This document shows positions 1 to 64,000 of a stretch of DNA of 64,000 nt, one piece after another. The notes under the pieces are model-generated. The model searched no databases. It was given only the letters and a program-made list of their open reading frames with translations, and had not been told where the DNA came from. This DNA is from Streptomyces clavuligerus (GTDB taxonomy: Bacteria > Actinomycetota > Actinomycetes > Streptomycetales > Streptomycetaceae), in the NCBI RefSeq assembly GCF_005519465.1, contig NZ_CP027858.1, positions 6,497,001-6,561,000 on the forward strand. The letters run 5' to 3'. Position numbers and translations under genes: made by a program. Numbering within the stretch: position 1 is the stretch's first letter; each line of letters starts with the position of its first letter.

Positions 1-1
1 G

Positions 2-2206
2 GGCGGCATGGGCGAGGTCTGGCGCGCCGTGGACGAGGCACTGGGGCGGAGCGTCGCGGTCAAGTGCCTCAAACCGATGGGGCCGTCCCAGCACGACGCC
101 GGGTTCACCACGGTACTGAGGGAACGGTTCCGCCGTGAGGCCCGTGTCGCCGCGGCCCTCCAGCACCGCGGCGTGACCGTCGTCCACGACTTCGGCGAGT
201 ACGAGGGCGTGCTCTATCTCGTCATGGAACTGCTGGAGGGCCGCAACCTCAGCCAGCTCCTGGAGGACAACGGCCGCCGTCCGCTGCCCGTCGCCGAGAT
301 CGTCGACATCGCCGGACAGGTCGCCGACGCCCTCGCGTACACCCATGGCCGGGGCATCGTCCACCGCGATCTGAAACCCGCCAACATCATGCGGCTCGAC
401 GACGGCACGGTGAAGATCTGCGACTTCGGCATCGCCCGGCTCGGCCAGGGCATGGGCATCTCCTCCCGGCTCACCGGCGTGGGCGTCGCCATGGGCACCC
501 CGCACTACATGTCCCCCGAACAGATCGGCGGCGGGGAGGTCGACCACCGCAGCGACCTCTACTCGCTGGGGTGCGTGCTCTACGAGATCGCCACCGGCGC
601 GCCGCCCTTCGACCACGAGGACGCCTGGGCCGTCCTCGTCGGGCACCGGGACACCGTGCCGCAGCCGCTCCGTGCCCACCGGGGGGACATCCCCGGCGCC
701 TTCGAGCGGATCGTGCTCGACCTGCTCGCCAAGTCCCCCGGGGAGCGCCCCGCCGACGCCGGGGAGCTGCGGCGGCGCATCGTGCCCGCGGGCGCCCCCG
801 GGAGCGGGCGCGCGGCCCCCGCCGCCGTGCCGCTGCCGCCGTGGACCCGGGGCATGACCGCGGGCCGCCCGGCCCCCGCTGCCGGGCTGCGCCTTGCCCT
901 GCCCGACCACACCGCCGGGCTGACCGCCGAGTGGACGACCACCGCCGACCCGCGCGGCGCGCTGCCGCGCCCGGCGGCGGCCCCGGCGCGCCCCGCCCCG
1001 CCGGCGGAGCTGCTCTCCCAGCTCGCGGGGCGGCACAACGCGGGGCTGAGCCTCGGCAGGCTGGGCCGCTGGGAGGAGGCGGGCGAGGTCCACCGCGCGG
1101 TCGCCGCCGAGCGGGGGCACGCCCTCGGCCCCGACCACCCCGACACGCTCGCCAGCCGGTACGAGATCGGTTTCAGCCTCAGCAGGACCGGGCGGGCCGA
1201 GGACGCGCTGCGGGAGTTCCGCCGGGTCGCCGAGGGCCGGGAGCGCACCCTCGGCGCGGACCACCCCGACACGCTGGCCGCCCGGCAGGAGACCGCCTAC
1301 GTCCTCGGCCAGCTCGGACGGCACTTCGAGGCCAACGACGTCTACACGGCCGTGCTCGCCGCCCGGGAGCGGACCATGGGCGCCGGGCACCCCGACACCC
1401 TGCGCTGCCGCCACAACCTCGCCTTCAACCTCAGCAGACTGGGCCGTCTTGAGGACTCCCACCGGATGGCGGGCGACGTGGCCTCGGCCCGCGCGGCGGT
1501 GCTGGGCGCCGAGCACCCGGACACCCTCGTCACCCGGTACGAGGTGGCCTACGCCCTGGGGCGGCTCGGCCGCTGGACGGAGGCGCTGGAGACCTACCGG
1601 GACGTGGCCGGGGCCCGGGGGCGCGCCCTCGGCCCCGACCACCCCGACACGCTCGCGGCCCGCTACGAGGTCGGCATCAGCCTGGGACGGCTCGGCCGGG
1701 GCGCGGAGGCGCTGGAGCTGTACCGGGAGCTGGCGGCGGACCGGGTCCGGGTGGCGGGGCCCGAGGACCCGGAGACCCTGCGCGCCCGCCACGGCATCGG
1801 GGTCAACCTGGGCAGGCTCGGCCGCTGGGACGAGGCCCTGGCCCAGGCCCGCGAGGTGAGCGCGGTGCGCGCCCGGGTGCTGGGCGAGGACCACCCCGAC
1901 ACCCTGGTCAGCCGACGGGAGGTCGCGGTGGGCCTGGGCTGGCTCGGCCGCTGGGACGAGGCGCTGACCGTCTACCGGGAGGTGGCCGCGGGCCGGGAGC
2001 GGGTGTTCGGCGCCGACCACCCCGAGGCGCTCGCGGGCCGCAACGACGAGGCGCACTGTCTGGAACAGCTCGGACGGCACACGGAGGCCATGGAGCTGTA
2101 CCGCCGGGTCGCCGCCCTGCGCGGGCGGCGTGGCACCCAGGGCGGCCGGGACCTGTCCTGGGCCCCCGGCCGGGAGCCCGCGCACCCCGTGCCCCCGGGG
2201 CCCTGA
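2..2206 (+). CDS. Serine/threonine protein kinase with C-terminal tetratricopeptide repeats (5' truncated)
   Basis: Hanks-type kinase cut by the left window edge: translation enters in the middle of the glycine-rich loop (GGMGEVW), so the start and a few residues lie upstream. Counting from the Met at base 8, the ATP-binding Lys is in VAVK (residue 19), the catalytic loop is HRDLKPAN (about 118-125), the metal-binding DFG is near 139, and GTPHYMSPE follows. After a Pro/Ala-rich linker (about 260-335) come about eight 42-residue repeats, each joined by an LGPDHPDTL-like motif, the kinesin-light-chain-like TPR pattern. No membrane segment is present, so it is probably a cytosolic kinase whose TPR scaffold binds a partner. 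Substrate unknown. Confidence 0.93.
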   Translation, partial: GGMGEVWRAVDEALGRSVAVKCLKPMGPSQHDAGFTTVLRERFRREARVAAALQHRGVTVVHDFGEYEGVLYLVMELLEGRNLSQLLEDNGRRPLPVAEIVDIAGQVADALAYTHGRGIVHRDLKPANIMRLDDGTVKICDFGIARLGQGMGISSRLTGVGVAMGTPHYMSPEQIGGGEVDHRSDLYSLGCVLYEIATGAPPFDHEDAWAVLVGHRDTVPQPLRAHRGDIPGAFERIVLDLLAKSPGERPADAGELRRRIVPAGAPGSGRAAPAAVPLPPWTRGMTAGRPAPAAGLRLALPDHTAGLTAEWTTTADPRGALPRPAAAPARPAPPAELLSQLAGRHNAGLSLGRLGRWEEAGEVHRAVAAERGHALGPDHPDTLASRYEIGFSLSRTGRAEDALREFRRVAEGRERTLGADHPDTLAARQETAYVLGQLGRHFEANDVYTAVLAARERTMGAGHPDTLRCRHNLAFNLSRLGRLEDSHRMAGDVASARAAVLGAEHPDTLVTRYEVAYALGRLGRWTEALETYRDVAGARGRALGPDHPDTLAARYEVGISLGRLGRGAEALELYRELAADRVRVAGPEDPETLRARHGIGVNLGRLGRWDEALAQAREVSAVRARVLGEDHPDTLVSRREVAVGLGWLGRWDEALTVYREVAAGRERVFGADHPEALAGRNDEAHCLEQLGRHTEAMELYRRVAALRGRRGTQGGRDLSWAPGREPAHPVPPGP

Positions 2207-2258
2207 CCAGGACGGGCAGCCCGGTGACAGAGGCCAACGGCCATGTGATCATGGCCGG

Positions 2259-2684
2259 ATGACGACCCAGCATCTACGGCACATCCACAGCCCCGAGGGG
2301 GTGGCCCCGGCGACCGGCTACACCCATGTGGTCACCGGCACCGGCCGGTTCGTGGCGGTCTCCGGCCAGCTCGCCCTCGACGGGAACGGCGCCCTCGTCG
2401 GCCCCGGCGACCCGCTGGCCCAGGCCCGCCAGGTCTTCGCCAATCTGCGCCGCTGCCTCGCGGCGGCGGGCGCGACCTTCGACGACGTGGTCAAACTGAC
2501 GTACTACATGGCCGATGTCGCCCATCTGGCCGAGACCGCGATCGCCCGGAACGAGGTGATGGACCCCACCCGGCTCCCGGCGTCGTCCGCCTTCCAGGTC
2601 GTCTCGCTGGTGTCCCCCGACTTCCTGATGGAGATCGAGGCCTTCGCGATCGTCCCACCCGACCGGAAGCAGCCCCCGTCCTGA
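2259..2684 (+). CDS. RidA family (YjgF/YER057c/UK114) protein
   Basis: A 141-residue protein of normal RidA length. Family members are trimeric cytosolic enamine/imine deaminases that hydrolyse reactive 2-aminoacrylate-type intermediates. Visible family signatures are the FVAVSGQLALD strand, the central FANLRRCLAAAGATFDDVVKLTYYM block and the C-terminal FLMEIEAFAIV. The usual catalytic Arg and Glu neighbourhoods are present (TRLPASSAFQVV; MEIEA). The ATG at 2259 was chosen because the fold begins immediately after it. It lies 52 bases after the kinase stop and may be cotranscribed with it. Archetypal RidA activity is inferred; several subfamilies with other roles share this pattern. Confidence 0.85.
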   Translation: MTTQHLRHIHSPEGVAPATGYTHVVTGTGRFVAVSGQLALDGNGALVGPGDPLAQARQVFANLRRCLAAAGATFDDVVKLTYYMADVAHLAETAIARNEVMDPTRLPASSAFQVVSLVSPDFLMEIEAFAIVPPDRKQPPS

Positions 2685-2773
2685 CGCCCCGGAAGGCGGC
2701 GGCCCCCGCCGGGGAACGGGTGCGGGCGCGGTACCGCGATCCCCGGCCGGGCGCACGAGCCGCCCGCCCGGCC

Positions 2774-2806
2774 CCGGCCGTGAGTGGCGCCGTTCCGGCC
2801 CGGCCG
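2774..2806 (+). repeat. 33-base direct repeat, copy 1
   Basis: Matches 3240-3272 at 32 of 33 positions (single G/C difference). The copies are 466 bases apart in the same orientation and both lie in the non-coding stretch upstream of base 3300. Confidence 0.7.
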
Positions 2807-3239
2807 CCGTGCGGGTCCTCCCGCACCTCTGCCGGTGACGGCCGCCCCCTCCCGCCCGGCAGCGGCGGGGAGCCGGTGGGCACCGGCCCGGGCACGGGGG
2901 CGCCTCCCGGGGCGGACGACGCCATGTCGACGGCGCTCCTCGGGGTCCGCCCGACGGTGCGGGGCCGTGTGCCGGACACCGCACCCCTGGCTGACGCCCG
3001 GGCGCCGGGCCCGGCGTCGCCGTCGGTCGCGCTGTGCGGGCACGGGAGGAGACACCCCGCAGCGGGACGCTCCCCCGCAGGCGGGCGGAACCGCCCCGAC
3101 CGGCCCGATCCGTCGGACCGCCCCGGTCCCGGTCCCGGACCTGGGGCGCGTCCTCCCCGACCACCGGGAGCCGGGCAAGTGCCCCGGGCCTGGGGGAGAC
3201 ACGCGCCGGAATCCGCCCCTCCGTGCCTGCGGTGCTGTC

Positions 3240-3272
3240 CCGGCCGTGAGTGGCCCCGTTCCGGCCCGGCCG
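3240..3272 (+). repeat. 33-base direct repeat, copy 2
   Basis: Second copy of the element at 2774-2806, ending 28 bases from the 3' end of the serine hydrolase gene. Could be a relic of a local duplication. Confidence 0.7.
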
Positions 3273-3300
3273 GATGGCACGCCCCCGGACACGGGCCCGC

Positions 3301-5268
3301 TCAGTCCGCGGACGCCGTCCAGCCGTCCGTCCCGATGCGGGCCGCGTCCCGGGGGCGGGAATCGTCGAAGAGGGTCCGCCCCGCGGACTCGACGCGGATC
3401 GCGTCGACGTAGACGCCCCGGCCGCCGATCGGGCCCGGTGCCGAGTAGCGCCAGCGCAGACGCACCCCGGTGCCGGTGCCGGTGCCGGTGCCGGTGCCGG
3501 TGGCGTTCGGCGGCGGCCAGGCGGAGAGGTCCGCCGTCAGCCGGTGCCAGATCCGTCCGGACCAGCCGCTCACCGTGCCGGTGGGATGGGCGGTCGGCGC
3601 CCCGTCCCCCCCGTCCCCCTCCGCGGGGACGGTCACGAAGGGCACCGGCCGCCAGGTGGCGCCGCCGTCGCCCGACCCCTCCAGGGTCAGGGTGTCCGAC
3701 GGCGGTTCGGTGTCCCACCACAGGGCGCAGCACAGCCGGGCGCGCCCCGCGCCGCCGAGGGCCAGCGGCGGCAGCGTGAGGGTACCGGCCCCGCTGGTGG
3801 TGAGGCCGGAGAACCAGGCCGTACGGCCGCTCGCCGGGCGCACGGGCACCGCGCGCGCCAGATGTCCGGCGGCGGTGGCCCGGGGCGCGCTGCCCGAGCG
3901 CCAGCGGCGGACGGGGTGCACGGAGTTGCCGAGGACGACGAGGAACGAGTCCGTGGTGCGGTCGATGACGATGCTGGTGCCGGTGAAACCGGTGTGACCC
4001 GCGGTGTGGGGGGTGGCCATCGCCCCCATGAACCAGTGCTGGTACAGCTCGAAGCCCAGCCCGTGCTCGTCCCCGGGGAACGCGGTGTTGAAGTCGCTGA
4101 GCATGAGGTCCACGGAGGCGGGCCGCAGAATCCTGGCCCGCCCGTAGGACCCGCCGTTGAGGAGGGTGCGGGCGAGCACCGCGAGATCCCAGGCGGGGGC
4201 GAACACCCCGGCGTGGCCCGCCACCCCGCCGAACGCGTAGGCGTTCTCGTCGTGCACCTCGCCCCGGATCAGCCCCCGGTCCAGGCCGGACCACGGGGGC
4301 CGGGCGTCCTCGGTGGCGGCGATCAGGGGCCGCCAGGAGGCGGGGGGATTGAAACGCGTGCGGTGCATCCCGAGCGGAGCGGTGATCTCCTCGTGGAGCA
4401 GCGCATCCAGCGGGCGACCGCTGAGCCGTTCCAGGATGAGCTGGAGCGCGATGAGATTGACGTCCGAGTAGAGGTACGCGCTCCCCGGCGGCTTCGCCGG
4501 AACCTCCTCCCACAGCATCCGCAGCCGCCCCTCCGGGGTCGGTTCCCGGTGGAAGGGGAGCCAGGAGCGCAGCCCCGAGGTGTGGGTCAGCAACTGGCGT
4601 ACGGTGATCTCCGCCTTGCCCGCCGCGCCGAACGGGGGCAGATAGCGCGCGGCGGGCGCCTCCAGCTCCAGTTCGCCGCGCTCGACCTGGCGGGTCGCGA
4701 GGATCGCGGTGAAGAGTTTGGAGACGGAGGCGAGGTCGAAGACGGTGTCCCGGGTCATCGGGACGCGCTGCTCCGGGGGGAGTTCGACGCCGGTGTCGGT
4801 CCGCTCGTCGTATCCGGAGTAGCGCAGGGCCCAGCCGATGGGACGGTGCAGGGCCACGGTGCCGCCGCGCCCGGCGAGCAGGACGGCCCCCGCGTACCAG
4901 GGCCGGGCGGGGGAGGGGCCGAGATACCGTTCGGCGTCGGTGACCAGGTGTTCCAGCGGGCCGGGGAGCAGCCCGGCCCGCTCGGGGGTGCCGGGGCGCA
5001 GGGTCGTCCGCCGTCCGCCGCGCACGGTGTCCGCGCGCTGCCCCGGGGCCCCGCCCGCGCCGTGCCCCGCCGTCCGTGTCCCGCCGGGGCCTCCGGCCGG
5101 TCCGCCGCCCGCCGCCGCCTCAGCGAAGGGCAGGGGCGTCAGGGCCAGCGCGCCGCCCAGGGCCAGGACCCCGCCCCCCAGGCGCCGTCTGCTGAGCCCG
5201 CTGAGCCCGCTGAGCCCTCTCGGTCCTCCGGTCCCCGCCGTGCCCGCTTCCGTGCCGCCCTCGGTCAT
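3301..5268 (-). CDS. Secreted serine hydrolase (beta-lactamase/class C PBP fold) with C-terminal beta-sandwich domain
   Basis: A 655-residue protein. The N-terminus has a twin-arginine-like signal (SRRRLGGGVLALGGALAL, about residues 26-45), implying export. The catalytic domain has the SxxK nucleophile motif (DLASVSKLF), a YSDVN motif in the YxN position and HTGFTG as the third motif, as in class C beta-lactamases, DD-peptidases and esterases. After about residue 440 comes an extra domain ending in RWRYSAPG...VYVDAIRVE, like jelly-roll modules of secreted peptidases. It contains a Gly-Thr run from a hexanucleotide repeat. ATG at 5268 was chosen for its AGGAG ten bases upstream; an upstream TTG lacks one. 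Muropeptide or ester hydrolysis is possible; substrate unknown. Confidence 0.85.
   Translation of the reverse strand: MTEGGTEAGTAGTGGPRGLSGLSGLSRRRLGGGVLALGGALALTPLPFAEAAAGGGPAGGPGGTRTAGHGAGGAPGQRADTVRGGRRTTLRPGTPERAGLLPGPLEHLVTDAERYLGPSPARPWYAGAVLLAGRGGTVALHRPIGWALRYSGYDERTDTGVELPPEQRVPMTRDTVFDLASVSKLFTAILATRQVERGELELEAPAARYLPPFGAAGKAEITVRQLLTHTSGLRSWLPFHREPTPEGRLRMLWEEVPAKPPGSAYLYSDVNLIALQLILERLSGRPLDALLHEEITAPLGMHRTRFNPPASWRPLIAATEDARPPWSGLDRGLIRGEVHDENAYAFGGVAGHAGVFAPAWDLAVLARTLLNGGSYGRARILRPASVDLMLSDFNTAFPGDEHGLGFELYQHWFMGAMATPHTAGHTGFTGTSIVIDRTTDSFLVVLGNSVHPVRRWRSGSAPRATAAGHLARAVPVRPASGRTAWFSGLTTSGAGTLTLPPLALGGAGRARLCCALWWDTEPPSDTLTLEGSGDGGATWRPVPFVTVPAEGDGGDGAPTAHPTGTVSGWSGRIWHRLTADLSAWPPPNATGTGTGTGTGTGVRLRWRYSAPGPIGGRGVYVDAIRVESAGRTLFDDSRPRDAARIGTDGWTASAD
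3468..3502. repeat. Hexanucleotide tandem repeat inside coding sequence
   Basis: About six copies of CGGTGC encode a (Gly-Thr)n run in the C-terminal domain of the serine hydrolase. The unit is a multiple of three, so copy-number change would lengthen or shorten the loop without breaking the frame. Confidence 0.85.
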
Positions 5269-5280
5269 CCGCCAACCACT

Positions 5281-5345
5281 CCTGAAAGTATTTTTTGGAA
5301 TCTCGATCAACTTCGATCGGCAGAGAAACTTTCTGCCGCCGCCCG
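5281..5345. promoter_or_regulatory. AT-rich promoter segment upstream of the serine hydrolase gene
   Basis: Unusually AT-rich for this chromosome, with a T6 run. It contains CGATC-N6-GATCG (5-bp arms) and an AGAAACTTTCT dyad. It lies just upstream of the hydrolase start, so it is the likely promoter/operator for that gene. The regulator is unknown. Confidence 0.4.
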
Positions 5346-5386
5346 GGGGCTGTCAACCACCCCGGCGCCCGTACCCCGGCAAAGAA

Positions 5387-5403
5387 TCTGACGCTTCATC
5401 AGA
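5387..5403 (+). promoter_or_regulatory. Putative TetR-type operator upstream of nitronate monooxygenase gene
   Basis: TCTGACGCTTCATCAGA is an inverted repeat (TCTGA/TCAGA) ending 43 bases before the nitronate monooxygenase ATG. The same motif, with 12 of 16 bases identical, occurs in the divergent promoter at 12803-12818. Confidence 0.6.
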
Positions 5404-5446
5404 ATTTCTCTTCCCTCGCCCCTGCCGCTGCGGCATCCTGCCGCTC

Positions 5447-6550
5447 ATGAAGACGGAGCTGAGCACAGCCCTCGGGATCGAGCACGCGCTCTTCGGCTTC
5501 ACGCCGTTCCCCGCGGTCGCCGCCGCCCTCAGCCGTGCGGGCGGCCTCGGTGTCCTCGGCGCCGTCCGCTACTCCGACCCTGACGACCTCAGGCGCGACC
5601 TCGACCGGCTGGAGCGGCACTGCGGCGGCCGGCCCTGGGGCCTCGACGTCGTCATGCCCGCGCACCGGGCGGCGGGCGACACCGAGGCCGAGGCCGAGGC
5701 CATGATCCCCGACGGGCACCGCCGTTACGTCCAGGAGATCCTGGACCGGCACGGCGTACCGGAGCTGCCCGGGGACGAGCGCGGCGGCTGGCGGATCACC
5801 GGCTGGATGGAACAGGTCGCCCGCCGCCAGCTCGACGTCGCGTTCGACTACCCCGTACGGCTGCTCGCCAGCGCCCTGGGCCCCCCGCCCCCGGACGTCG
5901 TCGCCCGCGCCCGCGGCCACGGTGTCAGGACCGCCGCCCTCGCGGGCAGCGCCCGCCACGCCCGCCGCCACGCCGAGGCCGGGATCGACATCGTCGTCGC
6001 CCAGGGGTACGAGGCGGGCGGCCACACCGGCGAGATCGCCACCATGGTGCTCACCCCCGAGGTCGTGGCCGCCGTCGACCCGCTGCCCGTGCTCGCCGCC
6101 GGAGGCATCGGCAGCGGGGAGCAGATCGCCGCCGCGCTCGCCCTGGGCGCCCAGGGCGTCTGGCTCGGCTCCCTGTGGCTCACCACCACCGAGGCCGAAC
6201 TCCCCTCCCGCGCCCTCACCGCCAGACTCCTCGCGGCGGGCTCCGGCGACACCGTCCGCTCCCGCGCCCTCACCGGCAAACCCGCCCGCCAGCTCCGCAC
6301 CGCCTGGACGGACGCCTGGGACGACCCCGAGGGCCCCGGAGCCCTCCCCATGCCGCTCCAGGGGCTGCTGGTCGCCGACGCCGTCTCCCGGATCCAGCGG
6401 TACGAGGCCACCCCCCTGCTCGGCACCCCCGTCGGACAGATCGTCGGCAGCATGACGTCCGAGCGCTCCGTCCGGGCCGTCGTCGACGATCTGACCCGGG
6501 GTTTCGAACGGGCCGTCACCCGGCTGCACCGCATCGCCGGAAGGAGCTGA
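5447..6550 (+). CDS. Nitronate monooxygenase-family FMN-dependent oxidoreductase
   Basis: A 367-residue TIM-barrel flavoprotein of the 2-nitropropane dioxygenase/nitronate monooxygenase family, related to FabK-type enoyl reductases. Visible features are the N-terminal FGFTPFPAVAAALSRAGGLG segment, the AQGYEAGGHTGE motif carrying the conserved His, and the FMN-phosphate-binding AAGGIGSGEQIAAALALGA followed by GVWLGS. The family oxidises alkyl nitronates, but in actinobacteria such proteins often sit in acyl-CoA catabolic clusters. Here it is followed by an acyl-CoA synthetase three bases downstream, so a role in acyl-CoA metabolism is inferred. The ATG at 5447 begins the fold directly. Confidence 0.88.
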   Translation: MKTELSTALGIEHALFGFTPFPAVAAALSRAGGLGVLGAVRYSDPDDLRRDLDRLERHCGGRPWGLDVVMPAHRAAGDTEAEAEAMIPDGHRRYVQEILDRHGVPELPGDERGGWRITGWMEQVARRQLDVAFDYPVRLLASALGPPPPDVVARARGHGVRTAALAGSARHARRHAEAGIDIVVAQGYEAGGHTGEIATMVLTPEVVAAVDPLPVLAAGGIGSGEQIAAALALGAQGVWLGSLWLTTTEAELPSRALTARLLAAGSGDTVRSRALTGKPARQLRTAWTDAWDDPEGPGALPMPLQGLLVADAVSRIQRYEATPLLGTPVGQIVGSMTSERSVRAVVDDLTRGFERAVTRLHRIAGRS

Positions 6551-6553
6551 CCG

Positions 6554-8104
6554 ATGCCCGAACCGCCCAACGGATTCTGGGCCCAGGCGGCGGCCGACCC
6601 CGAACGGGTCGTCCTCACCGCGCCCGACGGCACGCGCTGGACCGCCGGCCGGCTGCACACGGCCGTGAACCGGATGGTCCACGGGCTGCGCGCGGCCGGA
6701 CTCGACCGGGGCGACGCCTTCGCGGTCGTCCTCCCCAACGGCGTCGAACTGTTCACCGCCCACCTCGCCGCCGCCCAGGCCGGTCTCTATCTCGTCCCCG
6801 TCAACCACCATCTGGTCGGCTCCGAGATCGCCTGGATCGTCGCCGACTCCGGGGCCAGGGCCCTCGTCGCCCATGAACGCTTCGCCGGGGCGGCCGTCAC
6901 CGCCGCCGACGCGGCCGGGCTCCCCGCGAGCCACCGCTACGCGGTCGGGACCGTCCCCGGCTTCCGCCCCTACGGGGAACTTCTCGCGGGACACCCCGGC
7001 ACCCCGCCCGCGGACCGCACCCTCGGCTGGGTCATGAACTACACCTCCGGCACCACCGGACGCCCGCGCGGAATCCGCCGCCCCCTGCCCGGGAAACTCC
7101 CCGAGGAAACCCATCTCGGCGGCTTCCTCGGCTTCTTCGGCATCCGGCCCTTCGGCGACAACGTCCATCTGGTCTGCTCCCCGCTCTACCACACGGCCGT
7201 GCTCCAGTTCGCCGCCGCCTCCCTCCACATCGGCCACCCCCTGGTCCTCATGGACCGCTGGAGCCCCGAGGAGATGCTCCGGCTGATCGAGGAACACCGC
7301 TGCACCCACACCCATATGGTCCCCACCCACTTCCACCGGCTGCTCGCCCTGCCCGCCGCGGTACGCGCCCGCTACGACGTCGGCTCGATGCGGCACGCCA
7401 TCCACGGCGCCGCCCCCTGCCCCGCCCAGGTGAAACGGGCGATGATCGACTGGTGGGGGACGTGCATCGAGGAGTACTACGCCGCGAGCGAGGGCGGCGG
7501 CACCTTCGCCACCGCCGACGACTGGCTGAAACGGCCCGGCACCGTCGGCCGCGCCTGGCCCATCAGCGAGATCGCCGTCCTCGACGACAACGGCGAACGG
7601 CTGCCCCCGGGCGAGGAGGGCACCGTCTATCTGCGGATGTCCACCGGGAGTTTCCGCTACCACAAGGACGAGGCCAAGACGGAGCGCGCCCGCGTCGGGG
7701 AGTTCTTCACCGTCGGCGATCTCGGCGTGCTCGACGAGGACGGCTGGCTGTTCCTGCGCGACCGCAAGATCGACATGATCATCTCCGGTGGGGTCAACAT
7801 CTACCCCGCCGAGATCGAGTCCGCGCTGCTCGCCCACCCCGCCGTGGCGGACGCCGCCGTCTTCGGCATCCCGCACCCGGAGTGGGGCGAGGAGGTCAAG
7901 GCGGTCGTCGAACCCGCCGGGGGACAGCGGCCGGACGAGGCCCTCGCCGCCGACATCCTCGCCCACTGCGCCCGGCTGCTCGCCTCCTACAAACGCCCCC
8001 GGACCGTCGACTTCACCACCGCCCTGCCCCGCGACCCCAATGGCAAGCTCTACAAGCGCACCCTGCGGGACCCCTACTGGGCGGGCCGCGACCGGGCCGT
8101 CTGA
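6554..8104 (+). CDS. AMP-dependent acyl-CoA synthetase/ligase
   Basis: A 516-residue ANL-superfamily enzyme that activates a carboxylic acid through an acyl-adenylate to acyl-CoA. The P-loop-like A3 motif is YTSGTTGRPRG (about residue 162), followed by YYAASEGGGTF (A5), VGEFFTVGDLGVLDEDGW (A7/A8 hinge region), SGGVNIYPAEIE, and the C-terminal catalytic Lys in NGKLYKRTLRDPYW. It starts three bases after the nitronate monooxygenase stop, with GGAAGGAG inside the end of that gene, so the two are translationally linked. Substrate cannot be read from the sequence; a medium-chain, aryl or sterol-derived acid are all possible. Confidence 0.93.
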   Translation: MPEPPNGFWAQAAADPERVVLTAPDGTRWTAGRLHTAVNRMVHGLRAAGLDRGDAFAVVLPNGVELFTAHLAAAQAGLYLVPVNHHLVGSEIAWIVADSGARALVAHERFAGAAVTAADAAGLPASHRYAVGTVPGFRPYGELLAGHPGTPPADRTLGWVMNYTSGTTGRPRGIRRPLPGKLPEETHLGGFLGFFGIRPFGDNVHLVCSPLYHTAVLQFAAASLHIGHPLVLMDRWSPEEMLRLIEEHRCTHTHMVPTHFHRLLALPAAVRARYDVGSMRHAIHGAAPCPAQVKRAMIDWWGTCIEEYYAASEGGGTFATADDWLKRPGTVGRAWPISEIAVLDDNGERLPPGEEGTVYLRMSTGSFRYHKDEAKTERARVGEFFTVGDLGVLDEDGWLFLRDRKIDMIISGGVNIYPAEIESALLAHPAVADAAVFGIPHPEWGEEVKAVVEPAGGQRPDEALAADILAHCARLLASYKRPRTVDFTTALPRDPNGKLYKRTLRDPYWAGRDRAV

Positions 8105-8192
8105 ACCGCCCGCGCACCCGCGGGGCCGCCCGCTGACCCCGTTGGCGCAACAGCCCGCGCGCCCGGCGCCCCCGGCTGGCAGCGTGGCGGGC

Positions 8193-9308
8193 ATGACGCC
8201 CGGCACGGCACGGCAGACGCCCGGCACGGCACGGCGGTGGACGACCTCCTGGGTGCCGCTCGTCGCGATCGTCGCGCTCGCCCTGGGCTGGGGCCGGGAG
8301 CTGCCCGGCTTCGCGCTGGCGCTCATCGGCCTCTGTCTGATCGGCGCCGTGCTCGCCGCCGTCCACCACGCCGAGGTCATCGCCCACCGGGTCGGCGAGC
8401 CCTTCGGCTCCCTGGTGCTCGCGGTCGCCGTCACCGTCATCGAGGTCGGGCTGATCGTCACCCTGATGGCGGAGGGCGGCGACAAGGCGTCCACCTACGC
8501 CCGCGACACCGTCTTCGCCGCCGTCATGATCACCTGCAATGGGATCGTGGGCATCTCCCTCCTCGTGGGCACCCTCCGCAACCGGGTCGCCGTCTTCAAC
8601 GCGGAGGGCTCCGGCGGCGCCCTCGCCACTGTGTGCACGCTCGCCACCATGACACTGGTGCTGCCCACCTTCACCACCAGCCACCCGGGGCTGGAGTTCA
8701 CCGGTGGGCAGCTCGCGTTCGCCGCCGTCTCGTCCCTGTGTCTGTACGCGCTGTTCGTCGGCGTGCAGACGGTGCGGCACCGCGACTACTTCCTCCCCGT
8801 GCGCACCGGCGCCGGGGAGTGCGGGCCCGACGACCACGCTCCGCCGCCCGGCGGCCGGGAGACCCTGTCGAGCGTGGTGCTGCTCGTCGTGGCGCTCATC
8901 GCCGTGGTCGGGAACGCCAAGCTCGTCTCGCCCGCCATCGAGGGCGCCGTGGACTCCGCCGGGCTGCCCAAGGCCGTCGTCGGTGTGGCGATCGCCCTGC
9001 TGGTCCTGTTGCCCGAGACCCTCGCGGCGGCCCGCGCCGCCCGCCGCAACCGGCTCCAGACCAGTCTCAACCTCGCCTACGGCTCCGCCATCGCGAGCAT
9101 CGGGCTGACGATCCCGTCGATCGCGCTGGCCTCGATCTGGCTGTCGGGGCCGCTGGTGCTGGGCGAGGACGCCGTCCATATGGTGCTGCTGGCGCTCACG
9201 GCCGTGGTCAGCGCCCTGACTGTCGTCCCGGGCCGGGCGACCCTGCTCCAGGGCGGGGTGCACCTGGCGCTCTTCGCGGCCTTCGTCTTCCTGTCCTTCA
9301 GCCCCTGA
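8193..9308 (+). CDS. ChaA-like calcium/cation:proton antiporter
   Basis: A 371-residue integral membrane protein of the CaCA superfamily with about ten hydrophobic segments. The alpha-1 signature is the ChaA type: HHAEVIAHRVGEPFGSLVLA followed by VTVIEVGLI. The second alpha-repeat contains VLLPETLAAARAARRN and YGSAIASIGLTIPS. E. coli ChaA exports Ca2+/Na+/K+ against protons; the ion here is not determined. The start ATG at 8193 has no strong ribosome-binding site and is 88 bases after the synthetase stop, so it may be a separate unit. Confidence 0.88.
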   Translation: MTPGTARQTPGTARRWTTSWVPLVAIVALALGWGRELPGFALALIGLCLIGAVLAAVHHAEVIAHRVGEPFGSLVLAVAVTVIEVGLIVTLMAEGGDKASTYARDTVFAAVMITCNGIVGISLLVGTLRNRVAVFNAEGSGGALATVCTLATMTLVLPTFTTSHPGLEFTGGQLAFAAVSSLCLYALFVGVQTVRHRDYFLPVRTGAGECGPDDHAPPPGGRETLSSVVLLVVALIAVVGNAKLVSPAIEGAVDSAGLPKAVVGVAIALLVLLPETLAAARAARRNRLQTSLNLAYGSAIASIGLTIPSIALASIWLSGPLVLGEDAVHMVLLALTAVVSALTVVPGRATLLQGGVHLALFAAFVFLSFSP

Positions 9309-9407
9309 GCCGCCGCGCTCCCGCCGCCGCACCCCCGGCGTCCCGCGCCCCCTGAGCCGCCGCGTTTCCCGCCCCCCGCGCCGCCGCACCCCCGGCGTCC
9401 CGCGCCG
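9302..9407. repeat. Imperfect tandem repeat at the end of the antiporter gene
   Basis: Two units of about 47 and 58 bases. Both start with CCCCTGAGCCGCCGCG and share a 25-base core beginning CGCCGCACCCCCGGC. The antiporter stop codon lies inside the first unit. The rest of 9309-9697 is GC-rich and I see no gene in it. Confidence 0.7.
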
Positions 9408-9697
9408 CGGAGCCGCCGGGTGCCGGGTCCGGCGCGGCTTCGGCCCCGGGTCCGGCGCGTTCCTCCGCACGGGTGAAATCACGGCGCACCACCGGGTGTC
9501 CTCCCGGGCCCGTCCCTCCCCCGCCCTCCTCCGGGGACGGCCCCGCAGGACGTCCGGGACCCGGGCGCCGGACCGCCGCCGGCGTCCGGGCGCGGTGCCT
9601 TCGGCCGCCCCGCGCGGGTCCGGGCGCGGCGCCTCCGACGCGCCCGGACGGACCGGCACCATTGCCGAGGCCACCTCGGGCGGGCAACGATCGGGTC

Positions 9698-11005
9698 ATG
9701 CCGAAGTTCACCGCATACGACGGTACGGAACTCGCCTACCACCTGAAAGGGGCGGGGGAGCCGCTGATCTGTCTGTCCGGAGGCCCCGTACGCGCCGCCG
9801 CCTACTACGGCACGCTCGGCGGCCTGGACGCCCACCACCGGCTGGTCCTGCTGGATCTGCGCGGCACCGGGGGCTCCGCGGAACCGGTCGATCCGCAGAC
9901 CTGCCGCTGGGACCGCCAGACGGACGACATCGAGGCCCTGCGCGAGCATCTGGGACTGGACCGGGTCCATCTGCTGGCCCACTCCGCCTCCGGGAATCTG
10001 GCCACCCTCTACGCCGCCCGGCACCCGCAGCGCGTGCGCTCCCTGACCCTGATCGCCCCCGGCACCCGCCCCGGTGAGACCGGACCGGACCAGGACGGGA
10101 CGGTCCGGCACGCGGACGGCTTCGACCCCGGGCCCTCCCGGGCCGCCCTGGCCGTCCTCCAGGCCCCCGTGCTGGTCCTCACCGCGAACCGGGACGGCCG
10201 CCCCCGCCCGGCCCGCGCCGCCGACCTCGCCCCGCTCTTCCCCTACGACGGCCGCGCCGATGTGCACCACCCCTGGCTGGACGACCCCGGCGGCTTCGTG
10301 CGGTCCGTACGGGCCTTCCTGGCCCCGGACATCAGCGAGCTGGACGCGGACGGGGTCCGGCTCGCCTACCGCGTCTGGGGGGACCCCGGCGCGCCCCCGG
10401 TCGTCCTCGTCCACGGCCGGGGCGGCAGCGGCGCGGGCTGGACCGCCGTCGCCGAACGGCTCGCCGCCACCCGCCGGGTCTACGCGTTCGACTTCGGCGG
10501 CCACGGCCTCAGCGACTGGCCCGGCGCCTACGGCTTCCCCCGGTTACGGAACGAGCTGAGCGCGTTCATCCGGGGCCTCGGCCTGGACAGCGTCGACGTC
10601 GTCGGGCACTCCATGGGGGGCTTCGCGGCGCTGCTGCTGGCCCAGGAGGAACCCGAGCTGGTGGACCGGCTGGTGATGGAGGACCCGCCGCCGCCGTTCC
10701 CGCCCGCCGAACCCCTGCCCACCTGGCACGAGGACGGTGAACCGGGCTACGACTGGCGGATGTTCGCCCGGATCGACGCCGAGCTGAACGACCCCGACCC
10801 GCTCTGGACCGAGCGGCTGTCCGCGGTCGAGGCCCGCACCCTCGTCATCGGCGGCGGTCCGCGCAGCCCGATCGACCAGGACGGGCTGGCCCGGATGGCC
10901 GGGCTGATCCCGGGGGCGCGGCTGGTGACCGTGGACGCCGGACACCGCATCCACGAGAAGTACCCGGACGCGTTCCTGGACGCGCTGCGGGAGTTCGGCA
11001 TCTGA
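9698..11005 (+). CDS. Tandem alpha/beta hydrolase (two fused hydrolase domains)
   Basis: A 435-residue protein made of two alpha/beta-hydrolase domains. Domain 1 (about 1-210) runs from DGTELAYH through the nucleophile elbow HLLAHSASGN and goes directly to QAPVLVLTANRDG with almost no cap; its elbow is A-H-S-A-S instead of G-x-S-x-G. Domain 2 (about 215-435) has DGVRLAYRVWGD, an oxyanion segment LVHGRGG, a canonical GHSMGG nucleophile, TLVIGGG and a C-terminal VDAGHRIH carrying the catalytic His. Domain 2 is probably the active esterase or hydrolase; domain 1 may be degenerate. Codon 283 is TTA (10544-10546), so translation probably depends on the bldA tRNA. No strong ribosome-binding site precedes ATG 9698. 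Confidence 0.85.
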   Translation: MPKFTAYDGTELAYHLKGAGEPLICLSGGPVRAAAYYGTLGGLDAHHRLVLLDLRGTGGSAEPVDPQTCRWDRQTDDIEALREHLGLDRVHLLAHSASGNLATLYAARHPQRVRSLTLIAPGTRPGETGPDQDGTVRHADGFDPGPSRAALAVLQAPVLVLTANRDGRPRPARAADLAPLFPYDGRADVHHPWLDDPGGFVRSVRAFLAPDISELDADGVRLAYRVWGDPGAPPVVLVHGRGGSGAGWTAVAERLAATRRVYAFDFGGHGLSDWPGAYGFPRLRNELSAFIRGLGLDSVDVVGHSMGGFAALLLAQEEPELVDRLVMEDPPPPFPPAEPLPTWHEDGEPGYDWRMFARIDAELNDPDPLWTERLSAVEARTLVIGGGPRSPIDQDGLARMAGLIPGARLVTVDAGHRIHEKYPDAFLDALREFGI

Positions 11006-11017
11006 CCGCCGTCCGGC

Positions 11018-11048
11018 CCCGGCCCCCGTCGTGCGGCCGGGGGCCGGG
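11018..11048. terminator. GC-rich hairpin between convergent genes
   Basis: CCCGGCCCCC and GGGGGCCGGG arms (10 bp) with an 11-base loop, located between the ends of the convergent tandem hydrolase and acyl-CoA synthetase genes. No U-tract, as is usual in Streptomyces. Confidence 0.6.
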
Positions 11049-11060
11049 CGTCCGGACCGT

Positions 11061-12698
11061 TCAGCCCCGGTCCGCCGCCCCGGTCGCCACCGTCACCGCC
11101 CAGCGGTAGTCCGCCTTGCCGCTCGGCGAGCGCCGGATCTCCGGAACGGTCACGAGCCGGCGGGGGATCTTGTACCCGGCGAGCCGGGCCCGGCAGTGCC
11201 GCTGGATCTCCTCCAGCGTCGGCGGCTCCGCCCCCGCCCGGGGCTGCACCACGGCCGCCACATGGTTCCCCCAGGTCGCGTCGGGCACCCCCGCCACCAG
11301 GGCGTCGTACACATCGGGATGGGCCTTGAGCGCCTGCTCGACCTCCTCGGGGTACACCTTCTCGCCCCCGGTGTTGATGCACTGCGAGCCCCGCCCCAGG
11401 ACGGTGACGACCCCGTCCGCGCCCACCGTCCCCATGTCGCCCAGCAGCACCCAGCGCTCGCCGTCCCGCTCGAAGAACGTCTCCGCCGTCTTCTCCGGGT
11501 CGTTGTAGTAGCCGAGCGGGACATGGCCCCGCTGGGCGATCCGGCCCGGCTCCCCGGGGGCGACCGGGCCGTGGGTCACCGGGTCCACCACCGCCGTCCG
11601 GGCGTTGACCTCGACCCGGAAGCCCCGCTCCGGGCCCGCGTCCCCGGTGGCCGTCCCATTGAAACCGGACTCCGAGGAACCGAAGTTGTTGATCAGCCGG
11701 ACCCGGGGTGCCAGCTCCGCGAACTGCGCGCGCACCGTCTCCGACAGGATCGCGCCCGAGGACGACACGGTGAACAGCGAGGAGAGGTCGGTGCCCCGCA
11801 TCGGCCCGCGCAGCGCGTCCACCAGGGGCCGCAGCATCGCGTCCCCGACCAGCGACATCGCGCTGACCCGCTCCTTCTCGACGGTCCGCAGCACGTCCTG
11901 GGGGGAGAACCGGCGGTGCAGCGCGATCCGCTGCCCGTAGTGGAGTCCGATCAGCGCCGTCATGGCCGCGGTGCCGTGCATCAGCGGCGGGGTGGGGAAG
12001 AACGTGAGCCCCGCGCCGCCCGCCGCGACCCGTTCGGCCAGCTCACCGGGGGTACGGACGGGCTCGCCCGTCGGCGCGCCGCCGCCCAGTCCGGAGAAGA
12101 ACAGATCCTCCTGACGCCACATCACCCCCTTGGGCATTCCGGTGGTGCCGCCGGTGCAGATGAGGAACAGGTCGTCGCCCGAGCGCACGGCGAAGCCGCG
12201 CTCCGGCGGGGCCGCGGCCGTCGCCTCCGCGAAGGGGACCGCGGACCCGGCGGGGCCGCCGGACGATGCCCCCGCCCCCGGGTGCCCCACCCGTACCAGA
12301 TGCCGCAGCCGTTCCGTCCGCGGCAGCGCCCCCGCGACCCGGTCGGTGAACTCGGCGTCGAAGACCAGCCCCACGAGGTCGGTGTCCCGGTAGAGATGGG
12401 CCAGCTCGTCCTCGACATAGCGGTAGTTGACATTGACCGGGACGATCCGCGCCTTGAGGCAGCCGTAGAGGGTCTGGACGTACTCGACGCCGTTGTAGAG
12501 GTGGAGGCCCACATGTTCGCCCGGCCCGATCCCGGCCCCGGTGAGATGGTGGGCGACCCGGTTGGCGGCGGCGTCCAGCTCCGCGTAGGTCAGCCGGCGC
12601 TCGGCCCCGGTGCCGGGGAGGTCGAGGCAGACCAGGGCTTCCCGCTCCGGGGCCGCGTCCACGACCGACTCGAACAGGTCCGCAAGGTTGTACTCCAC
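11061..12698 (-). CDS. Acyl-CoA synthetase (FadD-type)
   Basis: A 545-residue ANL enzyme. Motifs are LICTGGTTGMPKGVMW (AMP/P-loop), NNFGSSESGFNG (A5), LLGDMGTVGADG with RGSQCINTGGEKVYPEEVE, and the C-terminal SPSGKADYRW carrying the catalytic Lys. The TGGTTGMPKGVMW form resembles mycobacterial steroid-side-chain ligases such as FadD19 more than housekeeping synthetases. The GTG at 12698 was chosen because VEYNLADLFE begins the conserved N-terminus and GGGAGG lies close upstream; reading further upstream gives only a low-complexity Arg/Gly/Ala tail. It is divergent from the crotonase/DUF35/thiolase operon with a shared putative operator, which suggests a common pathway. Confidence 0.9.
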   Translation of the reverse strand: MEYNLADLFESVVDAAPEREALVCLDLPGTGAERRLTYAELDAAANRVAHHLTGAGIGPGEHVGLHLYNGVEYVQTLYGCLKARIVPVNVNYRYVEDELAHLYRDTDLVGLVFDAEFTDRVAGALPRTERLRHLVRVGHPGAGASSGGPAGSAVPFAEATAAAPPERGFAVRSGDDLFLICTGGTTGMPKGVMWRQEDLFFSGLGGGAPTGEPVRTPGELAERVAAGGAGLTFFPTPPLMHGTAAMTALIGLHYGQRIALHRRFSPQDVLRTVEKERVSAMSLVGDAMLRPLVDALRGPMRGTDLSSLFTVSSSGAILSETVRAQFAELAPRVRLINNFGSSESGFNGTATGDAGPERGFRVEVNARTAVVDPVTHGPVAPGEPGRIAQRGHVPLGYYNDPEKTAETFFERDGERWVLLGDMGTVGADGVVTVLGRGSQCINTGGEKVYPEEVEQALKAHPDVYDALVAGVPDATWGNHVAAVVQPRAGAEPPTLEEIQRHCRARLAGYKIPRRLVTVPEIRRSPSGKADYRWAVTVATGAADRG

Positions 12699-12802
12699 CG
12701 GCCCTCCCGTTGCTCCTCGTCCGGTCCGCCCGGCGGGCGCCGGGGCCCGGCCGCCATTAGAGCGCCGACGGCCGTACGGGGGAAGGGGCCCGGCGAACAA
12801 AA

Positions 12803-12818
12803 CTGACTGTGCGTCAGA
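12803..12818 (-). promoter_or_regulatory. Putative TetR-type operator in divergent synthetase/crotonase promoter
   Basis: Read on the minus strand it is TCTGACGCACAGTCAG, a CTGAC-N5-GTCAG dyad nearly identical to the site at 5387-5403. It lies 105 bases from the synthetase GTG and 64 bases from the crotonase ATG, so one regulator could control both directions. Confidence 0.6.
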
Positions 12819-12881
12819 AAACTATTGAACCTCGGCCGACCCTCCTGCAACCTGTTCTCGATCCGGGAGGGGAGTCCGCAC

Positions 12882-13862
12882 ATGCCGCAGACCGCAGGAC
12901 AGCCGTCACCGCCGCCGGAACCGGCACACCCGTCACCGTCGCCACAAGCGTCACCGCACTCGGCGGCACCGCCGTCACCGCGGTCGGCGGCACCGCCACC
13001 GCCGCGGCCCGGGGAACCGCCGGAGCCCCCCGACACCACCCCGGCCCCCCGGGCCGCCGGGACCGAACATCTGACCGTCCGCCGTACGGGTGCCACCCTG
13101 GTGATCACCCTCAACCGGCCCGAGGCCCGCAACGCGCTCTCGCTGCCCATGCTCGTCGGCCTGTACGACGCCTGGCAGGAGGCCGACGCCACCGACGCCG
13201 TCCGCTCGATCGTGCTCACCGGCGCGGGCGGCGCCTTCTGCGCCGGGATGGACCTCAAGGCCCTCGCCGCGAGCGGGACGGGTGGCCTCACCGGCCAGGG
13301 CTACCGGGACCGCATGGACGCCGACCCCGATCTGCACTGGAAGGCACTGCTCCGCCACCACCGGCCCCGGAAACCGGTCGTCGCCGCCGTCGAGGGCCCC
13401 TGTGTGGCGGGCGGCACCGAGATCCTCCAGGGCACCGACATCCGGGTCGCGGGCACGAGTGCCGTCTTCGGTCTCTACGAAGTCCGGCGCGGACTCTTCC
13501 CCATCGGCGGCTCCACCGTGCGCCTCCAGCGCCAGATCCCGCGCACCCACGCCCTGGAGATGCTGCTCACCGGCCGCCCCTACAGCGCGGAGGAGGCGCT
13601 GGCCATCGGGCTGATCGGCCATGTCGTCCCCGACGGCACCGCACTGGACCGGGCCCTCGCCATCGCCGCGCAGATCAACGCCTGCGGCCCGCTGGCCGTC
13701 GAGGCGATCAAGGCATCCGTCTACGAGACCGCCGAACTGACCGAGACCGAGGGGCTCGCCGCCGAGCTGGAACGCGGCCGGCCCGTCTTCGCCACCGAGG
13801 ACGCCCGGGAGGGCGCCCGCGCCTTCGCCGAGAAGCGCGACCCGGTCTACCGGCGCGCCTGA
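12882..13862 (+). CDS. Enoyl-CoA hydratase/isomerase (crotonase) with Pro/Ser-rich N-terminal extension
   Basis: A 326-residue crotonase-fold protein. The core starts at about residue 62 (LTVRRTGATLVITLNRPEARN). It has the oxyanion-hole segment GAFCAGMDLKALA and VEGPCVAGGTEILQGTDIRV. The position equivalent to Glu144 of rat hydratase falls in EVRRGLFP. The first 60 residues are a Pro/Ser/Ala-rich tail unusual for this family. A strong GGGAGGGGAG precedes ATG 12882, which supports translation of the tail. It begins an operon with the DUF35 and thiolase-like genes. It probably hydrates or isomerises an unsaturated acyl-CoA made by the divergent synthetase pathway. Confidence 0.9.
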   Translation: MPQTAGQPSPPPEPAHPSPSPQASPHSAAPPSPRSAAPPPPRPGEPPEPPDTTPAPRAAGTEHLTVRRTGATLVITLNRPEARNALSLPMLVGLYDAWQEADATDAVRSIVLTGAGGAFCAGMDLKALAASGTGGLTGQGYRDRMDADPDLHWKALLRHHRPRKPVVAAVEGPCVAGGTEILQGTDIRVAGTSAVFGLYEVRRGLFPIGGSTVRLQRQIPRTHALEMLLTGRPYSAEEALAIGLIGHVVPDGTALDRALAIAAQINACGPLAVEAIKASVYETAELTETEGLAAELERGRPVFATEDAREGARAFAEKRDPVYRRA

Positions 13863-13877
13863 CCCGAGGAGCCGACG

Positions 13878-14897
13878 ATGTCATCGACGCTGCGCGCCCC
13901 CGTCGTGGTGGAGTTCCCCTTCACCCGCTCCCTCGGACCCGTCCAGCGCGCCTTCCTCACCGGGCTGCGCGAACGCACCGTCCTCGGGGTCCGCACCGGC
14001 TCCGGCCGGGTGCTCGTCCCCCCGGTGGAGTACGACCCGGACACCGCCGAGGAGATCGGCGCACTCGTCCGGGTGGGCACCGCGGGGACCGTCACCACCT
14101 GGGCCTGGAACCCGGACCCCCGCCCCGGCCAGCCGCTGGACACCCCCTTCGCCTGGGTCCTGGTCCGGCTCGACGGCGCCGACACCGCGCTGCTGCACGT
14201 CCTCGACGCGCCCGGCCCCGAAGCCGTCCGCACCGGGCTGCGGGTCCGGGTCCGCTGGGCCGCCGAACGCACCGGAGCCATCACCGACATCGCCTGCTTC
14301 GAACCGGAACCCGAACCGGAAGCAGAAGCAGAAGCAGAAACGGAAATGGAAACGGAAGCGGAAGCGGCGCCGGAGCCCGTGCCGGGGACGGAGGACGGGG
14401 CGGCGGCCGTCCCCGTACCCCACGACGGCACCTTCCCCGACCCCGTCACCGGCATCGTCACCCCCGCCCGCCTCGACTACACCTACACCCCCGGCCGCGC
14501 CCAGAGCGCCCACCTCCACGCCCTCGCCGAACGGCGCATCACCGGCGAGCGCTGCCCCTCCTGCCGCAAGGTGTACGTACCGCCCCGGGGCGCCTGCCCC
14601 ACCTGCGGGGTCGCCACCACCGAGGAGGTGGCCACCGGCCCGCGCGGCACCGTCACCACCTACTGCGTCGTCAACATCAAGGCCCGCAACCTCGATATCG
14701 ACGTGCCCTATGTCTACGCCCACATCGCCCTGGACGGGGCCGACCTCCCCCTGCACGGCCGGATCGCGGGCATCCCCTGCGACCAGGTCCGCGTGGGGCT
14801 GCGGGTCGAACCCGTCTGGAAGCCCGGAGACCTCCACCCCGACCACTACCGGCCCACCGGCGAACCCGACGCCGACACCGGCGAGGAGATGCTGTGA
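13878..14897 (+). CDS. Double OB-fold DUF35 protein (ChsH2-like acyl-CoA-binding subunit)
   Basis: A 339-residue fusion of two DUF35 OB-fold modules. Module 1 (about 1-140) has the fold sequence GRVLVPPVEYDP but lacks the zinc-ribbon cysteines. An acidic linker rich in Glu, Ala and Pro (about 144-175) follows, encoded by a lower-GC GAA/GCA-rich tract. Module 2 (about 190-325) keeps the complete ribbon CPSCRKVYVPPRGACPTC. Such proteins bind CoA thioesters and partner thiolase-like lipid-transfer proteins, as ChsH2 does with Ltp2 in cholesterol side-chain cleavage. The next gene starts within this stop codon (GTGA overlap), consistent with a stoichiometric complex. Confidence 0.85.
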   Translation: MSSTLRAPVVVEFPFTRSLGPVQRAFLTGLRERTVLGVRTGSGRVLVPPVEYDPDTAEEIGALVRVGTAGTVTTWAWNPDPRPGQPLDTPFAWVLVRLDGADTALLHVLDAPGPEAVRTGLRVRVRWAAERTGAITDIACFEPEPEPEAEAEAETEMETEAEAAPEPVPGTEDGAAAVPVPHDGTFPDPVTGIVTPARLDYTYTPGRAQSAHLHALAERRITGERCPSCRKVYVPPRGACPTCGVATTEEVATGPRGTVTTYCVVNIKARNLDIDVPYVYAHIALDGADLPLHGRIAGIPCDQVRVGLRVEPVWKPGDLHPDHYRPTGEPDADTGEEML

Positions 14898-15958
14898 GCG
14901 GCGCCCCTAGGGAGGTGGCCGTCGTCGCCTTCGCCCAGAGCGACCACCGGCGCCGCACCGAGGACCTCTCCGAGGTCGAGATGGTCATGCCGGTGATCCA
15001 CCAGGTCCTGGACCGGACCGGGCTGCGCACCGGGGACATCGGCTTCACCTGCTCCGGCTCCTCCGACTATCTCGCGGGCCGCGCCTTCTCGTTCACCATG
15101 GCCCTGGACGGCGTGGGCGCCTGGCCGCCGATCTGCGAGTCCCATGTCGAGATGGACGGCGCCTGGGCCCTGTACGAGGCATGGGTGAAACTGCTGACCG
15201 GCGAGGCCGACACCGCGCTCGTCTACGCCTGGGGGAAGTCGTCCTCCGGCCCGCTGCGCGACGTCCTCACCCGCCAGCTCGACCCCTACTACACCGCCCC
15301 GCTGTGGCCGGACCCGATCGCGCTGGCCGCACTCCAGGCCCAGGCCCTCATCGACGCCGGGCTCACCGACGAGGACGCCCTCGCGGCGATCGGCGCCCGC
15401 AGCCGCGCCGACGCCGCCCACCACCCCCACGCCCAGCTCACGGGGGACGTCCCGCAGGGCGACCACATCGTCCGGCCGCTGCGCAGAGGGGACTGCCCGC
15501 CGATCGGGGACGGCGCCGCCGCGATGATCATCGCGGCCGGGCCGGGCGCCCGCCGGCTGTGCGCGCGCCCCGCCTGGCTCCGGGGCATGGACCACCGGAT
15601 CGAACCCCATGGCCTCGGGGTGCGCGACCTCACCGACTCGCCCTCCACCCGGCTGGCCGCCGAACGCGCGGGCGCCTTCACCCGGCCCGTCGACACGGCG
15701 GAGCTGCACGCGCCCTTCAGCTCCCAGGAGGTCGTGCTGCGCCGGGCCCTGGACCTGGGCCCCGAGGTCCGCGTCAACCCGTCCGGCGGAGCGCTCGCCG
15801 CCCATCCGCTGATGGCCGCCGGGCTGATCCGCGTCGGCGAGGCGGCGGCCCGCATCCACCGGGGGGACAGCGACCGCGCCCTCGCCCACGCCACCTCCGG
15901 ACCCTGCCTCCAGCAGAACCTCGTGGCCGTCCTGGAAGGAGACCCCCGTGACCGCTGA
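14894..15958 (+). CDS. Thiolase-fold lipid-transfer-type protein, copy 1
   Basis: A 354-residue SCP-x/Ltp-type thiolase. It keeps the fold landmarks FTCSGSSDYL, GDGAAAMIIA and [12 protein letters not shown], but the nucleophile-loop position reads ESHVEMDGAWAL, without the catalytic Cys expected in degradative thiolases. That pattern fits the Ltp2-like retro-aldolase branch or a structural partner. GTG 14894 overlaps the DUF35 stop, and the 3' end overlaps the next thiolase gene by 11 bases: tight coupling of DUF35, thiolase 1 and thiolase 2. Likely works as a complex on a CoA thioester. Aldolase activity is inferred, not shown. Confidence 0.85.
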   Translation: MSGAPREVAVVAFAQSDHRRRTEDLSEVEMVMPVIHQVLDRTGLRTGDIGFTCSGSSDYLAGRAFSFTMALDGVGAWPPICESHVEMDGAWALYEAWVKLLTGEADTALVYAWGKSSSGPLRDVLTRQLDPYYTAPLWPDPIALAALQAQALIDAGLTDEDALAAIGARSRADAAHHPHAQLTGDVPQGDHIVRPLRRGDCPPIGDGAAAMIIAAGPGARRLCARPAWLRGMDHRIEPHGLGVRDLTDSPSTRLAAERAGAFTRPVDTAELHAPFSSQEVVLRRALDLGPEVRVNPSGGALAAHPLMAAGLIRVGEAAARIHRGDSDRALAHATSGPCLQQNLVAVLEGDPRDR

Positions 15959-17114
15959 GCCCGTGGCCGTCGTCGGGATCGGCCAGACCCGGCACGCCGC
16001 CGCCCGCCGCGACGTCTCCATCGCCGGACTCGTCCGCGAGGCCGCCCGGCGCGCCCTCGACGACGCCGGGCTGGACTGGGCCGACATCGACGCCGTCGTC
16101 ATCGGCAAGGCCCCCGACTTCTTCGAGGGCGTCATGATGCCCGAGCTGTATCTCGCCGACGCCCTCGGCGCGGTCGGCAAACCCCTGCTCCGGGTGCACA
16201 CCGCGGGCTCCGTCGGCGGCTCCACCGCGCTGGTCGCCGCCCAGCTCGTCACCGCCCGGGTGCACGCCACCGTCCTCGCCCTGGCCTTCGAGAAACAGTC
16301 CGAGTCCAACGCCATGTGGGGCCTGTCCCTGCCCGTCCCCTTCCAGCAGCCGCTGCTCGCGGGCGCGGGCGGCTTCTTCGCGCCCCATGTCCGCGCCTAC
16401 ATCCGGCGCAGCGGCGCCCCGCCGTCCATCGGCTCCCTCGTCGCCTACAAGGACCGCCGCAACGCCCTGCGGAACCCGTACGCCCATCTGCACGAGCACG
16501 ACATCACCCTGGAGAAGGTCCAGGCGTCCCCCATGCTGTGGGACCCCATCCGCTACTCCGAGACCTGCCCCTCGTCCGACGGGGCCTGTGCCATGGTCCT
16601 CACCGGCCGGGCGGGCGCCGCCCGCGCGCCCCGTCCGCCCGCGTGGCTGCACGGCGGCGCGATGCGCAGCGAGCCCACCCTCTTCGCGGGCAAGGACCCC
16701 GTGTCGCCCCGGGCCGGACGGGACTGCGCCGCCGAGGTCTACCGGCGGGCCGGGATCACCGACCCCCGCCGGGAGATCGACGTGGCCGAGATCTATGTCC
16801 CCTTCTCCTGGTACGAGCCGATGTGGCTGGAGAACCTGGGCTTCGCCGCCGAGGGCGAGGGCTGGCGGCTCACCGAGTCCGGTGTCACCGCCCTCGACGG
16901 CGAGCTGCCCGTCAACCCCTCCGGAGGCGTCCTCTCCGCCAACCCGATCGGGGCATCCGGAATGATCCGTTTCGCCGAGGCCGCGCTCCAGGTGCGCGGC
17001 GCGGCGGGCGAGCACCAGGTGCCCGGGGCGCGCCGGGCCCTGGGACACGCCTACGGGGGCGGCTCGCAGTTCTTCGCCATGTGGCTGGTGGGGTCCGAGC
17101 CGCCCCCCGGCTGA
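15948..17114 (+). CDS. Thiolase-fold lipid-transfer-type protein, copy 2
   Basis: A 388-residue second thiolase-fold protein. Features are VAVVGIGQTRH at the N-terminus, RVHTAGSVGGSTALVAAQLV at the nucleophile loop (Ser/Gly where a thiolase has Cys), SSDGACAMVL, YVPFSWYEP and a C-terminal NPSGGVLSANPIGASG followed by GHAYGGGSQFF. GTG 15948 is preceded by GGAAGGAG and overlaps the upstream gene. The conserved G-S-V-G-G-S loop is typical of Ltp-type proteins that pair with DUF35 partners. Copies 1 and 2 may form a heteromer with the double DUF35 protein; which subunit is catalytic cannot be told from sequence. Confidence 0.88.
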   Translation: MTAEPVAVVGIGQTRHAAARRDVSIAGLVREAARRALDDAGLDWADIDAVVIGKAPDFFEGVMMPELYLADALGAVGKPLLRVHTAGSVGGSTALVAAQLVTARVHATVLALAFEKQSESNAMWGLSLPVPFQQPLLAGAGGFFAPHVRAYIRRSGAPPSIGSLVAYKDRRNALRNPYAHLHEHDITLEKVQASPMLWDPIRYSETCPSSDGACAMVLTGRAGAARAPRPPAWLHGGAMRSEPTLFAGKDPVSPRAGRDCAAEVYRRAGITDPRREIDVAEIYVPFSWYEPMWLENLGFAAEGEGWRLTESGVTALDGELPVNPSGGVLSANPIGASGMIRFAEAALQVRGAAGEHQVPGARRALGHAYGGGSQFFAMWLVGSEPPPG

Positions 17115-17287
17115 GCCCGCGACCGCCCGCCGGACGGGTCCGGAACTCCCCGGTACGGGGCCCCGAGATGTCCCGCCGTGTCCGTTGTGACCGGGTCCCC
17201 GGTCGGGGGTGCGGGGAGCCGCACCACCCCCGCCCGGGGACCCGGCCCCCGGTCCGCCGGACGTCCCCGGCCACGTACCATGGCGGT

Positions 17288-17788
17288 ATGTCCTTCCTCC
17301 GCCGCCGCAGCGCTCCCACACCCGCGGGCCCGGACTTCGACGTCCTGGCCATGGACCCGGGGGACTGGCCCGGCAATCTCGGCGCGGGGCTGCTGCCCGC
17401 GCCCGACGGCACCTGTCAGGGCGTCTTTCTGCGGTACGACCTCTTCGGCGGCCGCGGCCCCGCGATGATCATCGGAAATCTGCCCCAGGGCTCGCCCGCG
17501 CGCGAGGTCGAGGAGGGACAGATCCCCTTCGAGGTGGCCCAGCTGCTGCTGGCGCTGGAGAACGAGGAGCAGGTCGAGGTGGTCGGCACCGAGGACGTGC
17601 CCGTGATGCAGGGCGACAATCTGCTGATCGTGCGGCGGCTGAAGCTCTCCGAGAGCCGGATCTCCTGCGTCCAGTTCGACCGCAGCGACGATGTGCTCGT
17701 CACCATCGCGAGCTGGGACCGGCCCATCACGGACGACCTCTACGCGCTGCTCAAGCCGCTGCCCGCCGAGCTGTTCCAGCAGGGCTGA
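17288..17788 (+). CDS. Conserved hypothetical protein (Streptomyces type)
   Basis: A 166-residue acidic soluble protein, no signal peptide or membrane segment. It has the composition of a folded cytosolic protein (DFDVLAMDPGDWPGNLGAG; VFLRYDLFGGRGPAMIIGNL; VQFDRSDDVLVTIASWDRP). I do not recognise a characterised domain. It starts 173 bases after the thiolase gene and ends at a strong hairpin shared with the convergent geosmin synthase gene, so it is probably its own transcript. No function assigned. Confidence 0.75.
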   Translation: MSFLRRRSAPTPAGPDFDVLAMDPGDWPGNLGAGLLPAPDGTCQGVFLRYDLFGGRGPAMIIGNLPQGSPAREVEEGQIPFEVAQLLLALENEEQVEVVGTEDVPVMQGDNLLIVRRLKLSESRISCVQFDRSDDVLVTIASWDRPITDDLYALLKPLPAELFQQG

Positions 17789-17806
17789 CACCCACCGCCC
17801 ACCGCC

Positions 17807-17844
17807 GCGCCGGGCGGGACCGGAACCCCGGTCCCGCCCGGCGC
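17807..17844. terminator. Bidirectional terminator, 17-bp perfect stem
   Basis: GCGCCGGGCGGGACCGG pairs with CCGGTCCCGCCCGGCGC around an AACC loop. It sits between convergent genes and can stop both. Confidence 0.85.
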
Positions 17845-17863
17845 ACCCGTCTCAGGCCGGGTG

Positions 17864-20113
<2,250 letters not shown>

Positions 20114-20143
20114 TCACCGAAATAGTCACACGAAATGATGAAC

Positions 20144-20171
20144 GGGCCGCCGGTTTTCGCACCGGCGGTCC
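20144..20171. terminator. Terminator hairpin downstream of amidase gene
   Basis: CCGCCGGT and ACCGGCGG arms around TTTCGC, extendable to 11 pairs with one G-U. It lies just beyond the amidase stop, so it ends that minus-strand transcript before geoA. Confidence 0.7.
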
Positions 20172-20191
20172 CCTTCGTCCCCCTGCCGGCC

Positions 20192-22330
20192 TCAGTGCAC
20201 CGGCCGCACATCCGAAGCCTTCACAAAAGCGACCCGGTGACCGAACTGGATCTCGTAGTACAGCTCCGCACCCCGCACCACCCGGTGCCCCGACGGGTCG
20301 AACGTCTTCGCGTAGAAGTACTCACCGCGCACCAGATCCCCCGCCACATAGCGCTGACCGGCGGGGAGGGAGTAGGGGTAGGGCGCGAGCGGCTGCACCG
20401 GGACGCCCTCGGGGTAGGCCGCCGGCTCCGGATAGGCCCGCCCGTACACCGGCACCTCGGCCGGACCCGGCCGCGGAGCGATCAGCACACCCCGTGAACC
20501 CACCGCGGTCGGCTGCTCCGGCGGGTTGTGGAACCACGCCTTCTGCCCCAGGTACCAGATCGCCGTCCACGCCCCCTGACGCTCGGCCACCGCGAACCGC
20601 TGACCCGTCGACGCCCGCGCCCCCGTGTCGTTGACCTGCGTGGTCGAGTCCTCGCCGCCCGGCCGCAGCCCGATGTCACGGACCAGCGGCGCGTCGGGGG
20701 ACGGAGCGGTGTGCAGCCGGACCGCGCCCGAGCCGTGCGGCGCGCACACCTCGCCCGGCCTGGCGCAGCCCGTGAACACCGGCTGGTGCCGCGCGTACTC
20801 CGGACGGACCGTCACCACCCGCGCCCACGGCCCCGCCGTCGCCCGGAAGGGCTTGCCCAGCAGGGTGAAGTAGTGGTCCCAGTCCCAGTACGGGCCCGGG
20901 TCCGTGTGCATCCCCCGGATCGTCGCCGCCGTCGTCCCCGGCACATTGTCGTGCCCGAGGATGTGCTGCCGGTCCAGCGGAATGTCGTACTTCCGCGCCA
21001 GATACCGCACCAGCCGTGCCGACGACCGGTACATCGCCTCCGTGTACCAGGTGTCCGGCGCCGTCAGGAAACCCTCGTGCTCCAGCCCGATGGAGTGGGC
21101 GTTGACGAACCAGTTGCCCGCGTGCCAGGCGACATCCCGCAACGGGACATGCTGCGCGATGTGCCCGTCGGACGCGCGCAGACTGTACTGCCACGACACA
21201 TACGCCGGGTTCTGCACCAGCCGCAGGGTGGTGTCCCAGGTGGCCTCCGTGTCGTGCACCACGATGTAGCGGATCTTCTGCGAGCGGGGCCGCTCCGACC
21301 GGTCGTGGTTGCCGTACCCGCCGCCGGGCAGCTCCTGGTACGGCGCCGGGAGCCACTCGCAGGACACCGTCCGCGGACACTCCGTCCCCTGCGCGCGCGC
21401 CTCCCGCAGCCCGAGCCCGGAGAGCCGGCCCGGAGCGGGGACGGCCGACGGATCGGCCGCGAGCACGACCCGCGCCCCGCTGTCCGTCGTCCGGGCCGCG
21501 CCCGAGCGGATCACCGAGAAGACGTCGTCCGCGTAGGCGCGCGCGGTCGCCGTGTCGTCGGCGCCCGAGAACAGCGCCACCGCGCCGTACCAGTCGGCAG
21601 CCGAACCGCCCGCCGGACGGTCCAGCCGCCGCTGCGCATCGGCCAGCAGCGCCGCGCCGCCGCGCACATTGGCGACCGGGTCGGAACGCAGCCGTCCGGC
21701 GTCGATGCCCGAGAGCCGCGCCGCCCGTTCCAGGGTGCGCAGCCGCTCGGGCGGGGTGCCCGCCGCGAGCCCCGGGGGAAGGGCGGCCCCGGTCGCGGAC
21801 ACCACCGGCGGACGGCGGTCGTCGCCGCGCCGGTCCTCCTCGCCCCCGGGGTGGCGGTGAGGAGCGCCGGCCGGACCCGCCGCCTCGCGGAGCGCGGTCC
21901 GCGCATCGGTCAGATGCATCGGGCCGTAACCGCCGCTGACACTCGGCGCGCCGCCGTGCCCGTCCCAGCGGGACTGGAGATACGCGACACCGAGCAGCAC
22001 CTCACGGGGCACCCGGTACGCGGCGGCGGCGGAGGTGAACGCCTCCATGAGCGAGCCGGGCGCCGCCGCCGGGGCCGACGGCCGGGGAGCGGCAGCCGCC
22101 CCTCCCTGGCCCATGAGCCCCGCCGACAGCAGCGGCAGCAGCAGCGCCACGGACGCCGCCTGCACACCCGCGCCGCGGAGGCGGCGCGCGACCGGGGCCG
22201 GTCTGTGACCGCGGCCCGGCGCGGAACCGGCCACCGGACCGGACCGGGGACCGGAAGCGGACAGGGGGCCCGGCACGGGGCCGGGGCTGGATACAGGGTC
22301 GGGTACAGGACCTGATACGGCGTCGGACAC
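20192..22330 (-). CDS. Secreted N-acetylmuramoyl-L-alanine amidase (Amidase_2/PGRP fold)
   Basis: About 712 residues from GTG 22330. After a Pro/Gly/Ser-rich N-terminus comes a signal-like hydrophobic segment (ASVALLLPLLSAGLM). A helical module like soluble lytic transglycosylase N-halves follows (VPREVLLGVAYLQSRWDGHG...GYGPMHL). The amidase domain has zinc ligands in IVVHDTEATW, IGLEHEG and GMHTDPGPYWDWDHYF, with HAGNW and ILGHDNVPG between. The C-terminus carries SH3-like repeats. It cleaves the MurNAc-L-Ala bond of peptidoglycan. The start is uncertain: GTG 22330 has AGGAGG 11 bases upstream and TTG 22336 has it at 5. A frame extends to 22408 without a clear ribosome-binding site. Confidence 0.9.
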   Translation of the reverse strand: MSDAVSGPVPDPVSSPGPVPGPLSASGPRSGPVAGSAPGRGHRPAPVARRLRGAGVQAASVALLLPLLSAGLMGQGGAAAAPRPSAPAAAPGSLMEAFTSAAAAYRVPREVLLGVAYLQSRWDGHGGAPSVSGGYGPMHLTDARTALREAAGPAGAPHRHPGGEEDRRGDDRRPPVVSATGAALPPGLAAGTPPERLRTLERAARLSGIDAGRLRSDPVANVRGGAALLADAQRRLDRPAGGSAADWYGAVALFSGADDTATARAYADDVFSVIRSGAARTTDSGARVVLAADPSAVPAPGRLSGLGLREARAQGTECPRTVSCEWLPAPYQELPGGGYGNHDRSERPRSQKIRYIVVHDTEATWDTTLRLVQNPAYVSWQYSLRASDGHIAQHVPLRDVAWHAGNWFVNAHSIGLEHEGFLTAPDTWYTEAMYRSSARLVRYLARKYDIPLDRQHILGHDNVPGTTAATIRGMHTDPGPYWDWDHYFTLLGKPFRATAGPWARVVTVRPEYARHQPVFTGCARPGEVCAPHGSGAVRLHTAPSPDAPLVRDIGLRPGGEDSTTQVNDTGARASTGQRFAVAERQGAWTAIWYLGQKAWFHNPPEQPTAVGSRGVLIAPRPGPAEVPVYGRAYPEPAAYPEGVPVQPLAPYPYSLPAGQRYVAGDLVRGEYFYAKTFDPSGHRVVRGAELYYEIQFGHRVAFVKASDVRPVH

Positions 22331-22542
22331 GGGCAAGGCGGCCTCCTGGGAGGGACAGGGCACGCGCGGGGCGGACGCGCGGGGCGCGAACCGGGAGCGA
22401 GACACCACGCATATCCACCCCGGCCCGATCCGTCAATCACCCCGCGCCGTGCCGGACGGCCGTCCACACCCTTTCGGTCGCGTCCCAAATGCCCCTTCAG
22501 GAACAGGAGTTCACCGACATGACCCTGTCGAACACCGGAACG

Positions 22543-22555
22543 GATCAGTGTGATC
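22543..22555. promoter_or_regulatory. GATCA-GTG-TGATC dyad
   Basis: Perfect 5-bp-arm inverted repeat upstream of the decayed frame at 22597-23161 and about 135-210 bases from the amidase start. Possible operator; no regulator assigned. Confidence 0.3.
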
Positions 22556-22596
22556 GGCCGGGCCGGCCGGAAGCGGTTCGACCGCGTGGCCGAGGA

Positions 22597-23161
22597 GTGA
22601 CGGCGGACGTGCGGAGGGTCGGATTCCCCCGTGAGGTGACCTCCCCGTTCGAGAACGCGGCACTCGACCGGGGCCGCGCCCGGCCCGCTCAACGTCCGGC
22701 GCCCGGCAGCGCGACGGCCCCCGGCGGCGTCCCCCGGCGGCTCCGGCCTCGCCACCGCCGCCCGGCGACCCGGGCCCTCGTCACCGTCCAGGACGAACGG
22801 GACACCATGCTGACCGTCGGGATCGGTCTGCTCTCCCTCTCCGCCCCGCTGATGCTCCGGGCCGCCGTCTCCCAGCGGCCGGGACCCACCCCGCCCGCCC
22901 AGTGGATCAGCGTCTCCGAGGACGCTCCGGTGCACGCCTGGCAGGGGCGCGGAAGGCGACAGCACCCGCCCACAACACGATCGAACGCGTCCACCGCACG
23001 GCGACCCGGAGCACCGGCTCCCTCGGCAGGAGATCCGCACCGTCCGCTCCCCGGCCGTGACGGCCCGCCCGGACCCGGTCGGCGGCATCCCGGTGGTCCT
23101 GCCGCCCGGCTTCCCGCTCCGCGAGCCCATCGCCCGCTCCACCGCGGCCCGGACCCGCTGA
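22597..23161 (+). pseudogene. Possible frameshifted small gene (remnant)
   Basis: In the 860-base gap between the amidase and phosphotransferase genes, strong G/C third-position bias moves through three frames. A first segment from GTG 22597 includes MLTVGIGLLSLSAPLML at 22807 and runs to about 22960. A second, reading HNTIERVHRTATRSTGSLG, runs to about 23030. A third, reading IPVVLPPGFPLREPIARS, ends at TGA 23159-23161. Two frameshifts would join them into one protein of about 185 residues with a single hydrophobic segment. I do not recognise the family. Alternatives are sequencing errors or non-coding DNA. Confidence 0.3.
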
Positions 23162-23272
23162 GACGGCCGGGCCGGGGCCGCGGCGTGTCGGCCACCGGCT
23201 GCCCGGACACGGCCGCGCCGCGCGCCCGGTGCACCTCCGGACACGCGGCGCGGCTCCCCTCCGGAGCGGCCC

Positions 23273-24391
23273 TCAGCGGGTGCCGACCGCCGCCCGTACG
23301 GCCCTGCGCGCCAGGGCGCAGTCGTCGTGCAGCCGCCGCAGCAGCAGCCGCTGCTCCTCACCCGCGGACAGCCCGTTCGGCGAGATGACGGCCGGACCCG
23401 GAGTCGCCTCCCGCATCGTGCGCTGCACGGCCGTCTCATAGGTGCGGATCTCACGCGTCAGCACCAGCATCAGATTCACCAGAAAGGCGTCACGGGCGTC
23501 CGGCCCCGCGAGCTGGGCCGCCTGGCTCACCCGCCGCCGCGCCGCCGGGGCGTCGCCGAGCACCGCCCAGAGCGTGGCCAGGTCGTACCCCGGCAGATAC
23601 CACCCGGCGTGCTCCCAGTCGACCAGCACCGGACCCGCCGGGGACAGCAGGACGTTGGAGAGCAGGGCGTCCCCATGGCAGAACTGGCTGATGCCCTGCC
23701 GCCCGCCGGACTGCGCCAGACCGTGCAGCAGCTTCTGGAGGTCCCCGAGATCGCGGTCGGTGAACAGCCCCAGCTCGTGGTAGCGCGTGATCCGCGAGGC
23801 GTAGTCCAGCGGCCGGTCGAACAGCTCGGCCGGTGGCCGCCAGCTGTTGAGACGGGTGATCGCGGCGAGCACGGCGGCGGAGTCGGCCCGGGGCGGGGCC
23901 TCCGACGGATGCCGCGAGAGCGCCGCCGGACGGCCCGGCATCCGCTCGATCACCAGGGTGCAGTTCTCGGGGTCGGCGGCGACCAGCCGGGGCGCGCGCA
24001 CCGGGGGCCGCTGCCGGACGAAGGTCCGGTAGACAGCTATTTCATGGCGGAATCGCTCCACCCAGACGGACGAGCGGTCCAGCAGGCACTTGGCGACCGC
24101 GGTCGACCGGCCCGTCGTCCCGACGATCAGCACGGACCGCCCGCTCCGGCGCAGGACCTGCACCGGGTGGAACTCCGGGCAGATCCGGTGCACCGAGGCG
24201 ACCGCCATGCGCAGCTGTGTGCCCTGCGCGCCCGACAGGTCGATTCTTCCGCCGACGGGCGCGCCGGCGACCGTGGCCGCCCTGCGCGACCGGGCGGCGC
24301 CCACCGGGTCCGCGTACGGTCCAGCACCCGCCGCGGCGGCCGGGCGCCGCGGCCGGTACGGGGCGGACACGGAGGACGATGCTGTGTACAT
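23273..24391 (-). CDS. Aminoglycoside phosphotransferase-fold (APH) family protein
   Basis: A 372-residue protein of the protein-kinase-like APH/choline-kinase superfamily. Brenner's catalytic motif is [13 protein letters not shown] (Asp and Asn) and the metal-binding motif is [27 protein letters not shown] is the likely ATP-Lys region. The first about 70 residues are Ala/Arg-rich and poorly conserved. ATG 24391 was chosen; GAAGGGA lies 12 bases upstream, and the longer frame to 24529 lacks support. It is divergent from the NsdA-like regulator. The substrate is probably a small metabolite; antibiotic resistance should not be assumed from the family name. Confidence 0.82.
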
Positions 24392-24534
24392 GGGGGTGAC
24401 AGATCCCTTCGTGCGCCGACGGATGTGCGTGCGCCACCCCGGCCGGACGGCCGTCCGCACCCTGGGGAATGCGTGGCCGCCGGGCCGTGGATGACGCGTT
24501 CCTAACTCACACCACGGAACGGGTGGCACACCAT

Positions 24535-24564
24535 CTGGCGAACCCTGGCGAACCCTGGCGAATA
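24535..24564. repeat. Three tandem 10-bp repeats (CTGGCGAACC) in the divergent promoter
   Basis: Two exact copies of CTGGCGAACC and a third CTGGCGAATA run head to tail, 60 bases before the regulator's GTG at 24624. The period is close to one helical turn, so a protein could bind all three on one DNA face. Confidence 0.75.
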
Positions 24565-24623
24565 GTCGCCACCCCCCTGACGGGGGGTTACTGTCAACTC
24601 AGCCGAGAACCTGGGGGCTTGAC

Positions 24624-26117
24624 GTGAGCGGAGTACCCAACACCCGCCTGTGCGACCTGTTCGGCCTGGCCGGCTGGTCCAAGGGCGAACTCGCGAGACT
24701 CGTGAACCGGCAGGCGGCGGCCATGGGCCACCCCCAGCTCGCCACGGACACCTCGCGGGTCAGGCGCTGGATCGACATGGGGGAGACCCCGCGCGATCCG
24801 GTGCCCCGGGTGCTGGCCGCCCTGTTCACCGAGCGGCTCGGCCGTGTCGTGACCATCGAGGATCTCGGGTTTGTACGGAACGGGCGAGCGGGCAGACGCA
24901 AGGCGGCGCAGGACGCCGGCGACCCTGACGGCCTGCCGATGTCACCCGGCCGGACGGCTGCGGTCCTCACCGAATTCACGGGAATGGACCTCATGCTCAA
25001 CCGACGCGGCTTGGTGGGCGCGGGCGCCGCGCTCGCCGCGGGATCGTCGCTCAGCAGTGCCATGCGCGACTGGCTGAACTCCGATCCGGCACTCGCCCAG
25101 GACGCCCCCTACTCCGAGAATCCCCTCCACGCCGACCCGGCCGGATACGACCGCTATGAGGCGGCGCCCATCGGCTCCCAGGAGATCGAGGCGCTGGAAC
25201 GCTCCGTCGAGGTCTTCCGCGCCTGGGACGCCGCCCGCGGCGGCGGCCTCCAGCGCAAGGCCGTGGTGGGCCAGCTCAACGAGGTGGGCGGCATGCTCTC
25301 CTACCGCCACCCCGAACACCTCCAGCGGCGCCTGTGGGGCGTCGCCGCCAACCTCGCCGTGCTCGCGGGCTGGATGTCCCACGACATCGGCCTGGAGCCC
25401 ACGGCACAGAAGTACTTCATCATCGCCGCCCACGCCGCACGCGAGGGCGGCGACCGGCCGCGCGCCGGAGAGGCGCTCTCCCGGGCCGCCCGGCAGATGG
25501 TGCACCTGGGCCGCCCCGACGACGCACTCGATCTGATGAAACTCGCCCAGTCGGGCTCCGGCGACGAGACCCTGCCCCGCACCCGCGCCATGCTCTACAC
25601 CATCGAGGCATGGGCCCAGGCGTCCATGGGCCAGGGACAGGCCGTCCGCAGAACCCTCGGCAAGGCGGAGGAGCTGTTCGTCTCCGACAAGGGCGATGTG
25701 CCCCCGCCCAGTTGGATGCAGATGTTCGACGAGGCCGATCTGCACGGCATGGAGGCCCTGGCCTACCGCACCCTCGCCGACCACGACCCCACCGCCGCGA
25801 CCATCGCCCAGGGACACGCCCGCAAGGCCCTGGAACTGCGCGCCAGCGGACACCAGCGGTCACAGATCTTCGACTACATCTCCATGGCGTCGGCCAGCTT
25901 CATCGCCGACGAGCCCGAACAGGCCGACCGCTACGCCCGGCTGGCCCTGGTCTCCATGGGGGAGACCTCCTCGCACCGGACCTGGGACCGCCTCCGTGAG
26001 ATGTACCGGCTGACCGGGCAGTACGCGGGCTACCACCGGATCGAGGAACTGCGCCGGGAGATCCGGCTCGCCCTGCCCAACAGCCCTTCCCTCAAGGCCA
26101 GGAACGCGGAGGTCTGA
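24624..26117 (+). CDS. NsdA-like tetratricopeptide regulatory protein
   Basis: A 497-residue protein resembling NsdA, a negative regulator of sporulation and antibiotic production in Streptomyces. The N-terminus has a helix-turn-helix-like block (GWSKGELARLVNRQA...TDTSRVRRWIDMG, residues about 17-52). An NRRGLVGAGAALAAGSSL segment near 130 is typical of this protein group. The rest (about 180-490) is alpha-helical TPR-like sequence (YFIIAAHAAREGGDRPRAGEALSRAARQ). It probably binds DNA or a partner protein. GTG 24624 follows GGGGG and the 10-bp repeat array. It is an NsdA-type paralogue or orthologue; which one cannot be decided here. Confidence 0.75.
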   Translation: MSGVPNTRLCDLFGLAGWSKGELARLVNRQAAAMGHPQLATDTSRVRRWIDMGETPRDPVPRVLAALFTERLGRVVTIEDLGFVRNGRAGRRKAAQDAGDPDGLPMSPGRTAAVLTEFTGMDLMLNRRGLVGAGAALAAGSSLSSAMRDWLNSDPALAQDAPYSENPLHADPAGYDRYEAAPIGSQEIEALERSVEVFRAWDAARGGGLQRKAVVGQLNEVGGMLSYRHPEHLQRRLWGVAANLAVLAGWMSHDIGLEPTAQKYFIIAAHAAREGGDRPRAGEALSRAARQMVHLGRPDDALDLMKLAQSGSGDETLPRTRAMLYTIEAWAQASMGQGQAVRRTLGKAEELFVSDKGDVPPPSWMQMFDEADLHGMEALAYRTLADHDPTAATIAQGHARKALELRASGHQRSQIFDYISMASASFIADEPEQADRYARLALVSMGETSSHRTWDRLREMYRLTGQYAGYHRIEELRREIRLALPNSPSLKARNAEV

Positions 26118-26169
26118 ACCACCCCGGCACGGAGATCCCGGGACGCGGTCCGCGCGGGCCCGTATCCGG

Positions 26170-27786
26170 CTAGGACGTGACGCGTGCCACCAGGACACAG
26201 GCGTCGTCCTCGCGGTTCTCCCAGCCGAACGCCTCCACCAGCGCACGCAGACAGCCCTGCGCGTCCCGCGCCTCCTCGAACCGCGGCGCGAGGGCGAGCA
26301 GCCGCTCGGCACCGGAGCCCACCGTGGCGCCGGTGCGCATCAGGGCGTCGGTGTGCAGCACCAGCAGATCGCCCGGCAGCAGCCGCAGTTCCGCCTGCTC
26401 GTACCGGGTGCCCGGGGCCGCGCCGAGCAGCATCCCCTCGGGCGGTGTCAGCGGACGCCCCGTCCCCCTGCGGAACAGCAGCGGGGCGGGGTGACCCGCC
26501 TGCGCCCAGGACAGGACGCGGCTCGCCGGGTCGAAACGGCAGCACACCACACTGCCCAGCGAGGGCTGGGCCGAGGTGTCCAGCAGATGGTTGAGATGGC
26601 CCAGCAGCGGCCCGGGCGCCACCCCCGCGAGACTCATGCCCCGGACCGCGCCCAGCAGCATCGCCATGGCGGACGTGGCGGCCGGCCCGTGTCCGGTGAG
26701 ATCGCCGACACCGAGCAGCGAACCGCCGTCCGGCAGGGGGAACGCGTCGTACCAGTCGCCGCCGATGAGCGCGCTGTTCCCGGAGGGGAAGTAGTGGGCG
26801 GCGATGTCGAGGGCGCCGCTGCCGTCGTCGGGGAAGGGCAGTGAGCCCTGGCCGAACGGGAGTACGGCCTCCTGGAGTTCCACCGCCAGCCGCCGCTCGG
26901 TGCGCTCGGCGTATTGACGGCGGTGGAGCGAGTCCCGGCTTTCGCGCACCGCCCGCTCGCTGCGGCGCAACTCGCTCACATCGCGGAACACCGCCCACAT
27001 GGAGGCGGTGGACCCGTCGGAGTCGAGGACCGGCTCACCCGTCATGTGCACGGTGCGCACCCGGCCGTCGGCCCGGACCATCCGGAACTCGCCGTCGATG
27101 GGCCTGCCGTCGACCAGACAGCCGGTCACCAGGGCGGTGAGCAGGGGCTGATCCTCGGCGAAGACGACCGACGGCAGCTCGTCCAGGGTCATGGGCCCGC
27201 TCAGCGGGGAGCGCCCGAGAATCCGGAACAGCTCCTCGGACCAGCGCACTTCGTCGGTGAGGAGATTCCACTCGGCGCTGCCGACCCGGCCGATCAGCGA
27301 TCCGGTGCGCTGGGCCCGGTCCGCCTCGTATCCGGCGAGCGGGTCCTCGTACGCCGATCCCGCCGAGCGCTCCGGGTGTCCTGGATGTCCCGGGTGCGCC
27401 ATGGCCGCCGGGTGGTGTCCCGGGTGCGCCGGGCCGTCCGCGGGCCCCCCGCCGGGGAACGCGTCGTGGAGTCCATCGGGGAGTCCGTCGTGGCTCCCGG
27501 TCCCGCGGCTCCCGAACGCGCCGGTCTCCCCGGAGCCGTCGGCCGGGTCCGCCAGCCCTTCCTTGAGCTGGCCGAGATGGGTGCCGAGGTCGTCGAGCTG
27601 GTGGACGGCCAGATCGCACAGGGCCCGCTGCCAGCGGCCGTGCGGATCGTCCTCGTCCAGCACGGTGTCCCGGCGTACGGCGTCCACATCGCCGCGCAGG
27701 CGGCGGGTCCGGCTGATGAGAGCGTCGACGGTGCCGCGCTCGGGAGGCTGTGAGGCGGAGGGGTCCGCGAACACATGGGACGGCAT
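26170..27786 (-). CDS. PAS-domain SpoIIE/RsbU-type PP2C serine phosphatase
   Basis: A 538-residue protein. The N-terminal about 75 residues are helical, then a His/Gly/Pro-rich linker (about 90-150; AHPGHPGHPERS). A PAS sensor domain (about 165-265) reads WSEELFRILGRSPL and FRMVRADGRVRTVHMTGEPVL. The PP2C domain (about 310-538) has GGDWYDAFPL, GVGDLTGHGPAATSAMAM and ENREDDACVLVARV with the metal-binding Asp residues. Such enzymes dephosphorylate anti-anti-sigma factors in partner-switching pathways. ATG 27786 has GGAG six bases upstream; longer frames run into the non-coding leader. Convergent with the NsdA-like gene. Confidence 0.9.
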   Translation of the reverse strand: MPSHVFADPSASQPPERGTVDALISRTRRLRGDVDAVRRDTVLDEDDPHGRWQRALCDLAVHQLDDLGTHLGQLKEGLADPADGSGETGAFGSRGTGSHDGLPDGLHDAFPGGGPADGPAHPGHHPAAMAHPGHPGHPERSAGSAYEDPLAGYEADRAQRTGSLIGRVGSAEWNLLTDEVRWSEELFRILGRSPLSGPMTLDELPSVVFAEDQPLLTALVTGCLVDGRPIDGEFRMVRADGRVRTVHMTGEPVLDSDGSTASMWAVFRDVSELRRSERAVRESRDSLHRRQYAERTERRLAVELQEAVLPFGQGSLPFPDDGSGALDIAAHYFPSGNSALIGGDWYDAFPLPDGGSLLGVGDLTGHGPAATSAMAMLLGAVRGMSLAGVAPGPLLGHLNHLLDTSAQPSLGSVVCCRFDPASRVLSWAQAGHPAPLLFRRGTGRPLTPPEGMLLGAAPGTRYEQAELRLLPGDLLVLHTDALMRTGATVGSGAERLLALAPRFEEARDAQGCLRALVEAFGWENREDDACVLVARVTS

Positions 27787-28825
27787 GTCGTACTCCGATA
27801 CAGGCGTGGCCGAGGCCAGGTCTGAGACACGGTCTGAGCAAGGGGCCGTTACGACTCTTGCACAGGGAGCGATGGGCTGTAAGCGATTCGGCGACACTCG
27901 ATACGGTGGTGCCCGAGTCATATGTCTTCGGCGCGCATTCTGATGCGCTGAATTCAGGCCATGTGACGGGCTGTTGGGTACAGGATACGCCTCGGCGCGG
28001 CGGTCCGGGACACTGCGGACACGCCCGGGCGGGGTGGAGCGGGCGGCCTGCGGGCCCCCGGGGGCCGGCCTTGGCCGGGGTGTGGCGCTCCGGGCCCGGC
28101 CGACCCCGGTGAACTGGAGTTCTGAGGGTGGCGCGGGGGAGTTGGGGTGAGGGGTGCGGCGGATTCCCCCGGACGGCGGGCCCCGGTCGCCCCGGCGCGT
28201 CGGCCCCGTGGCGGAAACCGCGCGCCCGAACGGCGCCCGGGTGTCGGCCCTCTCAGGGACCATAAAGAATCAGCCAGGACACGCCTTGGCGGGATCACCC
28301 CCCTAAGGGGCGGTCAAATGGCGTGGAATCGACCCCCCGGACGGAGGGGGACCCCCGGGGAAAGCAGTCGATCCGCCGGGGTGGTGCGGTCGGCGGCGGA
28401 GTGGGAGAAGCACGCCCGGCGCACCCTGTGCGGCCTTTTGCGGTACGACACGCCGGGTGGCGCGGGGTGACGGCCGTCTCTCGGGGCACTGTGGCCCCCG
28501 GGGAATCGGCCCCGGGCGTCCGGCCCGGCGAGGGGGCTCGGGCGACGCGCCCATGGCATATGCCCCGGGCCTGAAGAATCCGGTGTCTGAGCCAGTCGAC
28601 GGCGGTCGACGGCGGTCGGCGCGCCGGGAGCCGGGGGGCCGCGGCGGCGTCTCCCGGCCACGGCCCCCCACCCGGCGCGGTCGCCGCCGGCACCGGCGGT
28701 CGGCACCGGCCCCCGGCCCGCGCCGACCGCCCTGCCCCGGGCGGGCGCCGCGTTCCGTCCGGAGGTGCCGGGCCGCGTCCCGATCGGGGCCCGCCGGGTG
28801 CCGGGCGGGCGTCCGAACGGGCCGT
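27787..28825. other. Long intergenic region with promoter-like AT-richer segment
   Basis: About 1040 bases with no convincing gene. 27840-27990 is less GC-rich than its surroundings and probably carries the phosphatase promoter. 28255-28320 contains a CCCCTAAGGGG dyad. A short frame at 28318-28470 has G/C-ending codons in its second half but no ribosome-binding site. A GTCGACGGCG direct repeat lies near 28596-28615. Confidence 0.45.
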
Positions 28826-29419
28826 TCAGCCCTGCCCGGCGGCCGCCTCCCGGCTCAGGAAGGCCAGCCGGGCCCGCTTCTCCGGCTTGTCGATCTCCGG
28901 CCCCAGCTCGAAGCCCGCCCGGACCAGCCGGGCGAGGGCCTTCTCGTTGCGGACGTCCGGCTCCACCACGATGCGCAGCGTCGCGGGGTCGCTGAAGGCG
29001 AAGCCCGTGAACGCCCGGAGCAGCGCGCCCGTGAAGCCCCGCTGCTGCCCCCCGGTGGCACCGCCGACCAGCAGATGCACCCCGAAGTCGCCGGGCAGGA
29101 CCTCGTAGCACTCGCCGACCGGGTCGGCCGCCGGGTCGTAGGTCTGGAAGAGGGCCACCGGCTCCCCGTCCCGCAGGGCGAGAAAGGCGTGGTGGGTGGC
29201 GAGGGAGTCGACGTACGCGTAGATGTCCCGCACCTGTTCGCGGGTGTGGCCGACCATGCCCCAGTAGCGGGCGCGCTCTTCGGAGACCCAGCCGTGGACC
29301 AGGTCGGCGTCGGTGTCCGGGACCAGCCGGACGAGCCGGACGGCGCCGAAGCCGTCGACGGTCCGCTCGTACACGGCCGCGCGGGCGTGCGCGGGGGATT
29401 CAGGGGATTCAATGGACAC
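28826..29419 (-). CDS. GNAT-fold acyltransferase, siderophore-type (IucB/RhbD/MbtK-like)
   Basis: A 197-residue acyl-CoA-dependent N-acyltransferase of the group that acylates hydroxylamines or lysine-derived amines during siderophore assembly. Landmarks are VHGWVSEERARYWGMVG, DIYAYVDSL, FQTYDP, VLPGDFGVHLLVG and the C-terminal IVVEPDVRNEKALARLVRAGF. GTG 29419 has GAGGAG close upstream, and the gene overlaps the penicillin-acylase-family gene by 11 bases, so the two are coupled. The pair resembles desH/desG, described next to desferrioxamine genes; that assignment is inferred from gene pairing only. Confidence 0.82.
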   Translation of the reverse strand: MSIESPESPAHARAAVYERTVDGFGAVRLVRLVPDTDADLVHGWVSEERARYWGMVGHTREQVRDIYAYVDSLATHHAFLALRDGEPVALFQTYDPAADPVGECYEVLPGDFGVHLLVGGATGGQQRGFTGALLRAFTGFAFSDPATLRIVVEPDVRNEKALARLVRAGFELGPEIDKPEKRARLAFLSREAAAGQG

Positions 29420-31505
29420 GGTTCTCCTCGGTGAGTCGGTTCCAGTCGGTGATGACGGGGACGAGCCCGCCCGTCAGCCACAGCGGGAGCTGATCGCGCC
29501 GGTGCGGGTCGCCGTCCACTCCGGAGGCGCCGAACGGCACCACCCAGAGGCTGTTGTCACGGTCCGCCAGATCCCAGACATAGCGGGCGGCGGGACCGCG
29601 CCAGCTGTGGTCCACCACGCCTGGGAGGCTGATGGTGGAGAGCACGCAGTCGTGGTCGCCGGAGAGTCCGGGCCAGCCCCCGTCCGGCTCGGCGGGCAGG
29701 GCCTGCCAGGGGGCGAGCCGGTGCCGCTCGCCCCAGGTGGCCCCCGGGCCGTCCCCGGCCGTGACCTCTTCGAGCGCGACCTCTTCGAGCGCGGCCCGGA
29801 CCGCCGCCGGGCGGTCCAGCTCCGGCAGCGCGGTGGAGGTCAGCAACCCCTCCAGGGCGAAGGCCACCCGGGGGACGAAGGCGAGCCAGGGCCGCAGTTC
29901 GTCCGGGTGGGGCGAGTCCGCGACCCGGGCGGCCAGGGGCGCGAGCGCGGGGTCCGCCGCGATCCGCCGCACCACGGCCGAGCGCAGCTCCGCGTAGCGG
30001 GCGGCGTCCGCGCTGTCGGCGTCCATCCGGCGGTCCCAGCCGGTGAGCCGGTCCCGCAGCCGGGCCGCCCGCTCGCTCAACCCGTCCAGCGGGGCCAGCA
30101 GGGCGAGCAGCGGCCGGGCGGACTCCAGCAGGGTGTCCATGTGGATGGGGGCCATGTCCCCGGCGGTCCAGCCCGTGCGCGCGCCGAGCAGGGAGCGGAT
30201 GCGGTCGGCCCGGTGCGGCGGCGCGAACTCGACGCCGAGAGGTGTCGCGATGCCCCGCGCGTTGGCCATGACGGCGATCCCGGCCCCGGCCCCGGCCCCG
30301 GCCCGGTCGACGGCGCGGCGCGGCATCCGGTCCCAGCCCTGCCAGACATGGGCCGCCTCCCAGGCCGGGACGGGCCGCCGCCGGTTCCCGGGGTGGCGCA
30401 CCGGGACCCGCCCGGCGACCCGGTGCAGCAGCCCGCCCGAGGTGTCCGCCGCCTGGACCACGTTGACCGGCTCCGCCCAGCGGCCGAACGCCCGGTCGAC
30501 ATCGTCCACGGTCCTGGCCCGCAGCAGCGCGGGCAGGGCGTCGAAGCCGATGTCCCCGGTGACCCGGGAAGGGGTGCGCAGGCTGTAGCTCTCCGGGTCG
30601 CCGGGGCCGCCCATGACAAGGGGGCCGCGCTCGGTCTCGATCACCTCGACCGGCACCGGCTCGCCGCCCGCGACCTCGATGGTCCCGGTGTGGACCGCCG
30701 CGGGCCGCCAGCCGTCGGGGCCCAGCGCCTCCACCCCGTCCGCCCCGGTGCGCAGCCGCTCCCGGTACAGGTCCTGGTAGTCCGCCATGGCGTTGGTGAT
30801 CGCCCAGGCCACCGATCCGGTGTGCCCGAAATGGGCGATCCCGGGGACGCCCGGCACCGCCAGGCCCACCACGTCGAACTCGTCGCAGGCCAGATGGATC
30901 TGCTGATAGACGCCCAGATCCTCGATGATCCGGTGCGGGTCACCGGCGATCAGGGCGGCGCCGCTCGCGGTGCGCTCGCCGGTCACGAGCCAGCCGTTGC
31001 TGCCCGAGCCGCGCGCGTCGGTGGCGAAGAGGTCGATCGACTCCTCGCCGAGCGTCCGTGCCACCTCCTCGCGCCAGAACTTGGCGGGGAAGCCCGCGAA
31101 CAGGACATGGGCCGAGAGCCAGATGCCCAGCGGGTGCCAGGGCCGCCAGCGGCCGGGGACGAGCCCGCTCGCGGCGAACTGCGGGGCGCGCCGGGCGCCC
31201 CGGGCCAGTCCGGCGTTGACCCCGTCCGTGTAACGGGTGACCCACGCCGCCGTGGCGGGCTCCAGGCCCTCGAAGCAGCGCCGGGCCGTGTCGTCGATGC
31301 GGGCCCGGCGGGCGAAGCGGTCCCAGCCGACGGCGGAGGTGCCCAGGAAGGCGGCCGACGTGCCCTCGGCGCGGCGCCGGTCGACCTCGATCTGCCAGGC
31401 CCGGTCGACGGCGGTGGCGTACCCCTGGGCGAACGCGAGTTCGTCCGCGCCGTCGGCCCGGAGATGCGGGATGCCCCAGTCGTCGCGGTACACCTTCATG
31501 CTCAC
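29409..31505 (-). CDS. Penicillin acylase family N-terminal-nucleophile hydrolase (DesG-like)
   Basis: A 698-residue Ntn hydrolase precursor. The A-chain side has VYRDDWGIPHLRADG and FAQGYATAVDRAWQIEVDRR. The autocatalytic site is GSGSNGWLVTGERTASG, whose Ser becomes the B-chain nucleophile. Further landmarks are AGDPH, VPGVPGIAHFGHTGSVAWAITNAMADYQDLY and a C-terminal WLTGGLVPVITDWNRL. No signal peptide is seen, unlike secreted penicillin acylases. GTG 31505 or the ATG two codons later could start it. Divergent from a siderophore-interacting protein across an iron box, suggesting cleavage or exchange of an amide on a siderophore. Lactone or amide quorum-signal hydrolysis is the alternative. 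Confidence 0.88.
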   Translation of the reverse strand: MSMKVYRDDWGIPHLRADGADELAFAQGYATAVDRAWQIEVDRRRAEGTSAAFLGTSAVGWDRFARRARIDDTARRCFEGLEPATAAWVTRYTDGVNAGLARGARRAPQFAASGLVPGRWRPWHPLGIWLSAHVLFAGFPAKFWREEVARTLGEESIDLFATDARGSGSNGWLVTGERTASGAALIAGDPHRIIEDLGVYQQIHLACDEFDVVGLAVPGVPGIAHFGHTGSVAWAITNAMADYQDLYRERLRTGADGVEALGPDGWRPAAVHTGTIEVAGGEPVPVEVIETERGPLVMGGPGDPESYSLRTPSRVTGDIGFDALPALLRARTVDDVDRAFGRWAEPVNVVQAADTSGGLLHRVAGRVPVRHPGNRRRPVPAWEAAHVWQGWDRMPRRAVDRAGAGAGAGIAVMANARGIATPLGVEFAPPHRADRIRSLLGARTGWTAGDMAPIHMDTLLESARPLLALLAPLDGLSERAARLRDRLTGWDRRMDADSADAARYAELRSAVVRRIAADPALAPLAARVADSPHPDELRPWLAFVPRVAFALEGLLTSTALPELDRPAAVRAALEEVALEEVTAGDGPGATWGERHRLAPWQALPAEPDGGWPGLSGDHDCVLSTISLPGVVDHSWRGPAARYVWDLADRDNSLWVVPFGASGVDGDPHRRDQLPLWLTGGLVPVITDWNRLTEENRVH

Positions 31506-31537
31506 TGCTTCCCGTTCCCTGCTGCTTGGATCGCGCC

Positions 31538-31557
31538 TTGTTGACTCGTGTCAACAA
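31538..31557. promoter_or_regulatory. Perfect palindrome, probable operator
   Basis: TTGTTGAC-TCGT-GTCAACAA has perfect 8-bp arms and lies 33 bases upstream of the penicillin-acylase-family start. The TTGAC-N4-GTCAA core is the style of a dimeric repressor site. The repressor is not in the window. Confidence 0.65.
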
Positions 31558-31579
31558 TGTGAAACGCGCCAACGTCGAT

Positions 31580-31598
31580 TTAGGTTAGGCTGGCCTAA
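31580..31598 (+). promoter_or_regulatory. Iron box (DmdR1/IdeR-type operator)
   Basis: TTAGGTTAGGCTGGCCTAA matches the 19-bp Streptomyces iron-box consensus (TTAGGTTAGGCTAACCTAA) except at two positions. It lies between the divergent siderophore-interacting protein and acylase/acetyltransferase genes, so iron-replete repression of one or both directions is expected. Confidence 0.85.
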
Positions 31599-31698
31599 CT
31601 TAATGCACGGGTGTTCGGTCGACAAACCGGGGGCTCCCGGGATGTAACGGGACTCAAGGAAGACGCGGCGGGACTCAAGGGAAGGGAGTGGCGGCGCG

Positions 31699-32424
31699 AT
31701 GGGGCATGGCTGGGAGGGCGTGGTACTCAAACTGCTGCGCGGCAAGGACTTCACCTTCACGGTGACCGGGGCCGAGCAGGTCACGGACCGCTTCCGGCGG
31801 GTGCGTCTGACCGACGGCGGGATGCTGGCGAGGACCGGGGTCCACCCCACCATGTGGGTCCGGATCTGGTTCGACAACGGGGGCAGGCCCCATCAGCGCG
31901 CCTACACCCTCGTCGACCCGGACCCCGTCGCGGGGACCTTCAGCCTGGAGTTCGCCCTGCACGACGGGTGCGCCAGCGACTGGGCCCGCGCCGCGCGGCC
32001 CGGCGACACGGTGGAGGCCACCCTCCAGGGCACCGGGTTCACCGCCCCCGCGCCACCGCCCGGACGGCTCCTCGTCGTCGGCGACCCGGCCTCGCTCCCG
32101 GCGGTCAACTCCCTGCTGGACGCCTTCCCGGGGGTGCCCGCGACCCTCTGGTTCGAGACCTCGCACCGCTCGGACGAACGGCTGCCGATCCGGCTCGACG
32201 ACACCGTCCACGACGTGCGCCGCGTCCCGCGCGAGGACGGCGGCCGCCGACTGGTGGACGAGGTCGTCTCCGCCCTCCCCGCCCTGCTGGACGGCTGCGC
32301 GGACCCCTATCTCTGGATCGCCTGCGACACGGCGACGACCCGTGCCCTGGCCGGGTACGCCCGCAAGGAGCTGGGGCTCCCCAAGGAGCGTGTCGACGCG
32401 CTCGGTTACTGGCGGGCCGCCTGA
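31699..32424 (+). CDS. Siderophore-interacting protein (FAD-binding ferric-siderophore reductase)
   Basis: A 241-residue SIP/ViuB-family flavoprotein that reduces ferric siderophores in the cytosol to free Fe2+. The FAD-binding motif is HQRAYTLVDPDP (family R-x-Y-T), followed by FALHDGCASDWARAARPGD and a NAD(P)H-binding half (RLLVVGDPASLPAVNSLLD). The C-terminus LGYWRAA is the usual end for the family. The iron box at 31580-31598 lies about 100 bases upstream. It corresponds to desF in desferrioxamine neighbourhoods, which fits the DesG- and DesH-like genes opposite. Confidence 0.92.
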   Translation: MGHGWEGVVLKLLRGKDFTFTVTGAEQVTDRFRRVRLTDGGMLARTGVHPTMWVRIWFDNGGRPHQRAYTLVDPDPVAGTFSLEFALHDGCASDWARAARPGDTVEATLQGTGFTAPAPPPGRLLVVGDPASLPAVNSLLDAFPGVPATLWFETSHRSDERLPIRLDDTVHDVRRVPREDGGRRLVDEVVSALPALLDGCADPYLWIACDTATTRALAGYARKELGLPKERVDALGYWRAA

Positions 32425-32551
32425 CCGGCCGGTGACACGGGTGCGGGCGGCCCGGCGGGGCAGGTATCGGAGGGTGCCGGGCCCCCGGGACCCGGTGGCC
32501 GGGACCCGGCGGCGCGGCCTGCGGTCCCGCCGTCCGTCAAGGGAGCCCCCG

Positions 32552-32977
32552 ATGTCCTCCGCCCCCCGTTTCGTCCTGCGCAGTCTGGTGATCGACTGTG
32601 CCGACGCCCACCGTCTCGCCGCGTTCTGGGCCGATCTCCTCGGCTGGACGGTCCGGGCGAGCGAGCCCGACTGGGTCCAGCTCCGTTCGCCCGACGGCTC
32701 CCTCGGTCTGTCGTTCCAGACCGAGGCGGAGTACGCGCCGCCGAGCTGGCCCGAACGGCCGGGGCGGCAGCAGAAGATGCTGCATCTGGACATCCAGGTC
32801 GACGATCTCGACGCGGCGGTCCGGCACGCGCTCCGGCTCGGCGCGACCGAGCCCGCCGAGCCCTCCGGGTGCACCGGGTCCTCCGGGCCCGGCGGTCCTG
32901 AGGGATCCGGCGATCTGCGGGTCCTGCTCGACCCCGCCGGCCACCCCTTCTGTCTGTTTCTTCATGTTGTGTCATGA
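32552..32977 (+). CDS. VOC superfamily (glyoxalase/bleomycin-resistance fold) protein
   Basis: A 141-residue protein with two beta-alpha-beta-beta-beta halves: LRSLVIDCADAHRLAAFWAD with LGWTV, and KMLHLDIQVDDLDAAVRHALRLGAT with VLLDPAGHPFCLFL. This is the glyoxalase_6-type arrangement common in actinobacteria. A Gly/Ser/Pro-rich insert (about 105-120) interrupts the second half, a small oddity. ATG 32552 has GGGAG six bases upstream. Metal and substrate are unknown; not evidence of bleomycin resistance. Confidence 0.85.
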   Translation: MSSAPRFVLRSLVIDCADAHRLAAFWADLLGWTVRASEPDWVQLRSPDGSLGLSFQTEAEYAPPSWPERPGRQQKMLHLDIQVDDLDAAVRHALRLGATEPAEPSGCTGSSGPGGPEGSGDLRVLLDPAGHPFCLFLHVVS

Positions 32978-33021
32978 AATAAGGCTGCACATCCATGTAT
33001 TGAGACGGTAATGAATCACCC

Positions 33022-33050
33022 CATGACCATCTGACCTGCGAATGTAATAC
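33022..33050 (+). promoter_or_regulatory. Promoter for a probably leaderless mRNA
   Basis: TAATAC (33045-33050) is a good -10 element with a weak TGACC-type -35 near 33024. The ATG of the next gene is only 7 bases beyond the -10, so transcription would begin at or next to the start codon. The surrounding 80 bases are unusually AT-rich and no ribosome-binding site is present. Confidence 0.55.
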
Positions 33051-33057
33051 TCCCTCC

Positions 33058-33555
33058 ATGAGTTCGCATATGACAGATGGGGTGAGTGCGCTCCCCATGG
33101 ACGCCCTGCGCGTGGTCCGGGCGACGGCGGCGGACAGCGACCGGCTCACCGCCATGGTCCGGGGCGCCCGCGCCTACGAGGGGGAGTACGCCGCCATGGT
33201 GGCCGGGTACCTGGTGGAACCCGCGTACATCGAGGCCCACCCCGTCTTCCTCGCCGTGGACGGGCGCGGCACCCTGCTGGGCTTCTACTCCCTGCTGCTC
33301 GGCGGCGCCGAGCTGGATCTGATGTTCGTCGCCGACGGGGCCCAGGGGCTCGGCATCGGCCGTCGGCTGATCGTCCATATGCTCGGTGAGGCGCGCGCGG
33401 CGGGCCTCACCTCCGTGCGCGTGGTCTCGCACCCGCCGTCCGAGGGCTTCTACCGCAGTGTGGGCGCCGAGCGCGTCGGTGTCTCCCCGGCCCAGCCCCC
33501 CAAGGTCACCTGGGAACGGCCCGAGCTGGTCTTCCCCGTCCCCGCACCGGGCTGA
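33058..33555 (+). CDS. GNAT family N-acetyltransferase
   Basis: A 165-residue acetyl-CoA-dependent acyltransferase. Motif A is LDLMFVADGAQGLGIGRRLIVHML, with the pyrophosphate-binding Q/G-x-x-G-x-G/A loop in GAQGLGIGRRL. Motif B is VVSHPPSEGFYRSVGAERVG. Target unknown. ATG 33058 was chosen on the basis of the adjacent -10 element (leaderless); an internal ATG at residue 14 (MDALRVVRAT) also begins the fold and cannot be excluded. It ends at a strong hairpin shared with the convergent secDF gene. Confidence 0.85.
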   Translation: MSSHMTDGVSALPMDALRVVRATAADSDRLTAMVRGARAYEGEYAAMVAGYLVEPAYIEAHPVFLAVDGRGTLLGFYSLLLGGAELDLMFVADGAQGLGIGRRLIVHMLGEARAAGLTSVRVVSHPPSEGFYRSVGAERVGVSPAQPPKVTWERPELVFPVPAPG

Positions 33556-33564
33556 CCCGCGGAA

Positions 33565-33599
33565 CGCCGGGGTCCGGTCCTGCTGGGCGGACCCCGGCG
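33565..33599. terminator. Bidirectional terminator, 12-bp perfect stem
   Basis: CGCCGGGGTCCG and CGGACCCCGGCG arms around an 11-base loop, between the convergent GNAT and secDF genes. Confidence 0.85.
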
Positions 33600-33609
33600 C
33601 CCCGCCGGA

Positions 33610-35997
33610 TCAGACCACCGCTCCCGTGCCGGCGCGGCGCCCGGCCCGTTCCCGTTCCCGCTGTGGCCGGGGCCGGTCCGGATACCGGAGCTGACCCTCG
33701 ACGACCAGCGGCATCGCCGTGAAGACCGTCGACGCCGTCCCCAGGACCACCCCCGCCAGCAGCGCCACCGAGAAGTCGGCCAGCGAGTCACCGCCCAGGA
33801 CGGCGAGGGAGACCAGGACGAACAGCGCGCCCATGCCCGTGTTCACCGTACGCGGCAGGGTCTGCGCCACGGCCCGGTCCGCCAGCTCCGGCCAGGTCCC
33901 GCGCGGCGCGGACCGGCGCAGCTCCCGCAGCCGGTCCAGGACGACGACGGTGTCGTTGACCGAGTAGCCGACCACCGTCAGCAGCGCCGCCAGGAAGACG
34001 CTGTCGACGGGCTTGCCGAGCCAGGCGAAGAGCCCCACCACCAGCAGCACGTCCTGCGCCATCGCGGCGACGGCGGCCACGGCGAAGGTCCACCGGAACC
34101 GCGCCGTCAGATAGAGGAGCTGCGCGGCGACCGCGACCCCCAGCGCGATCAGGGCGTGGCGGCGCAGCTCGGAGCCGAGGCTCGGACCGATCGTCTCGTC
34201 CCGCTCCACCGTGACCTCGCCCGCGACCGTTCCGAGGGCCGCCCGGATCGTCTCCTGCCCGCGGTTGTCCAGCTCGCCCGTGCGGACCGTGATGCCCCGT
34301 TCGCCGGTCTTCTGGACGACGGCCCGGGGGAACCCGGCGTCGGCGACCGCCTGCCGGGCCCGGTCCGCGTCCACGGGCTGCCCCGCCGTGTACTGGATCT
34401 GCCGCCCACCGGTGAACTCCACCCCGAACTCCAGCCCGCGCACGCCGATCCCGGCCAGCGCGCACAGCAGCAGCCCCAGACAGCCGCCGAGCCAGCGGCG
34501 GCGGTACCGCATCAGCCGCGGCGGCCTGCGCTCCAGCAGGGTGCGCACCCGGCCCCGTACGGTCAGCCCCGTCCACGCGGGCCGTCGCCGCACCGGGCCC
34601 CGGCGCACCGCCCAGTCGGCGAACAGCCGGGTGATCACCATCGCCGAGACCAGCGAGGCCAGCACCCCGATGGCGAGGGTCACGCCGAAGCCCTTGACCG
34701 GCCCGGTCGCGAACACGAACAGCAGCCCCGCCGCGAGCAACGTGGTCACATGTGAGTCGGTGACCGCGCTCCACGCCTGGTCGAAACCGACCCGCAGGGG
34801 GCGCCGCAGATCGGTGGAGGCAGTCCGTCCGCGCCGGGCGCGCGCGTACTCCTCGCGGGCGCGCTCGAAGGCGAGGACGTTCGCGTCGACGGCGATCCCG
34901 ATCGCCAGCACGAACCCGGCGAGCCCCGGCAGGGTCAGCGTCGCCCCCAGGGCCACGACAGCGGCGTACGAGATCACCCCGTACAGCACGAGCGCCAGCG
35001 CGGCGAGGGCTCCGACGAGCCGGTAGACGGCGATGATGAACGCGCCGGTGCAGACCAGCCCGATCACGGCGGCCCAGGCGCTGGCCCGGATCGCCTCGGC
35101 GCCCAGCGTCGGCCCCACGACGGACTGTTCGACGGCGGTCACCGGCACCGGCAGCGCGCCGCCCTTGACCAGCGCGGCGAGATCGCGGGCGCCGTCCGCG
35201 CCGAAACCGCCGGTGATCTGCGCGGAGCCGCTGGGGATGCCCGTACCGCAGGGGACGGAACGTTCCATCGCGGGGGCGGAGACGATCGCGTCGTCGAGCA
35301 CGATCGCCACCCGGCGGGCGGGGGAGCCGGGCGCGGCGCAGGCCGCCTCACCGGTGAGCCGCGCCCACTCCGCCCCGTCGCCCCGGAAGGAGAGGCCGAC
35401 GGTCCACCCCCGGCCCGAGGCGGTGTCGAGGACGGCCTCGGCGTCCCGTACCCCGTCGCCGGTCAGCGCGGTGGGCCCGAGCCGGAGGAACCCGGTGGGG
35501 GTCTCGGGGTCGGGCAGGACCCGGGAGCCGTCCGCGCCCGGACCCGACGCGGGCCCCGGGGCCGCCTCCACGACCGGGTGGAACGAGAGCTGGGCGGTCC
35601 GGCCGATCACCTCCGCGGCCTCGGCGGGGTCGCGCACCCCGGGCAGCTCGACGACGATACGGCGCTCCCCGGAACGGGCGAGCGAGGGCTCGGCGACCCC
35701 CAGCGCGTCGACGCGCTGCCGCAGTACCTCCAGGGTCCGGTCGGTGGCGTCGGCGTCGGCCCGGACGGTGGGGGAGTCCCGGGTCTCCAGGACGATACGG
35801 GTGCCGCCGCGCAGATCGAGCCCCAGCCGGGGCGGTACGAGCACGGCGACAGCGACGGAGAGGGCGACGACGGCGAACGCGAACAGCGCCCGCCAGCGCA
35901 TGGCACGCGATCCACGCGATCCACGTGAGGTGCGTGAGCCGCATGAAGACGATGAGGACGGTGGAGGCGGTGAAGTTGGTGAGGACGGTGAGGACAT
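33610..35997 (-). CDS. secDF: Fused SecDF protein-export membrane protein
   Basis: A 795-residue fusion of SecD and SecF, the proton-driven accessory subunits of the Sec translocase. SecD half: a transmembrane helix then LGLDLRGGTRIVLET, P1-type periplasmic domain, TAVEQSVVGPTLGAEAIR, and GFVLAIGIAVDANVLAFERAREE. SecF half: GLEFGVEFTGGRQIQY, DETIGPSLGSELRRHAL, VVGYSVNDTVVVLDRLRE and NTGMGALFVLVSLAVLGG. About twelve membrane segments. Streptomyces also carry separate secD and secF genes, so this is the additional, divergent copy. ATG 35997 has GGAG upstream but adds a Ser/Pro-rich tail; ATG 35901 (MRWRALFAF) is the alternative. Confidence 0.92.
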   Translation of the reverse strand: MSSPSSPTSPPPPSSSSSCGSRTSRGSRGSRAMRWRALFAFAVVALSVAVAVLVPPRLGLDLRGGTRIVLETRDSPTVRADADATDRTLEVLRQRVDALGVAEPSLARSGERRIVVELPGVRDPAEAAEVIGRTAQLSFHPVVEAAPGPASGPGADGSRVLPDPETPTGFLRLGPTALTGDGVRDAEAVLDTASGRGWTVGLSFRGDGAEWARLTGEAACAAPGSPARRVAIVLDDAIVSAPAMERSVPCGTGIPSGSAQITGGFGADGARDLAALVKGGALPVPVTAVEQSVVGPTLGAEAIRASAWAAVIGLVCTGAFIIAVYRLVGALAALALVLYGVISYAAVVALGATLTLPGLAGFVLAIGIAVDANVLAFERAREEYARARRGRTASTDLRRPLRVGFDQAWSAVTDSHVTTLLAAGLLFVFATGPVKGFGVTLAIGVLASLVSAMVITRLFADWAVRRGPVRRRPAWTGLTVRGRVRTLLERRPPRLMRYRRRWLGGCLGLLLCALAGIGVRGLEFGVEFTGGRQIQYTAGQPVDADRARQAVADAGFPRAVVQKTGERGITVRTGELDNRGQETIRAALGTVAGEVTVERDETIGPSLGSELRRHALIALGVAVAAQLLYLTARFRWTFAVAAVAAMAQDVLLVVGLFAWLGKPVDSVFLAALLTVVGYSVNDTVVVLDRLRELRRSAPRGTWPELADRAVAQTLPRTVNTGMGALFVLVSLAVLGGDSLADFSVALLAGVVLGTASTVFTAMPLVVEGQLRYPDRPRPQRERERAGRRAGTGAVV

Positions 35998-36124
35998 GGA
36001 CCACTCCAGGGCAGCCGTGCGGACCGCCTCACGGACGGCCCGCACCGGGAAAAGGACGACAGCGCGTCCCGCCCGCCCGGCCGCGGGCATGCCGCAGGAC
36101 CGGGCGGCGGACGCGGAAGAGACG

Positions 36125-36547
36125 TCAGCCGCTCGTGGAGAAGGGGGGTGCCCGGGTCTGTCGCGGGCCGTGCGGGGGACGGGGCGGCGCGCGCTCCCGT
36201 CCGGGCTCCGCCGCCACCCGGCCGCCGGGCGCGGGCGGGGCGGACAGCGCCGCCGGTGCCGCCGCGTCCGCGGGGGCCGGGGGCGGGTGCCCGCCCGGGT
36301 CCCGCTGCGCCGCCGCGTCGGGCACGGCGGCGACCGCGGCCCGCCGGGTCTCGGGCCGTGCGGAGACACCGCGCTGCGCCGGGTCCGTGCGCGCGGGAAG
36401 GGCCGGTGCGGCCGAGACCGGCGCGGCCACGCGGGCCCCTCCGGCCGGACCGGGGCCCGGCGCCGTGACGGCGGCGAGGACGGTCCAGACGCCCAGCAGC
36501 AGCGCCGGCAGCACGGTTGTGAGCAGCGGACGTACGCGCTGTCGCAT
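36125..36547 (-). CDS. Small exported or membrane-anchored hypothetical protein
   Basis: A 140-residue protein with a hydrophobic N-terminus (LLTTVLPALLLGVWTVLAAV) followed by an Ala/Pro/Arg-rich, low-complexity tail without membrane segments. It has the layout of a secreted or single-anchor protein. The ATG at 36547 is preceded by a GGGGG-type ribosome-binding site. Same strand as secDF, 127 bases upstream of it. No family recognised; GC-rich composition makes a spurious frame possible. Confidence 0.45.
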   Translation of the reverse strand: MRQRVRPLLTTVLPALLLGVWTVLAAVTAPGPGPAGGARVAAPVSAAPALPARTDPAQRGVSARPETRRAAVAAVPDAAAQRDPGGHPPPAPADAAAPAALSAPPAPGGRVAAEPGRERAPPRPPHGPRQTRAPPFSTSG

Positions 36548-36831
36548 CCGCCCCCCTGCCCCTGTCGTCCCCGTCGCCGTGTCCGGTGCCGTTCACCGGT
36601 GTCGTGGCCGGTCGGCACGTGTTCTGACGCGCCGTCCGCGGCCCGCCGGGTCTGTTCCGGCCCTGCCAGCCTAGGCGACCGCCGACGGCCCGCCGCCCCC
36701 GCCCCGGGACCCCGCTTGTGAACGGCGTGTGAACAGCCTGTTGGGGTGGTGCGCCGATGCCTACGATCTCGGTCGGACGGTCTCGCACCGGTGACCGCCT
36801 GCCCGCGCTCCCCCCTTCGACGGAGGTACTC

Positions 36832-37704
36832 GTGTTCGGGAAGGCCCCAGCAGTGTCCAGACGGAACGGCGGCACCGGATACCGCCCTCGTACGCGGGCG
36901 GGGGCTCTCGCCGCGGCCGTGACGGGGGTGCTGATCACCACGGCGTGCGGCACGGGCGACCAGGGCGCCACCACGGCGGACGGGGTGCCGCTCGTGGCCA
37001 AGGGCAAGCTCACCACCTGCACGCATCTGCCGTACCCGCCGTTCCAGTTCGAGCGGGACGGCGAGGTCGTGGGCTTCGACGTCGCCCTGATCGACCGGGT
37101 CGCCAAGGACCTCGGCGTCCGGCAGGAGATCCTCGACACCCCGTTCGAGAACTTCAAGACGGGAGCGTTCCTCAACTCCGGCGAGTGCGACCTCGCCGCC
37201 GCCGGAATGACGATCACCGAGGAACGGAAGAAGAACGTCGACTTCTCCGTGCCCTACTTCGACGCCACCCAGGCGCTGCTCGCCACCGCCGGCAGCGGAA
37301 TACGCTCCCTCGCCGAGGTCGAGGCGGAGAAGCGGAAGCTGGGCGCGCAGAGCGGCACCACCGGGGAGAGCCATGTCCAGGAGCAGGGTTTCGACCCGGT
37401 CGCCTTCGAGAGTTCCGACGCGGTCCTGAACGGGCTGCGGACGGGGCAGGTCGACGCGGTCGTCATCGACTACCCCGTCGTCCAGGGCTGGCTGAAGGAC
37501 CCCGCGAACGCACGCGCGTTCCGCCTCGGGCAGAGCATCGAGACCGGGGAGCAGTACGGATTCTCCGTCAAGAAGGGGAACGACGCGCTCCGGGCCGCGA
37601 TCGACAAGGTGATCAGGGAGTCCCGGGCCGACGGCGACTACGAGCGGCTGCACGAGGAGTGGATCGGTCCGCTGCCGCGGGCGCGGACCGGCGGCACCTC
37701 ATGA
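36832..37704 (+). CDS. ABC transporter substrate-binding lipoprotein, polar amino acid type
   Basis: A 290-residue lipoprotein of binding-protein family 3. The signal ends in a lipobox (GVLITTAC), with Cys acylated at the outer membrane face. The mature part has THLPYPPFQFERDGEVVGFD, NSGECDLAAAGMTITEERKK and FSVPYFDATQALL, the family-3 pattern for glutamate, arginine or cystine binders. GTG 36832 was selected because GGAGG sits five bases upstream; the frame extends further upstream without one. It overlaps the permease start (ATGA). Ligand not determinable. Confidence 0.92.
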   Translation: MFGKAPAVSRRNGGTGYRPRTRAGALAAAVTGVLITTACGTGDQGATTADGVPLVAKGKLTTCTHLPYPPFQFERDGEVVGFDVALIDRVAKDLGVRQEILDTPFENFKTGAFLNSGECDLAAAGMTITEERKKNVDFSVPYFDATQALLATAGSGIRSLAEVEAEKRKLGAQSGTTGESHVQEQGFDPVAFESSDAVLNGLRTGQVDAVVIDYPVVQGWLKDPANARAFRLGQSIETGEQYGFSVKKGNDALRAAIDKVIRESRADGDYERLHEEWIGPLPRARTGGTS

Positions 37705-38540
37705 CGGAGCGGACCGACGGGGCCGCGCGGGCCGCCCGCCCGCCGCGGCGGCCGACCCGGCGGCAGCGCCGGCGGATTCTCCGGGGGGCGCAGTACGTCC
37801 TGTTCGCCGGGGTGCTGCTCACGGTGGGCGCGCTCGCCGACTGGGAGCGGCTGGCCGAGCAGTTCGCCCAGGGGGACCTCGCCGGGGAGCTGTTCCCGGA
37901 GATCCTCACCGTCGCCCTGCGGAACACGGTCCTCTACACCCTCTCCGGGTTCGCGCTCGGCCTGGTCCTCGGGCTGGTCGTCGCCCTGATGCGGCTCTCG
38001 TCCGTGGCCCCCTACCGCTGGGCGGCGACCGTCTACATCGAGTTCTTCCGGGGGCTGCCCGCCCTGCTGATCTTCATCTTCGTCGGGGTGGCGGTCCCGC
38101 TGGCGTTCCCGGGGACCGAGATACCCGGGGGCACCTACGGCAAGGTCGCGCTCGGCCTCGGTCTGGTGGCCGCCGCCTATATCGCGGAGACGATCAGGGC
38201 GGGCATCCAGGCCGTGCCCCGGGGACAGCTGGAGGCGGCCCGCTCACTGGGCTTCTCCCACGCGCGCGCCATGGTGTCCGTGATCATCCCGCAGGCGTTC
38301 CGGATCGTCGTACCGCCGCTCACCAATGAACTGGTGCTGCTCTTCAAGGACTCCTCCCTGGTGCTCTTCCTGGGCGTCACGCTGGAGGAGCGCGAACTGA
38401 CCAAGTTCGGCCGGGATCTCGCCAGCCAGAGCGCCAACTCGACGCCGATCCTGGTCGCCGGGGTCTGCTATCTGCTGGTGACGGTGCCGCTGGGCCTGGT
38501 GGTGCGCCGACTGGAGCGCCGCGCCGCCCGCGCCCGCTGA
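37701..38540 (+). CDS. ABC transporter permease, polar amino acid type (HisM/GluC family)
   Basis: A 279-residue inner-membrane permease. A basic cytosolic N-terminus precedes about five helices. The inner-membrane-component signature with the EAA loop is [29 protein letters not shown], followed by [26 protein letters not shown], diagnostic of the PAAT family. It overlaps the binding-protein stop by four bases. Only one permease gene is present, so it probably works as a homodimer. Confidence 0.93.
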
Positions 38541-38544
38541 ACGG

Positions 38545-38560
38545 GGCCACGGCCGTGGCC
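38545..38560. other. GGCCACGGCCGTGGCC palindrome between permease and ATPase genes
   Basis: A perfect 16-base palindrome five bases after the permease stop. As RNA it would form a short hairpin that could trim expression or stabilise the upstream message within the operon; as DNA it could be an operator. Confidence 0.4.
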
Positions 38561-38604
38561 CATCCGGCCCGCCGATGACACAGAGGACGAGGGGAGGGCG
38601 CCCG

Positions 38605-39432
<828 letters not shown>

Positions 39433-39559
39433 ACACCCCCTGCGCGGAGTACGCCCGGGGCCGGCACGCCGGATACGTCCCCCGGCCGCGCCCGGCCGCA
39501 CCCCCGGACACCCCGGCCGCGCTGGACCCGGCGGACGGGGCCCGTCGGAGGGCCCCGGC

Positions 39560-39998
39560 GGACAGGAACGGGAGACCACGGCGGCGGACACCCGCGTTCG
39601 GCCGGACGGCGGCGCTCGGACCGCTCACCACCCGGGCGCCGCGGCCCCCGGCCGGGACGCCGTGTACCACTCCGGACCGGGGCCGCGGTCGGCGACGGCG
39701 CCGTGCGGGACGGACGCGAACAGGCCCCGCACCTCGCGAACCTGGCGCGGCCCTTCGACCGGGAGGGCCTCCTCGGCTCCACCGGGTACGGATTCATCGC
39801 CCCGGACCTCCCCCCCCCGCACGGCCCTCCGGTACGACCTGGACAGGGGCTCGTCCTCCGTGGTCCGTGGTGAGGAGCGTCACCCGGCGTCGCCCTGCCG
39901 CCGGGAGCCGGAGCAGACGTTCCACCCGATGGCCCGGCACAACCGGGCCGTGCCCGGAACCGGCCGCACGGCCGTCCGGTGGTATCCGCCCCCGGCGG
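39560..39998 (+). pseudogene. Possible gene remnant with frameshift at a C9 tract
   Basis: The 566-base gap after the ABC operon has no intact gene, but codon bias suggests a broken one. One frame reads RVRPDGGARTAHHPGAAAPG to about 39670, the next frame reads HLANLARPFDREGLLGSTGY up to 39809, and beyond a run of nine C (39810-39818) the first frame resumes with QTFHPMARHNRAVPGTGRTA until it meets the end of the opposing gene. No family recognised and no stop before the neighbouring gene, so the 3' end looks lost. A minus-strand frame also crosses here; coding status is uncertain. Confidence 0.3.
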
Positions 39999-40715
39999 TC
40001 AGGCGCAGCGGTAGACGAAGCGGGCCGTGCTGTGATGCGCCGAGGGGGAGACGATCCGCAGCTCCGCGCGGGCGCCGATGTCGCCCCGGCCGGTGAACGT
40101 CCACAGCAGCCGCAGCTCCGCCCGGTGCTGACCGCGTGTCACCTTCTCCCGGAGCAGGTCCGACGTGGTGCCGTCGCTGCGCACCCAGCGGTAGACGAGG
40201 GTGCCGGGCTGCCCGTTGGTGCCCACCACGCCCACGATGTCCGCCGTGCCCTCGCAGCCCAGGGTCACCGCGTCGGCGCGGGCCGCGACCCGTTCGACCG
40301 TGATCGGCTGCCCGTACCGCTGCCACAGCAGCACGCCCAGCACGGCCACCAGGACCACGGCGGCGAGCGCGTAGCGGCGCAGCCCGCGCAGCCGGGAGCC
40401 CCGGTGCCGGCCGCCGGGCGGGGGCGGGCCCCCGTGCCAGAGGGCGGCCGCGGTGACCGCGGTGACCGCGGTGTCCGCCGTCGGTGGCGCCTGGTCGGCC
40501 GCGGTCACCCCCGGTCCGAAACGGCGGATCTCCCCCTCCACCCGGTCGGGGGCGGCGTCCTCGGGGACGGCGCCCTGGACGAGCGTGGGACTCTCCGCGC
40601 CCGGCGGGCGGGACCCCGGCCGCTCGAACCAGTGGCTGCCGAGCGCGGTCGCGCTGTCGTGCTCGTCGCCCGTGGCGTCGGGGGACCGCTCAGGCGGGGG
40701 GCTGGGACTCGTCAC
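39999..40715 (-). CDS. Single-pass membrane protein with extracellular beta-rich domain, coupled to kinase
   Basis: A 238-residue protein. About 110 cytosolic residues (Pro/Ala-rich) precede one membrane helix (ALAAVVLVAVLGVLLW, about 118-134). An extracellular domain follows (about 135-238; GTADIVGVVGTNGQPGTLVY, WTFTGRGDIGARAELRI, two Cys). Its pattern resembles the extracellular end of the kinase encoded just upstream. GTG 40715 has GGAGG ten bases upstream and overlaps the kinase 3' end by 26 bases, so the two are translated together. Probably a partner or ligand-binding subunit of the kinase. No named family recognised. Confidence 0.75.
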   Translation of the reverse strand: MTSPSPPPERSPDATGDEHDSATALGSHWFERPGSRPPGAESPTLVQGAVPEDAAPDRVEGEIRRFGPGVTAADQAPPTADTAVTAVTAAALWHGGPPPPGGRHRGSRLRGLRRYALAAVVLVAVLGVLLWQRYGQPITVERVAARADAVTLGCEGTADIVGVVGTNGQPGTLVYRWVRSDGTTSDLLREKVTRGQHRAELRLLWTFTGRGDIGARAELRIVSPSAHHSTARFVYRCA

Positions 40716-42597
40716 TGGACGCGCACCTCCGATCGAGGATCTGCCGGGAGGCGTCGCCGCCGACGGGCGCCGGGTTCGCCGACACCAGCGCCGACAGATA
40801 GCAGCCGTCCCTTTCGAACACATGGGTGAGGGTGAGGGTGTAGGTCCGCGCGCCGCTGCGGGTGAGGGTCTCCACCCCGTCCGCCTGCCCCAGCTCGCCG
40901 GGGGCCTCCCCCGTGTACCAGGTGAGGACGAGGGTGACCGGGCCGGTCCCGTCGGTGGTGACCTCGACGGTCGCGGTCGCCGCCGAACCGGGCGCCTTGG
41001 AGCCGGGCTGTTCGAGCCCGGTGACCTCCACCGAGCGCACCCGGGCCGGGACCGGCTGCGTCGCGCTCGGCGTCGGACGGGGCGAGGAGGACGTCGGTGT
41101 CGCGCTCGGCCTCGGGGCCGTGGGCCGCGGCCCGGGCGGAGGGCCGACCGAGGGGGAGAGTGTCGGCCGCGGCGCCCCGGGCCGGGTGGGCTCCGACTTC
41201 CGCGGGCCGCCCCGGTCCGGCCCCGTCGCCGAGGGGCTCCCCGATGACGGAGAGGCGGACGAGGTCTGTGGGGAGGGTGAGGGCGATGGGCTGGATGTGC
41301 CGGATCGGGAGGGACGTGGTGAGAGGGACGGTGATGGGCCGGTCGGCCGGGCGCTCGTGGTGGCCAGATGTCGCCCCGCGGCCGTGGCTCCGCCGTCCCC
41401 GTCGGGCTCGGCGGCGACCGCCACCGCGAACAGTCCGGCGGCGGCAGCCGCCGCGGCGCACAGGATGCCCGCCGTCCACAGCGCCTCCCGGCGCGCCGTC
41501 GGGGCGGCGGCAGCGGCGGCGGTGCCACCTGTGGCCGTGGCGGCGGTGACGGCGGCGGCGCCCACCGCCGTGCCCCGGGCCGCGGCCCCGGCCGGGGCCC
41601 GCCCCCCGTCCTCCTTCCGGCCCCGGACGGCGATCCGCGCGAATGGGCCGAGCCACCGGGACCCCGGCCGCCGCGGGCTCGGCCCGATCGCGGTGGTCGC
41701 GGCGTCCGCCGTGGACCACGACTCGCCCTCCGCCGACGGCAGCAGCAGGGGCAGCAGCGCGACCAGCGCCGCGAGCCGGTGCTGACCCCGCTCCTCCCAC
41801 GCCGGGCCGTAGGCCCGCTCGGCGATCCCCTCCAGCTCCGCCAGGAACGCCGCCGCGCTCCCGGGCCGCTCGGCGGGGTCCTTCGCCAGGCCGCGCCGGA
41901 TCAGCGGGCGCAGCGGCTCGGGCGCCTCCTCGTCGGGCACCGGCGCCTCCATATGGGCCAGCGCCAGTTCGGCGAAGTTGTCGGCGGTGTACGGCTTGTG
42001 CCCCGTCAGACACTCGAAGAACGTCGCCGTGGCCGCGTAGACATCGGTGGACGGGGACGCGGTCCCGCCCTGCCACTGCTCCGGCGCCATGTACGACGGG
42101 GTGCCCGCCACCTCGGGTTCGGTACCCCGGCCGACCGCGATGCCGAAGTCCACCAGCTTGGACGATCCGTCCGTCGCGACCAGCACGTTCTCGGGCTTGT
42201 AGTCACGGTGCACCACACCGGCGCGATGCGCGTCGGCGAGCCCCAGCAAGGAGCCCTTGAGCACCGCGAGCGCCGCCTCCGCGCCCGTCGCGCCCTCCTC
42301 GCGCAGCAGCGCCCGCAGCGCGATCCCGTCGACCAGCTCCATGACGATGGCCGCGCCGTGCGGGGACTCGACGTACTCGTACAGCCGGACGACATGCGCC
42401 GAGCCCAGCCCGCCGAGCAACCGGGCCTCGGCGCGCAGCCCGAGGACGAAGGAGTGGTCGGAACGTATCCGTGCGGCCAGGTACTTGATCGCCACCGGGA
42501 CCCCGGTGGCGTCATGGGCGGCGAGGACGACCCGCCCGCTCGTCCCGGACCCCAACTCCCGGGAGTCCGTGTACCCGGGTACCGTCCACGCGTCCAT
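40690..42597 (-). CDS. Membrane Ser/Thr protein kinase with extracellular sensor domain
   Basis: A 635-residue PknB-type receptor kinase. Kinase domain (about 10-270): LGSGTSGRVVLA, VAIKYLA, VVHRDYKPENVL (Tyr where Leu is usual), LVDFGIAVG, GTPSYMAPEQW. A basic juxtamembrane segment leads to one helix (AGILCAAAAAAAGLFAVAVA, about 390), then a long Ser/Pro/Thr-rich stalk (about 415-525), and a beta-rich extracellular domain (about 530-635; ATATVEVTTDGTGPVTLVLT; two Cys). ATG 42597 follows GGGGAGGGCGGG. It overlaps the downstream membrane protein gene. Extracellular ligand unknown. Confidence 0.93.
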   Translation of the reverse strand: MDAWTVPGYTDSRELGSGTSGRVVLAAHDATGVPVAIKYLAARIRSDHSFVLGLRAEARLLGGLGSAHVVRLYEYVESPHGAAIVMELVDGIALRALLREEGATGAEAALAVLKGSLLGLADAHRAGVVHRDYKPENVLVATDGSSKLVDFGIAVGRGTEPEVAGTPSYMAPEQWQGGTASPSTDVYAATATFFECLTGHKPYTADNFAELALAHMEAPVPDEEAPEPLRPLIRRGLAKDPAERPGSAAAFLAELEGIAERAYGPAWEERGQHRLAALVALLPLLLPSAEGESWSTADAATTAIGPSPRRPGSRWLGPFARIAVRGRKEDGGRAPAGAAARGTAVGAAAVTAATATGGTAAAAAAPTARREALWTAGILCAAAAAAAGLFAVAVAAEPDGDGGATAAGRHLATTSARPTGPSPSLSPRPSRSGTSSPSPSPSPQTSSASPSSGSPSATGPDRGGPRKSEPTRPGAPRPTLSPSVGPPPGPRPTAPRPSATPTSSSPRPTPSATQPVPARVRSVEVTGLEQPGSKAPGSAATATVEVTTDGTGPVTLVLTWYTGEAPGELGQADGVETLTRSGARTYTLTLTHVFERDGCYLSALVSANPAPVGGDASRQILDRRCASSDESQPPA

Positions 42598-43189
42598 CCC
42601 GCCCTCCCCAGGGTCTTCGGGTCCTCGCGTCTGTGTGCCGTGGTGCGGTGTGCTGCCGCACGCTAACCCACGGGCCGCCGCCAGAGCAGACCGGATCGCG
42701 CCGACTGCCGGTCGCTCCGCGCACCCCTGCCGTTGGGCGCGCGGAGGCGCCCGGGGACGCCCCTCCCGCCCGGGGTGCCCCCGGCATCCGGTCGCCGATG
42801 AGGAAAAGATCATTGCCTGCCCGCCCGGTCCCCGGTTAGAGTCTCCGCCGTGACTGCCGGGTCGGCCATGGGCCACAAGCGAGCAGGGTTCCCGGCCTCG
42901 GAGTGATTCCGGGGCGGGCGCGAGCCCCGCCTTCTGCCTCTTTTCTTTCCGTACGCGCCGCATCCGGCGTGTGCCGGACGCGCGTTTCCCTGCCGCGCCG
43001 TCCACCGAATCCCCTGTACGGTCCGTACGCGCCTGCGCGCCCTCGCGGCGCCGCCACAGCCGTTGTCGCTGTCCGGCGCGCGTGCCGTCCTCCCCACCCT
43101 TCCGCCCCCGCGCGGCCGTTCGGCCTGCCCGCCGACGGCCCGTCCCCGGGGCTGCCACGACACCCAGAGAGAGTGCAGAGAACACGCTT
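42598..43189. other. Divergent intergenic region
   Basis: 592 bases between the kinase and nitroreductase-hemerythrin genes. It must hold both promoters. The 42795-42840 segment (GAGGAAAAGATCATTGCC) is AT-richer. I see no gene, dyad or repeat that I can defend, and the nitroreductase start has no good ribosome-binding site. Confidence 0.4.
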
Positions 43190-44020
43190 ATGCCGCAGGA
43201 CTTCAACCAGCAGATCATCGAGGAATTCCGGGCCAACGGCGGCCGGGTCGGCGGCCCCTTCGCCGGGGCCCGGCTGCTGCTGCTCACCACCACCGGCGCC
43301 CGGTCCGGCACCCCGCGCACCACCCCGCTCGGCGCCCTTCCCGACGGGGCGGGCCGGACCCTGGTCATCGCGTCCGCCGGGGGAGCGCCCCGCCACCCCG
43401 CCTGGTACCACAACCTCGTCGCCGACCCCCGGGTGACCGTCGAGAGCGGGGTGTTCACCTACGAGGCCGAAGCCGTCGTCCTGACGGGCGAGGAGCGCGA
43501 CCGCGCCTTCGCCCGCGCGGTCGAGGCGGAGCCCGGCTGGGCCGAGTACCAGGCGAAGACCGAACGGACCCTCCCCGTGGTCGCCCTGGACGAGATCCCC
43601 GGACCCCCGAGGGTGGCCGCCGCCTCCGTCGGGGAGATGCTCAGAGCCGTCCACGACGGCTTCCGCCATGAGATCGGCCTGATCCGCGCGGAGATCGCGG
43701 CGGGCGGACCGGCCCTCGGGGCCCAGCTCCGGATCAACTGCCTCACCCTCTGCCAGGGCCTCGGGCAGCACCACACGGGCGAGGACGCCATGATGTTCCC
43801 CGCGCTCGCCGGACGCGACCCCGGGCTCGCCCCCGTCCTCGACCGGCTGAGGGAGGAGCACGAGCGGATCGCGGACATCCTCGCCGAGCTGCAACGGGTC
43901 GTCTCCGCCGACGGCGCCGACCGGGAGCGGGTCGCGCGGGAGGTCGACCGGCTCGCCGACGAGCTGGAAGGACATCTCCGCTACGAGGAGGAGCAGTTGA
44001 TCCCGCTGCTCGACGGCTGA
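43190..44020 (+). CDS. F420-type nitroreductase (DDN family) fused to a hemerythrin domain
   Basis: A 276-residue two-domain protein. The N-terminal half (about 1-140) is a deazaflavin-dependent nitroreductase/split-barrel domain: LLLLTTTGARSGTPRTTPLG, IASAGGAPRHPAWYHNLVAD, VTVESG. The C-terminal half (about 150-276) is a hemerythrin HHE domain: FRHEIGLIRAEI, CQGLGQHHTGEDAMMFPAL, LREEHERIADIL and GHLRYEEEQLIPLL, supplying the His/Glu/Asp ligands of a diiron site. DDN-like enzymes use F420H2 to reduce nitro compounds or quinones; hemerythrins bind O2 or NO or sense redox. The fusion suggests an O2-, NO- or redox-linked reductase. Upstream ribosome-binding site is weak. Confidence 0.88.
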   Translation: MPQDFNQQIIEEFRANGGRVGGPFAGARLLLLTTTGARSGTPRTTPLGALPDGAGRTLVIASAGGAPRHPAWYHNLVADPRVTVESGVFTYEAEAVVLTGEERDRAFARAVEAEPGWAEYQAKTERTLPVVALDEIPGPPRVAAASVGEMLRAVHDGFRHEIGLIRAEIAAGGPALGAQLRINCLTLCQGLGQHHTGEDAMMFPALAGRDPGLAPVLDRLREEHERIADILAELQRVVSADGADRERVAREVDRLADELEGHLRYEEEQLIPLLDG

Positions 44021-44040
44021 TCCGGGGGCTCGGGGGCGGT

Positions 44041-45003
44041 TCAGGCCGCGGGGCCCCGCCGCCCGAGCCGCTCCACGGCGGCGATCACCCGGTCCCAGAA
44101 CCGCCCGCTGTCCAGCTCCATGGCGACCCGGGCGTTCACCGGCCGGTCCGGAAACCCGTCCAGGTCCACCACCGTCGCCCCACGGGTGTACTCGCCGCGC
44201 AGCTCCACCACCACATGGGCGTCCACACAGCGCACGATCGACGGGTCGGCGACCCGCGCCACGGCGACGGGATCGTGGACCGGCGGGCACGGGAAGCCCC
44301 ACAGCCGCCGATAGGTGTCCGCGAAGAAGGCGATCAACTCCACGCACATCCGCGCCGGTTCCGTCCCCAGCGCCGCGAGCCGCGCGACGACCTCGTCGGT
44401 GGCCAGCGCCTGATGGGTGACGTCCAGTCCGCACATCGTCACCGGCAGACCGCTGCGGAAGACGATATCGGCGGCCTCGGGGTCGGCGAGGATGTTGAAC
44501 TCGGCGGCCGGAGTGCGGTTGCCGCGCCCGGCGGAGCCGCCCATGAGCACGATCTCACGGATGGACGAGGCGCATTCCGGATAACGGGTCAGCAGCAGGG
44601 CGATGTTGGTCAGCGGCCCCGTCGGGACCAGGGTGACCGGCTCCGGATGCTCCGTCAGCACCCGCCGTGTCAGCTCCACCGCGTGCTCCGGGACCGCCCG
44701 CACCCGGGGCTCCCCGAACCGGGGCCCGTCCAGACCGCTCTCCCCGTGCACATCCCCGGCCACGATCGGCGCCCGGACCAGCGGCCGGGCGCAGCCCGCC
44801 GCGACGGGCACATCGGTGATCCCGGCGACCGTGCACACGCGCAACGCGTTGAGCGTGGTCTTCTCGACGGTCTGGTTCCCGGCGACGGTGGTGATCGCCA
44901 GCAGGTCGACCGCGGGATCCCCGGCCGCGAGCAGCAGCGCGATGGCGTCGTCGTGCCCGGGGTCGCAGTCGAGAACGATGGGTACGGGGGTGTCCCTGCG
45001 CAT
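44041..45003 (-). CDS. Inosine-uridine nucleoside hydrolase family protein
   Basis: A 320-residue nucleoside N-ribohydrolase that releases ribose from nucleosides. The Ca2+-binding N-terminal motif is VLDCDPGHDDAIALLLA, and TTVAGNQTVEKTTLNAL, LVPTGPLTNIALLL, EIVLMGGSAGRGNRTPAAEFN and CPPVHDPVAVA (active-site His-Asp) are all present. Length is normal. It ends 20 bases from the convergent nitroreductase-hemerythrin gene. ATG 45003 starts the fold directly. Base specificity cannot be predicted. Confidence 0.93.
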   Translation of the reverse strand: MRRDTPVPIVLDCDPGHDDAIALLLAAGDPAVDLLAITTVAGNQTVEKTTLNALRVCTVAGITDVPVAAGCARPLVRAPIVAGDVHGESGLDGPRFGEPRVRAVPEHAVELTRRVLTEHPEPVTLVPTGPLTNIALLLTRYPECASSIREIVLMGGSAGRGNRTPAAEFNILADPEAADIVFRSGLPVTMCGLDVTHQALATDEVVARLAALGTEPARMCVELIAFFADTYRRLWGFPCPPVHDPVAVARVADPSIVRCVDAHVVVELRGEYTRGATVVDLDGFPDRPVNARVAMELDSGRFWDRVIAAVERLGRRGPAA

Positions 45004-45254
45004 GATCGCAGTATGCCCACGGGGGCGCGGACGGTCCCGGACCACGACCGCCGGTGGCCGAAATACCCCCGCGCGGCCGGGCCCGGTCCCGCCGTGCCCC
45101 GCCACGGCCTCCGCCGTTCCCGGCCCGCCGGAGCGGTACGGGCGGCCCGGCCCCCACCGGTCGCCCCGCGCCGCCCGGAGAGAGCCGCGTGCCGTGGCGG
45201 GGAACCGCGGGCGCCGGACGGTCGGTACCGTTCGTTCTCGGCGACCGGCCGCCG

Positions 45255-46502
45255 CTACCGTTCTGAGCGACCGGCCGCCGGTGCGTCCGGTCGCTCTCCG
45301 GCCGCTCCCGCGCCCGCCGGTGCGGCCTGCCGGGGCGCTCGGCGCGGCGCGCGGGTCCGGCCGCGGGCCAGTGCCGCCAGCGCGAGCGCCAGGGCCAGCG
45401 CGGTCAGCACCGCGCTCACCGCCACCGGGGAGCGATGGCCGAACCCCGCCCCGATGGCGGCCCCGCCGAGCCAGGGACCCAGCGCCGCCCCCACGTTCAA
45501 CGCGGACGTGGCACTCGCGCCCGCCAGCGTCGGCGCGCCCGCCGCCGCGTACAGCACCCGGGAGATCAGGGCCGAGCCGACGGCGAACGACAGCGTCCCC
45601 TGCACGAGCACGAGCACGACCGCCGCCACCGGACTCGGCGCGGCCACCGCGAGCAGCGTCCACCCGGCGAGCAGCAGCGCGCCCGCCGCCAGCAGGGGCC
45701 GTTCCGGACGGTGACGGTCGGCGATCCGGCCACCCGCGGTCGCCCCGAGGAACGCCCCCAGGCCGAACAGCGCCAGAACGCCGGGCACCCACCCCGCTCC
45801 CAGCCCGGTCACCTCGGTGACCAGCGGCGCCAGATAGGTGAAGGTGCCGAACGTGGCCCCGTTGACCAGGGCGCCCAGGGCCAGCGGCACCAGGGCGCCC
45901 GGGGCGCGCAGCGCCCTCAGCTCCGCCCGTACCCCCGTCCGGGCCGCCGTCTCCCCGCTGTCCCTCGGCAGCCGGGCCACGATGGCGATCAGCGCCGGGA
46001 CCGAGAGCAGGGCCACCGCCCAGAAGGCCGAACGCCACCCCCACACCTGCCCGAGCAGCGCTCCGCCCGGCACACCGGCCACACAGGACAGGGTGATGCC
46101 GCCGAGCAGGACGGCGGTCGCCCGCCCCCTGGCCCCGGGCGGCGCCAGGACCGCGACCGTCGACAGCGCCACCGCGAGGAACCCGGCGTTGGCGAGCGCG
46201 GCGATCACCCGGGTCAGGAGCAGCACCGGATAACTGGTCGTCACCGCGCCGACCACATGCGTCAGCAGAAAGACCGTCAGCAGGACGAGCAGCGCCCGCC
46301 GCCGGGGCAGACGTCGGCCCAGCAGGGCCATCAGCGGGGCGCCGACCACCATGCCCACGGCGAAGGCCGAGGTCAGCGATCCGGCGGCGGGAATCGAGAC
46401 CCGGAGGTCACGGGCGATGTCCGGGATCAGCCCGGACAGCATGAACTCGGACATCCCCTGGGCGAAGACCGCCAGTCCGAGGAGGTACAGAACGAAGGGC
46501 AC
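45255..46502 (-). CDS. MFS efflux transporter, Cmx/CmlR (chloramphenicol-exporter) type
   Basis: A 415-residue twelve-helix drug:H+ antiporter. The N-terminus VPFVLYLLGLAVFAQGMSEF followed by GLIPDIARDLRVSIPAAGSL closely follows actinobacterial chloramphenicol exporters; GRRLPRRRALL is the loop 2-3 motif, and PGGALLGQVWGWRSAFW is motif C. GTG 46502 begins this conserved block and has GGAG seven bases upstream, so it was preferred to an upstream start that adds an Arg/Pro tail. Substrate could be chloramphenicol, another small drug or a sugar. The C-terminal 40 residues are Ala/Pro/Arg-rich. Confidence 0.87.
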   Translation of the reverse strand: MPFVLYLLGLAVFAQGMSEFMLSGLIPDIARDLRVSIPAAGSLTSAFAVGMVVGAPLMALLGRRLPRRRALLVLLTVFLLTHVVGAVTTSYPVLLLTRVIAALANAGFLAVALSTVAVLAPPGARGRATAVLLGGITLSCVAGVPGGALLGQVWGWRSAFWAVALLSVPALIAIVARLPRDSGETAARTGVRAELRALRAPGALVPLALGALVNGATFGTFTYLAPLVTEVTGLGAGWVPGVLALFGLGAFLGATAGGRIADRHRPERPLLAAGALLLAGWTLLAVAAPSPVAAVVLVLVQGTLSFAVGSALISRVLYAAAGAPTLAGASATSALNVGAALGPWLGGAAIGAGFGHRSPVAVSAVLTALALALALAALARGRTRAPRRAPRQAAPAGAGAAGERPDAPAAGRSER

Positions 46503-46866
46503 AGCGAGACTCCACAGCCACGACCGAGAACGAACAGGGCAGCGTGGGCCGCGGTCGGCACCCGGACGGGAGGGCGGGGACACCCGGCCGCCGCGCCGGT
46601 GGGACGCACCGGGCGGGACGGGGAACCGCCGTCACCTCGACAGCGCGGGAAGCCACCGGACGGCCGGTGGCCTGCGTCTGTCGGACTCGGGCGTGGACAT
46701 GGACGGCAGGCTAGCCCCGCCCGTCCGGAGCTGTCCACGGAATTCCGCCGGGCCGTCCGCCGGGCCGTCCGCCGGGCCGTCCGCCGGGGCGCGGAGGGAC
46801 GGACCAGTCCCTCAGACCGTGGACAGCGGGTGACGGAGCCCTGCCCCGTGTCCCGGCGGGAGGGGG
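46503..46866. other. Intergenic region upstream of the MFS gene
   Basis: 364 bases carrying the MFS promoter and a 12-bp tandem repeat array (46745-46790). Very GC-rich elsewhere. Chloramphenicol exporters of this type can be controlled by leader-peptide attenuation, but I cannot identify a convincing leader here. Confidence 0.4.
46745..46790. repeat. 12-bp tandem repeats (CCGCCGGGCCGT), nearly four units
   Basis: Three exact units plus a partial fourth, about 243 bases upstream of the MFS start and just beyond the end of the DinB gene. Possible slippage array. Confidence 0.8.
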
Positions 46867-47484
46867 CTACTCGCCGACACGTCCGTCGATGCGCTCCCGC
46901 AACAGATCCGCGTGGCCGTTGTGCCGCGCGTACTCCTCGATCATATGGACCAGCACCTGCCGCAGGGTGATCGGCTCACCGCCGCGCAGCCCGGTGACCG
47001 AGAGATCGGGTGCCTCCGCCACGAACCGCTCCGCGTGGGCGACCTCCGCGCGCCAGCTCTCCCACGCCCGGTCCACCACCCCGGGATCGGCGACCGCCCC
47101 GGTGAAGTCCGCGTCGCGGTCGTCCTCCGTGCGGTAGAGATACGGCACGTCCCGCCCGCCCAGCACCCGGCGGAACCAGATCTGCTCCACCTGGGCCAGA
47201 TGGCGGACCAGACCCAGCAGCGAGAGATCCGACGGCGGGACCGAGCGCCGGGCCATGCCCTCGGCGTCCAGACCGGCGCACTTCAGCTCCAGCGTCAGCC
47301 GCTGATCCCGCAGGAAACCGGCGAGGGTCGCCCGTTCGCCGTCGGGCACACCCTCCGGTCCGGCGCTCCCGCGCGGATCGTCGTCCGCCGTCACGAACAT
47401 TCCGCCGGAGCCGCCGAAACGGCGTTCGGGCAGCGGGACGGCGGGGTCGTCGGACCGGTCGGGGCCGGGGTGCGCGCGGGTCAT
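46867..47484 (-). CDS. DinB-like (DUF664) family protein
   Basis: A 205-residue helical-bundle protein of the DinB/YfiT superfamily. Signatures are ATLAGFLRDQRLTLELKCAG, LSLLGLVRHLAQVEQIWFRR and LVHMIEEYARHNGHADLLRE; the spaced His residues (VRHLAQVE; HNGHAD) are the usual metal ligands. Members include thiol-dependent S-transferases and many of unknown role. ATG 47484 gives an N-terminal tail of about 28 residues; ATG 47400 (MFVTADDD) would give a more usual 177 residues. Neither has a strong ribosome-binding site. Confidence 0.85.
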   Translation of the reverse strand: MTRAHPGPDRSDDPAVPLPERRFGGSGGMFVTADDDPRGSAGPEGVPDGERATLAGFLRDQRLTLELKCAGLDAEGMARRSVPPSDLSLLGLVRHLAQVEQIWFRRVLGGRDVPYLYRTEDDRDADFTGAVADPGVVDRAWESWRAEVAHAERFVAEAPDLSVTGLRGGEPITLRQVLVHMIEEYARHNGHADLLRERIDGRVGE

Positions 47485-47557
47485 GGACCGAGCATCGGCT
47501 CTTCCCCGACCCGTGCGCCACACCTTTTCCCCGTCCGTACGGCGCCGGGGCGGGACC

Positions 47558-48607
47558 TCAGGGACACCCGGCGTCCTGCCGTGCCGCCGGAACCCTCGGC
47601 ACCGCGCCCGGCACCGCACCCGGTACGACCACCGGGGAACGCCCCTCCAGCAGCTCCATCCCCAGCCGGGTCAGGGTGTGACGGGTGGTGTTCCGCACCC
47701 GCAGACTCTGGATCAGCCCGGCGTCCCGGAGCACCGTGGCGTGCTCGCTCGCCGACGCCGGGGAGATGGCGAGACGGCGCGCGATCTCATTGCCGGTGGT
47801 GTGCTCGGCGTCCGCGATCGTGTACAGGGTGGCGGCCCGGGTCCGGCCCAGCAGCCGCGCCAGCCGGTCCCCGCCCGCCGCCGGGGCGGGGTCCAGCGCC
47901 CCGATGGCACGTGCCACCGGGTACACCAGCACCGGCGGGAGCGTGGTGTCCCGCAGGGCGATCGGCGTCCCCCGGCAGAAGAACGACGGCACCAGCCGCA
48001 ACCCCCGTCCCTCCAGCCGCAGTTCGCTGTCGACCGGATACGCCACCAGCAGCACGGGCGGCTCCCAGCGGATCGTCGGATGCAGACTCCCCAGCAGCCG
48101 TTCGGTCCCGCCCGCCAGAAAGGCCCGCGCCCGCTGCTCGCGGTCGGCTTCCACCGAGGCCCGGATCTGCGGCCAGTACGGGGTCAGCGCCTGCCGGTGA
48201 TAACGGCGCAGCGCGCCGCCGAGCCCCCGCAGCGCCTCGGGCCTGCCGTCCGCCAGGGCCCCGACCCCGGGCGGAAGCCGTCGCTGCCGCCCCAGCACAG
48301 CCAGCTCCGCCCTGAGCCGCGCCCGTGGGGTCGTCAGGATCATTTCGATTCCGCTTTCAATCCCGTCCACCCCTTGGGCGGGGGTCAGGAAGTCCGGTGA
48401 ATAGCCGCGTGGCGGAGCCAGCCCAAGCAGCGGGCGGGCCATCGGGTCCACGGTGTCACGCATCCGGCGACGCCAGGGCCGCATCACCGGGTCCTCGTCA
48501 CAACTGCCCAGGACATGCAGGCTGAGCAGGGCTTCCCATGCTGGGTCCGGCCCCGGGGCCAGATGAATCCGCCCGAGGTCGGCCGTACTGAAATGGATGC
48601 GCAGCAC
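47558..48607 (-). CDS. ArsR-type winged-helix transcriptional regulator with DUF5937-like N-terminal domain
   Basis: A 349-residue regulator. The N-terminal about 250 residues form a helical/beta ligand domain (LRIHFSTADLGRIHLAPGPD, DPAWEALLSLHVL) found in actinobacterial ArsR-like proteins. The C-terminal winged helix (about 262-335) reads RAATLYTIADAEHTTGNEIA, ARRLAISPASASEHATVLRD, AGLIQSLRVRN. GTG 48607 is the better start (GGGGG upstream); a TTG lies one codon earlier. It is divergent from a small secreted-protein gene and may control it. Ligand unknown; no metal-binding Cys pair. Confidence 0.85.
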   Translation of the reverse strand: MLRIHFSTADLGRIHLAPGPDPAWEALLSLHVLGSCDEDPVMRPWRRRMRDTVDPMARPLLGLAPPRGYSPDFLTPAQGVDGIESGIEMILTTPRARLRAELAVLGRQRRLPPGVGALADGRPEALRGLGGALRRYHRQALTPYWPQIRASVEADREQRARAFLAGGTERLLGSLHPTIRWEPPVLLVAYPVDSELRLEGRGLRLVPSFFCRGTPIALRDTTLPPVLVYPVARAIGALDPAPAAGGDRLARLLGRTRAATLYTIADAEHTTGNEIARRLAISPASASEHATVLRDAGLIQSLRVRNTTRHTLTRLGMELLEGRSPVVVPGAVPGAVPRVPAARQDAGCP

Positions 48608-48826
48608 CAAGTACCCCCGTCACGAGCTGCTGTCCACCGGCCGTACTGTTCTGGCGAGTACCCCGGGACGCTGTCCTGGATCTCCTTCGCCGACCTCCTT
48701 CGGCCAGCGCCGAAAGAGATTCCGCTTGACCGCGGTCCGCTCTAGGTTCCGTATCACCAACGACGGGGCCGGCCGGAAGTCGCGGAGGATTTCTCTGGCC
48801 GCCCCGGGGCAACGGGAGGAACCATC

Positions 48827-49276
48827 ATGACCGCACGACGACTCATGGGCGCCCTCGCGGCCGGGGTGGCGCTGGTCGCCGCCGCCACCGCGCTGGCGAC
48901 CGGCCCGGCCACCGCTTCCGTCCCGGGGAGCACGGCTTCCCACCCCGCGCGGGATCTGCGGGCCGCGGCCTGGGACGGCAACATCTATCTGTACTACAGC
49001 GCGTCCGCCAACAGTTCGTGGAGCAAGTACGCGGGCTGGGTGAACGACTTCGCCGGGCACACCTTCGCCGCCGGCGGGGAGGGCCACGGCCGGGCCGTCA
49101 AGAACAACGTCAACCGGGCCTGGAACAACGACGCCAACTGGACCGCGCGGATCTACTACAACGAGAACCAGAACGCGAGCGGCCCGGCCCCGTACGACGA
49201 CTTCTTCCCGGGCAACTCACGGCAGCTCAACTCCTCGGTGCGCAACAACAACGCCTCGCTGAGCTGGTGGCGCTGA
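48827..49276 (+). CDS. Small secreted protein, cysteine-free, Asn/Tyr-rich
   Basis: A 149-residue precursor with a clear Sec signal (RRLMGALAAGVALVAAATAL, cleavage near ATASVPG). The mature about 118 residues are rich in Asn, Ser, Tyr and Trp (IYLYYSASANSSWSKYAGW; NNVNRAWNNDANW; SVRNNNASLSWW) with no Cys. The spacing weakly recalls beta/gamma-crystallin-like peptidase-inhibitor (I36) proteins, but their Cys are missing, so I do not assign a family. GGGAGGA precedes ATG 48827. The 3' end overlaps the next gene's GTG, so the two proteins are coupled. Confidence 0.8.
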   Translation: MTARRLMGALAAGVALVAAATALATGPATASVPGSTASHPARDLRAAAWDGNIYLYYSASANSSWSKYAGWVNDFAGHTFAAGGEGHGRAVKNNVNRAWNNDANWTARIYYNENQNASGPAPYDDFFPGNSRQLNSSVRNNNASLSWWR

Positions 49277-50280
49277 ACCACCCCCGGGTCCGTCCGCCCA
49301 CCGGCGGGCGGACCCGCGCGCGGGCGCGCCGCACGGCGGCGGTGGCCGTCGCCCTGCTGCTGGCCGCCGCCGTGCTGTCCGGCTGCGGGGCCGGTACCGG
49401 GGCCGGGCCGCCCGGCCCCCGGGGGGCCGCCGCGGACCCACCGCCGCCGGTCGGCGCGGTGCCCACCCGGCTCTCGGTCGAGGGCCTGGTGCTGCCCATC
49501 GAGCCCTACCTCTTCACGGACCGGCAGGTCGCACGGGTGCTGCGGGCCCGGTCCACCCTCGCGTCGGCCTGTATGGCACGGCGGGGATACCACTGGCCCG
49601 CGCCCCGGGGACGGCTCCCCGTGACCGGGACGCTCAACCCCGCCAACACCGCCCACCGCTACGGGCTGACCAGCGCCGCCGTCGCCGCCCGGCACGGCTA
49701 CCACCCCGTCGGCGGGACACCGGCCGCGCTCCGCCCCCGGGAGAGGACCCCGGGCCCCCGCCCGTCCCCGGCGGCGCTGCGGACCCTCACCGGCTCCACC
49801 GCGGACGGCACCCCGCTGCGGGCGGACGACCGGGGACGGCCCCTGCCGCCCGGCGGCTGCCTCGGCGAGGCCACCGCAGCGCTCTCCGGCGACCCCGGGC
49901 GGATCGGCAACCGGGAGCTGGTGGCGGAGATCAACATCGGCGGCTACCAGCGCTCCCGGCGCGACCCCCGGGTACGGGCCGTCTTCCGCGCCTGGTCCCG
50001 CTGCATGGAACGGCGCGGGTACGCCTATCCGGACCCGGTCGCGGTGCCCGGCCCCGGGGTCCGGTCCACCGGTCCCGCGCCCGGCCCCGCCGAGATCGCG
50101 CTGGCCGTCGCGGACGTGGAGTGCAAGCGGAGGACCAACGTCATCGGCGTCTGGTCCACCGTCGACGCCGCCCACCAGCGGCGGGCGATGGGGGAGCGGC
50201 GCCGGGAACTCGCCGCCGTCGCCCGGGACATCCGCACCCAGGTCCGGGGCGCCGACCGGGTGCTCAGCGCCCACCGCTGA
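49267..50280 (+). CDS. Lipoprotein of unknown function
   Basis: A 337-residue protein beginning at GTG 49267 inside the end of the upstream secreted-protein gene. A basic N-terminus, a hydrophobic segment and a lipobox (AAVLSGC) predict a surface lipoprotein. The mature part has Cys pairs (ACMARRGYHW; GGCLGEATAA; RCMERRGYAYPDP; VECKRRTNVIGVW), a pattern seen in many uncharacterised Streptomyces lipoproteins. The translational overlap suggests it works with the secreted protein. No enzymatic motif. Confidence 0.78.
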   Translation: MALNHPRVRPPTGGRTRARARRTAAVAVALLLAAAVLSGCGAGTGAGPPGPRGAAADPPPPVGAVPTRLSVEGLVLPIEPYLFTDRQVARVLRARSTLASACMARRGYHWPAPRGRLPVTGTLNPANTAHRYGLTSAAVAARHGYHPVGGTPAALRPRERTPGPRPSPAALRTLTGSTADGTPLRADDRGRPLPPGGCLGEATAALSGDPGRIGNRELVAEINIGGYQRSRRDPRVRAVFRAWSRCMERRGYAYPDPVAVPGPGVRSTGPAPGPAEIALAVADVECKRRTNVIGVWSTVDAAHQRRAMGERRRELAAVARDIRTQVRGADRVLSAHR

Positions 50281-50342
50281 ACACCGCTGAACACCGCCGG
50301 CCCCCGCCGGGAGACCCCCGGCCGGGGCGCCCTCCGGACACA

Positions 50343-50378
50343 AACACGCGCGAGGGGCCGAACACGCGCGAGGGGCCG
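50343..50378. repeat. Perfect 18-bp tandem duplication
   Basis: AACACGCGCGAGGGGCCG occurs twice head to tail in the gap between the convergent lipoprotein and permease genes; the second copy runs into the terminator stem. Confidence 0.9.
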
Positions 50379-50408
50379 GGCCCGGCGTGATCCGCCGGGC
50401 CCGGCCCC
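50372..50408. terminator. Bidirectional terminator, 16-bp perfect stem
   Basis: GGGGCCGGGCCCGGCG pairs with CGCCGGGCCCGGCCCC around TGATC. It ends both the lipoprotein transcript and the iron-uptake operon. Confidence 0.9.
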
Positions 50409-50453
50409 TTCCCGTACCCCCGCTCCGGCGGAAGCAGCCGTCCCGGGCGCCGC

Positions 50454-51539
50454 TCAGAGCATGCCCTTGCGCCGCTCCCGCAGCAGCAGCCAGCCGAGAT
50501 ACGCGCCGCCGATCGCCATGGTGTAGATCCCGACGGGCAGATCCTCGAAGAGCGGGAGCTGCTGCGCGCAGAGATCCGCCAGCACCAGCAGCAGCGCGCC
50601 CATCAGACCGGAGAGCAGCAGATGCGGCCCCGTGAGACGGGTGATCCGCCTGGCGATCTGCGGAGCCGTCAGCGCGATGAACGCGATCGGGCCCGCCACG
50701 CTCACCGCCCCCGCCGACAGCACGATCGCCAGGAGGACCGCCCAGGTCTTGGTGCGCTGCGGCTCGGCCCCGAGCCCCTGGGCGATGTCGTCGCCCATCT
50801 CGCCGATGCCGAGCCGCCGGGAGATCAGCGCGATCGGCGGGACCGTCACCAGCAGCACCAGACCGATGGTGGTGGCGTCCTCCCAGGAGCGGGACGACAG
50901 ACTGCCGTTGACATAGGCGGTGAGCGCGGAGGCGTTGTCCCGTTCCATGGCATACACGACGTACTGGGTCACAGCCGTGCAGATCGCTGCCACACCGATG
51001 CCCGCGACCACCAGCCGGGCCGGGTTGCGGAATCCGGTGCCGGTGGACACGTACACCAGCACCATGGCGAGCACCCCGCCGACGAGCGCGCCGAGCGGCA
51101 CCGTCGCCGTCCCCGGCAGCAGCAGCGCCGCGACGGCGGCGCCCGCCCCGGCGCCCGCGCCCAGACCGATCACATCGGGGCTGCCCAGGGGGTTGCGGGT
51201 GGCGGACTGGAACAGCGCCCCGGAGAGCCCCAGCGCACAGCCGGTGCCGAGCGCCACCACCAGCCGGGGCCCGCGCAGCCGTTCCAGGACGAACGCGTCC
51301 TTGCCCTCGGCCCCGCCGCCCAGGGCCCCGCCCAGCTCGGCGAGCGGAATACCGAGCCGCCCCAGCGACAGGGTGGCCGCCGAGGCCGCCGCCAGCGCGA
51401 TCAGCAGCCCGAGCCCGGTGAGCAGGGAGGCGCGCCGCAGCGGGACCGCGATCCTGCGCCCGGCGGTCACGAAGCCCTTCGCCCGGACCGGCCCGGCCGC
51501 CCGCTCCCCGGCGCGGGGCGGGTCCATCCTCGTGATCAT
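50454..51539 (-). CDS. Iron-siderophore ABC transporter permease (FecCD family), subunit 2
   Basis: A 361-residue polytopic permease of the BtuC/FecCD family. Landmarks are LRGPRLVVALGTGCALGLSG, FQSATRNPLGSPDVIGLGAG and the C-terminal GPIAFIALTAPQIARRITRL and DLPVGIYTMAIGGAYLGWLL. The ATG overlaps the stop of the first permease (ATGA on the minus strand), so the two subunits are coupled and form the heterodimeric channel for ferric siderophore import. Iron-box control is inferred from the promoter of the operon. Confidence 0.95.
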   Translation of the reverse strand: MITRMDPPRAGERAAGPVRAKGFVTAGRRIAVPLRRASLLTGLGLLIALAAASAATLSLGRLGIPLAELGGALGGGAEGKDAFVLERLRGPRLVVALGTGCALGLSGALFQSATRNPLGSPDVIGLGAGAGAGAAVAALLLPGTATVPLGALVGGVLAMVLVYVSTGTGFRNPARLVVAGIGVAAICTAVTQYVVYAMERDNASALTAYVNGSLSSRSWEDATTIGLVLLVTVPPIALISRRLGIGEMGDDIAQGLGAEPQRTKTWAVLLAIVLSAGAVSVAGPIAFIALTAPQIARRITRLTGPHLLLSGLMGALLLVLADLCAQQLPLFEDLPVGIYTMAIGGAYLGWLLLRERRKGML

Positions 51540-52567
51540 GTGTTCCCCCTCATCCGGCGGACGGCGACCAGCAGCGCCGGGGCGCCGACGAACGCGGTCA
51601 CGACGCCGACCATCAGCTCCTGCGGGCGCATCACGACCCGGCCGACGACATCGGCGGCGAGCAGCAGCGTCGGGCCGACCACCGCGGAGAAGGCGATCTG
51701 CCACCGGAAGTCGACCCCGACGAGCATCCGCACGATATGCGGAACGGCCAGGCCGACGAAGGCGATGGGGCCGACGGCCGCGGTGGCCGCCGCGCTGAGC
51801 ACGGTCGCGGCGGCGAGCCCGCCCGTGCGCACCAGAGCGGGACGGGCGCCGAGCGCCGCCGCCGTCGAGTCGCCGAGCGCCAGCGCGTTCAGACCGCGCC
51901 CCAGCAGCAGGGCGAGGAGCAGCCCGGCCGCGGCGAACGGCAGCATGGCCTGGAGGACGGCGAAGTCCCGGCCGCCGAGCGCGCCGACCACCCAGTACCG
52001 GTAGCTGTCGAAGACCTGCGGTTTGGTCAGCGTCACCGCCTGGATGTACGCCATCAGCACGGCGGAGAGCACCGCGCCCGCGAGGACCAGCCGGACCTGG
52101 CTGCGTCCCGAACGGGTGGAGCCGATGGCCTGGACCATGAATCCGGCGACCAGCGCGCCGGGCAGCGCCCACCACATGGCCTCCGTACTGCCGGACGCGC
52201 CCCAGAAGGCGGTCGCGGTGACGATGCTCGCGGAGGCCCCCGCGTTGATGCCGAGCAGACCCGGCTCGGCCAGGTCGTTACGGGTGATGCCCTGCATCAG
52301 GGTGCCCGCGACCGCCAGGCACAGGCCGGCCAGCACCCCGATGGCGGTCCGCGGGTAGCGGCTCTCCACCACGGTGGTCAGCGGGAGGTCGGCGGTGCCC
52401 CGCAGCACCTCGACGACCTCGCCGAACGAGGTCGTCCGGCTGCCGAACATGACACTCGCGAAGAGCGCGAGCGCGAGGGCCGCGAGCGCGGCGCACAAGC
52501 CGTACACCCGTCGAGCGGTGCCCCGCTGGGGGACACCGCTCGACGGGCGAAGGGAAACGGTGGCCAT
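51536..52567 (-). CDS. Iron-siderophore ABC transporter permease (FecCD family), subunit 1
   Basis: A 343-residue FecCD permease with about nine membrane segments. Landmarks are RYPRTAIGVLAGLCLAVAG, MQGITRNDLAEPGLLGINAG, GPIAFVGLAVPHIVRMLVG and the C-terminal RPQELMVGVVTAFVGAPALL. It follows the binding-protein gene by 51 bases and overlaps the second permease. No ATP-binding subunit gene follows, so the energising ATPase must be encoded elsewhere. Confidence 0.95.
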   Translation of the reverse strand: MATVSLRPSSGVPQRGTARRVYGLCAALAALALALFASVMFGSRTTSFGEVVEVLRGTADLPLTTVVESRYPRTAIGVLAGLCLAVAGTLMQGITRNDLAEPGLLGINAGASASIVTATAFWGASGSTEAMWWALPGALVAGFMVQAIGSTRSGRSQVRLVLAGAVLSAVLMAYIQAVTLTKPQVFDSYRYWVVGALGGRDFAVLQAMLPFAAAGLLLALLLGRGLNALALGDSTAAALGARPALVRTGGLAAATVLSAAATAAVGPIAFVGLAVPHIVRMLVGVDFRWQIAFSAVVGPTLLLAADVVGRVVMRPQELMVGVVTAFVGAPALLVAVRRMRGNT

Positions 52568-52618
52568 CAGGCGTATCTGTTCCGTCTCTTCCGTCGGTGC
52601 CGGAGCGCTCCGGTCCGC

Positions 52619-53671
52619 CTACTTGCCGGCGGCCTTGACGGCCTTGTCGATCAGCGGGAGGTAGCGGTCGATCGTCCACGGGACGGTGAGCGGGTTGATG
52701 ATGGAGGAGGCCGTCACGAAGGCGTTGGTGTCACCGACGACCACGGCGCCCTTCTTGACCGCGGGGATGTTGCCGTACAGCGGCTGGGACTCGATCTCCT
52801 TGCGGTTCTTCTCATCGGTGTAGAAGGTGAAGACCAGGTCGCTGTTCTTCAGCTTCTCGGCGTTCTCCAGACCGATGAGCGCCGAGTCGGTGCCCTTGGT
52901 CTCCTTGAAGCCGTTCACCACCGGGTCGACCTTCAGACCGAGCGAGGAGACCATCTTGACCCGCTGCTCCTCGGGCTTGAAGACGCCGAGGGTGCCGGGG
53001 CCGGTGTTGTAGATGTACGAGAAGGTCAGGTCCTTGTAGTTCGGCCGGGTCTTGCCCGCGTCGCTGAGCTGCTTCTCGATGTCGCCGATGAGCTTCTTCG
53101 CCTCGGCGGGCTTGCCCACGGCCTTGGAGATGATCTCGATCTGCTGGTCCCAGTTGGTGCTCCAGGGCAGATCCGGGTACGCCACCGTCGGGGCGATGTC
53201 CTTGAGGATCTTGAACTGCTTGTCCGTGATGCCCGACCACGGGGCCAGGATGAGATCCGGCTCCAGCTCGATGATGGCCTCGGTGTCCAGTTCCTCGCCG
53301 CCGGTGAACTGCTTCGGCAGCTTCTCGCCCTTCTTGGTCACGGCCTCGTGGATCCAGGGGAGGTAACCGGTCTTGTCGCTGCCCCAGGGGTAGGACTCGA
53401 TGCCGACCGGGGTGTGGCCGAGCGCGATCGCGGTCTCCGCCGAGCCCTGGCCCAGGGTGACGATACGCTTCGGCGCCTCCTTGATCTCCGCGGGGCCGAG
53501 CGCGCTCTGGATGGTGACCGGGAACGCCCCGCCGCTGCTCTTCTCCGCGGCCTTGTCGGTCTTCTTCTCGCCCTCGTCGGACGAGGAGCAGCCGCCGAGG
53601 GTGAGTACGGCGGCGGTGGCGGTGGCCGCGGCGGCGAGTGCGCGACGACGCACACGGGTGAACCCGAGCAT
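52619..53671 (-). CDS. Iron-siderophore ABC transporter substrate-binding lipoprotein
   Basis: A 350-residue type III periplasmic-binding-fold lipoprotein. The signal ends in the lipobox VLTLGGC. The mature domain starts with VTIQSALGPAEIKEAPKRIV and VTLGQGSAETAIALGHTPVG, with ELEPDLILAPWSGI and the C-terminal VPWTIDRYLPLIDKAV. It captures a ferric siderophore for the two FecCD permeases. The sequence is relatively Lys/Glu-rich and slightly less GC-rich than its neighbours. GAGGA lies upstream of the ATG, and an iron box is about 113 bases upstream. Confidence 0.95.
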   Translation of the reverse strand: MLGFTRVRRRALAAAATATAAVLTLGGCSSSDEGEKKTDKAAEKSSGGAFPVTIQSALGPAEIKEAPKRIVTLGQGSAETAIALGHTPVGIESYPWGSDKTGYLPWIHEAVTKKGEKLPKQFTGGEELDTEAIIELEPDLILAPWSGITDKQFKILKDIAPTVAYPDLPWSTNWDQQIEIISKAVGKPAEAKKLIGDIEKQLSDAGKTRPNYKDLTFSYIYNTGPGTLGVFKPEEQRVKMVSSLGLKVDPVVNGFKETKGTDSALIGLENAEKLKNSDLVFTFYTDEKNRKEIESQPLYGNIPAVKKGAVVVGDTNAFVTASSIINPLTVPWTIDRYLPLIDKAVKAAGK

Positions 53672-53783
53672 GGACGTTCCTCAAGATTGGTGTGGCGGTC
53701 GACCGGACGGTCATGGAAAGGGGGGACCCCTCGTCATGGGAAGGGAAGCCCCTCCGGCGCAGAGAGCTGCGGCACTGATCGAC

Positions 53784-53802
53784 TTAGGCAAGCCTAAGCT
53801 AT
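53784..53802 (+). promoter_or_regulatory. Iron box upstream of siderophore-uptake operon
   Basis: TTAGGCAAGCCTAAGCTAT agrees with the DtxR/IdeR consensus TTAGGTTAGCCTAACCTAA at 15 of 19 positions, including both half-site cores; CTTAGGC-AA-GCCTAAG is a perfect dyad. The rest of the 487-base gap to 54158 shows no gene. Confidence 0.8.
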
Positions 53803-54158
53803 GTATGTTGCTGCGTTCAACCGCCTTCGGGGTCGGCTCGTGCGGCGCCGATGGCGGCCGCCCCTCACCTGTTCAGCTGAAAAGCCGGTCAACTGTGCTA
53901 TTTCGGACAGTCCGTCCGTAGGGCTGTTCCAATGGACCGATGGCTGAACGGTGCGGGCGGCGGGGGAATCGTCCCAGTTCCGGGGAGGTGTTCCGGTCCC
54001 GGGGGCCGTTTCGGGGGACTGCGGGGCGGCTGAAATGCAGCCCTGTGTCGTTTCTTCTTCCGCGTCGGCCTATACCGGGACCCCCGCTCTCCCTAGCATG
54101 ACGTCCGGCAATCGCCGAACCTTGATCCCTTCGAGCTGATGACACGGGTGAGTACTGG

Positions 54159-54971
54159 ATGCAAGAGGAGTCGTGGCGCCCCGACGCCATCGACACGACC
54201 GTGCCGAGCGTGGCGCGTATGTACGACTACTACCTGGGGGGCGACGACAACTACGCGTCGGACCGGGTGGCCTGTGAGGAGTTGCTGAAGGCGGTTCCCA
54301 GTACCAAGGTCCTGGCGGTCAACAACCGCCGCTTCCTGCGCCGCGTGGTGCGGATGCTCGCCAGCGACTACGGCATACGCCAGTTCATCGACCATGGCTC
54401 CGGCCTGCCCACCCAGGACAATGTCCACCAGGTCGCGCAGGCGGTGGACCGCTCCTCGCGGGTGGTCTACGTCGACAACGACCCCATTGTGCTGGCGCAC
54501 GGCCGGGCGCTGCTGGAGGAGAACGACCGTACCGCCGTCATCCAGGCGGACATGCGGGACACCGCCGGAATCTTCGGCCACCCCGAGACCGAGCGGCTCA
54601 TCGACTTCGACCAGCCGGTGGCCGCTCTCTTCGTCTCGGTCCTGCACTGCATCCCCGACGAGAGCGACCCGGCCGGCCTGGTGCGCGAGGTGGCGCGACG
54701 GCTGGTGCCGGGGAGCTTTCTCGTGGTGTGCCAGCTCGTCAGCGAGCGGCCCGAGATCCGCAAGTACGTCACCGACTTCATGGCCGAGGCCACCGGCGGC
54801 CACTGGGGACGGGTGCGCGAGCAGCGGGAGGTCGCCGCCTATCTGAACGGGTTCGAGGTCCTGGAGCCGGGGCTGGTCGAGGTGTCGACCTGGCGGCCGG
54901 ACAACGATCTCGCGCCGGTGCAGCAGACCGACGAATGGATCGAGTGGGGCGGAGTCGCCCGTCTGGTCTGA
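54159..54971 (+). CDS. SAM-dependent methyltransferase, DUF574 (Methyltransf_19) family
   Basis: A 270-residue class I methyltransferase of the actinobacterial DUF574 family. Features are SVARMYDYYLGGDDNYASDR near the N-terminus, motif I FIDHGSGLPTQDNVHQ, acidic ribose-binding VVYVDNDPIVLAHGRALL, and VAALFVSVLHCIPDESDP. It begins with an ATG and no long leader. These families are multicopy in Streptomyces and often sit beside XRE/DUF397 genes, as here. Substrate unknown. Confidence 0.92.
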   Translation: MQEESWRPDAIDTTVPSVARMYDYYLGGDDNYASDRVACEELLKAVPSTKVLAVNNRRFLRRVVRMLASDYGIRQFIDHGSGLPTQDNVHQVAQAVDRSSRVVYVDNDPIVLAHGRALLEENDRTAVIQADMRDTAGIFGHPETERLIDFDQPVAALFVSVLHCIPDESDPAGLVREVARRLVPGSFLVVCQLVSERPEIRKYVTDFMAEATGGHWGRVREQREVAAYLNGFEVLEPGLVEVSTWRPDNDLAPVQQTDEWIEWGGVARLV

Positions 54972-55096
54972 GCCGGTCCCGGCTCTCCGCGCGGTTCCCG
55001 CGCCGTCGCCCCGCCACCCCGGGGCGGCGGCGCGGTTCCCCGCTGTCGGCGGCGGGCCCGGCGGCGCGGGGGTCGGTGCGGTGGGGGCGAGGCGCT

Positions 55097-55117
55097 GGCG
55101 GTCCGGCGCGGACCGCC
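55097..55117. terminator. Hairpin between convergent methyltransferase and XRE regulator genes
   Basis: GGCGGTCCG and CGGACCGCC arms (9 bp) around GCG, ending 7 bases from the XRE gene's stop codon. Confidence 0.65.
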
Positions 55118-55123
55118 CCGGGC

Positions 55124-56026
55124 TCAGTACTGGTCGAGGCGTTCGCGCAGTACGCGCATCGTCTTCGCCGGGGTGAGGGCGCAGGCGCCCACCCGGTCGA
55201 GCATATTGCGGTACTGCTCCACGATCTGCGGCTTCTGCGTGAAGGTGGAGTCCGTCAGATGCTCGATGTACACGGCGTCCTTGAGGTCGCCCAGCGCGAA
55301 CCGCAGATAGGTGACGCCCGTGCCCACGCCGGTCGCCGCCGACACATCGAGCGGGGCGATCTGGAGGGTGATCCGCGGGCGCTCCATCAGATCGAGGAGA
55401 TGTTCGAGCTGGGCGCGCATCACCGCGGCGCCGCCGACCGCGCGCAGCAGCACCGACTCGTCGATGACGGCCCACAGACGGGGAGCGTCCGGCTGGTCGA
55501 GATGGCGGTGGCGCTCCTGCCGCAGCTCCACCCGGCGGGCGACCTCGTGCGAGAGCAGTTGGCCGGGGCCCGCCTGGATCACGGCCCGGGTGTAGTCGGG
55601 CGTCTGGAGCAGACCCGGCACATAGAACGGCTCGTAGGTGCGGATACGTTCCGCCGCGCTCTCCAGCGCGACGAGCGGGGTGAAGAAGTCGGAGAGCACA
55701 TCGTTGAACGAGCGCCACCAGTCGGGGCGACGTGACTGATCGACCAGGCGCAGGAACTCCTCGACCCGCTCCTCGTTCTCCACTCCGTACAGATCGAGCA
55801 GGGCGACCGCGTCGGCGTGCTTGCAGCCATGGCGTCCCAGTTCGATTCGGCTGGTTTTGGAGCGTGAGAAACCGAGCCGTCCATCGACGTCGGCGGGGTC
55901 GAGCCCGGCGGCGACGCGCAGTTCCCGCAGCTTGCCGCCGAGGATCAGCTTCAGCGCCGTCGGGTTCTTCTCCACTGCTCCCAGGGGTCGCAGGAACAAC
56001 GACTCGCTCGGGTCGGTTGCTGCCAT
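55124..56026 (-). CDS. XRE-family helix-turn-helix regulator with DUF5753 domain
   Basis: A 300-residue protein. The HTH (about 25-80) reads GGKLRELRVAAGLDPADVDG and LGFSRSKTSRIELGRHG. The C-terminal DUF5753 domain (about 95-290) has FYVPGLLQTPDYTRAVIQAG, RVELRQERHRHL, WAVIDESVLLRAVGG and DAVYIEHLTDSTF. ATG 56026 has AGGAG six bases upstream. The usual partner, a DUF397 protein, is encoded 90 bases upstream on the same strand, and an anti-sigma-like ATPase gene diverges. This trio is a common Streptomyces regulatory module (the Scr1/WhiJ-BldB type). Confidence 0.93.
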   Translation of the reverse strand: MAATDPSESLFLRPLGAVEKNPTALKLILGGKLRELRVAAGLDPADVDGRLGFSRSKTSRIELGRHGCKHADAVALLDLYGVENEERVEEFLRLVDQSRRPDWWRSFNDVLSDFFTPLVALESAAERIRTYEPFYVPGLLQTPDYTRAVIQAGPGQLLSHEVARRVELRQERHRHLDQPDAPRLWAVIDESVLLRAVGGAAVMRAQLEHLLDLMERPRITLQIAPLDVSAATGVGTGVTYLRFALGDLKDAVYIEHLTDSTFTQKPQIVEQYRNMLDRVGACALTPAKTMRVLRERLDQY

Positions 56027-56115
56027 GGGGCGCTCCTGCGGATGTCCGGTGAAGACCACCAGTATCCAGTACCTGGGGAGATCAGTCAGGGGAGGGGCCG
56101 GGCTCCTACCGCTTT

Positions 56116-56352
56116 TCAGCCAATGAGGCCGTCGAAGTCGCCGCTGCGCGCGCCCGCCACGAACGCGGCTATCTCGTCCGGGGTGTAGATGAGCGCCGGG
56201 CCCTGGGGGTCACGGGAGTTGCGCAGGGCCACCGAGCCGTCGGGGAGCCGCGCCAGCTCCACACAGTTCCCGGTCGCGTTGCTGTGGCTGCTCTTGGTCC
56301 AGGTCACCGAGGTGAGCGCGCCCGCCCGCATGCCGTTGGCGAATCGTTCCAT
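56116..56352 (-). CDS. DUF397 domain protein
   Basis: A 78-residue protein typical of the small DUF397 partners of XRE regulators: VTWTKSSHSNATGNCVELAR, SVALRNSRDPQGPALIYTPD, EIAAFVAGARSGDFDGLI. ATG 56352 has AAGGGG eight bases upstream. The frame stays open to 56535 and contains further ATGs (56442, 56463), which would add an AT-rich, repeat-encoded leader; the standard domain begins at the chosen start. Confidence 0.88.
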   Translation of the reverse strand: MERFANGMRAGALTSVTWTKSSHSNATGNCVELARLPDGSVALRNSRDPQGPALIYTPDEIAAFVAGARSGDFDGLIG

Positions 56353-56401
56353 GACAACAGCCCCTTGCTCGTCGTACGGCGGTTCTCTCAGCTTGACCGA
56401 C

Positions 56402-56443
56402 GGCACATGCAATCCCATTTGCAATCCCAGATGCAATTGCATT
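56402..56443. repeat. Three 12-bp phased repeats (ATTGCA-N2-TGGG) and an ATGCAATTGCAT palindrome
   Basis: On the minus strand ATTGCATCTGGG, ATTGCAAATGGG and ATTGCATGTGCC follow one another exactly, preceded by the overlapping palindrome ATGCAATTGCAT (56432-56443). The block is much richer in A+T than its surroundings. It lies between the DUF397 start and the divergent ATP-binding protein gene. Confidence 0.8.
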
Positions 56444-56523
56444 CCCCCGTGATACTCGACCATACTCGTTCCGCGGCACCGGCGGCAGCGGTGAAGTCCT
56501 AAACCTTCAGGGGGACATGACCA

Positions 56524-57072
56524 GTGACGATCCAACTGGCAACGTCGATGAGCTCGGGCTTCGACGGGGGCGGACGGACGGCCGCCCCCGACCCCGCCGC
56601 GGACTGGCCGCTCGGCTTAACCGGCGCGGGCGAGCGGCCCTGGGGCCCGGTCCAGGGCGGCGGTCCGACGGGCTTCGCCGCCTGCGGTCTCGACGGCACC
56701 CTGCGCAACGCGTCACAGGCGCGGCGCTTCGTCGCCCACACGCTCGACGGCTGGGGGCTCTCCCGGCTCGTCCCCGATACCTCGCTGGTCGTCAGCGAGC
56801 TGGTCACCAACGCCGTACAACACGCCCTGGACCGGGAGGACAGGGAAGCCGCCCGCGGCGACTACCCCCTCTGGCTCGGGATCTTCCTCCACCCCGACGA
56901 CGTGGTCTGCGCCGTCACCGACCCCAGTTCACAGGCGCCGCTTCCGCGTGATGCCACGGTCTGCGCGTCCGGGGGCCGGGGGCTCGCGCTCGTCGGAGCG
57001 CTCTGCGCGAGCTGGTCGTGGTCGCTGACGCCGCCGCGGGGCAAGACGGTCTGGGCGACGCTCGCGCGCTGA
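56524..57072 (+). CDS. ATP-binding protein of the anti-sigma (RsbW/SpoIIAB) GHKL type
   Basis: A 182-residue protein. A 55-residue variable N-terminus precedes a HATPase_c domain. The N-box is TSLVVSELVTNAVQHALD; the downstream nucleotide-binding region has FLHPDDVVCAVTDPS and GGRGLALVGALCASWSW. Single-domain members bind ATP and act as anti-sigma or regulatory kinases. GTG 56524 follows GGGGG. Codon 32 is TTA (56617-56619), so expression may depend on bldA. Divergent from the DUF397/XRE pair, across the repeat block. Confidence 0.9.
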   Translation: MTIQLATSMSSGFDGGGRTAAPDPAADWPLGLTGAGERPWGPVQGGGPTGFAACGLDGTLRNASQARRFVAHTLDGWGLSRLVPDTSLVVSELVTNAVQHALDREDREAARGDYPLWLGIFLHPDDVVCAVTDPSSQAPLPRDATVCASGGRGLALVGALCASWSWSLTPPRGKTVWATLAR

Positions 57073-57148
57073 CGCCCCGCCGGTTCCACCGGCGCCCGCG
57101 GCACGGCGCGGGGCGGGGAGCGGCGGACCGTCCGCCATCGGCCGGTGC

Positions 57149-57358
57149 TCAGCCCTCCATCGCCCGGATCAGGCTCGCCGGGCGCATATCGGTCCAGTGG
57201 GTCTCGATGTACTCCAGGCAGGACTGGCGCGACCCCGGGCCGTGCGCCAGGTGCCAGCCCGCCGGCACCTCCGCGAACTCCGGCCACAGGCTGTGCTGGT
57301 TCTCGTCGTTGACCAGCACCGTGTAGACGCCGTCGGGGTCCTCGAACGGATTGCTCAC
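57149..57358 (-). CDS. MbtH-like protein
   Basis: A 69-residue protein with the complete MbtH signature: [40 protein letters not shown], and [16 protein letters not shown]. MbtH proteins bind NRPS adenylation domains and make them soluble and active. GTG 57358 has AAGGAG upstream. No NRPS gene is in the window, so this is an orphan copy that could serve a remote cluster or one beyond the right edge. Confidence 0.95.
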
Positions 57359-57527
57359 CGTGTGTCTCCTTCGTCCGCAGGGTCTGCTGGGCGCCTGTCC
57401 TCGGGGATACCGTCCGGGTGGCCGGTCCGGTCGGCCGTAGCGCGAGCATACGTCGCCGTCGACGGCGGGACGGCGCGCGGTGCCCGTTCCGGAGCCCGGC
57501 GCCGCACCGCTCCCGGAGAACCGCGCG

Positions 57528-57566
57528 GCCCGGGGCCGGTGACAGGGTGTGTCACCGGCCCCGGGC
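57528..57566. terminator. Terminator, 16-bp perfect stem, downstream of lysyl oxidase gene
   Basis: GCCCGGGGCCGGTGAC pairs with GTCACCGGCCCCGGGC around a 7-base loop. It lies 59 bases beyond the lysyl oxidase stop and separates it from the MbtH gene. Confidence 0.88.
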
Positions 57567-57624
57567 CGCTGTGGAGCCGGGCCGGGATGCATCCCGCCCC
57601 GGCCCGCCGCGAGGGAAGGGGAGG

Positions 57625-59418
57625 TCAGCCCCGGCCGCCCCCGCCGCCCGTGCCGGGACGGTGGTCGTCGACCAGACCGATCGGCGGCACGGTCACCGTG
57701 CGGGCCCCGGGCTTGCCGCCCAGAACGATCTTCCGCAGGGCGGTGTTGTTGGTGGTGCTGGTCTCCTTGAGACGGTTGGCCGGGTTGGCCTTCACCTGTA
57801 TCCAGTAGGTGCCGTTGGGCACCGTGGTGATGTCGAACGCCTGGTCCGGCAGGTCCTGGACATAGGTGTCACCGGAGCCGACGTCCAGCCGCTGCCGGAT
57901 GGAGAGCCGGGTGGGGCCGTCGCAGGCCGAGCTGAGGTCCGTGTTGCTCGGGAACCAGTTGGCGCCCTTCACGGTGTAGTCGACCGCGTCGGTGTTGGCG
58001 AGGCAGAAGGCTTCCTTGCCGCTGCGCAGGGCCTCCTTCTTGTTCTCCTTCAGCAGGCTGTAGCTGGCGAAGTCGAGGAAGTGCCAGTGGTTGTGGCCCT
58101 CGCGCGGGTCCCACTCCATCGAACCGGCGGGGGTGAAGCCGACCTGCTTCCCGTTCGCGTCGTGGAAGTACTGGTAGGCGTCCATGACGTCCTTGCCCTT
58201 GGCCCGGAAGCCGTCGACGACCAGCTCGGCCGGTCCGGCGTTCCACACATTGGCGCTGAAGGCGACGAAGTCGCGGCCGGGCTTGCCCTGGTTCTCGCCC
58301 GGCTGGATCTCGATGCCGAACGCGGGCAGCGAACGCAGGTCGGGCTTGGGGACGTCGGGGACCTTCGGCGAGCCGGTCGGCCGCTTGGCGTTGGGCTTCT
58401 CGCCGCCCGCCCGGCGGGAGCCGTCCGTCTGGCCCGGCCTGTCGCCGACGTTCGCCACGGTCCGCGCGGACTTGCGCAGCGCCCACGGCAGCGCGGGCGG
58501 GGCCGGCGGATACGGGGTGTGGCCCGTGTTGTACATGGGGCCGGTGCCGCCGGTGGCCTGTGCCAGCGTCATCGCGGGGGCCTTGCCGTGCCCGGAGTGG
58601 TCCCCGGCGCCGTCCCCGTGGCCGGAGTGACCGGCGGCGTGGTGGGGCCCGGCCGCGGAGCGCCCGACCGGACCGCCGGGCTCGGTGTCCTTGTACTCCT
58701 CCACCGTCACCTTCACGGAGTGGGAGGAGCCGGATATGCCGAACAGGTCGCGGTACTTCTTCGCGACGGTCGCCCTGGCGGTGTACGTGCCCGCCGCGAG
58801 GTCCAGCCCCTCGGTGCTGCTGTAGTAGTGGCCGGAGTAGGTGTTGGTGCCCCAGCCCTTCTCCACACCCCAGACGGAGCCCACGGTCAGCGGGTTGTCC
58901 GGGCAGCTCTGCGGGAACCGCGACTGCTGCGGGCCGTCGGGCCGCAGCCGGCCGGAGGCGTTGTTGGGGCAGAAGTTCTGGGAGTCCTTGAGCACGGTCT
59001 TGCCGGCGGCGTTCACATACGTCACCTCGATGAAGCCCGGCAGCCCCCGGAAGTCCTTGACCAGCCCGGAGGGGAGGTTCTTGACGCGCTTCGTCTTGCC
59101 CTCGTGGATGATCTGCTGGAGCACGATGGGCTTGTCGTACGAGGGCCGCTTCAACCGGAGTTCGAACGGCGAGCCCTCGGCGGCGAGGTGGAGGCCCAGG
59201 TCGGCGTTGAAGACACCGCCGGGGAAGCCCTCCTCCGCGGGGTACCGGGTCCACGTCATCTGGGGGACGGCGGCGAGCAGACTCAGCTTCGGACCGGCGG
59301 GAGCCGCCGCCCGCGCCGTGTCCTCGGGGGCCGCGGCGACCACACCGGCGGTGACCGCGAGTGCCGCGGAGGCGGCGAGCGCGGAGCGCCAGAGACGGGC
59401 GCGTGGAATTGTGTTCAT
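57625..59418 (-). CDS. Secreted lysyl oxidase family protein (copper amine oxidase type)
   Basis: A 597-residue exported protein (signal [19 protein letters not shown]). The C-terminal third is a lysyl oxidase domain: [30 protein letters not shown], the copper-binding [20 protein letters not shown] with three His, and [20 protein letters not shown]. The N-terminal half is beta-rich with two Cys. A His/Gly-rich linker ([20 protein letters not shown]) separates the halves. Lysyl oxidases use Cu and a Lys-Tyr quinone to oxidise amines; actinobacterial members such as LoxA of S. lividans are known. Role in the mycelial surface or copper handling is inferred. Confidence 0.9.
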
Positions 59419-59552
59419 GGTTCCTCTGTCGTGCCAAGGCCACGGGGGGCGGATCAGCAGTACACGGCCGGCCGGACCAGTGGGGTCCCGGGCGCACGGC
59501 CGTGGCTTTCCCTGGGAGATGGCCGGAAGCCGTCCCCGGTTGCCCGGCCAGG

Positions 59553-59574
59553 GGCCAACAGGCCAAGGTTGGCC
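59553..59574. promoter_or_regulatory. GGCCAAC-N8-GTTGGCC inverted repeat upstream of lysyl oxidase
   Basis: 7-bp perfect arms, with a further GGCCAA in the spacer, 135 bases upstream of the lysyl oxidase start. Candidate operator; the regulator is unknown. Confidence 0.4.
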
Positions 59575-59694
59575 GGAAATCGCTGAAATTCACGAGATCC
59601 GGTCGGATAGAGCCAAGTCTCCATGAAATAGCGCGACTTATGGTAATGAGGCGCGTGGGGGCCGTTGCGGGGCCGGGCGTCGGGGGAGGCTCCG

Positions 59695-60360
59695 TCAGCC
59701 ACTCAGCCCCGGGGCGCCCCAGACCGGGAACCACCGCGACAGATCGGGCTCGACGCGCAGCTCGCCGGAGAGCAGCGCCCGGACGCTCAGCTCCAGGGCG
59801 TTGTCCCGCCGTTCCACCGCCCCCGGCACCGGCGCGAAGGGGTAGAAGGAGCCCCGTTTGTAGAGATAGACCAGTGCCAGCGCCCGGCCGCCGCCCTCCT
59901 CCCGGAAGGCGACCAGGGAACAGAGGAGCTGGGGCCCGAACCCGCCCTCCTGGAGCAGGGTGTTGACCGCGTGCAGATCGTTGACGAGGGACACCACATC
60001 GGCCTCGGACCGCCGGACCACCAGCCAGGTGTACCCGTACGCGTCCCGGGTGAACTCCGGCTCCGCCCCGGCCCCGCCGTCCCCGAAGCCGCCGACCAGC
60101 GACCCGCCGCCGACCGGGGAGCCCCCGCCGGGGGACCCGCCGCCCGCCGGGCCACCGGCCGCCAGCAGCTCCCCGACCTCCGTCCGCAGCCGGGCGAACG
60201 CGCCGCCCTCCACACTGGCGAAGCACACGGAGCCGGAGCCGGTGGGGACGAACCCCGCACCCGCCTGGAGGGTGATCGCCGCCGACGGAATCCCGAAGAG
60301 CTGGTCCAGGTCCGGCCGCACGGGTCTGCTGCGGCCGAGGAGCGCGTCGAGGAAGCCCAT
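59695..60360 (-). CDS. PspA-associated protein PspAB
   Basis: A 221-residue protein with the PspAB pattern: MGFLDALLGRSRPVRPDLDQ, LFGIPSAAITLQAGAGFVPT, GYTWLVVRRSEADVVSLVND, LHAVNTLLQEGGFGPQLLCS. A Gly/Ser/Pro-rich insert lies at about 68-95 (GGGSPGGGSPVGGG). The protein accompanies the phage-shock/membrane-stress system of actinobacteria, although PspA itself is not in the window. ATG 60360 starts eight bases after the htpX stop; GGGG precedes it. Confidence 0.85.
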   Translation of the reverse strand: MGFLDALLGRSRPVRPDLDQLFGIPSAAITLQAGAGFVPTGSGSVCFASVEGGAFARLRTEVGELLAAGGPAGGGSPGGGSPVGGGSLVGGFGDGGAGAEPEFTRDAYGYTWLVVRRSEADVVSLVNDLHAVNTLLQEGGFGPQLLCSLVAFREEGGGRALALVYLYKRGSFYPFAPVPGAVERRDNALELSVRALLSGELRVEPDLSRWFPVWGAPGLSG

Positions 60361-60368
60361 GCGCACCC

Positions 60369-61286
60369 CTACGGCCGGGCCAGACCGGCGGAGATCCTGG
60401 CCAACTGCTCCAGCCGCTGCTCCAGCGTGGGGTGCGAGGAGAGCAGCCGGGCCAGGCTCTCGCGGGAGGAGAAGGCCGGGGCGAACCAGAACGCGTTGTA
60501 GGGCTCGGCCCGGCGCAGATCCCGCGTCGGAATCCGGGCCATCTCCCCGGTCACCTTCGTCAGCGCCGACGCGAGCGCGGAGGGCCGTCCGGTCAGCAGG
60601 GCCGCCGCCCGGTCGGCGGCCAGCTCGCGATAGCGGGAGAGCAGCCGGGTGAGCAGAAAGCTGACCACGTACACCACGGCGCTCACCAGCGGGACCAGCG
60701 CCATCACCAGGGCGGCGTTGTTGTTGCTGCGCCCCGCCCGTCCGAGGCCGCTGTACAGCGACACCCGGGTGATCACCCCGGCCAGCACCCCCAGGAAGGA
60801 CGCGATGGTCATCACCGCCACATCGCGGTGCGCGACGTGCGACAGCTCATGGGCGAGCACCCCCTCCAGCTCCTCGGGCTCCAGCCTGCGCAGCAGCCCG
60901 GTGGTCGCGCACACCAGGGCGGTCTTCTGGCTCCGCCCGGTGGCGAACGCGTTCGGCACATCGCTGTCCGCGACGGCCACCTGCGGCTTGGGCATGTCCG
61001 CGAGGGCGCAGATCCGGTCCACCGCGCCGTGCAGCTCGGGAGCCTGCTCGGGGGTGACCTCGCGGGCGCCCATGCCCCGCGCCGCGATCTTGTCGCTGAA
61101 CCAGAACTGGGCGATGAAGAGTCCTGCGGCGATCAGCAGGATCAGCGGCCAGGCGCCCCGCAGCAGGGCGAGCAGGACCCCCACGAAGACCACATAGAGC
61201 AGTCCGATGAAGAACATGGTGGTCACCATGCGTGTCGTGAGCCCCCGGTCCGGGACATAGCGGGACCGGGTCCGGGCGGCGGCCAT
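60369..61286 (-). CDS. htpX: HtpX-type zinc metalloprotease (M48B)
   Basis: A 305-residue membrane protease for quality control of membrane proteins. Two N-terminal membrane segments (MFFIGLLYVVFVGVLLALLR; LILLIAAGLFIAQFWF), the zinc motif VLAHELSHVAHRD (HExxH), two more membrane segments (TIASFLGVLAGVI; VMALVPLVSAVVYVVSFLL) and the third ligand in SRYRELAADRAAALL. ATG 61286 has GGAAGG seven bases upstream. It forms an operon with the downstream PspAB gene, the arrangement usual in Streptomyces, linking both to envelope stress. Confidence 0.95.
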   Translation of the reverse strand: MAAARTRSRYVPDRGLTTRMVTTMFFIGLLYVVFVGVLLALLRGAWPLILLIAAGLFIAQFWFSDKIAARGMGAREVTPEQAPELHGAVDRICALADMPKPQVAVADSDVPNAFATGRSQKTALVCATTGLLRRLEPEELEGVLAHELSHVAHRDVAVMTIASFLGVLAGVITRVSLYSGLGRAGRSNNNAALVMALVPLVSAVVYVVSFLLTRLLSRYRELAADRAAALLTGRPSALASALTKVTGEMARIPTRDLRRAEPYNAFWFAPAFSSRESLARLLSSHPTLEQRLEQLARISAGLARP

Positions 61287-61341
61287 GCGATCACCTTCCG
61301 GACGGTGTACTGGTCCACCCCTCTCACTCGATTGTGCTCCT

Positions 61342-61375
61342 TTTGCTCCGCTGATGGGATGGTTTGTTCCGCTGA
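61342..61375. repeat. 13-bp direct repeats spaced by 21 bp in the oxygenase promoter region
   Basis: TTTGCTCCGCTGA (61342-61354) and TTTGTTCCGCTGA (61363-61375) differ at one base and are exactly two helical turns apart. They lie in the divergent gap between htpX and the oxygenase gene, in a stretch much less GC-rich than its surroundings. Likely binding site of an activator or repressor. Confidence 0.65.
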
Positions 61376-61541
61376 GCGGGCGGTGGCGGGTACCCGGGCC
61401 GGGACGGGCCGGAGCCGGGGCCGGAGGGGTTGACTCCGTGACCGGACCGGTCCACCGTGACGCAGTGACCCCCCCTGTGGTCGACCCGCTCCGTGACCGA
61501 TCGTCCGCCTCTTCGACCGTCCGTCTCCCTGGAGTGATGGC

Positions 61542-62567
61542 ATGCCCGCCGACCCCGGACCGTTCCACCGGGCCCTGTCGCCCACCCCTTACACGAGCGC
61601 GGACGGCGAGACCTATCTCGCTCCGACGGCGTTGCGGGACATCGAGAAGACCCTCCCCCTGCGGGTCCTCTCCGCTGCGGACTTCGCCCACTGGCGGAGC
61701 CATGGACATGTCGTGGTCGAGGAGGCCGTGCCCCGGGCCGCCGCGCGGCGGCTGCTGGACTTCGCCTGGGAGTTCCAGGGGCTCGACCCGGACCGGCCCG
61801 ACACCTGGTACGGGGACCGCCCGTACCGTACGGACCTCGACCGCGAGCTGCACGTCCACGGCTTCGTGGAGGCGTACCACCACCAGCTCATCTGGGACAG
61901 CAGACAGACCCGGCGGGTGTACGACGCGTTCGTCGACGTGTGGGACTGCGAGGAGCTGTGGGTCACCCTGGACCGGCTGAACCTCAACCCGCCCAATGTC
62001 CGCAACCGCGACCGCGCGCTCGTCCCGCCCGGGGAGCGCGGCTTCGACATCGAGCTGCACTGGGACATCGACACCACGCTCGATGTGCTGCCCCAGCGGG
62101 TGCAGGGGATCATCGCGCTCACCGACTCCGGCCCCGAGACGGGCGGCTTCCAGTGCTCACCCGGGCTGTTCCACCGTTTCGACGACTGGCGGGCCGCCCA
62201 GCCCGCGGACCGCGACCCGGTCAGACCCGCGATCGACCGCGCGGAGTTCCCGGTGGTACGGCCCCGGCTCCGCGCCGGTGACCTGCTGATCTGGAACGGG
62301 CTGCTGGCGCACGGTGTGGCCGCCAACACCTCGCGTGACGAGGTCCGGGCGGTGCAGTACCTCGCCATGATGCCCGCGCTGGAGTCCCACACGGAGCTGC
62401 GGCGCTCCCGGGTCGCGTCCTGGCGCGCCGTCGGCACCCCGGAGTGGAACAGCACGCTCGTCGGCGACGCGGTCCGGCACGAGTCCCTGCGGTACGGCCC
62501 GGCCGCTCTGAACGGCCTGGGGGAGCGGCTGCTGGGCCTCGCGTCCTGGCGGGAACGGGCGTCCTGA
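61542..62567 (+). CDS. Phytanoyl-CoA dioxygenase-like Fe(II)/2-oxoglutarate oxygenase
   Basis: A 341-residue non-heme iron oxygenase of the PhyH family. The iron facial triad is visible as IELHWDIDTT (H-x-D) and the distal His in WNGLLAHGVAANTSRDEVR, where the Arg can bind 2-oxoglutarate. Near the start VLSAADFAHWRSHGHVVVEE is the usual family opening; GGFQCSPGLFH is the loop before the distal His. Such enzymes hydroxylate or halogenate small molecules, often in natural-product pathways. GGAG precedes ATG 61542. The next gene starts 38 bases downstream. Confidence 0.9.
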   Translation: MPADPGPFHRALSPTPYTSADGETYLAPTALRDIEKTLPLRVLSAADFAHWRSHGHVVVEEAVPRAAARRLLDFAWEFQGLDPDRPDTWYGDRPYRTDLDRELHVHGFVEAYHHQLIWDSRQTRRVYDAFVDVWDCEELWVTLDRLNLNPPNVRNRDRALVPPGERGFDIELHWDIDTTLDVLPQRVQGIIALTDSGPETGGFQCSPGLFHRFDDWRAAQPADRDPVRPAIDRAEFPVVRPRLRAGDLLIWNGLLAHGVAANTSRDEVRAVQYLAMMPALESHTELRRSRVASWRAVGTPEWNSTLVGDAVRHESLRYGPAALNGLGERLLGLASWRERAS

Positions 62568-62605
62568 CCGGCAGGACGGCAGTCCGGTACGAGGAGAGGT
62601 CCGGC

Positions 62606-63937
62606 ATGCGGAAGATCTGTCTCGCGCTCCCCACCGACCGCGAGTGCTGCGCGACCATAGCGGCCCTGGGCGAGGAGGCGGCCCGGGCCGCCGGGCGCTT
62701 CGGCGCCGAGGTGCATCTGCTGATCCTCGACTCCGCGCCGGGGGCGGCCCGCGCGGCACACGCCCGGGCCGTCGCCGCGCTGCCCGGGGCCCCCGGGGTC
62801 GTCGTCCACCATCTGGACGAGCCCCGTCAGCGGGCCTTTCTGGACGGAGTGGTCCGCCGCGCCGCCGTCACCGGCCCCGGCCGACTGCTCGATCTCATGC
62901 TGCCGGACGGCGTCTCCTACGGCGCCTGCACCAACCGGGCCTTCCTGTTCGCCGCCGCGCTCGGCTGTGTCTCGGTCCACCGCAGGGACTCGGACAGCCG
63001 CTACCAGACCTCAGGGGGCGAGCCCGTCCGACCGCTCCCCCTGGAGCTGGCCTTCCTGGGCCGACGGGCGGCTGACGCCGCCCGCGAGGTCACCGTGAAC
63101 GAGCTGGACGCGCGGGAGCTGGGGACGGACGTGATGCTGGTGGGCGGCTCCTTCGTGGGGGAGCTGTCCGTGGACGTCGGCGAGATCGCGGTACGCGACC
63201 CGGACATCTATCACGACCTCGTCTCCCTCTGGGCCCCCGCCGACTGGTCCGCCGGGCAGCGGACGGCGCTGGTGGCCGCATCCTTCAGGGGCGCGGGCCA
63301 GGAGACGTACACCGGGGACCGTACGGTGCTCACCCATGTCGACGCCCTGCACGTGGACATGTGCAATATCGCCTTCCATCACCACGTCTACGAACGGGTC
63401 CCGCTGTCCCCCGCCCGGGACACCATCGGCAGCGACTACGTCCTGATCCGCGCGGTCCACGGCGCCACCCTCCCCGGGGTCCGGCACAACCGCCACATCG
63501 TGAACTTCCATACCCCGCAGCGCAGGACCCGGGCCGGGTTCCTCGCCTATCAGATGCGGTACGTCAGATTCATCCTGTCGATGCTCTACTTCCATCCCGT
63601 CTACGACCGGATGGCCGCCGCGGGTTCCGCCCTCCTCGACGCCGGGCACCGGCTCCGGCCCGAGGCGGTGGTGGAGTTCCTCCGGGAGAGCACCCGGCAG
63701 GACACGGCGCGGAACACCGAGGCGTTGGGTGTCCTCGACCGCTCCTACCGCAGGCTGGGCGGCCGGTACGGGGAACTCGCCGACCTGGTGGCCGCGCGGG
63801 CCCCGCGGCTGCTCGCCGAGGCCCGGACGGACATCGAGGAGTACGTCCTGCTGATCGAGGGCTGGGAGGCGCTGGTGCGGGCGAGCCGGGCCGTGGGCCC
63901 GGCCACCCTGGAGGCGGTCACCAGCGGACGGCGGTGA
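62606..63937 (+). CDS. DUF6271-like protein with glycosyltransferase-type N-terminus
   Basis: A 443-residue protein. I associate the sequence with the uncharacterised actinobacterial DUF6271 family, from memory only. The N-terminal half resembles a GT-A nucleotide-sugar transferase: MRKICLALPTDRECCATIAA, SYGACTNRAFLFAAALGCVS and a DxD-like VHRRDSDSRYQ. The rest is helical with conserved-looking HVDALHVDMCNIAFHHHVYE and HTPQRRTRAGFLAYQMRYVR. GAGGAG sits nine bases before ATG 62606. It is probably cotranscribed with the oxygenase; a transferase acting in the same small-molecule pathway is the simplest reading. Confidence 0.75.
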   Translation: MRKICLALPTDRECCATIAALGEEAARAAGRFGAEVHLLILDSAPGAARAAHARAVAALPGAPGVVVHHLDEPRQRAFLDGVVRRAAVTGPGRLLDLMLPDGVSYGACTNRAFLFAAALGCVSVHRRDSDSRYQTSGGEPVRPLPLELAFLGRRAADAAREVTVNELDARELGTDVMLVGGSFVGELSVDVGEIAVRDPDIYHDLVSLWAPADWSAGQRTALVAASFRGAGQETYTGDRTVLTHVDALHVDMCNIAFHHHVYERVPLSPARDTIGSDYVLIRAVHGATLPGVRHNRHIVNFHTPQRRTRAGFLAYQMRYVRFILSMLYFHPVYDRMAAAGSALLDAGHRLRPEAVVEFLRESTRQDTARNTEALGVLDRSYRRLGGRYGELADLVAARAPRLLAEARTDIEEYVLLIEGWEALVRASRAVGPATLEAVTSGRR

Positions 63938-64000
63938 AGTCCACCGGACGGGGCCGCATCCGCTGGGCCCGCTCGGTCAGCAGCCGCAGCCTGTCGGCCA
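63918..64000 (-). CDS. C-terminal end of an opposing gene, cut by the window edge
   Basis: The minus strand is open from the right edge to a TGA at 63920-63918 and reads LRLLTERAQRMRPRPVDFTA then VRW at its end. G/C-ending codons and the plausible tail suggest a real gene. It overlaps the 3' end of the DUF6271-like gene by 20 bases. Too little is visible to name it. Confidence 0.45.
   Translation of the reverse strand, partial: ADRLRLLTERAQRMRPRPVDFTAVRW

Follow-up and report, generated by a model that had tools for sequence, protein, structure and literature searches.

An orphan oxygenase–DUF6271 gene pair in Streptomyces clavuligerus and the compact, probably DasR-controlled cassettes of its relatives

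The gene pair at the right edge of the window

The window is a stretch of 64,000 nucleotides of S. clavuligerus DNA, at the right edge of which a PhyH-family oxygenase gene and a DUF6271 gene lie on the same strand, with htpX as their left neighbour (Table 1). The two genes are separated by a gap of 38 bp, and GAGGAGAGG precedes the second ATG, the DUF6271 start, in agreement with the operon proposed in the first-pass annotation. PhyH scored 40.1 bits against PF05721 (cut-off 22), and its HWD and His 257, the putative iron triad, showed no variation across 26 aligned sequences. The HWD..H pattern, an instance of the iron-binding HxD...H, was present in 179 out of 179 PhyH matches from 186 loci. 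The window DUF6271 protein matched PF19787 with an E value of 1.7e-213 (709.7 bits, cut-off 25). HRRDSD was found in 184 of the 185 DUF6271 matches from the same 186 loci, the sole match that lacks it (L178) being a fragment that begins downstream of the motif. The structure model of DUF6271 was confident (pLDDT 92.3, pTM 0.93), GT-A enzymes were its top solved-structure matches in Foldseek, and the GT75 fold was recovered; the prediction for PhyH was poor (pLDDT 31.6) and was discarded. Sequence searches of solved structures with either protein, as a single sequence or as a profile, gave nothing usable. These results bear out the initial description of a 2-oxoglutarate oxygenase followed by a DUF6271-like protein with a DxD-bearing, GT-A-like N-terminus.

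The 13-bp direct repeats that had been noted ahead of the operon, 21 bp apart, do exist (units at 61342-61354 and 61363-61375), but comparable pairs arose when the intergenic sequence was dinucleotide-shuffled (5 of 300 rounds) and in 50 of 251 equal-length tiles of the window. Among the loci compared, the 13-mer was found only in four, all of them copies of this S. clavuligerus region. The repeats are weak evidence and not a feature common to homologous clusters.

Table 1 Features of the window locus and its motifs.
Feature	Position	Strand	Remark
Intergenic region htpX-PhyH	61288..61541		No dre-like site matching at 10/12 or better, unlike most relatives
Two 13-bp direct repeats	61342..61375	+	12/13 identical, 21 bp start to start
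PhyH-family 2-oxoglutarate/Fe(II) oxygenase, 341 aa	61542..62567	+	PF05721 E 6.2e-10; adjoins DUF6271
HWD, first half of putative Fe(II) facial triad	62058..62066	+	Starts at residue 173
His 257, distal member of putative facial triad	62310..62312	+	Invariant in 26-sequence alignment
DUF6271 protein, 443 aa	62606..63937	+	GT-A-fold enzyme, structurally related to GT75
HRRDSD, DxD-type motif of DUF6271, residues 125-130	62978..62995	+	Invariant in 44 sequences
His 294 of DUF6271, likely equivalent of MtdL Mn ligand His287	63485..63487	+	Invariant in 44 sequences
Convergent MBL-fold gene, 3' end	63918..64000	-	Runs on to about 64841; judged outside the module

The kinship of DUF6271 to GT75 is one of structure. 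Identity to the GT75 proteins MtdL, Hyg20 and plant UAM/RGP is about 13%, and a Pfam scan of the window protein at E values up to 1 returned PF19787 alone and no RGP profile (PF03214). Sequence homology to GT75 was rejected as an explanation: PF03214 was found in none of 297 genomes from the Streptomycetaceae and in 2 of 396 from the phylum, and hhalign of DUF6271 against those two RGP-family proteins gave a probability of 1.3%. The likely equivalence of His 294 to His287 of MtdL was deduced from the order of residues along the chain.

Two cassette types that share the pair

DUF6271 was detected at E 1e-100 or better in 118 of 392 Streptomyces genomes (about 30%), on the basis of the top 4 candidates from each. 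A first genome survey, in which the best 8 candidates per genome were scored, had given 66 matches, of which seven were left out (G163, G102, G020, G031, G132 and two pieces in G073). The 62-locus set consists of 57 Streptomyces loci, the window copy, the second copy in the genome under study as represented by a record from a different S. clavuligerus strain (L040), and three plasmid loci from other Streptomycetaceae. A later set of 56 loci is new relative to the 62-locus set but only in part relative to a named set of 68 loci, which overlaps the other samples (for example, L137 with G084 and L139 with G448) and is not independent of them. Cassette partners were scored by reference-based tblastn. 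PhyH adjoins DUF6271 at 60 of 62, 56 of 56 later and 63 of 68 named loci, so the check on co-occurrence that the first-pass annotation had suggested came out in its favour. The two exceptions in the 62-locus set are DUF6271 homologues at 28-29% identity that stand alone, and two of the five in the named set are loci that begin inside DUF6271. PhyH is absent from L126, L160 and the clostridial L177 and is thus not obligatory.

We defined type A by an acyl carrier protein (ACP) together with a condensation protein, and type B by a PLP decarboxylase. By these definitions the 62-locus set contains 18 type A, 40 type B and 4 unassigned loci and the later set 16, 37 and 3, respectively, while the named set contains 64 type B and 4 unassigned loci. 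The module recurs in two compact cassettes, most of them with upstream DasR-operator-like sites, and across the loci examined the DUF6271 family occurs mostly in such compact, transporter-linked cassettes. All 18 type A loci also carry an amino-acid:ACP ligase, a PPTase and an MFS protein; a transketolase, considered as a core part, was rejected since it is present in only one of the 18. The 40 type B loci carry a GNAT in 39 cases, an MFS protein in 39, a GH3 gene in 29, a DasR-like gene in 13, and dasA, dasB and dasC in 9, and the later 56 loci include GH3 in 31 and DasR in 15. At L118, L126, L213 and L218 the GNAT gene lies directly 3' of DUF6271 and there is no decarboxylase, and at L127 the decarboxylase is present but elsewhere; this enzyme is not obligatory in the cassettes. 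In the DUF6271 tree, from which L100 was omitted, type A forms a single group with support of 100/100. The named set extends to Kitasatospora, Actinokineospora, Kibdelosporangium, Actinospica and Ruminiclostridium. The anaerobe Ruminiclostridium cellobioparum has a radical-SAM gene after those for DUF6271, a decarboxylase and an MFS protein, and a search of the stretch examined gave no PhyH. A radical-SAM enzyme apparently in place of PhyH at this single locus fits C-H oxidation by PhyH. An Rfam scan of four relatives (L042, L079, L054 and L064) gave no match.

The partner enzymes point to amino-acid chemistry. The type A ligase is NF005479-like, with the amino acid--[acyl-carrier-protein] ligase Bll0957 (PRK07080) as its solved relative (E 3.4e-23), and its gene adjoins that of the ACP in the S. 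clavuligerus cassette. It scored 105.6 bits against the NCBIfam amino-acid:ACP ligase family, whose cut-off is 357, and is thus a divergent relative. The ACP motif DSM/DSI is present at 34 of 34 type A loci. At the same 34 loci the condensation protein, a member of PF00668, keeps the His and Asp of xHxxxD, in an atypical motif from which the first His is absent in 34 and the Gly in 14. Efflux and antiporter families score best for the type A MFS protein, below cut-off. For the type B decarboxylase, lysine/ornithine decarboxylases are the nearest solved structures and diaminopimelate decarboxylase ranks first in NCBIfam, below cut-off; either likeness suggests that the intermediate carries an amino-acid carboxylate.

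The S. clavuligerus assembly, with contigs of 6.75 and 1.80 Mb, contains a paralogous pair on contig 2 (PhyH 74% and DUF6271 59% identical to the window copy). This pair belongs to a type A cassette on the 1.8-Mb replicon, in which PPTase, ACP and amino-acid:ACP ligase lie on one strand and PhyH, DUF6271, condensation protein and MFS protein on the other. The cassette genes are 100% identical to those of an annotated S. clavuligerus record (F1D18), where a split transketolase follows the cassette. In the survey of 392 Streptomyces genomes, limited to the top 4 candidates in each, this is the only one that lists two DUF6271 matches at E 1e-100 or better. The window pair, by comparison, is an orphan copy without type A or type B cassette partners.

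Predicted DasR sites upstream of the cassettes

We took the dre core to be TGGTCTAGACCA, which is confirmed in print (PMC4398421), and a site was defined as a 12-mer matching it at 10/12 or better. A dre-like site lies within 400 bp upstream of PhyH at 37 of 58 loci, against a mean of 0.4 when first-order Markov sequences were scanned in 40 rounds. Within 1.5 kb the count rises to 47 of 58, comprising 18 of 18 type A and 29 of 40 type B loci; of the 11 type B loci without a site in this interval, 5 are preceded by dasABC and 1 by dasR, and the other 5 have no das genes alongside. When 800 bp were scanned, sites were detected at 43 of 57 loci of the first sample, while the reversed core matched at 1 and three permuted cores at 5, 1 and 0. 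Among the later loci, sites were detected at 44 of 56, the reversed core matched at 0 of 56 and the permuted core with 5 matches in the first sample at 3 of 56, and 800 bp of PhyH coding DNA contained no dre-like site in either sample. In the named set, 53 of 68 loci have a site within 1.5 kb. Judged by eye, the commonest type B core is TGGTCTAGTCCA, which DasR is reported to bind in EMSA upstream of scr5239 of S. coelicolor (PMC4398421).

S. clavuligerus has a likely DasR orthologue (74%). No 12-mer reaches 10/12 within 1.5 kb upstream of the window copy, and the contig 2 copy has one dre-like site at about 230 bp. Since the core, with up to 1 mismatch, is no commoner in this genome than its reverse (20 places versus 22), that single site counts through its position only. 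The spacing of the type A site takes 14 distinct values from 34 loci (70 to 114 bp) with a period near 10.8 bp, and its score was matched by 1 of 5000 random sets; given the kinship of the loci and the scan over periods, such helical phasing is suggestive only. In type B, the gene served by the site may be the divergent GH3 and not PhyH. A literature search for papers joining DasR with PhyH or the decarboxylase found nothing relevant. Overall, the cassettes are probably DasR-controlled, with DasR binding predicted. If this control is real, GlcNAc would be expected to act as a simple inducer, and the cassette product could be tested for directly by growth of strains with versus without GlcNAc.

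Proposed pathway, alternatives and known systems

Our preferred reading, to which we give an even chance, is that the window pair is an orphan paralogue of a two-enzyme module conserved in cassettes, mostly with DasR-like sites upstream, that make a small exported metabolite. This metabolite is likely a modified amino-acid product. PhyH would oxidise an unactivated C-H of an amino-acid-like precursor, and DUF6271, as a metal-dependent GT-A enzyme, would transfer a sugar from an NDP-sugar to the same precursor. In type B, the lysine/ornithine-decarboxylase-like enzyme would strip the carboxylate and the GNAT would acylate the amine, whereas in type A the amino-acid:ACP ligase would charge the ACP with an amino acid and the free-standing condensation protein would couple this amino acid to the product. 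The MFS protein would export the product, and abundant GlcNAc or chitin would relieve DasR repression. The window copy, which has neither partners nor dre, may act in trans, be under other control or be in the course of loss. The real interest lies in the cassette family to which this orphan locus points.

Two alternatives concern the window pair itself. It could be what is left of a type B cassette in decay, without a function today, which we consider somewhat unlikely. Such decay is consistent with the lack of a decarboxylase, condensation protein, type B GNAT or MFS gene beside the pair, with the missing dre-like site, and with a search for the type B decarboxylase elsewhere in the same genome, whose best homologue is only 33% identical. 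In the DUF6271 tree the window copy falls among type B, near das-linked copies, on a long branch of 0.53 with weak support (82/27). However, both reading frames are full length with motifs intact, and the window DUF6271 protein is 100% identical in three other S. clavuligerus records. The first-pass annotation had instead regarded the pair as the left edge of a larger biosynthetic cluster continuing past 64000, which now appears extremely improbable. The pair and the cassettes of its relatives do look biosynthetic, and a P450 with a ferredoxin lies about 10 kb to the right, but no continuation is visible. The annotated 12 kb on that side encode the MBL-fold protein, an N-acetyltransferase, an AEC transporter, a CGNR zinc-finger protein, a helix-turn-helix regulator, an S8 peptidase, the P450 and ferredoxin, and another regulator, none of which matches a cassette partner; about 20 kb beyond this interval were covered as raw open frames only. 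The N-acetyltransferase matches neither the type B GNAT nor, at 0.01, any Pfam family. The gene converging from the right edge is real; its product carries a Fer4_13 match near the N-terminus, and its end at 63918 overlaps that of DUF6271 by 20 bp. Of 199 Streptomyces genomes, 37 have a homologue of it, the genome under study and 36 others; 17 of these 36 also hold DUF6271, and in 0 of the 17 were the two found within 90 kb on one contig. They share a contig in 5 of the 17, with the nearest about 98 kb apart (G019), and lie on different contigs in 12, where they may still be close. As a module partner the MBL gene was rejected, being never near DUF6271 in the five same-contig genomes, with the other 12 of 17 split over contigs. 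The first-pass annotation was to fall if the two genes never co-occurred and the right flank was housekeeping; the outcome is divided, with co-occurrence widespread and the flank offering no cassette partner.

Two further alternatives concern what the module does. DUF6271 may be an NDP-sugar pyranose/furanose mutase like MtdL, Hyg20 and plant UAM, which would supply a furanosyl donor and not act as a transferase onto a small acceptor. We hold this function to be improbable. MtdL requires Arg159, its catalytic arginine (PMC9937993), whereas the only invariant arginines in 44 DUF6271 sequences are 126, 127 and 306, none of them between the DxD and His 294; in addition, no other glycosyltransferase was detected among the recurrent cassette genes. 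Quite improbable, in our judgement, is a catabolic role, in which the cassettes would serve DasR-controlled use of a GlcNAc-containing conjugate with the MFS protein as importer. The core DasR regulon is mostly devoted to amino-sugar use (PMC4398421), and a GH3 hexosaminidase-like gene lies near 29 of 40 type B loci, several of them after dasABC. Nevertheless, the ACP, PPTase, ligase and condensation protein of the 18 type A loci are anabolic, and the best-scoring families of the type A MFS protein, although below cut-off, argue for export.

Returning to the transferase reading, a broader proposal that we consider rather unlikely is that DUF6271 represents a GT-A family of its own, with a free amino-acid-like acceptor in the position of the autoglycosylated arginine of GT75. 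Such enzymes would drive widespread chitin-responsive hydroxylated glycosyl-amino-acid metabolites, easily overlooked without large core enzymes, with PhyH apparently swapped for a radical-SAM enzyme in an anaerobic clostridium. The word DUF6271 is absent from open-licence PMC papers, in which PF19787 was searched only in combination with other terms. The DasR link, if real, would also provide a function for a Pfam family of unknown function.

Several known systems resemble parts of the cassettes. A plasmid locus of Apilactobacillus kunkeei (L045) encodes a distant DUF6271 protein (PF19787, 2.1e-27). Its further genes include one resembling the ligase (90 bits, below cut-off), one with a weak likeness to the ACP (E 0.002), one for an MFS protein with the same best NCBIfam family as that of type A (TIGR00900, both below cut-off) and a split transketolase. 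Unlike the cassettes, it has no PhyH match in the 20.6 kb examined and instead carries two genes annotated as D-Ala-D-Ala ligase, an aminotransferase and a methyltransferase. With the DasR regulon of Streptomyces, the cassettes share upstream sites that match its dre core, including the EMSA-tested TGGTCTAGTCCA. Finally, pairing of a 2-oxoglutarate hydroxylase with a GT-A transferase likewise underlies collagen lysyl hydroxylation and glycosylation by LH3/COLGALT1, which act on protein substrates. LH3 and COLGALT1 chains are weak Foldseek matches of the DUF6271 model (E 0.013 or worse), and we treat this likeness as an analogy only.

A possible cassette pair and distant DUF6271 loci

In the type B locus L190 (PhyH-DUF6271 with a PLP decarboxylase), the amino-acid:ACP ligase of type A cassettes, which carry an ACP and a condensation protein, was found at 86% identity about 6 kb upstream of DUF6271; a type A and a type B cassette possibly adjoin each other there. 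In the clostridial locus, PhyH was not found in the examined stretch around DUF6271. Near the distant DUF6271 gene of the Apilactobacillus plasmid, ACP-like and ligase-like genes were detected, both as weak matches; two genes are annotated as D-Ala-D-Ala ligase, and a transketolase is present but split.

Features in the window and in distant DUF6271 loci
Feature	Position	Strand	Source
MbtH-family and lysyl-oxidase-family genes	window 57149-59418	-	annotation; coordinates mapped from L041, an annotated S. clavuligerus record
Open frame	window 17864-20038	-	window
Distant DUF6271 locus on plasmid	L045 3198-13596		Apilactobacillus kunkeei
DUF6271, decarboxylase, MFS, then radical-SAM gene	L160 2871-7899		Ruminiclostridium cellobioparum

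Replicon placement and other features of the window

In three S. clavuligerus records, including L041, the window DUF6271 gene is carried not by the chromosome but by replicons 182 to 278 kb in size. This placement may be linked to the translocation of the right chromosome arm that is reported in PMC5702194.

A siderophore ABC transporter is located a few kb from the MbtH-family and lysyl-oxidase-family genes. The beginning of the open frame at 17864-20038 resembles a two-domain terpene (geosmin-type) synthase.
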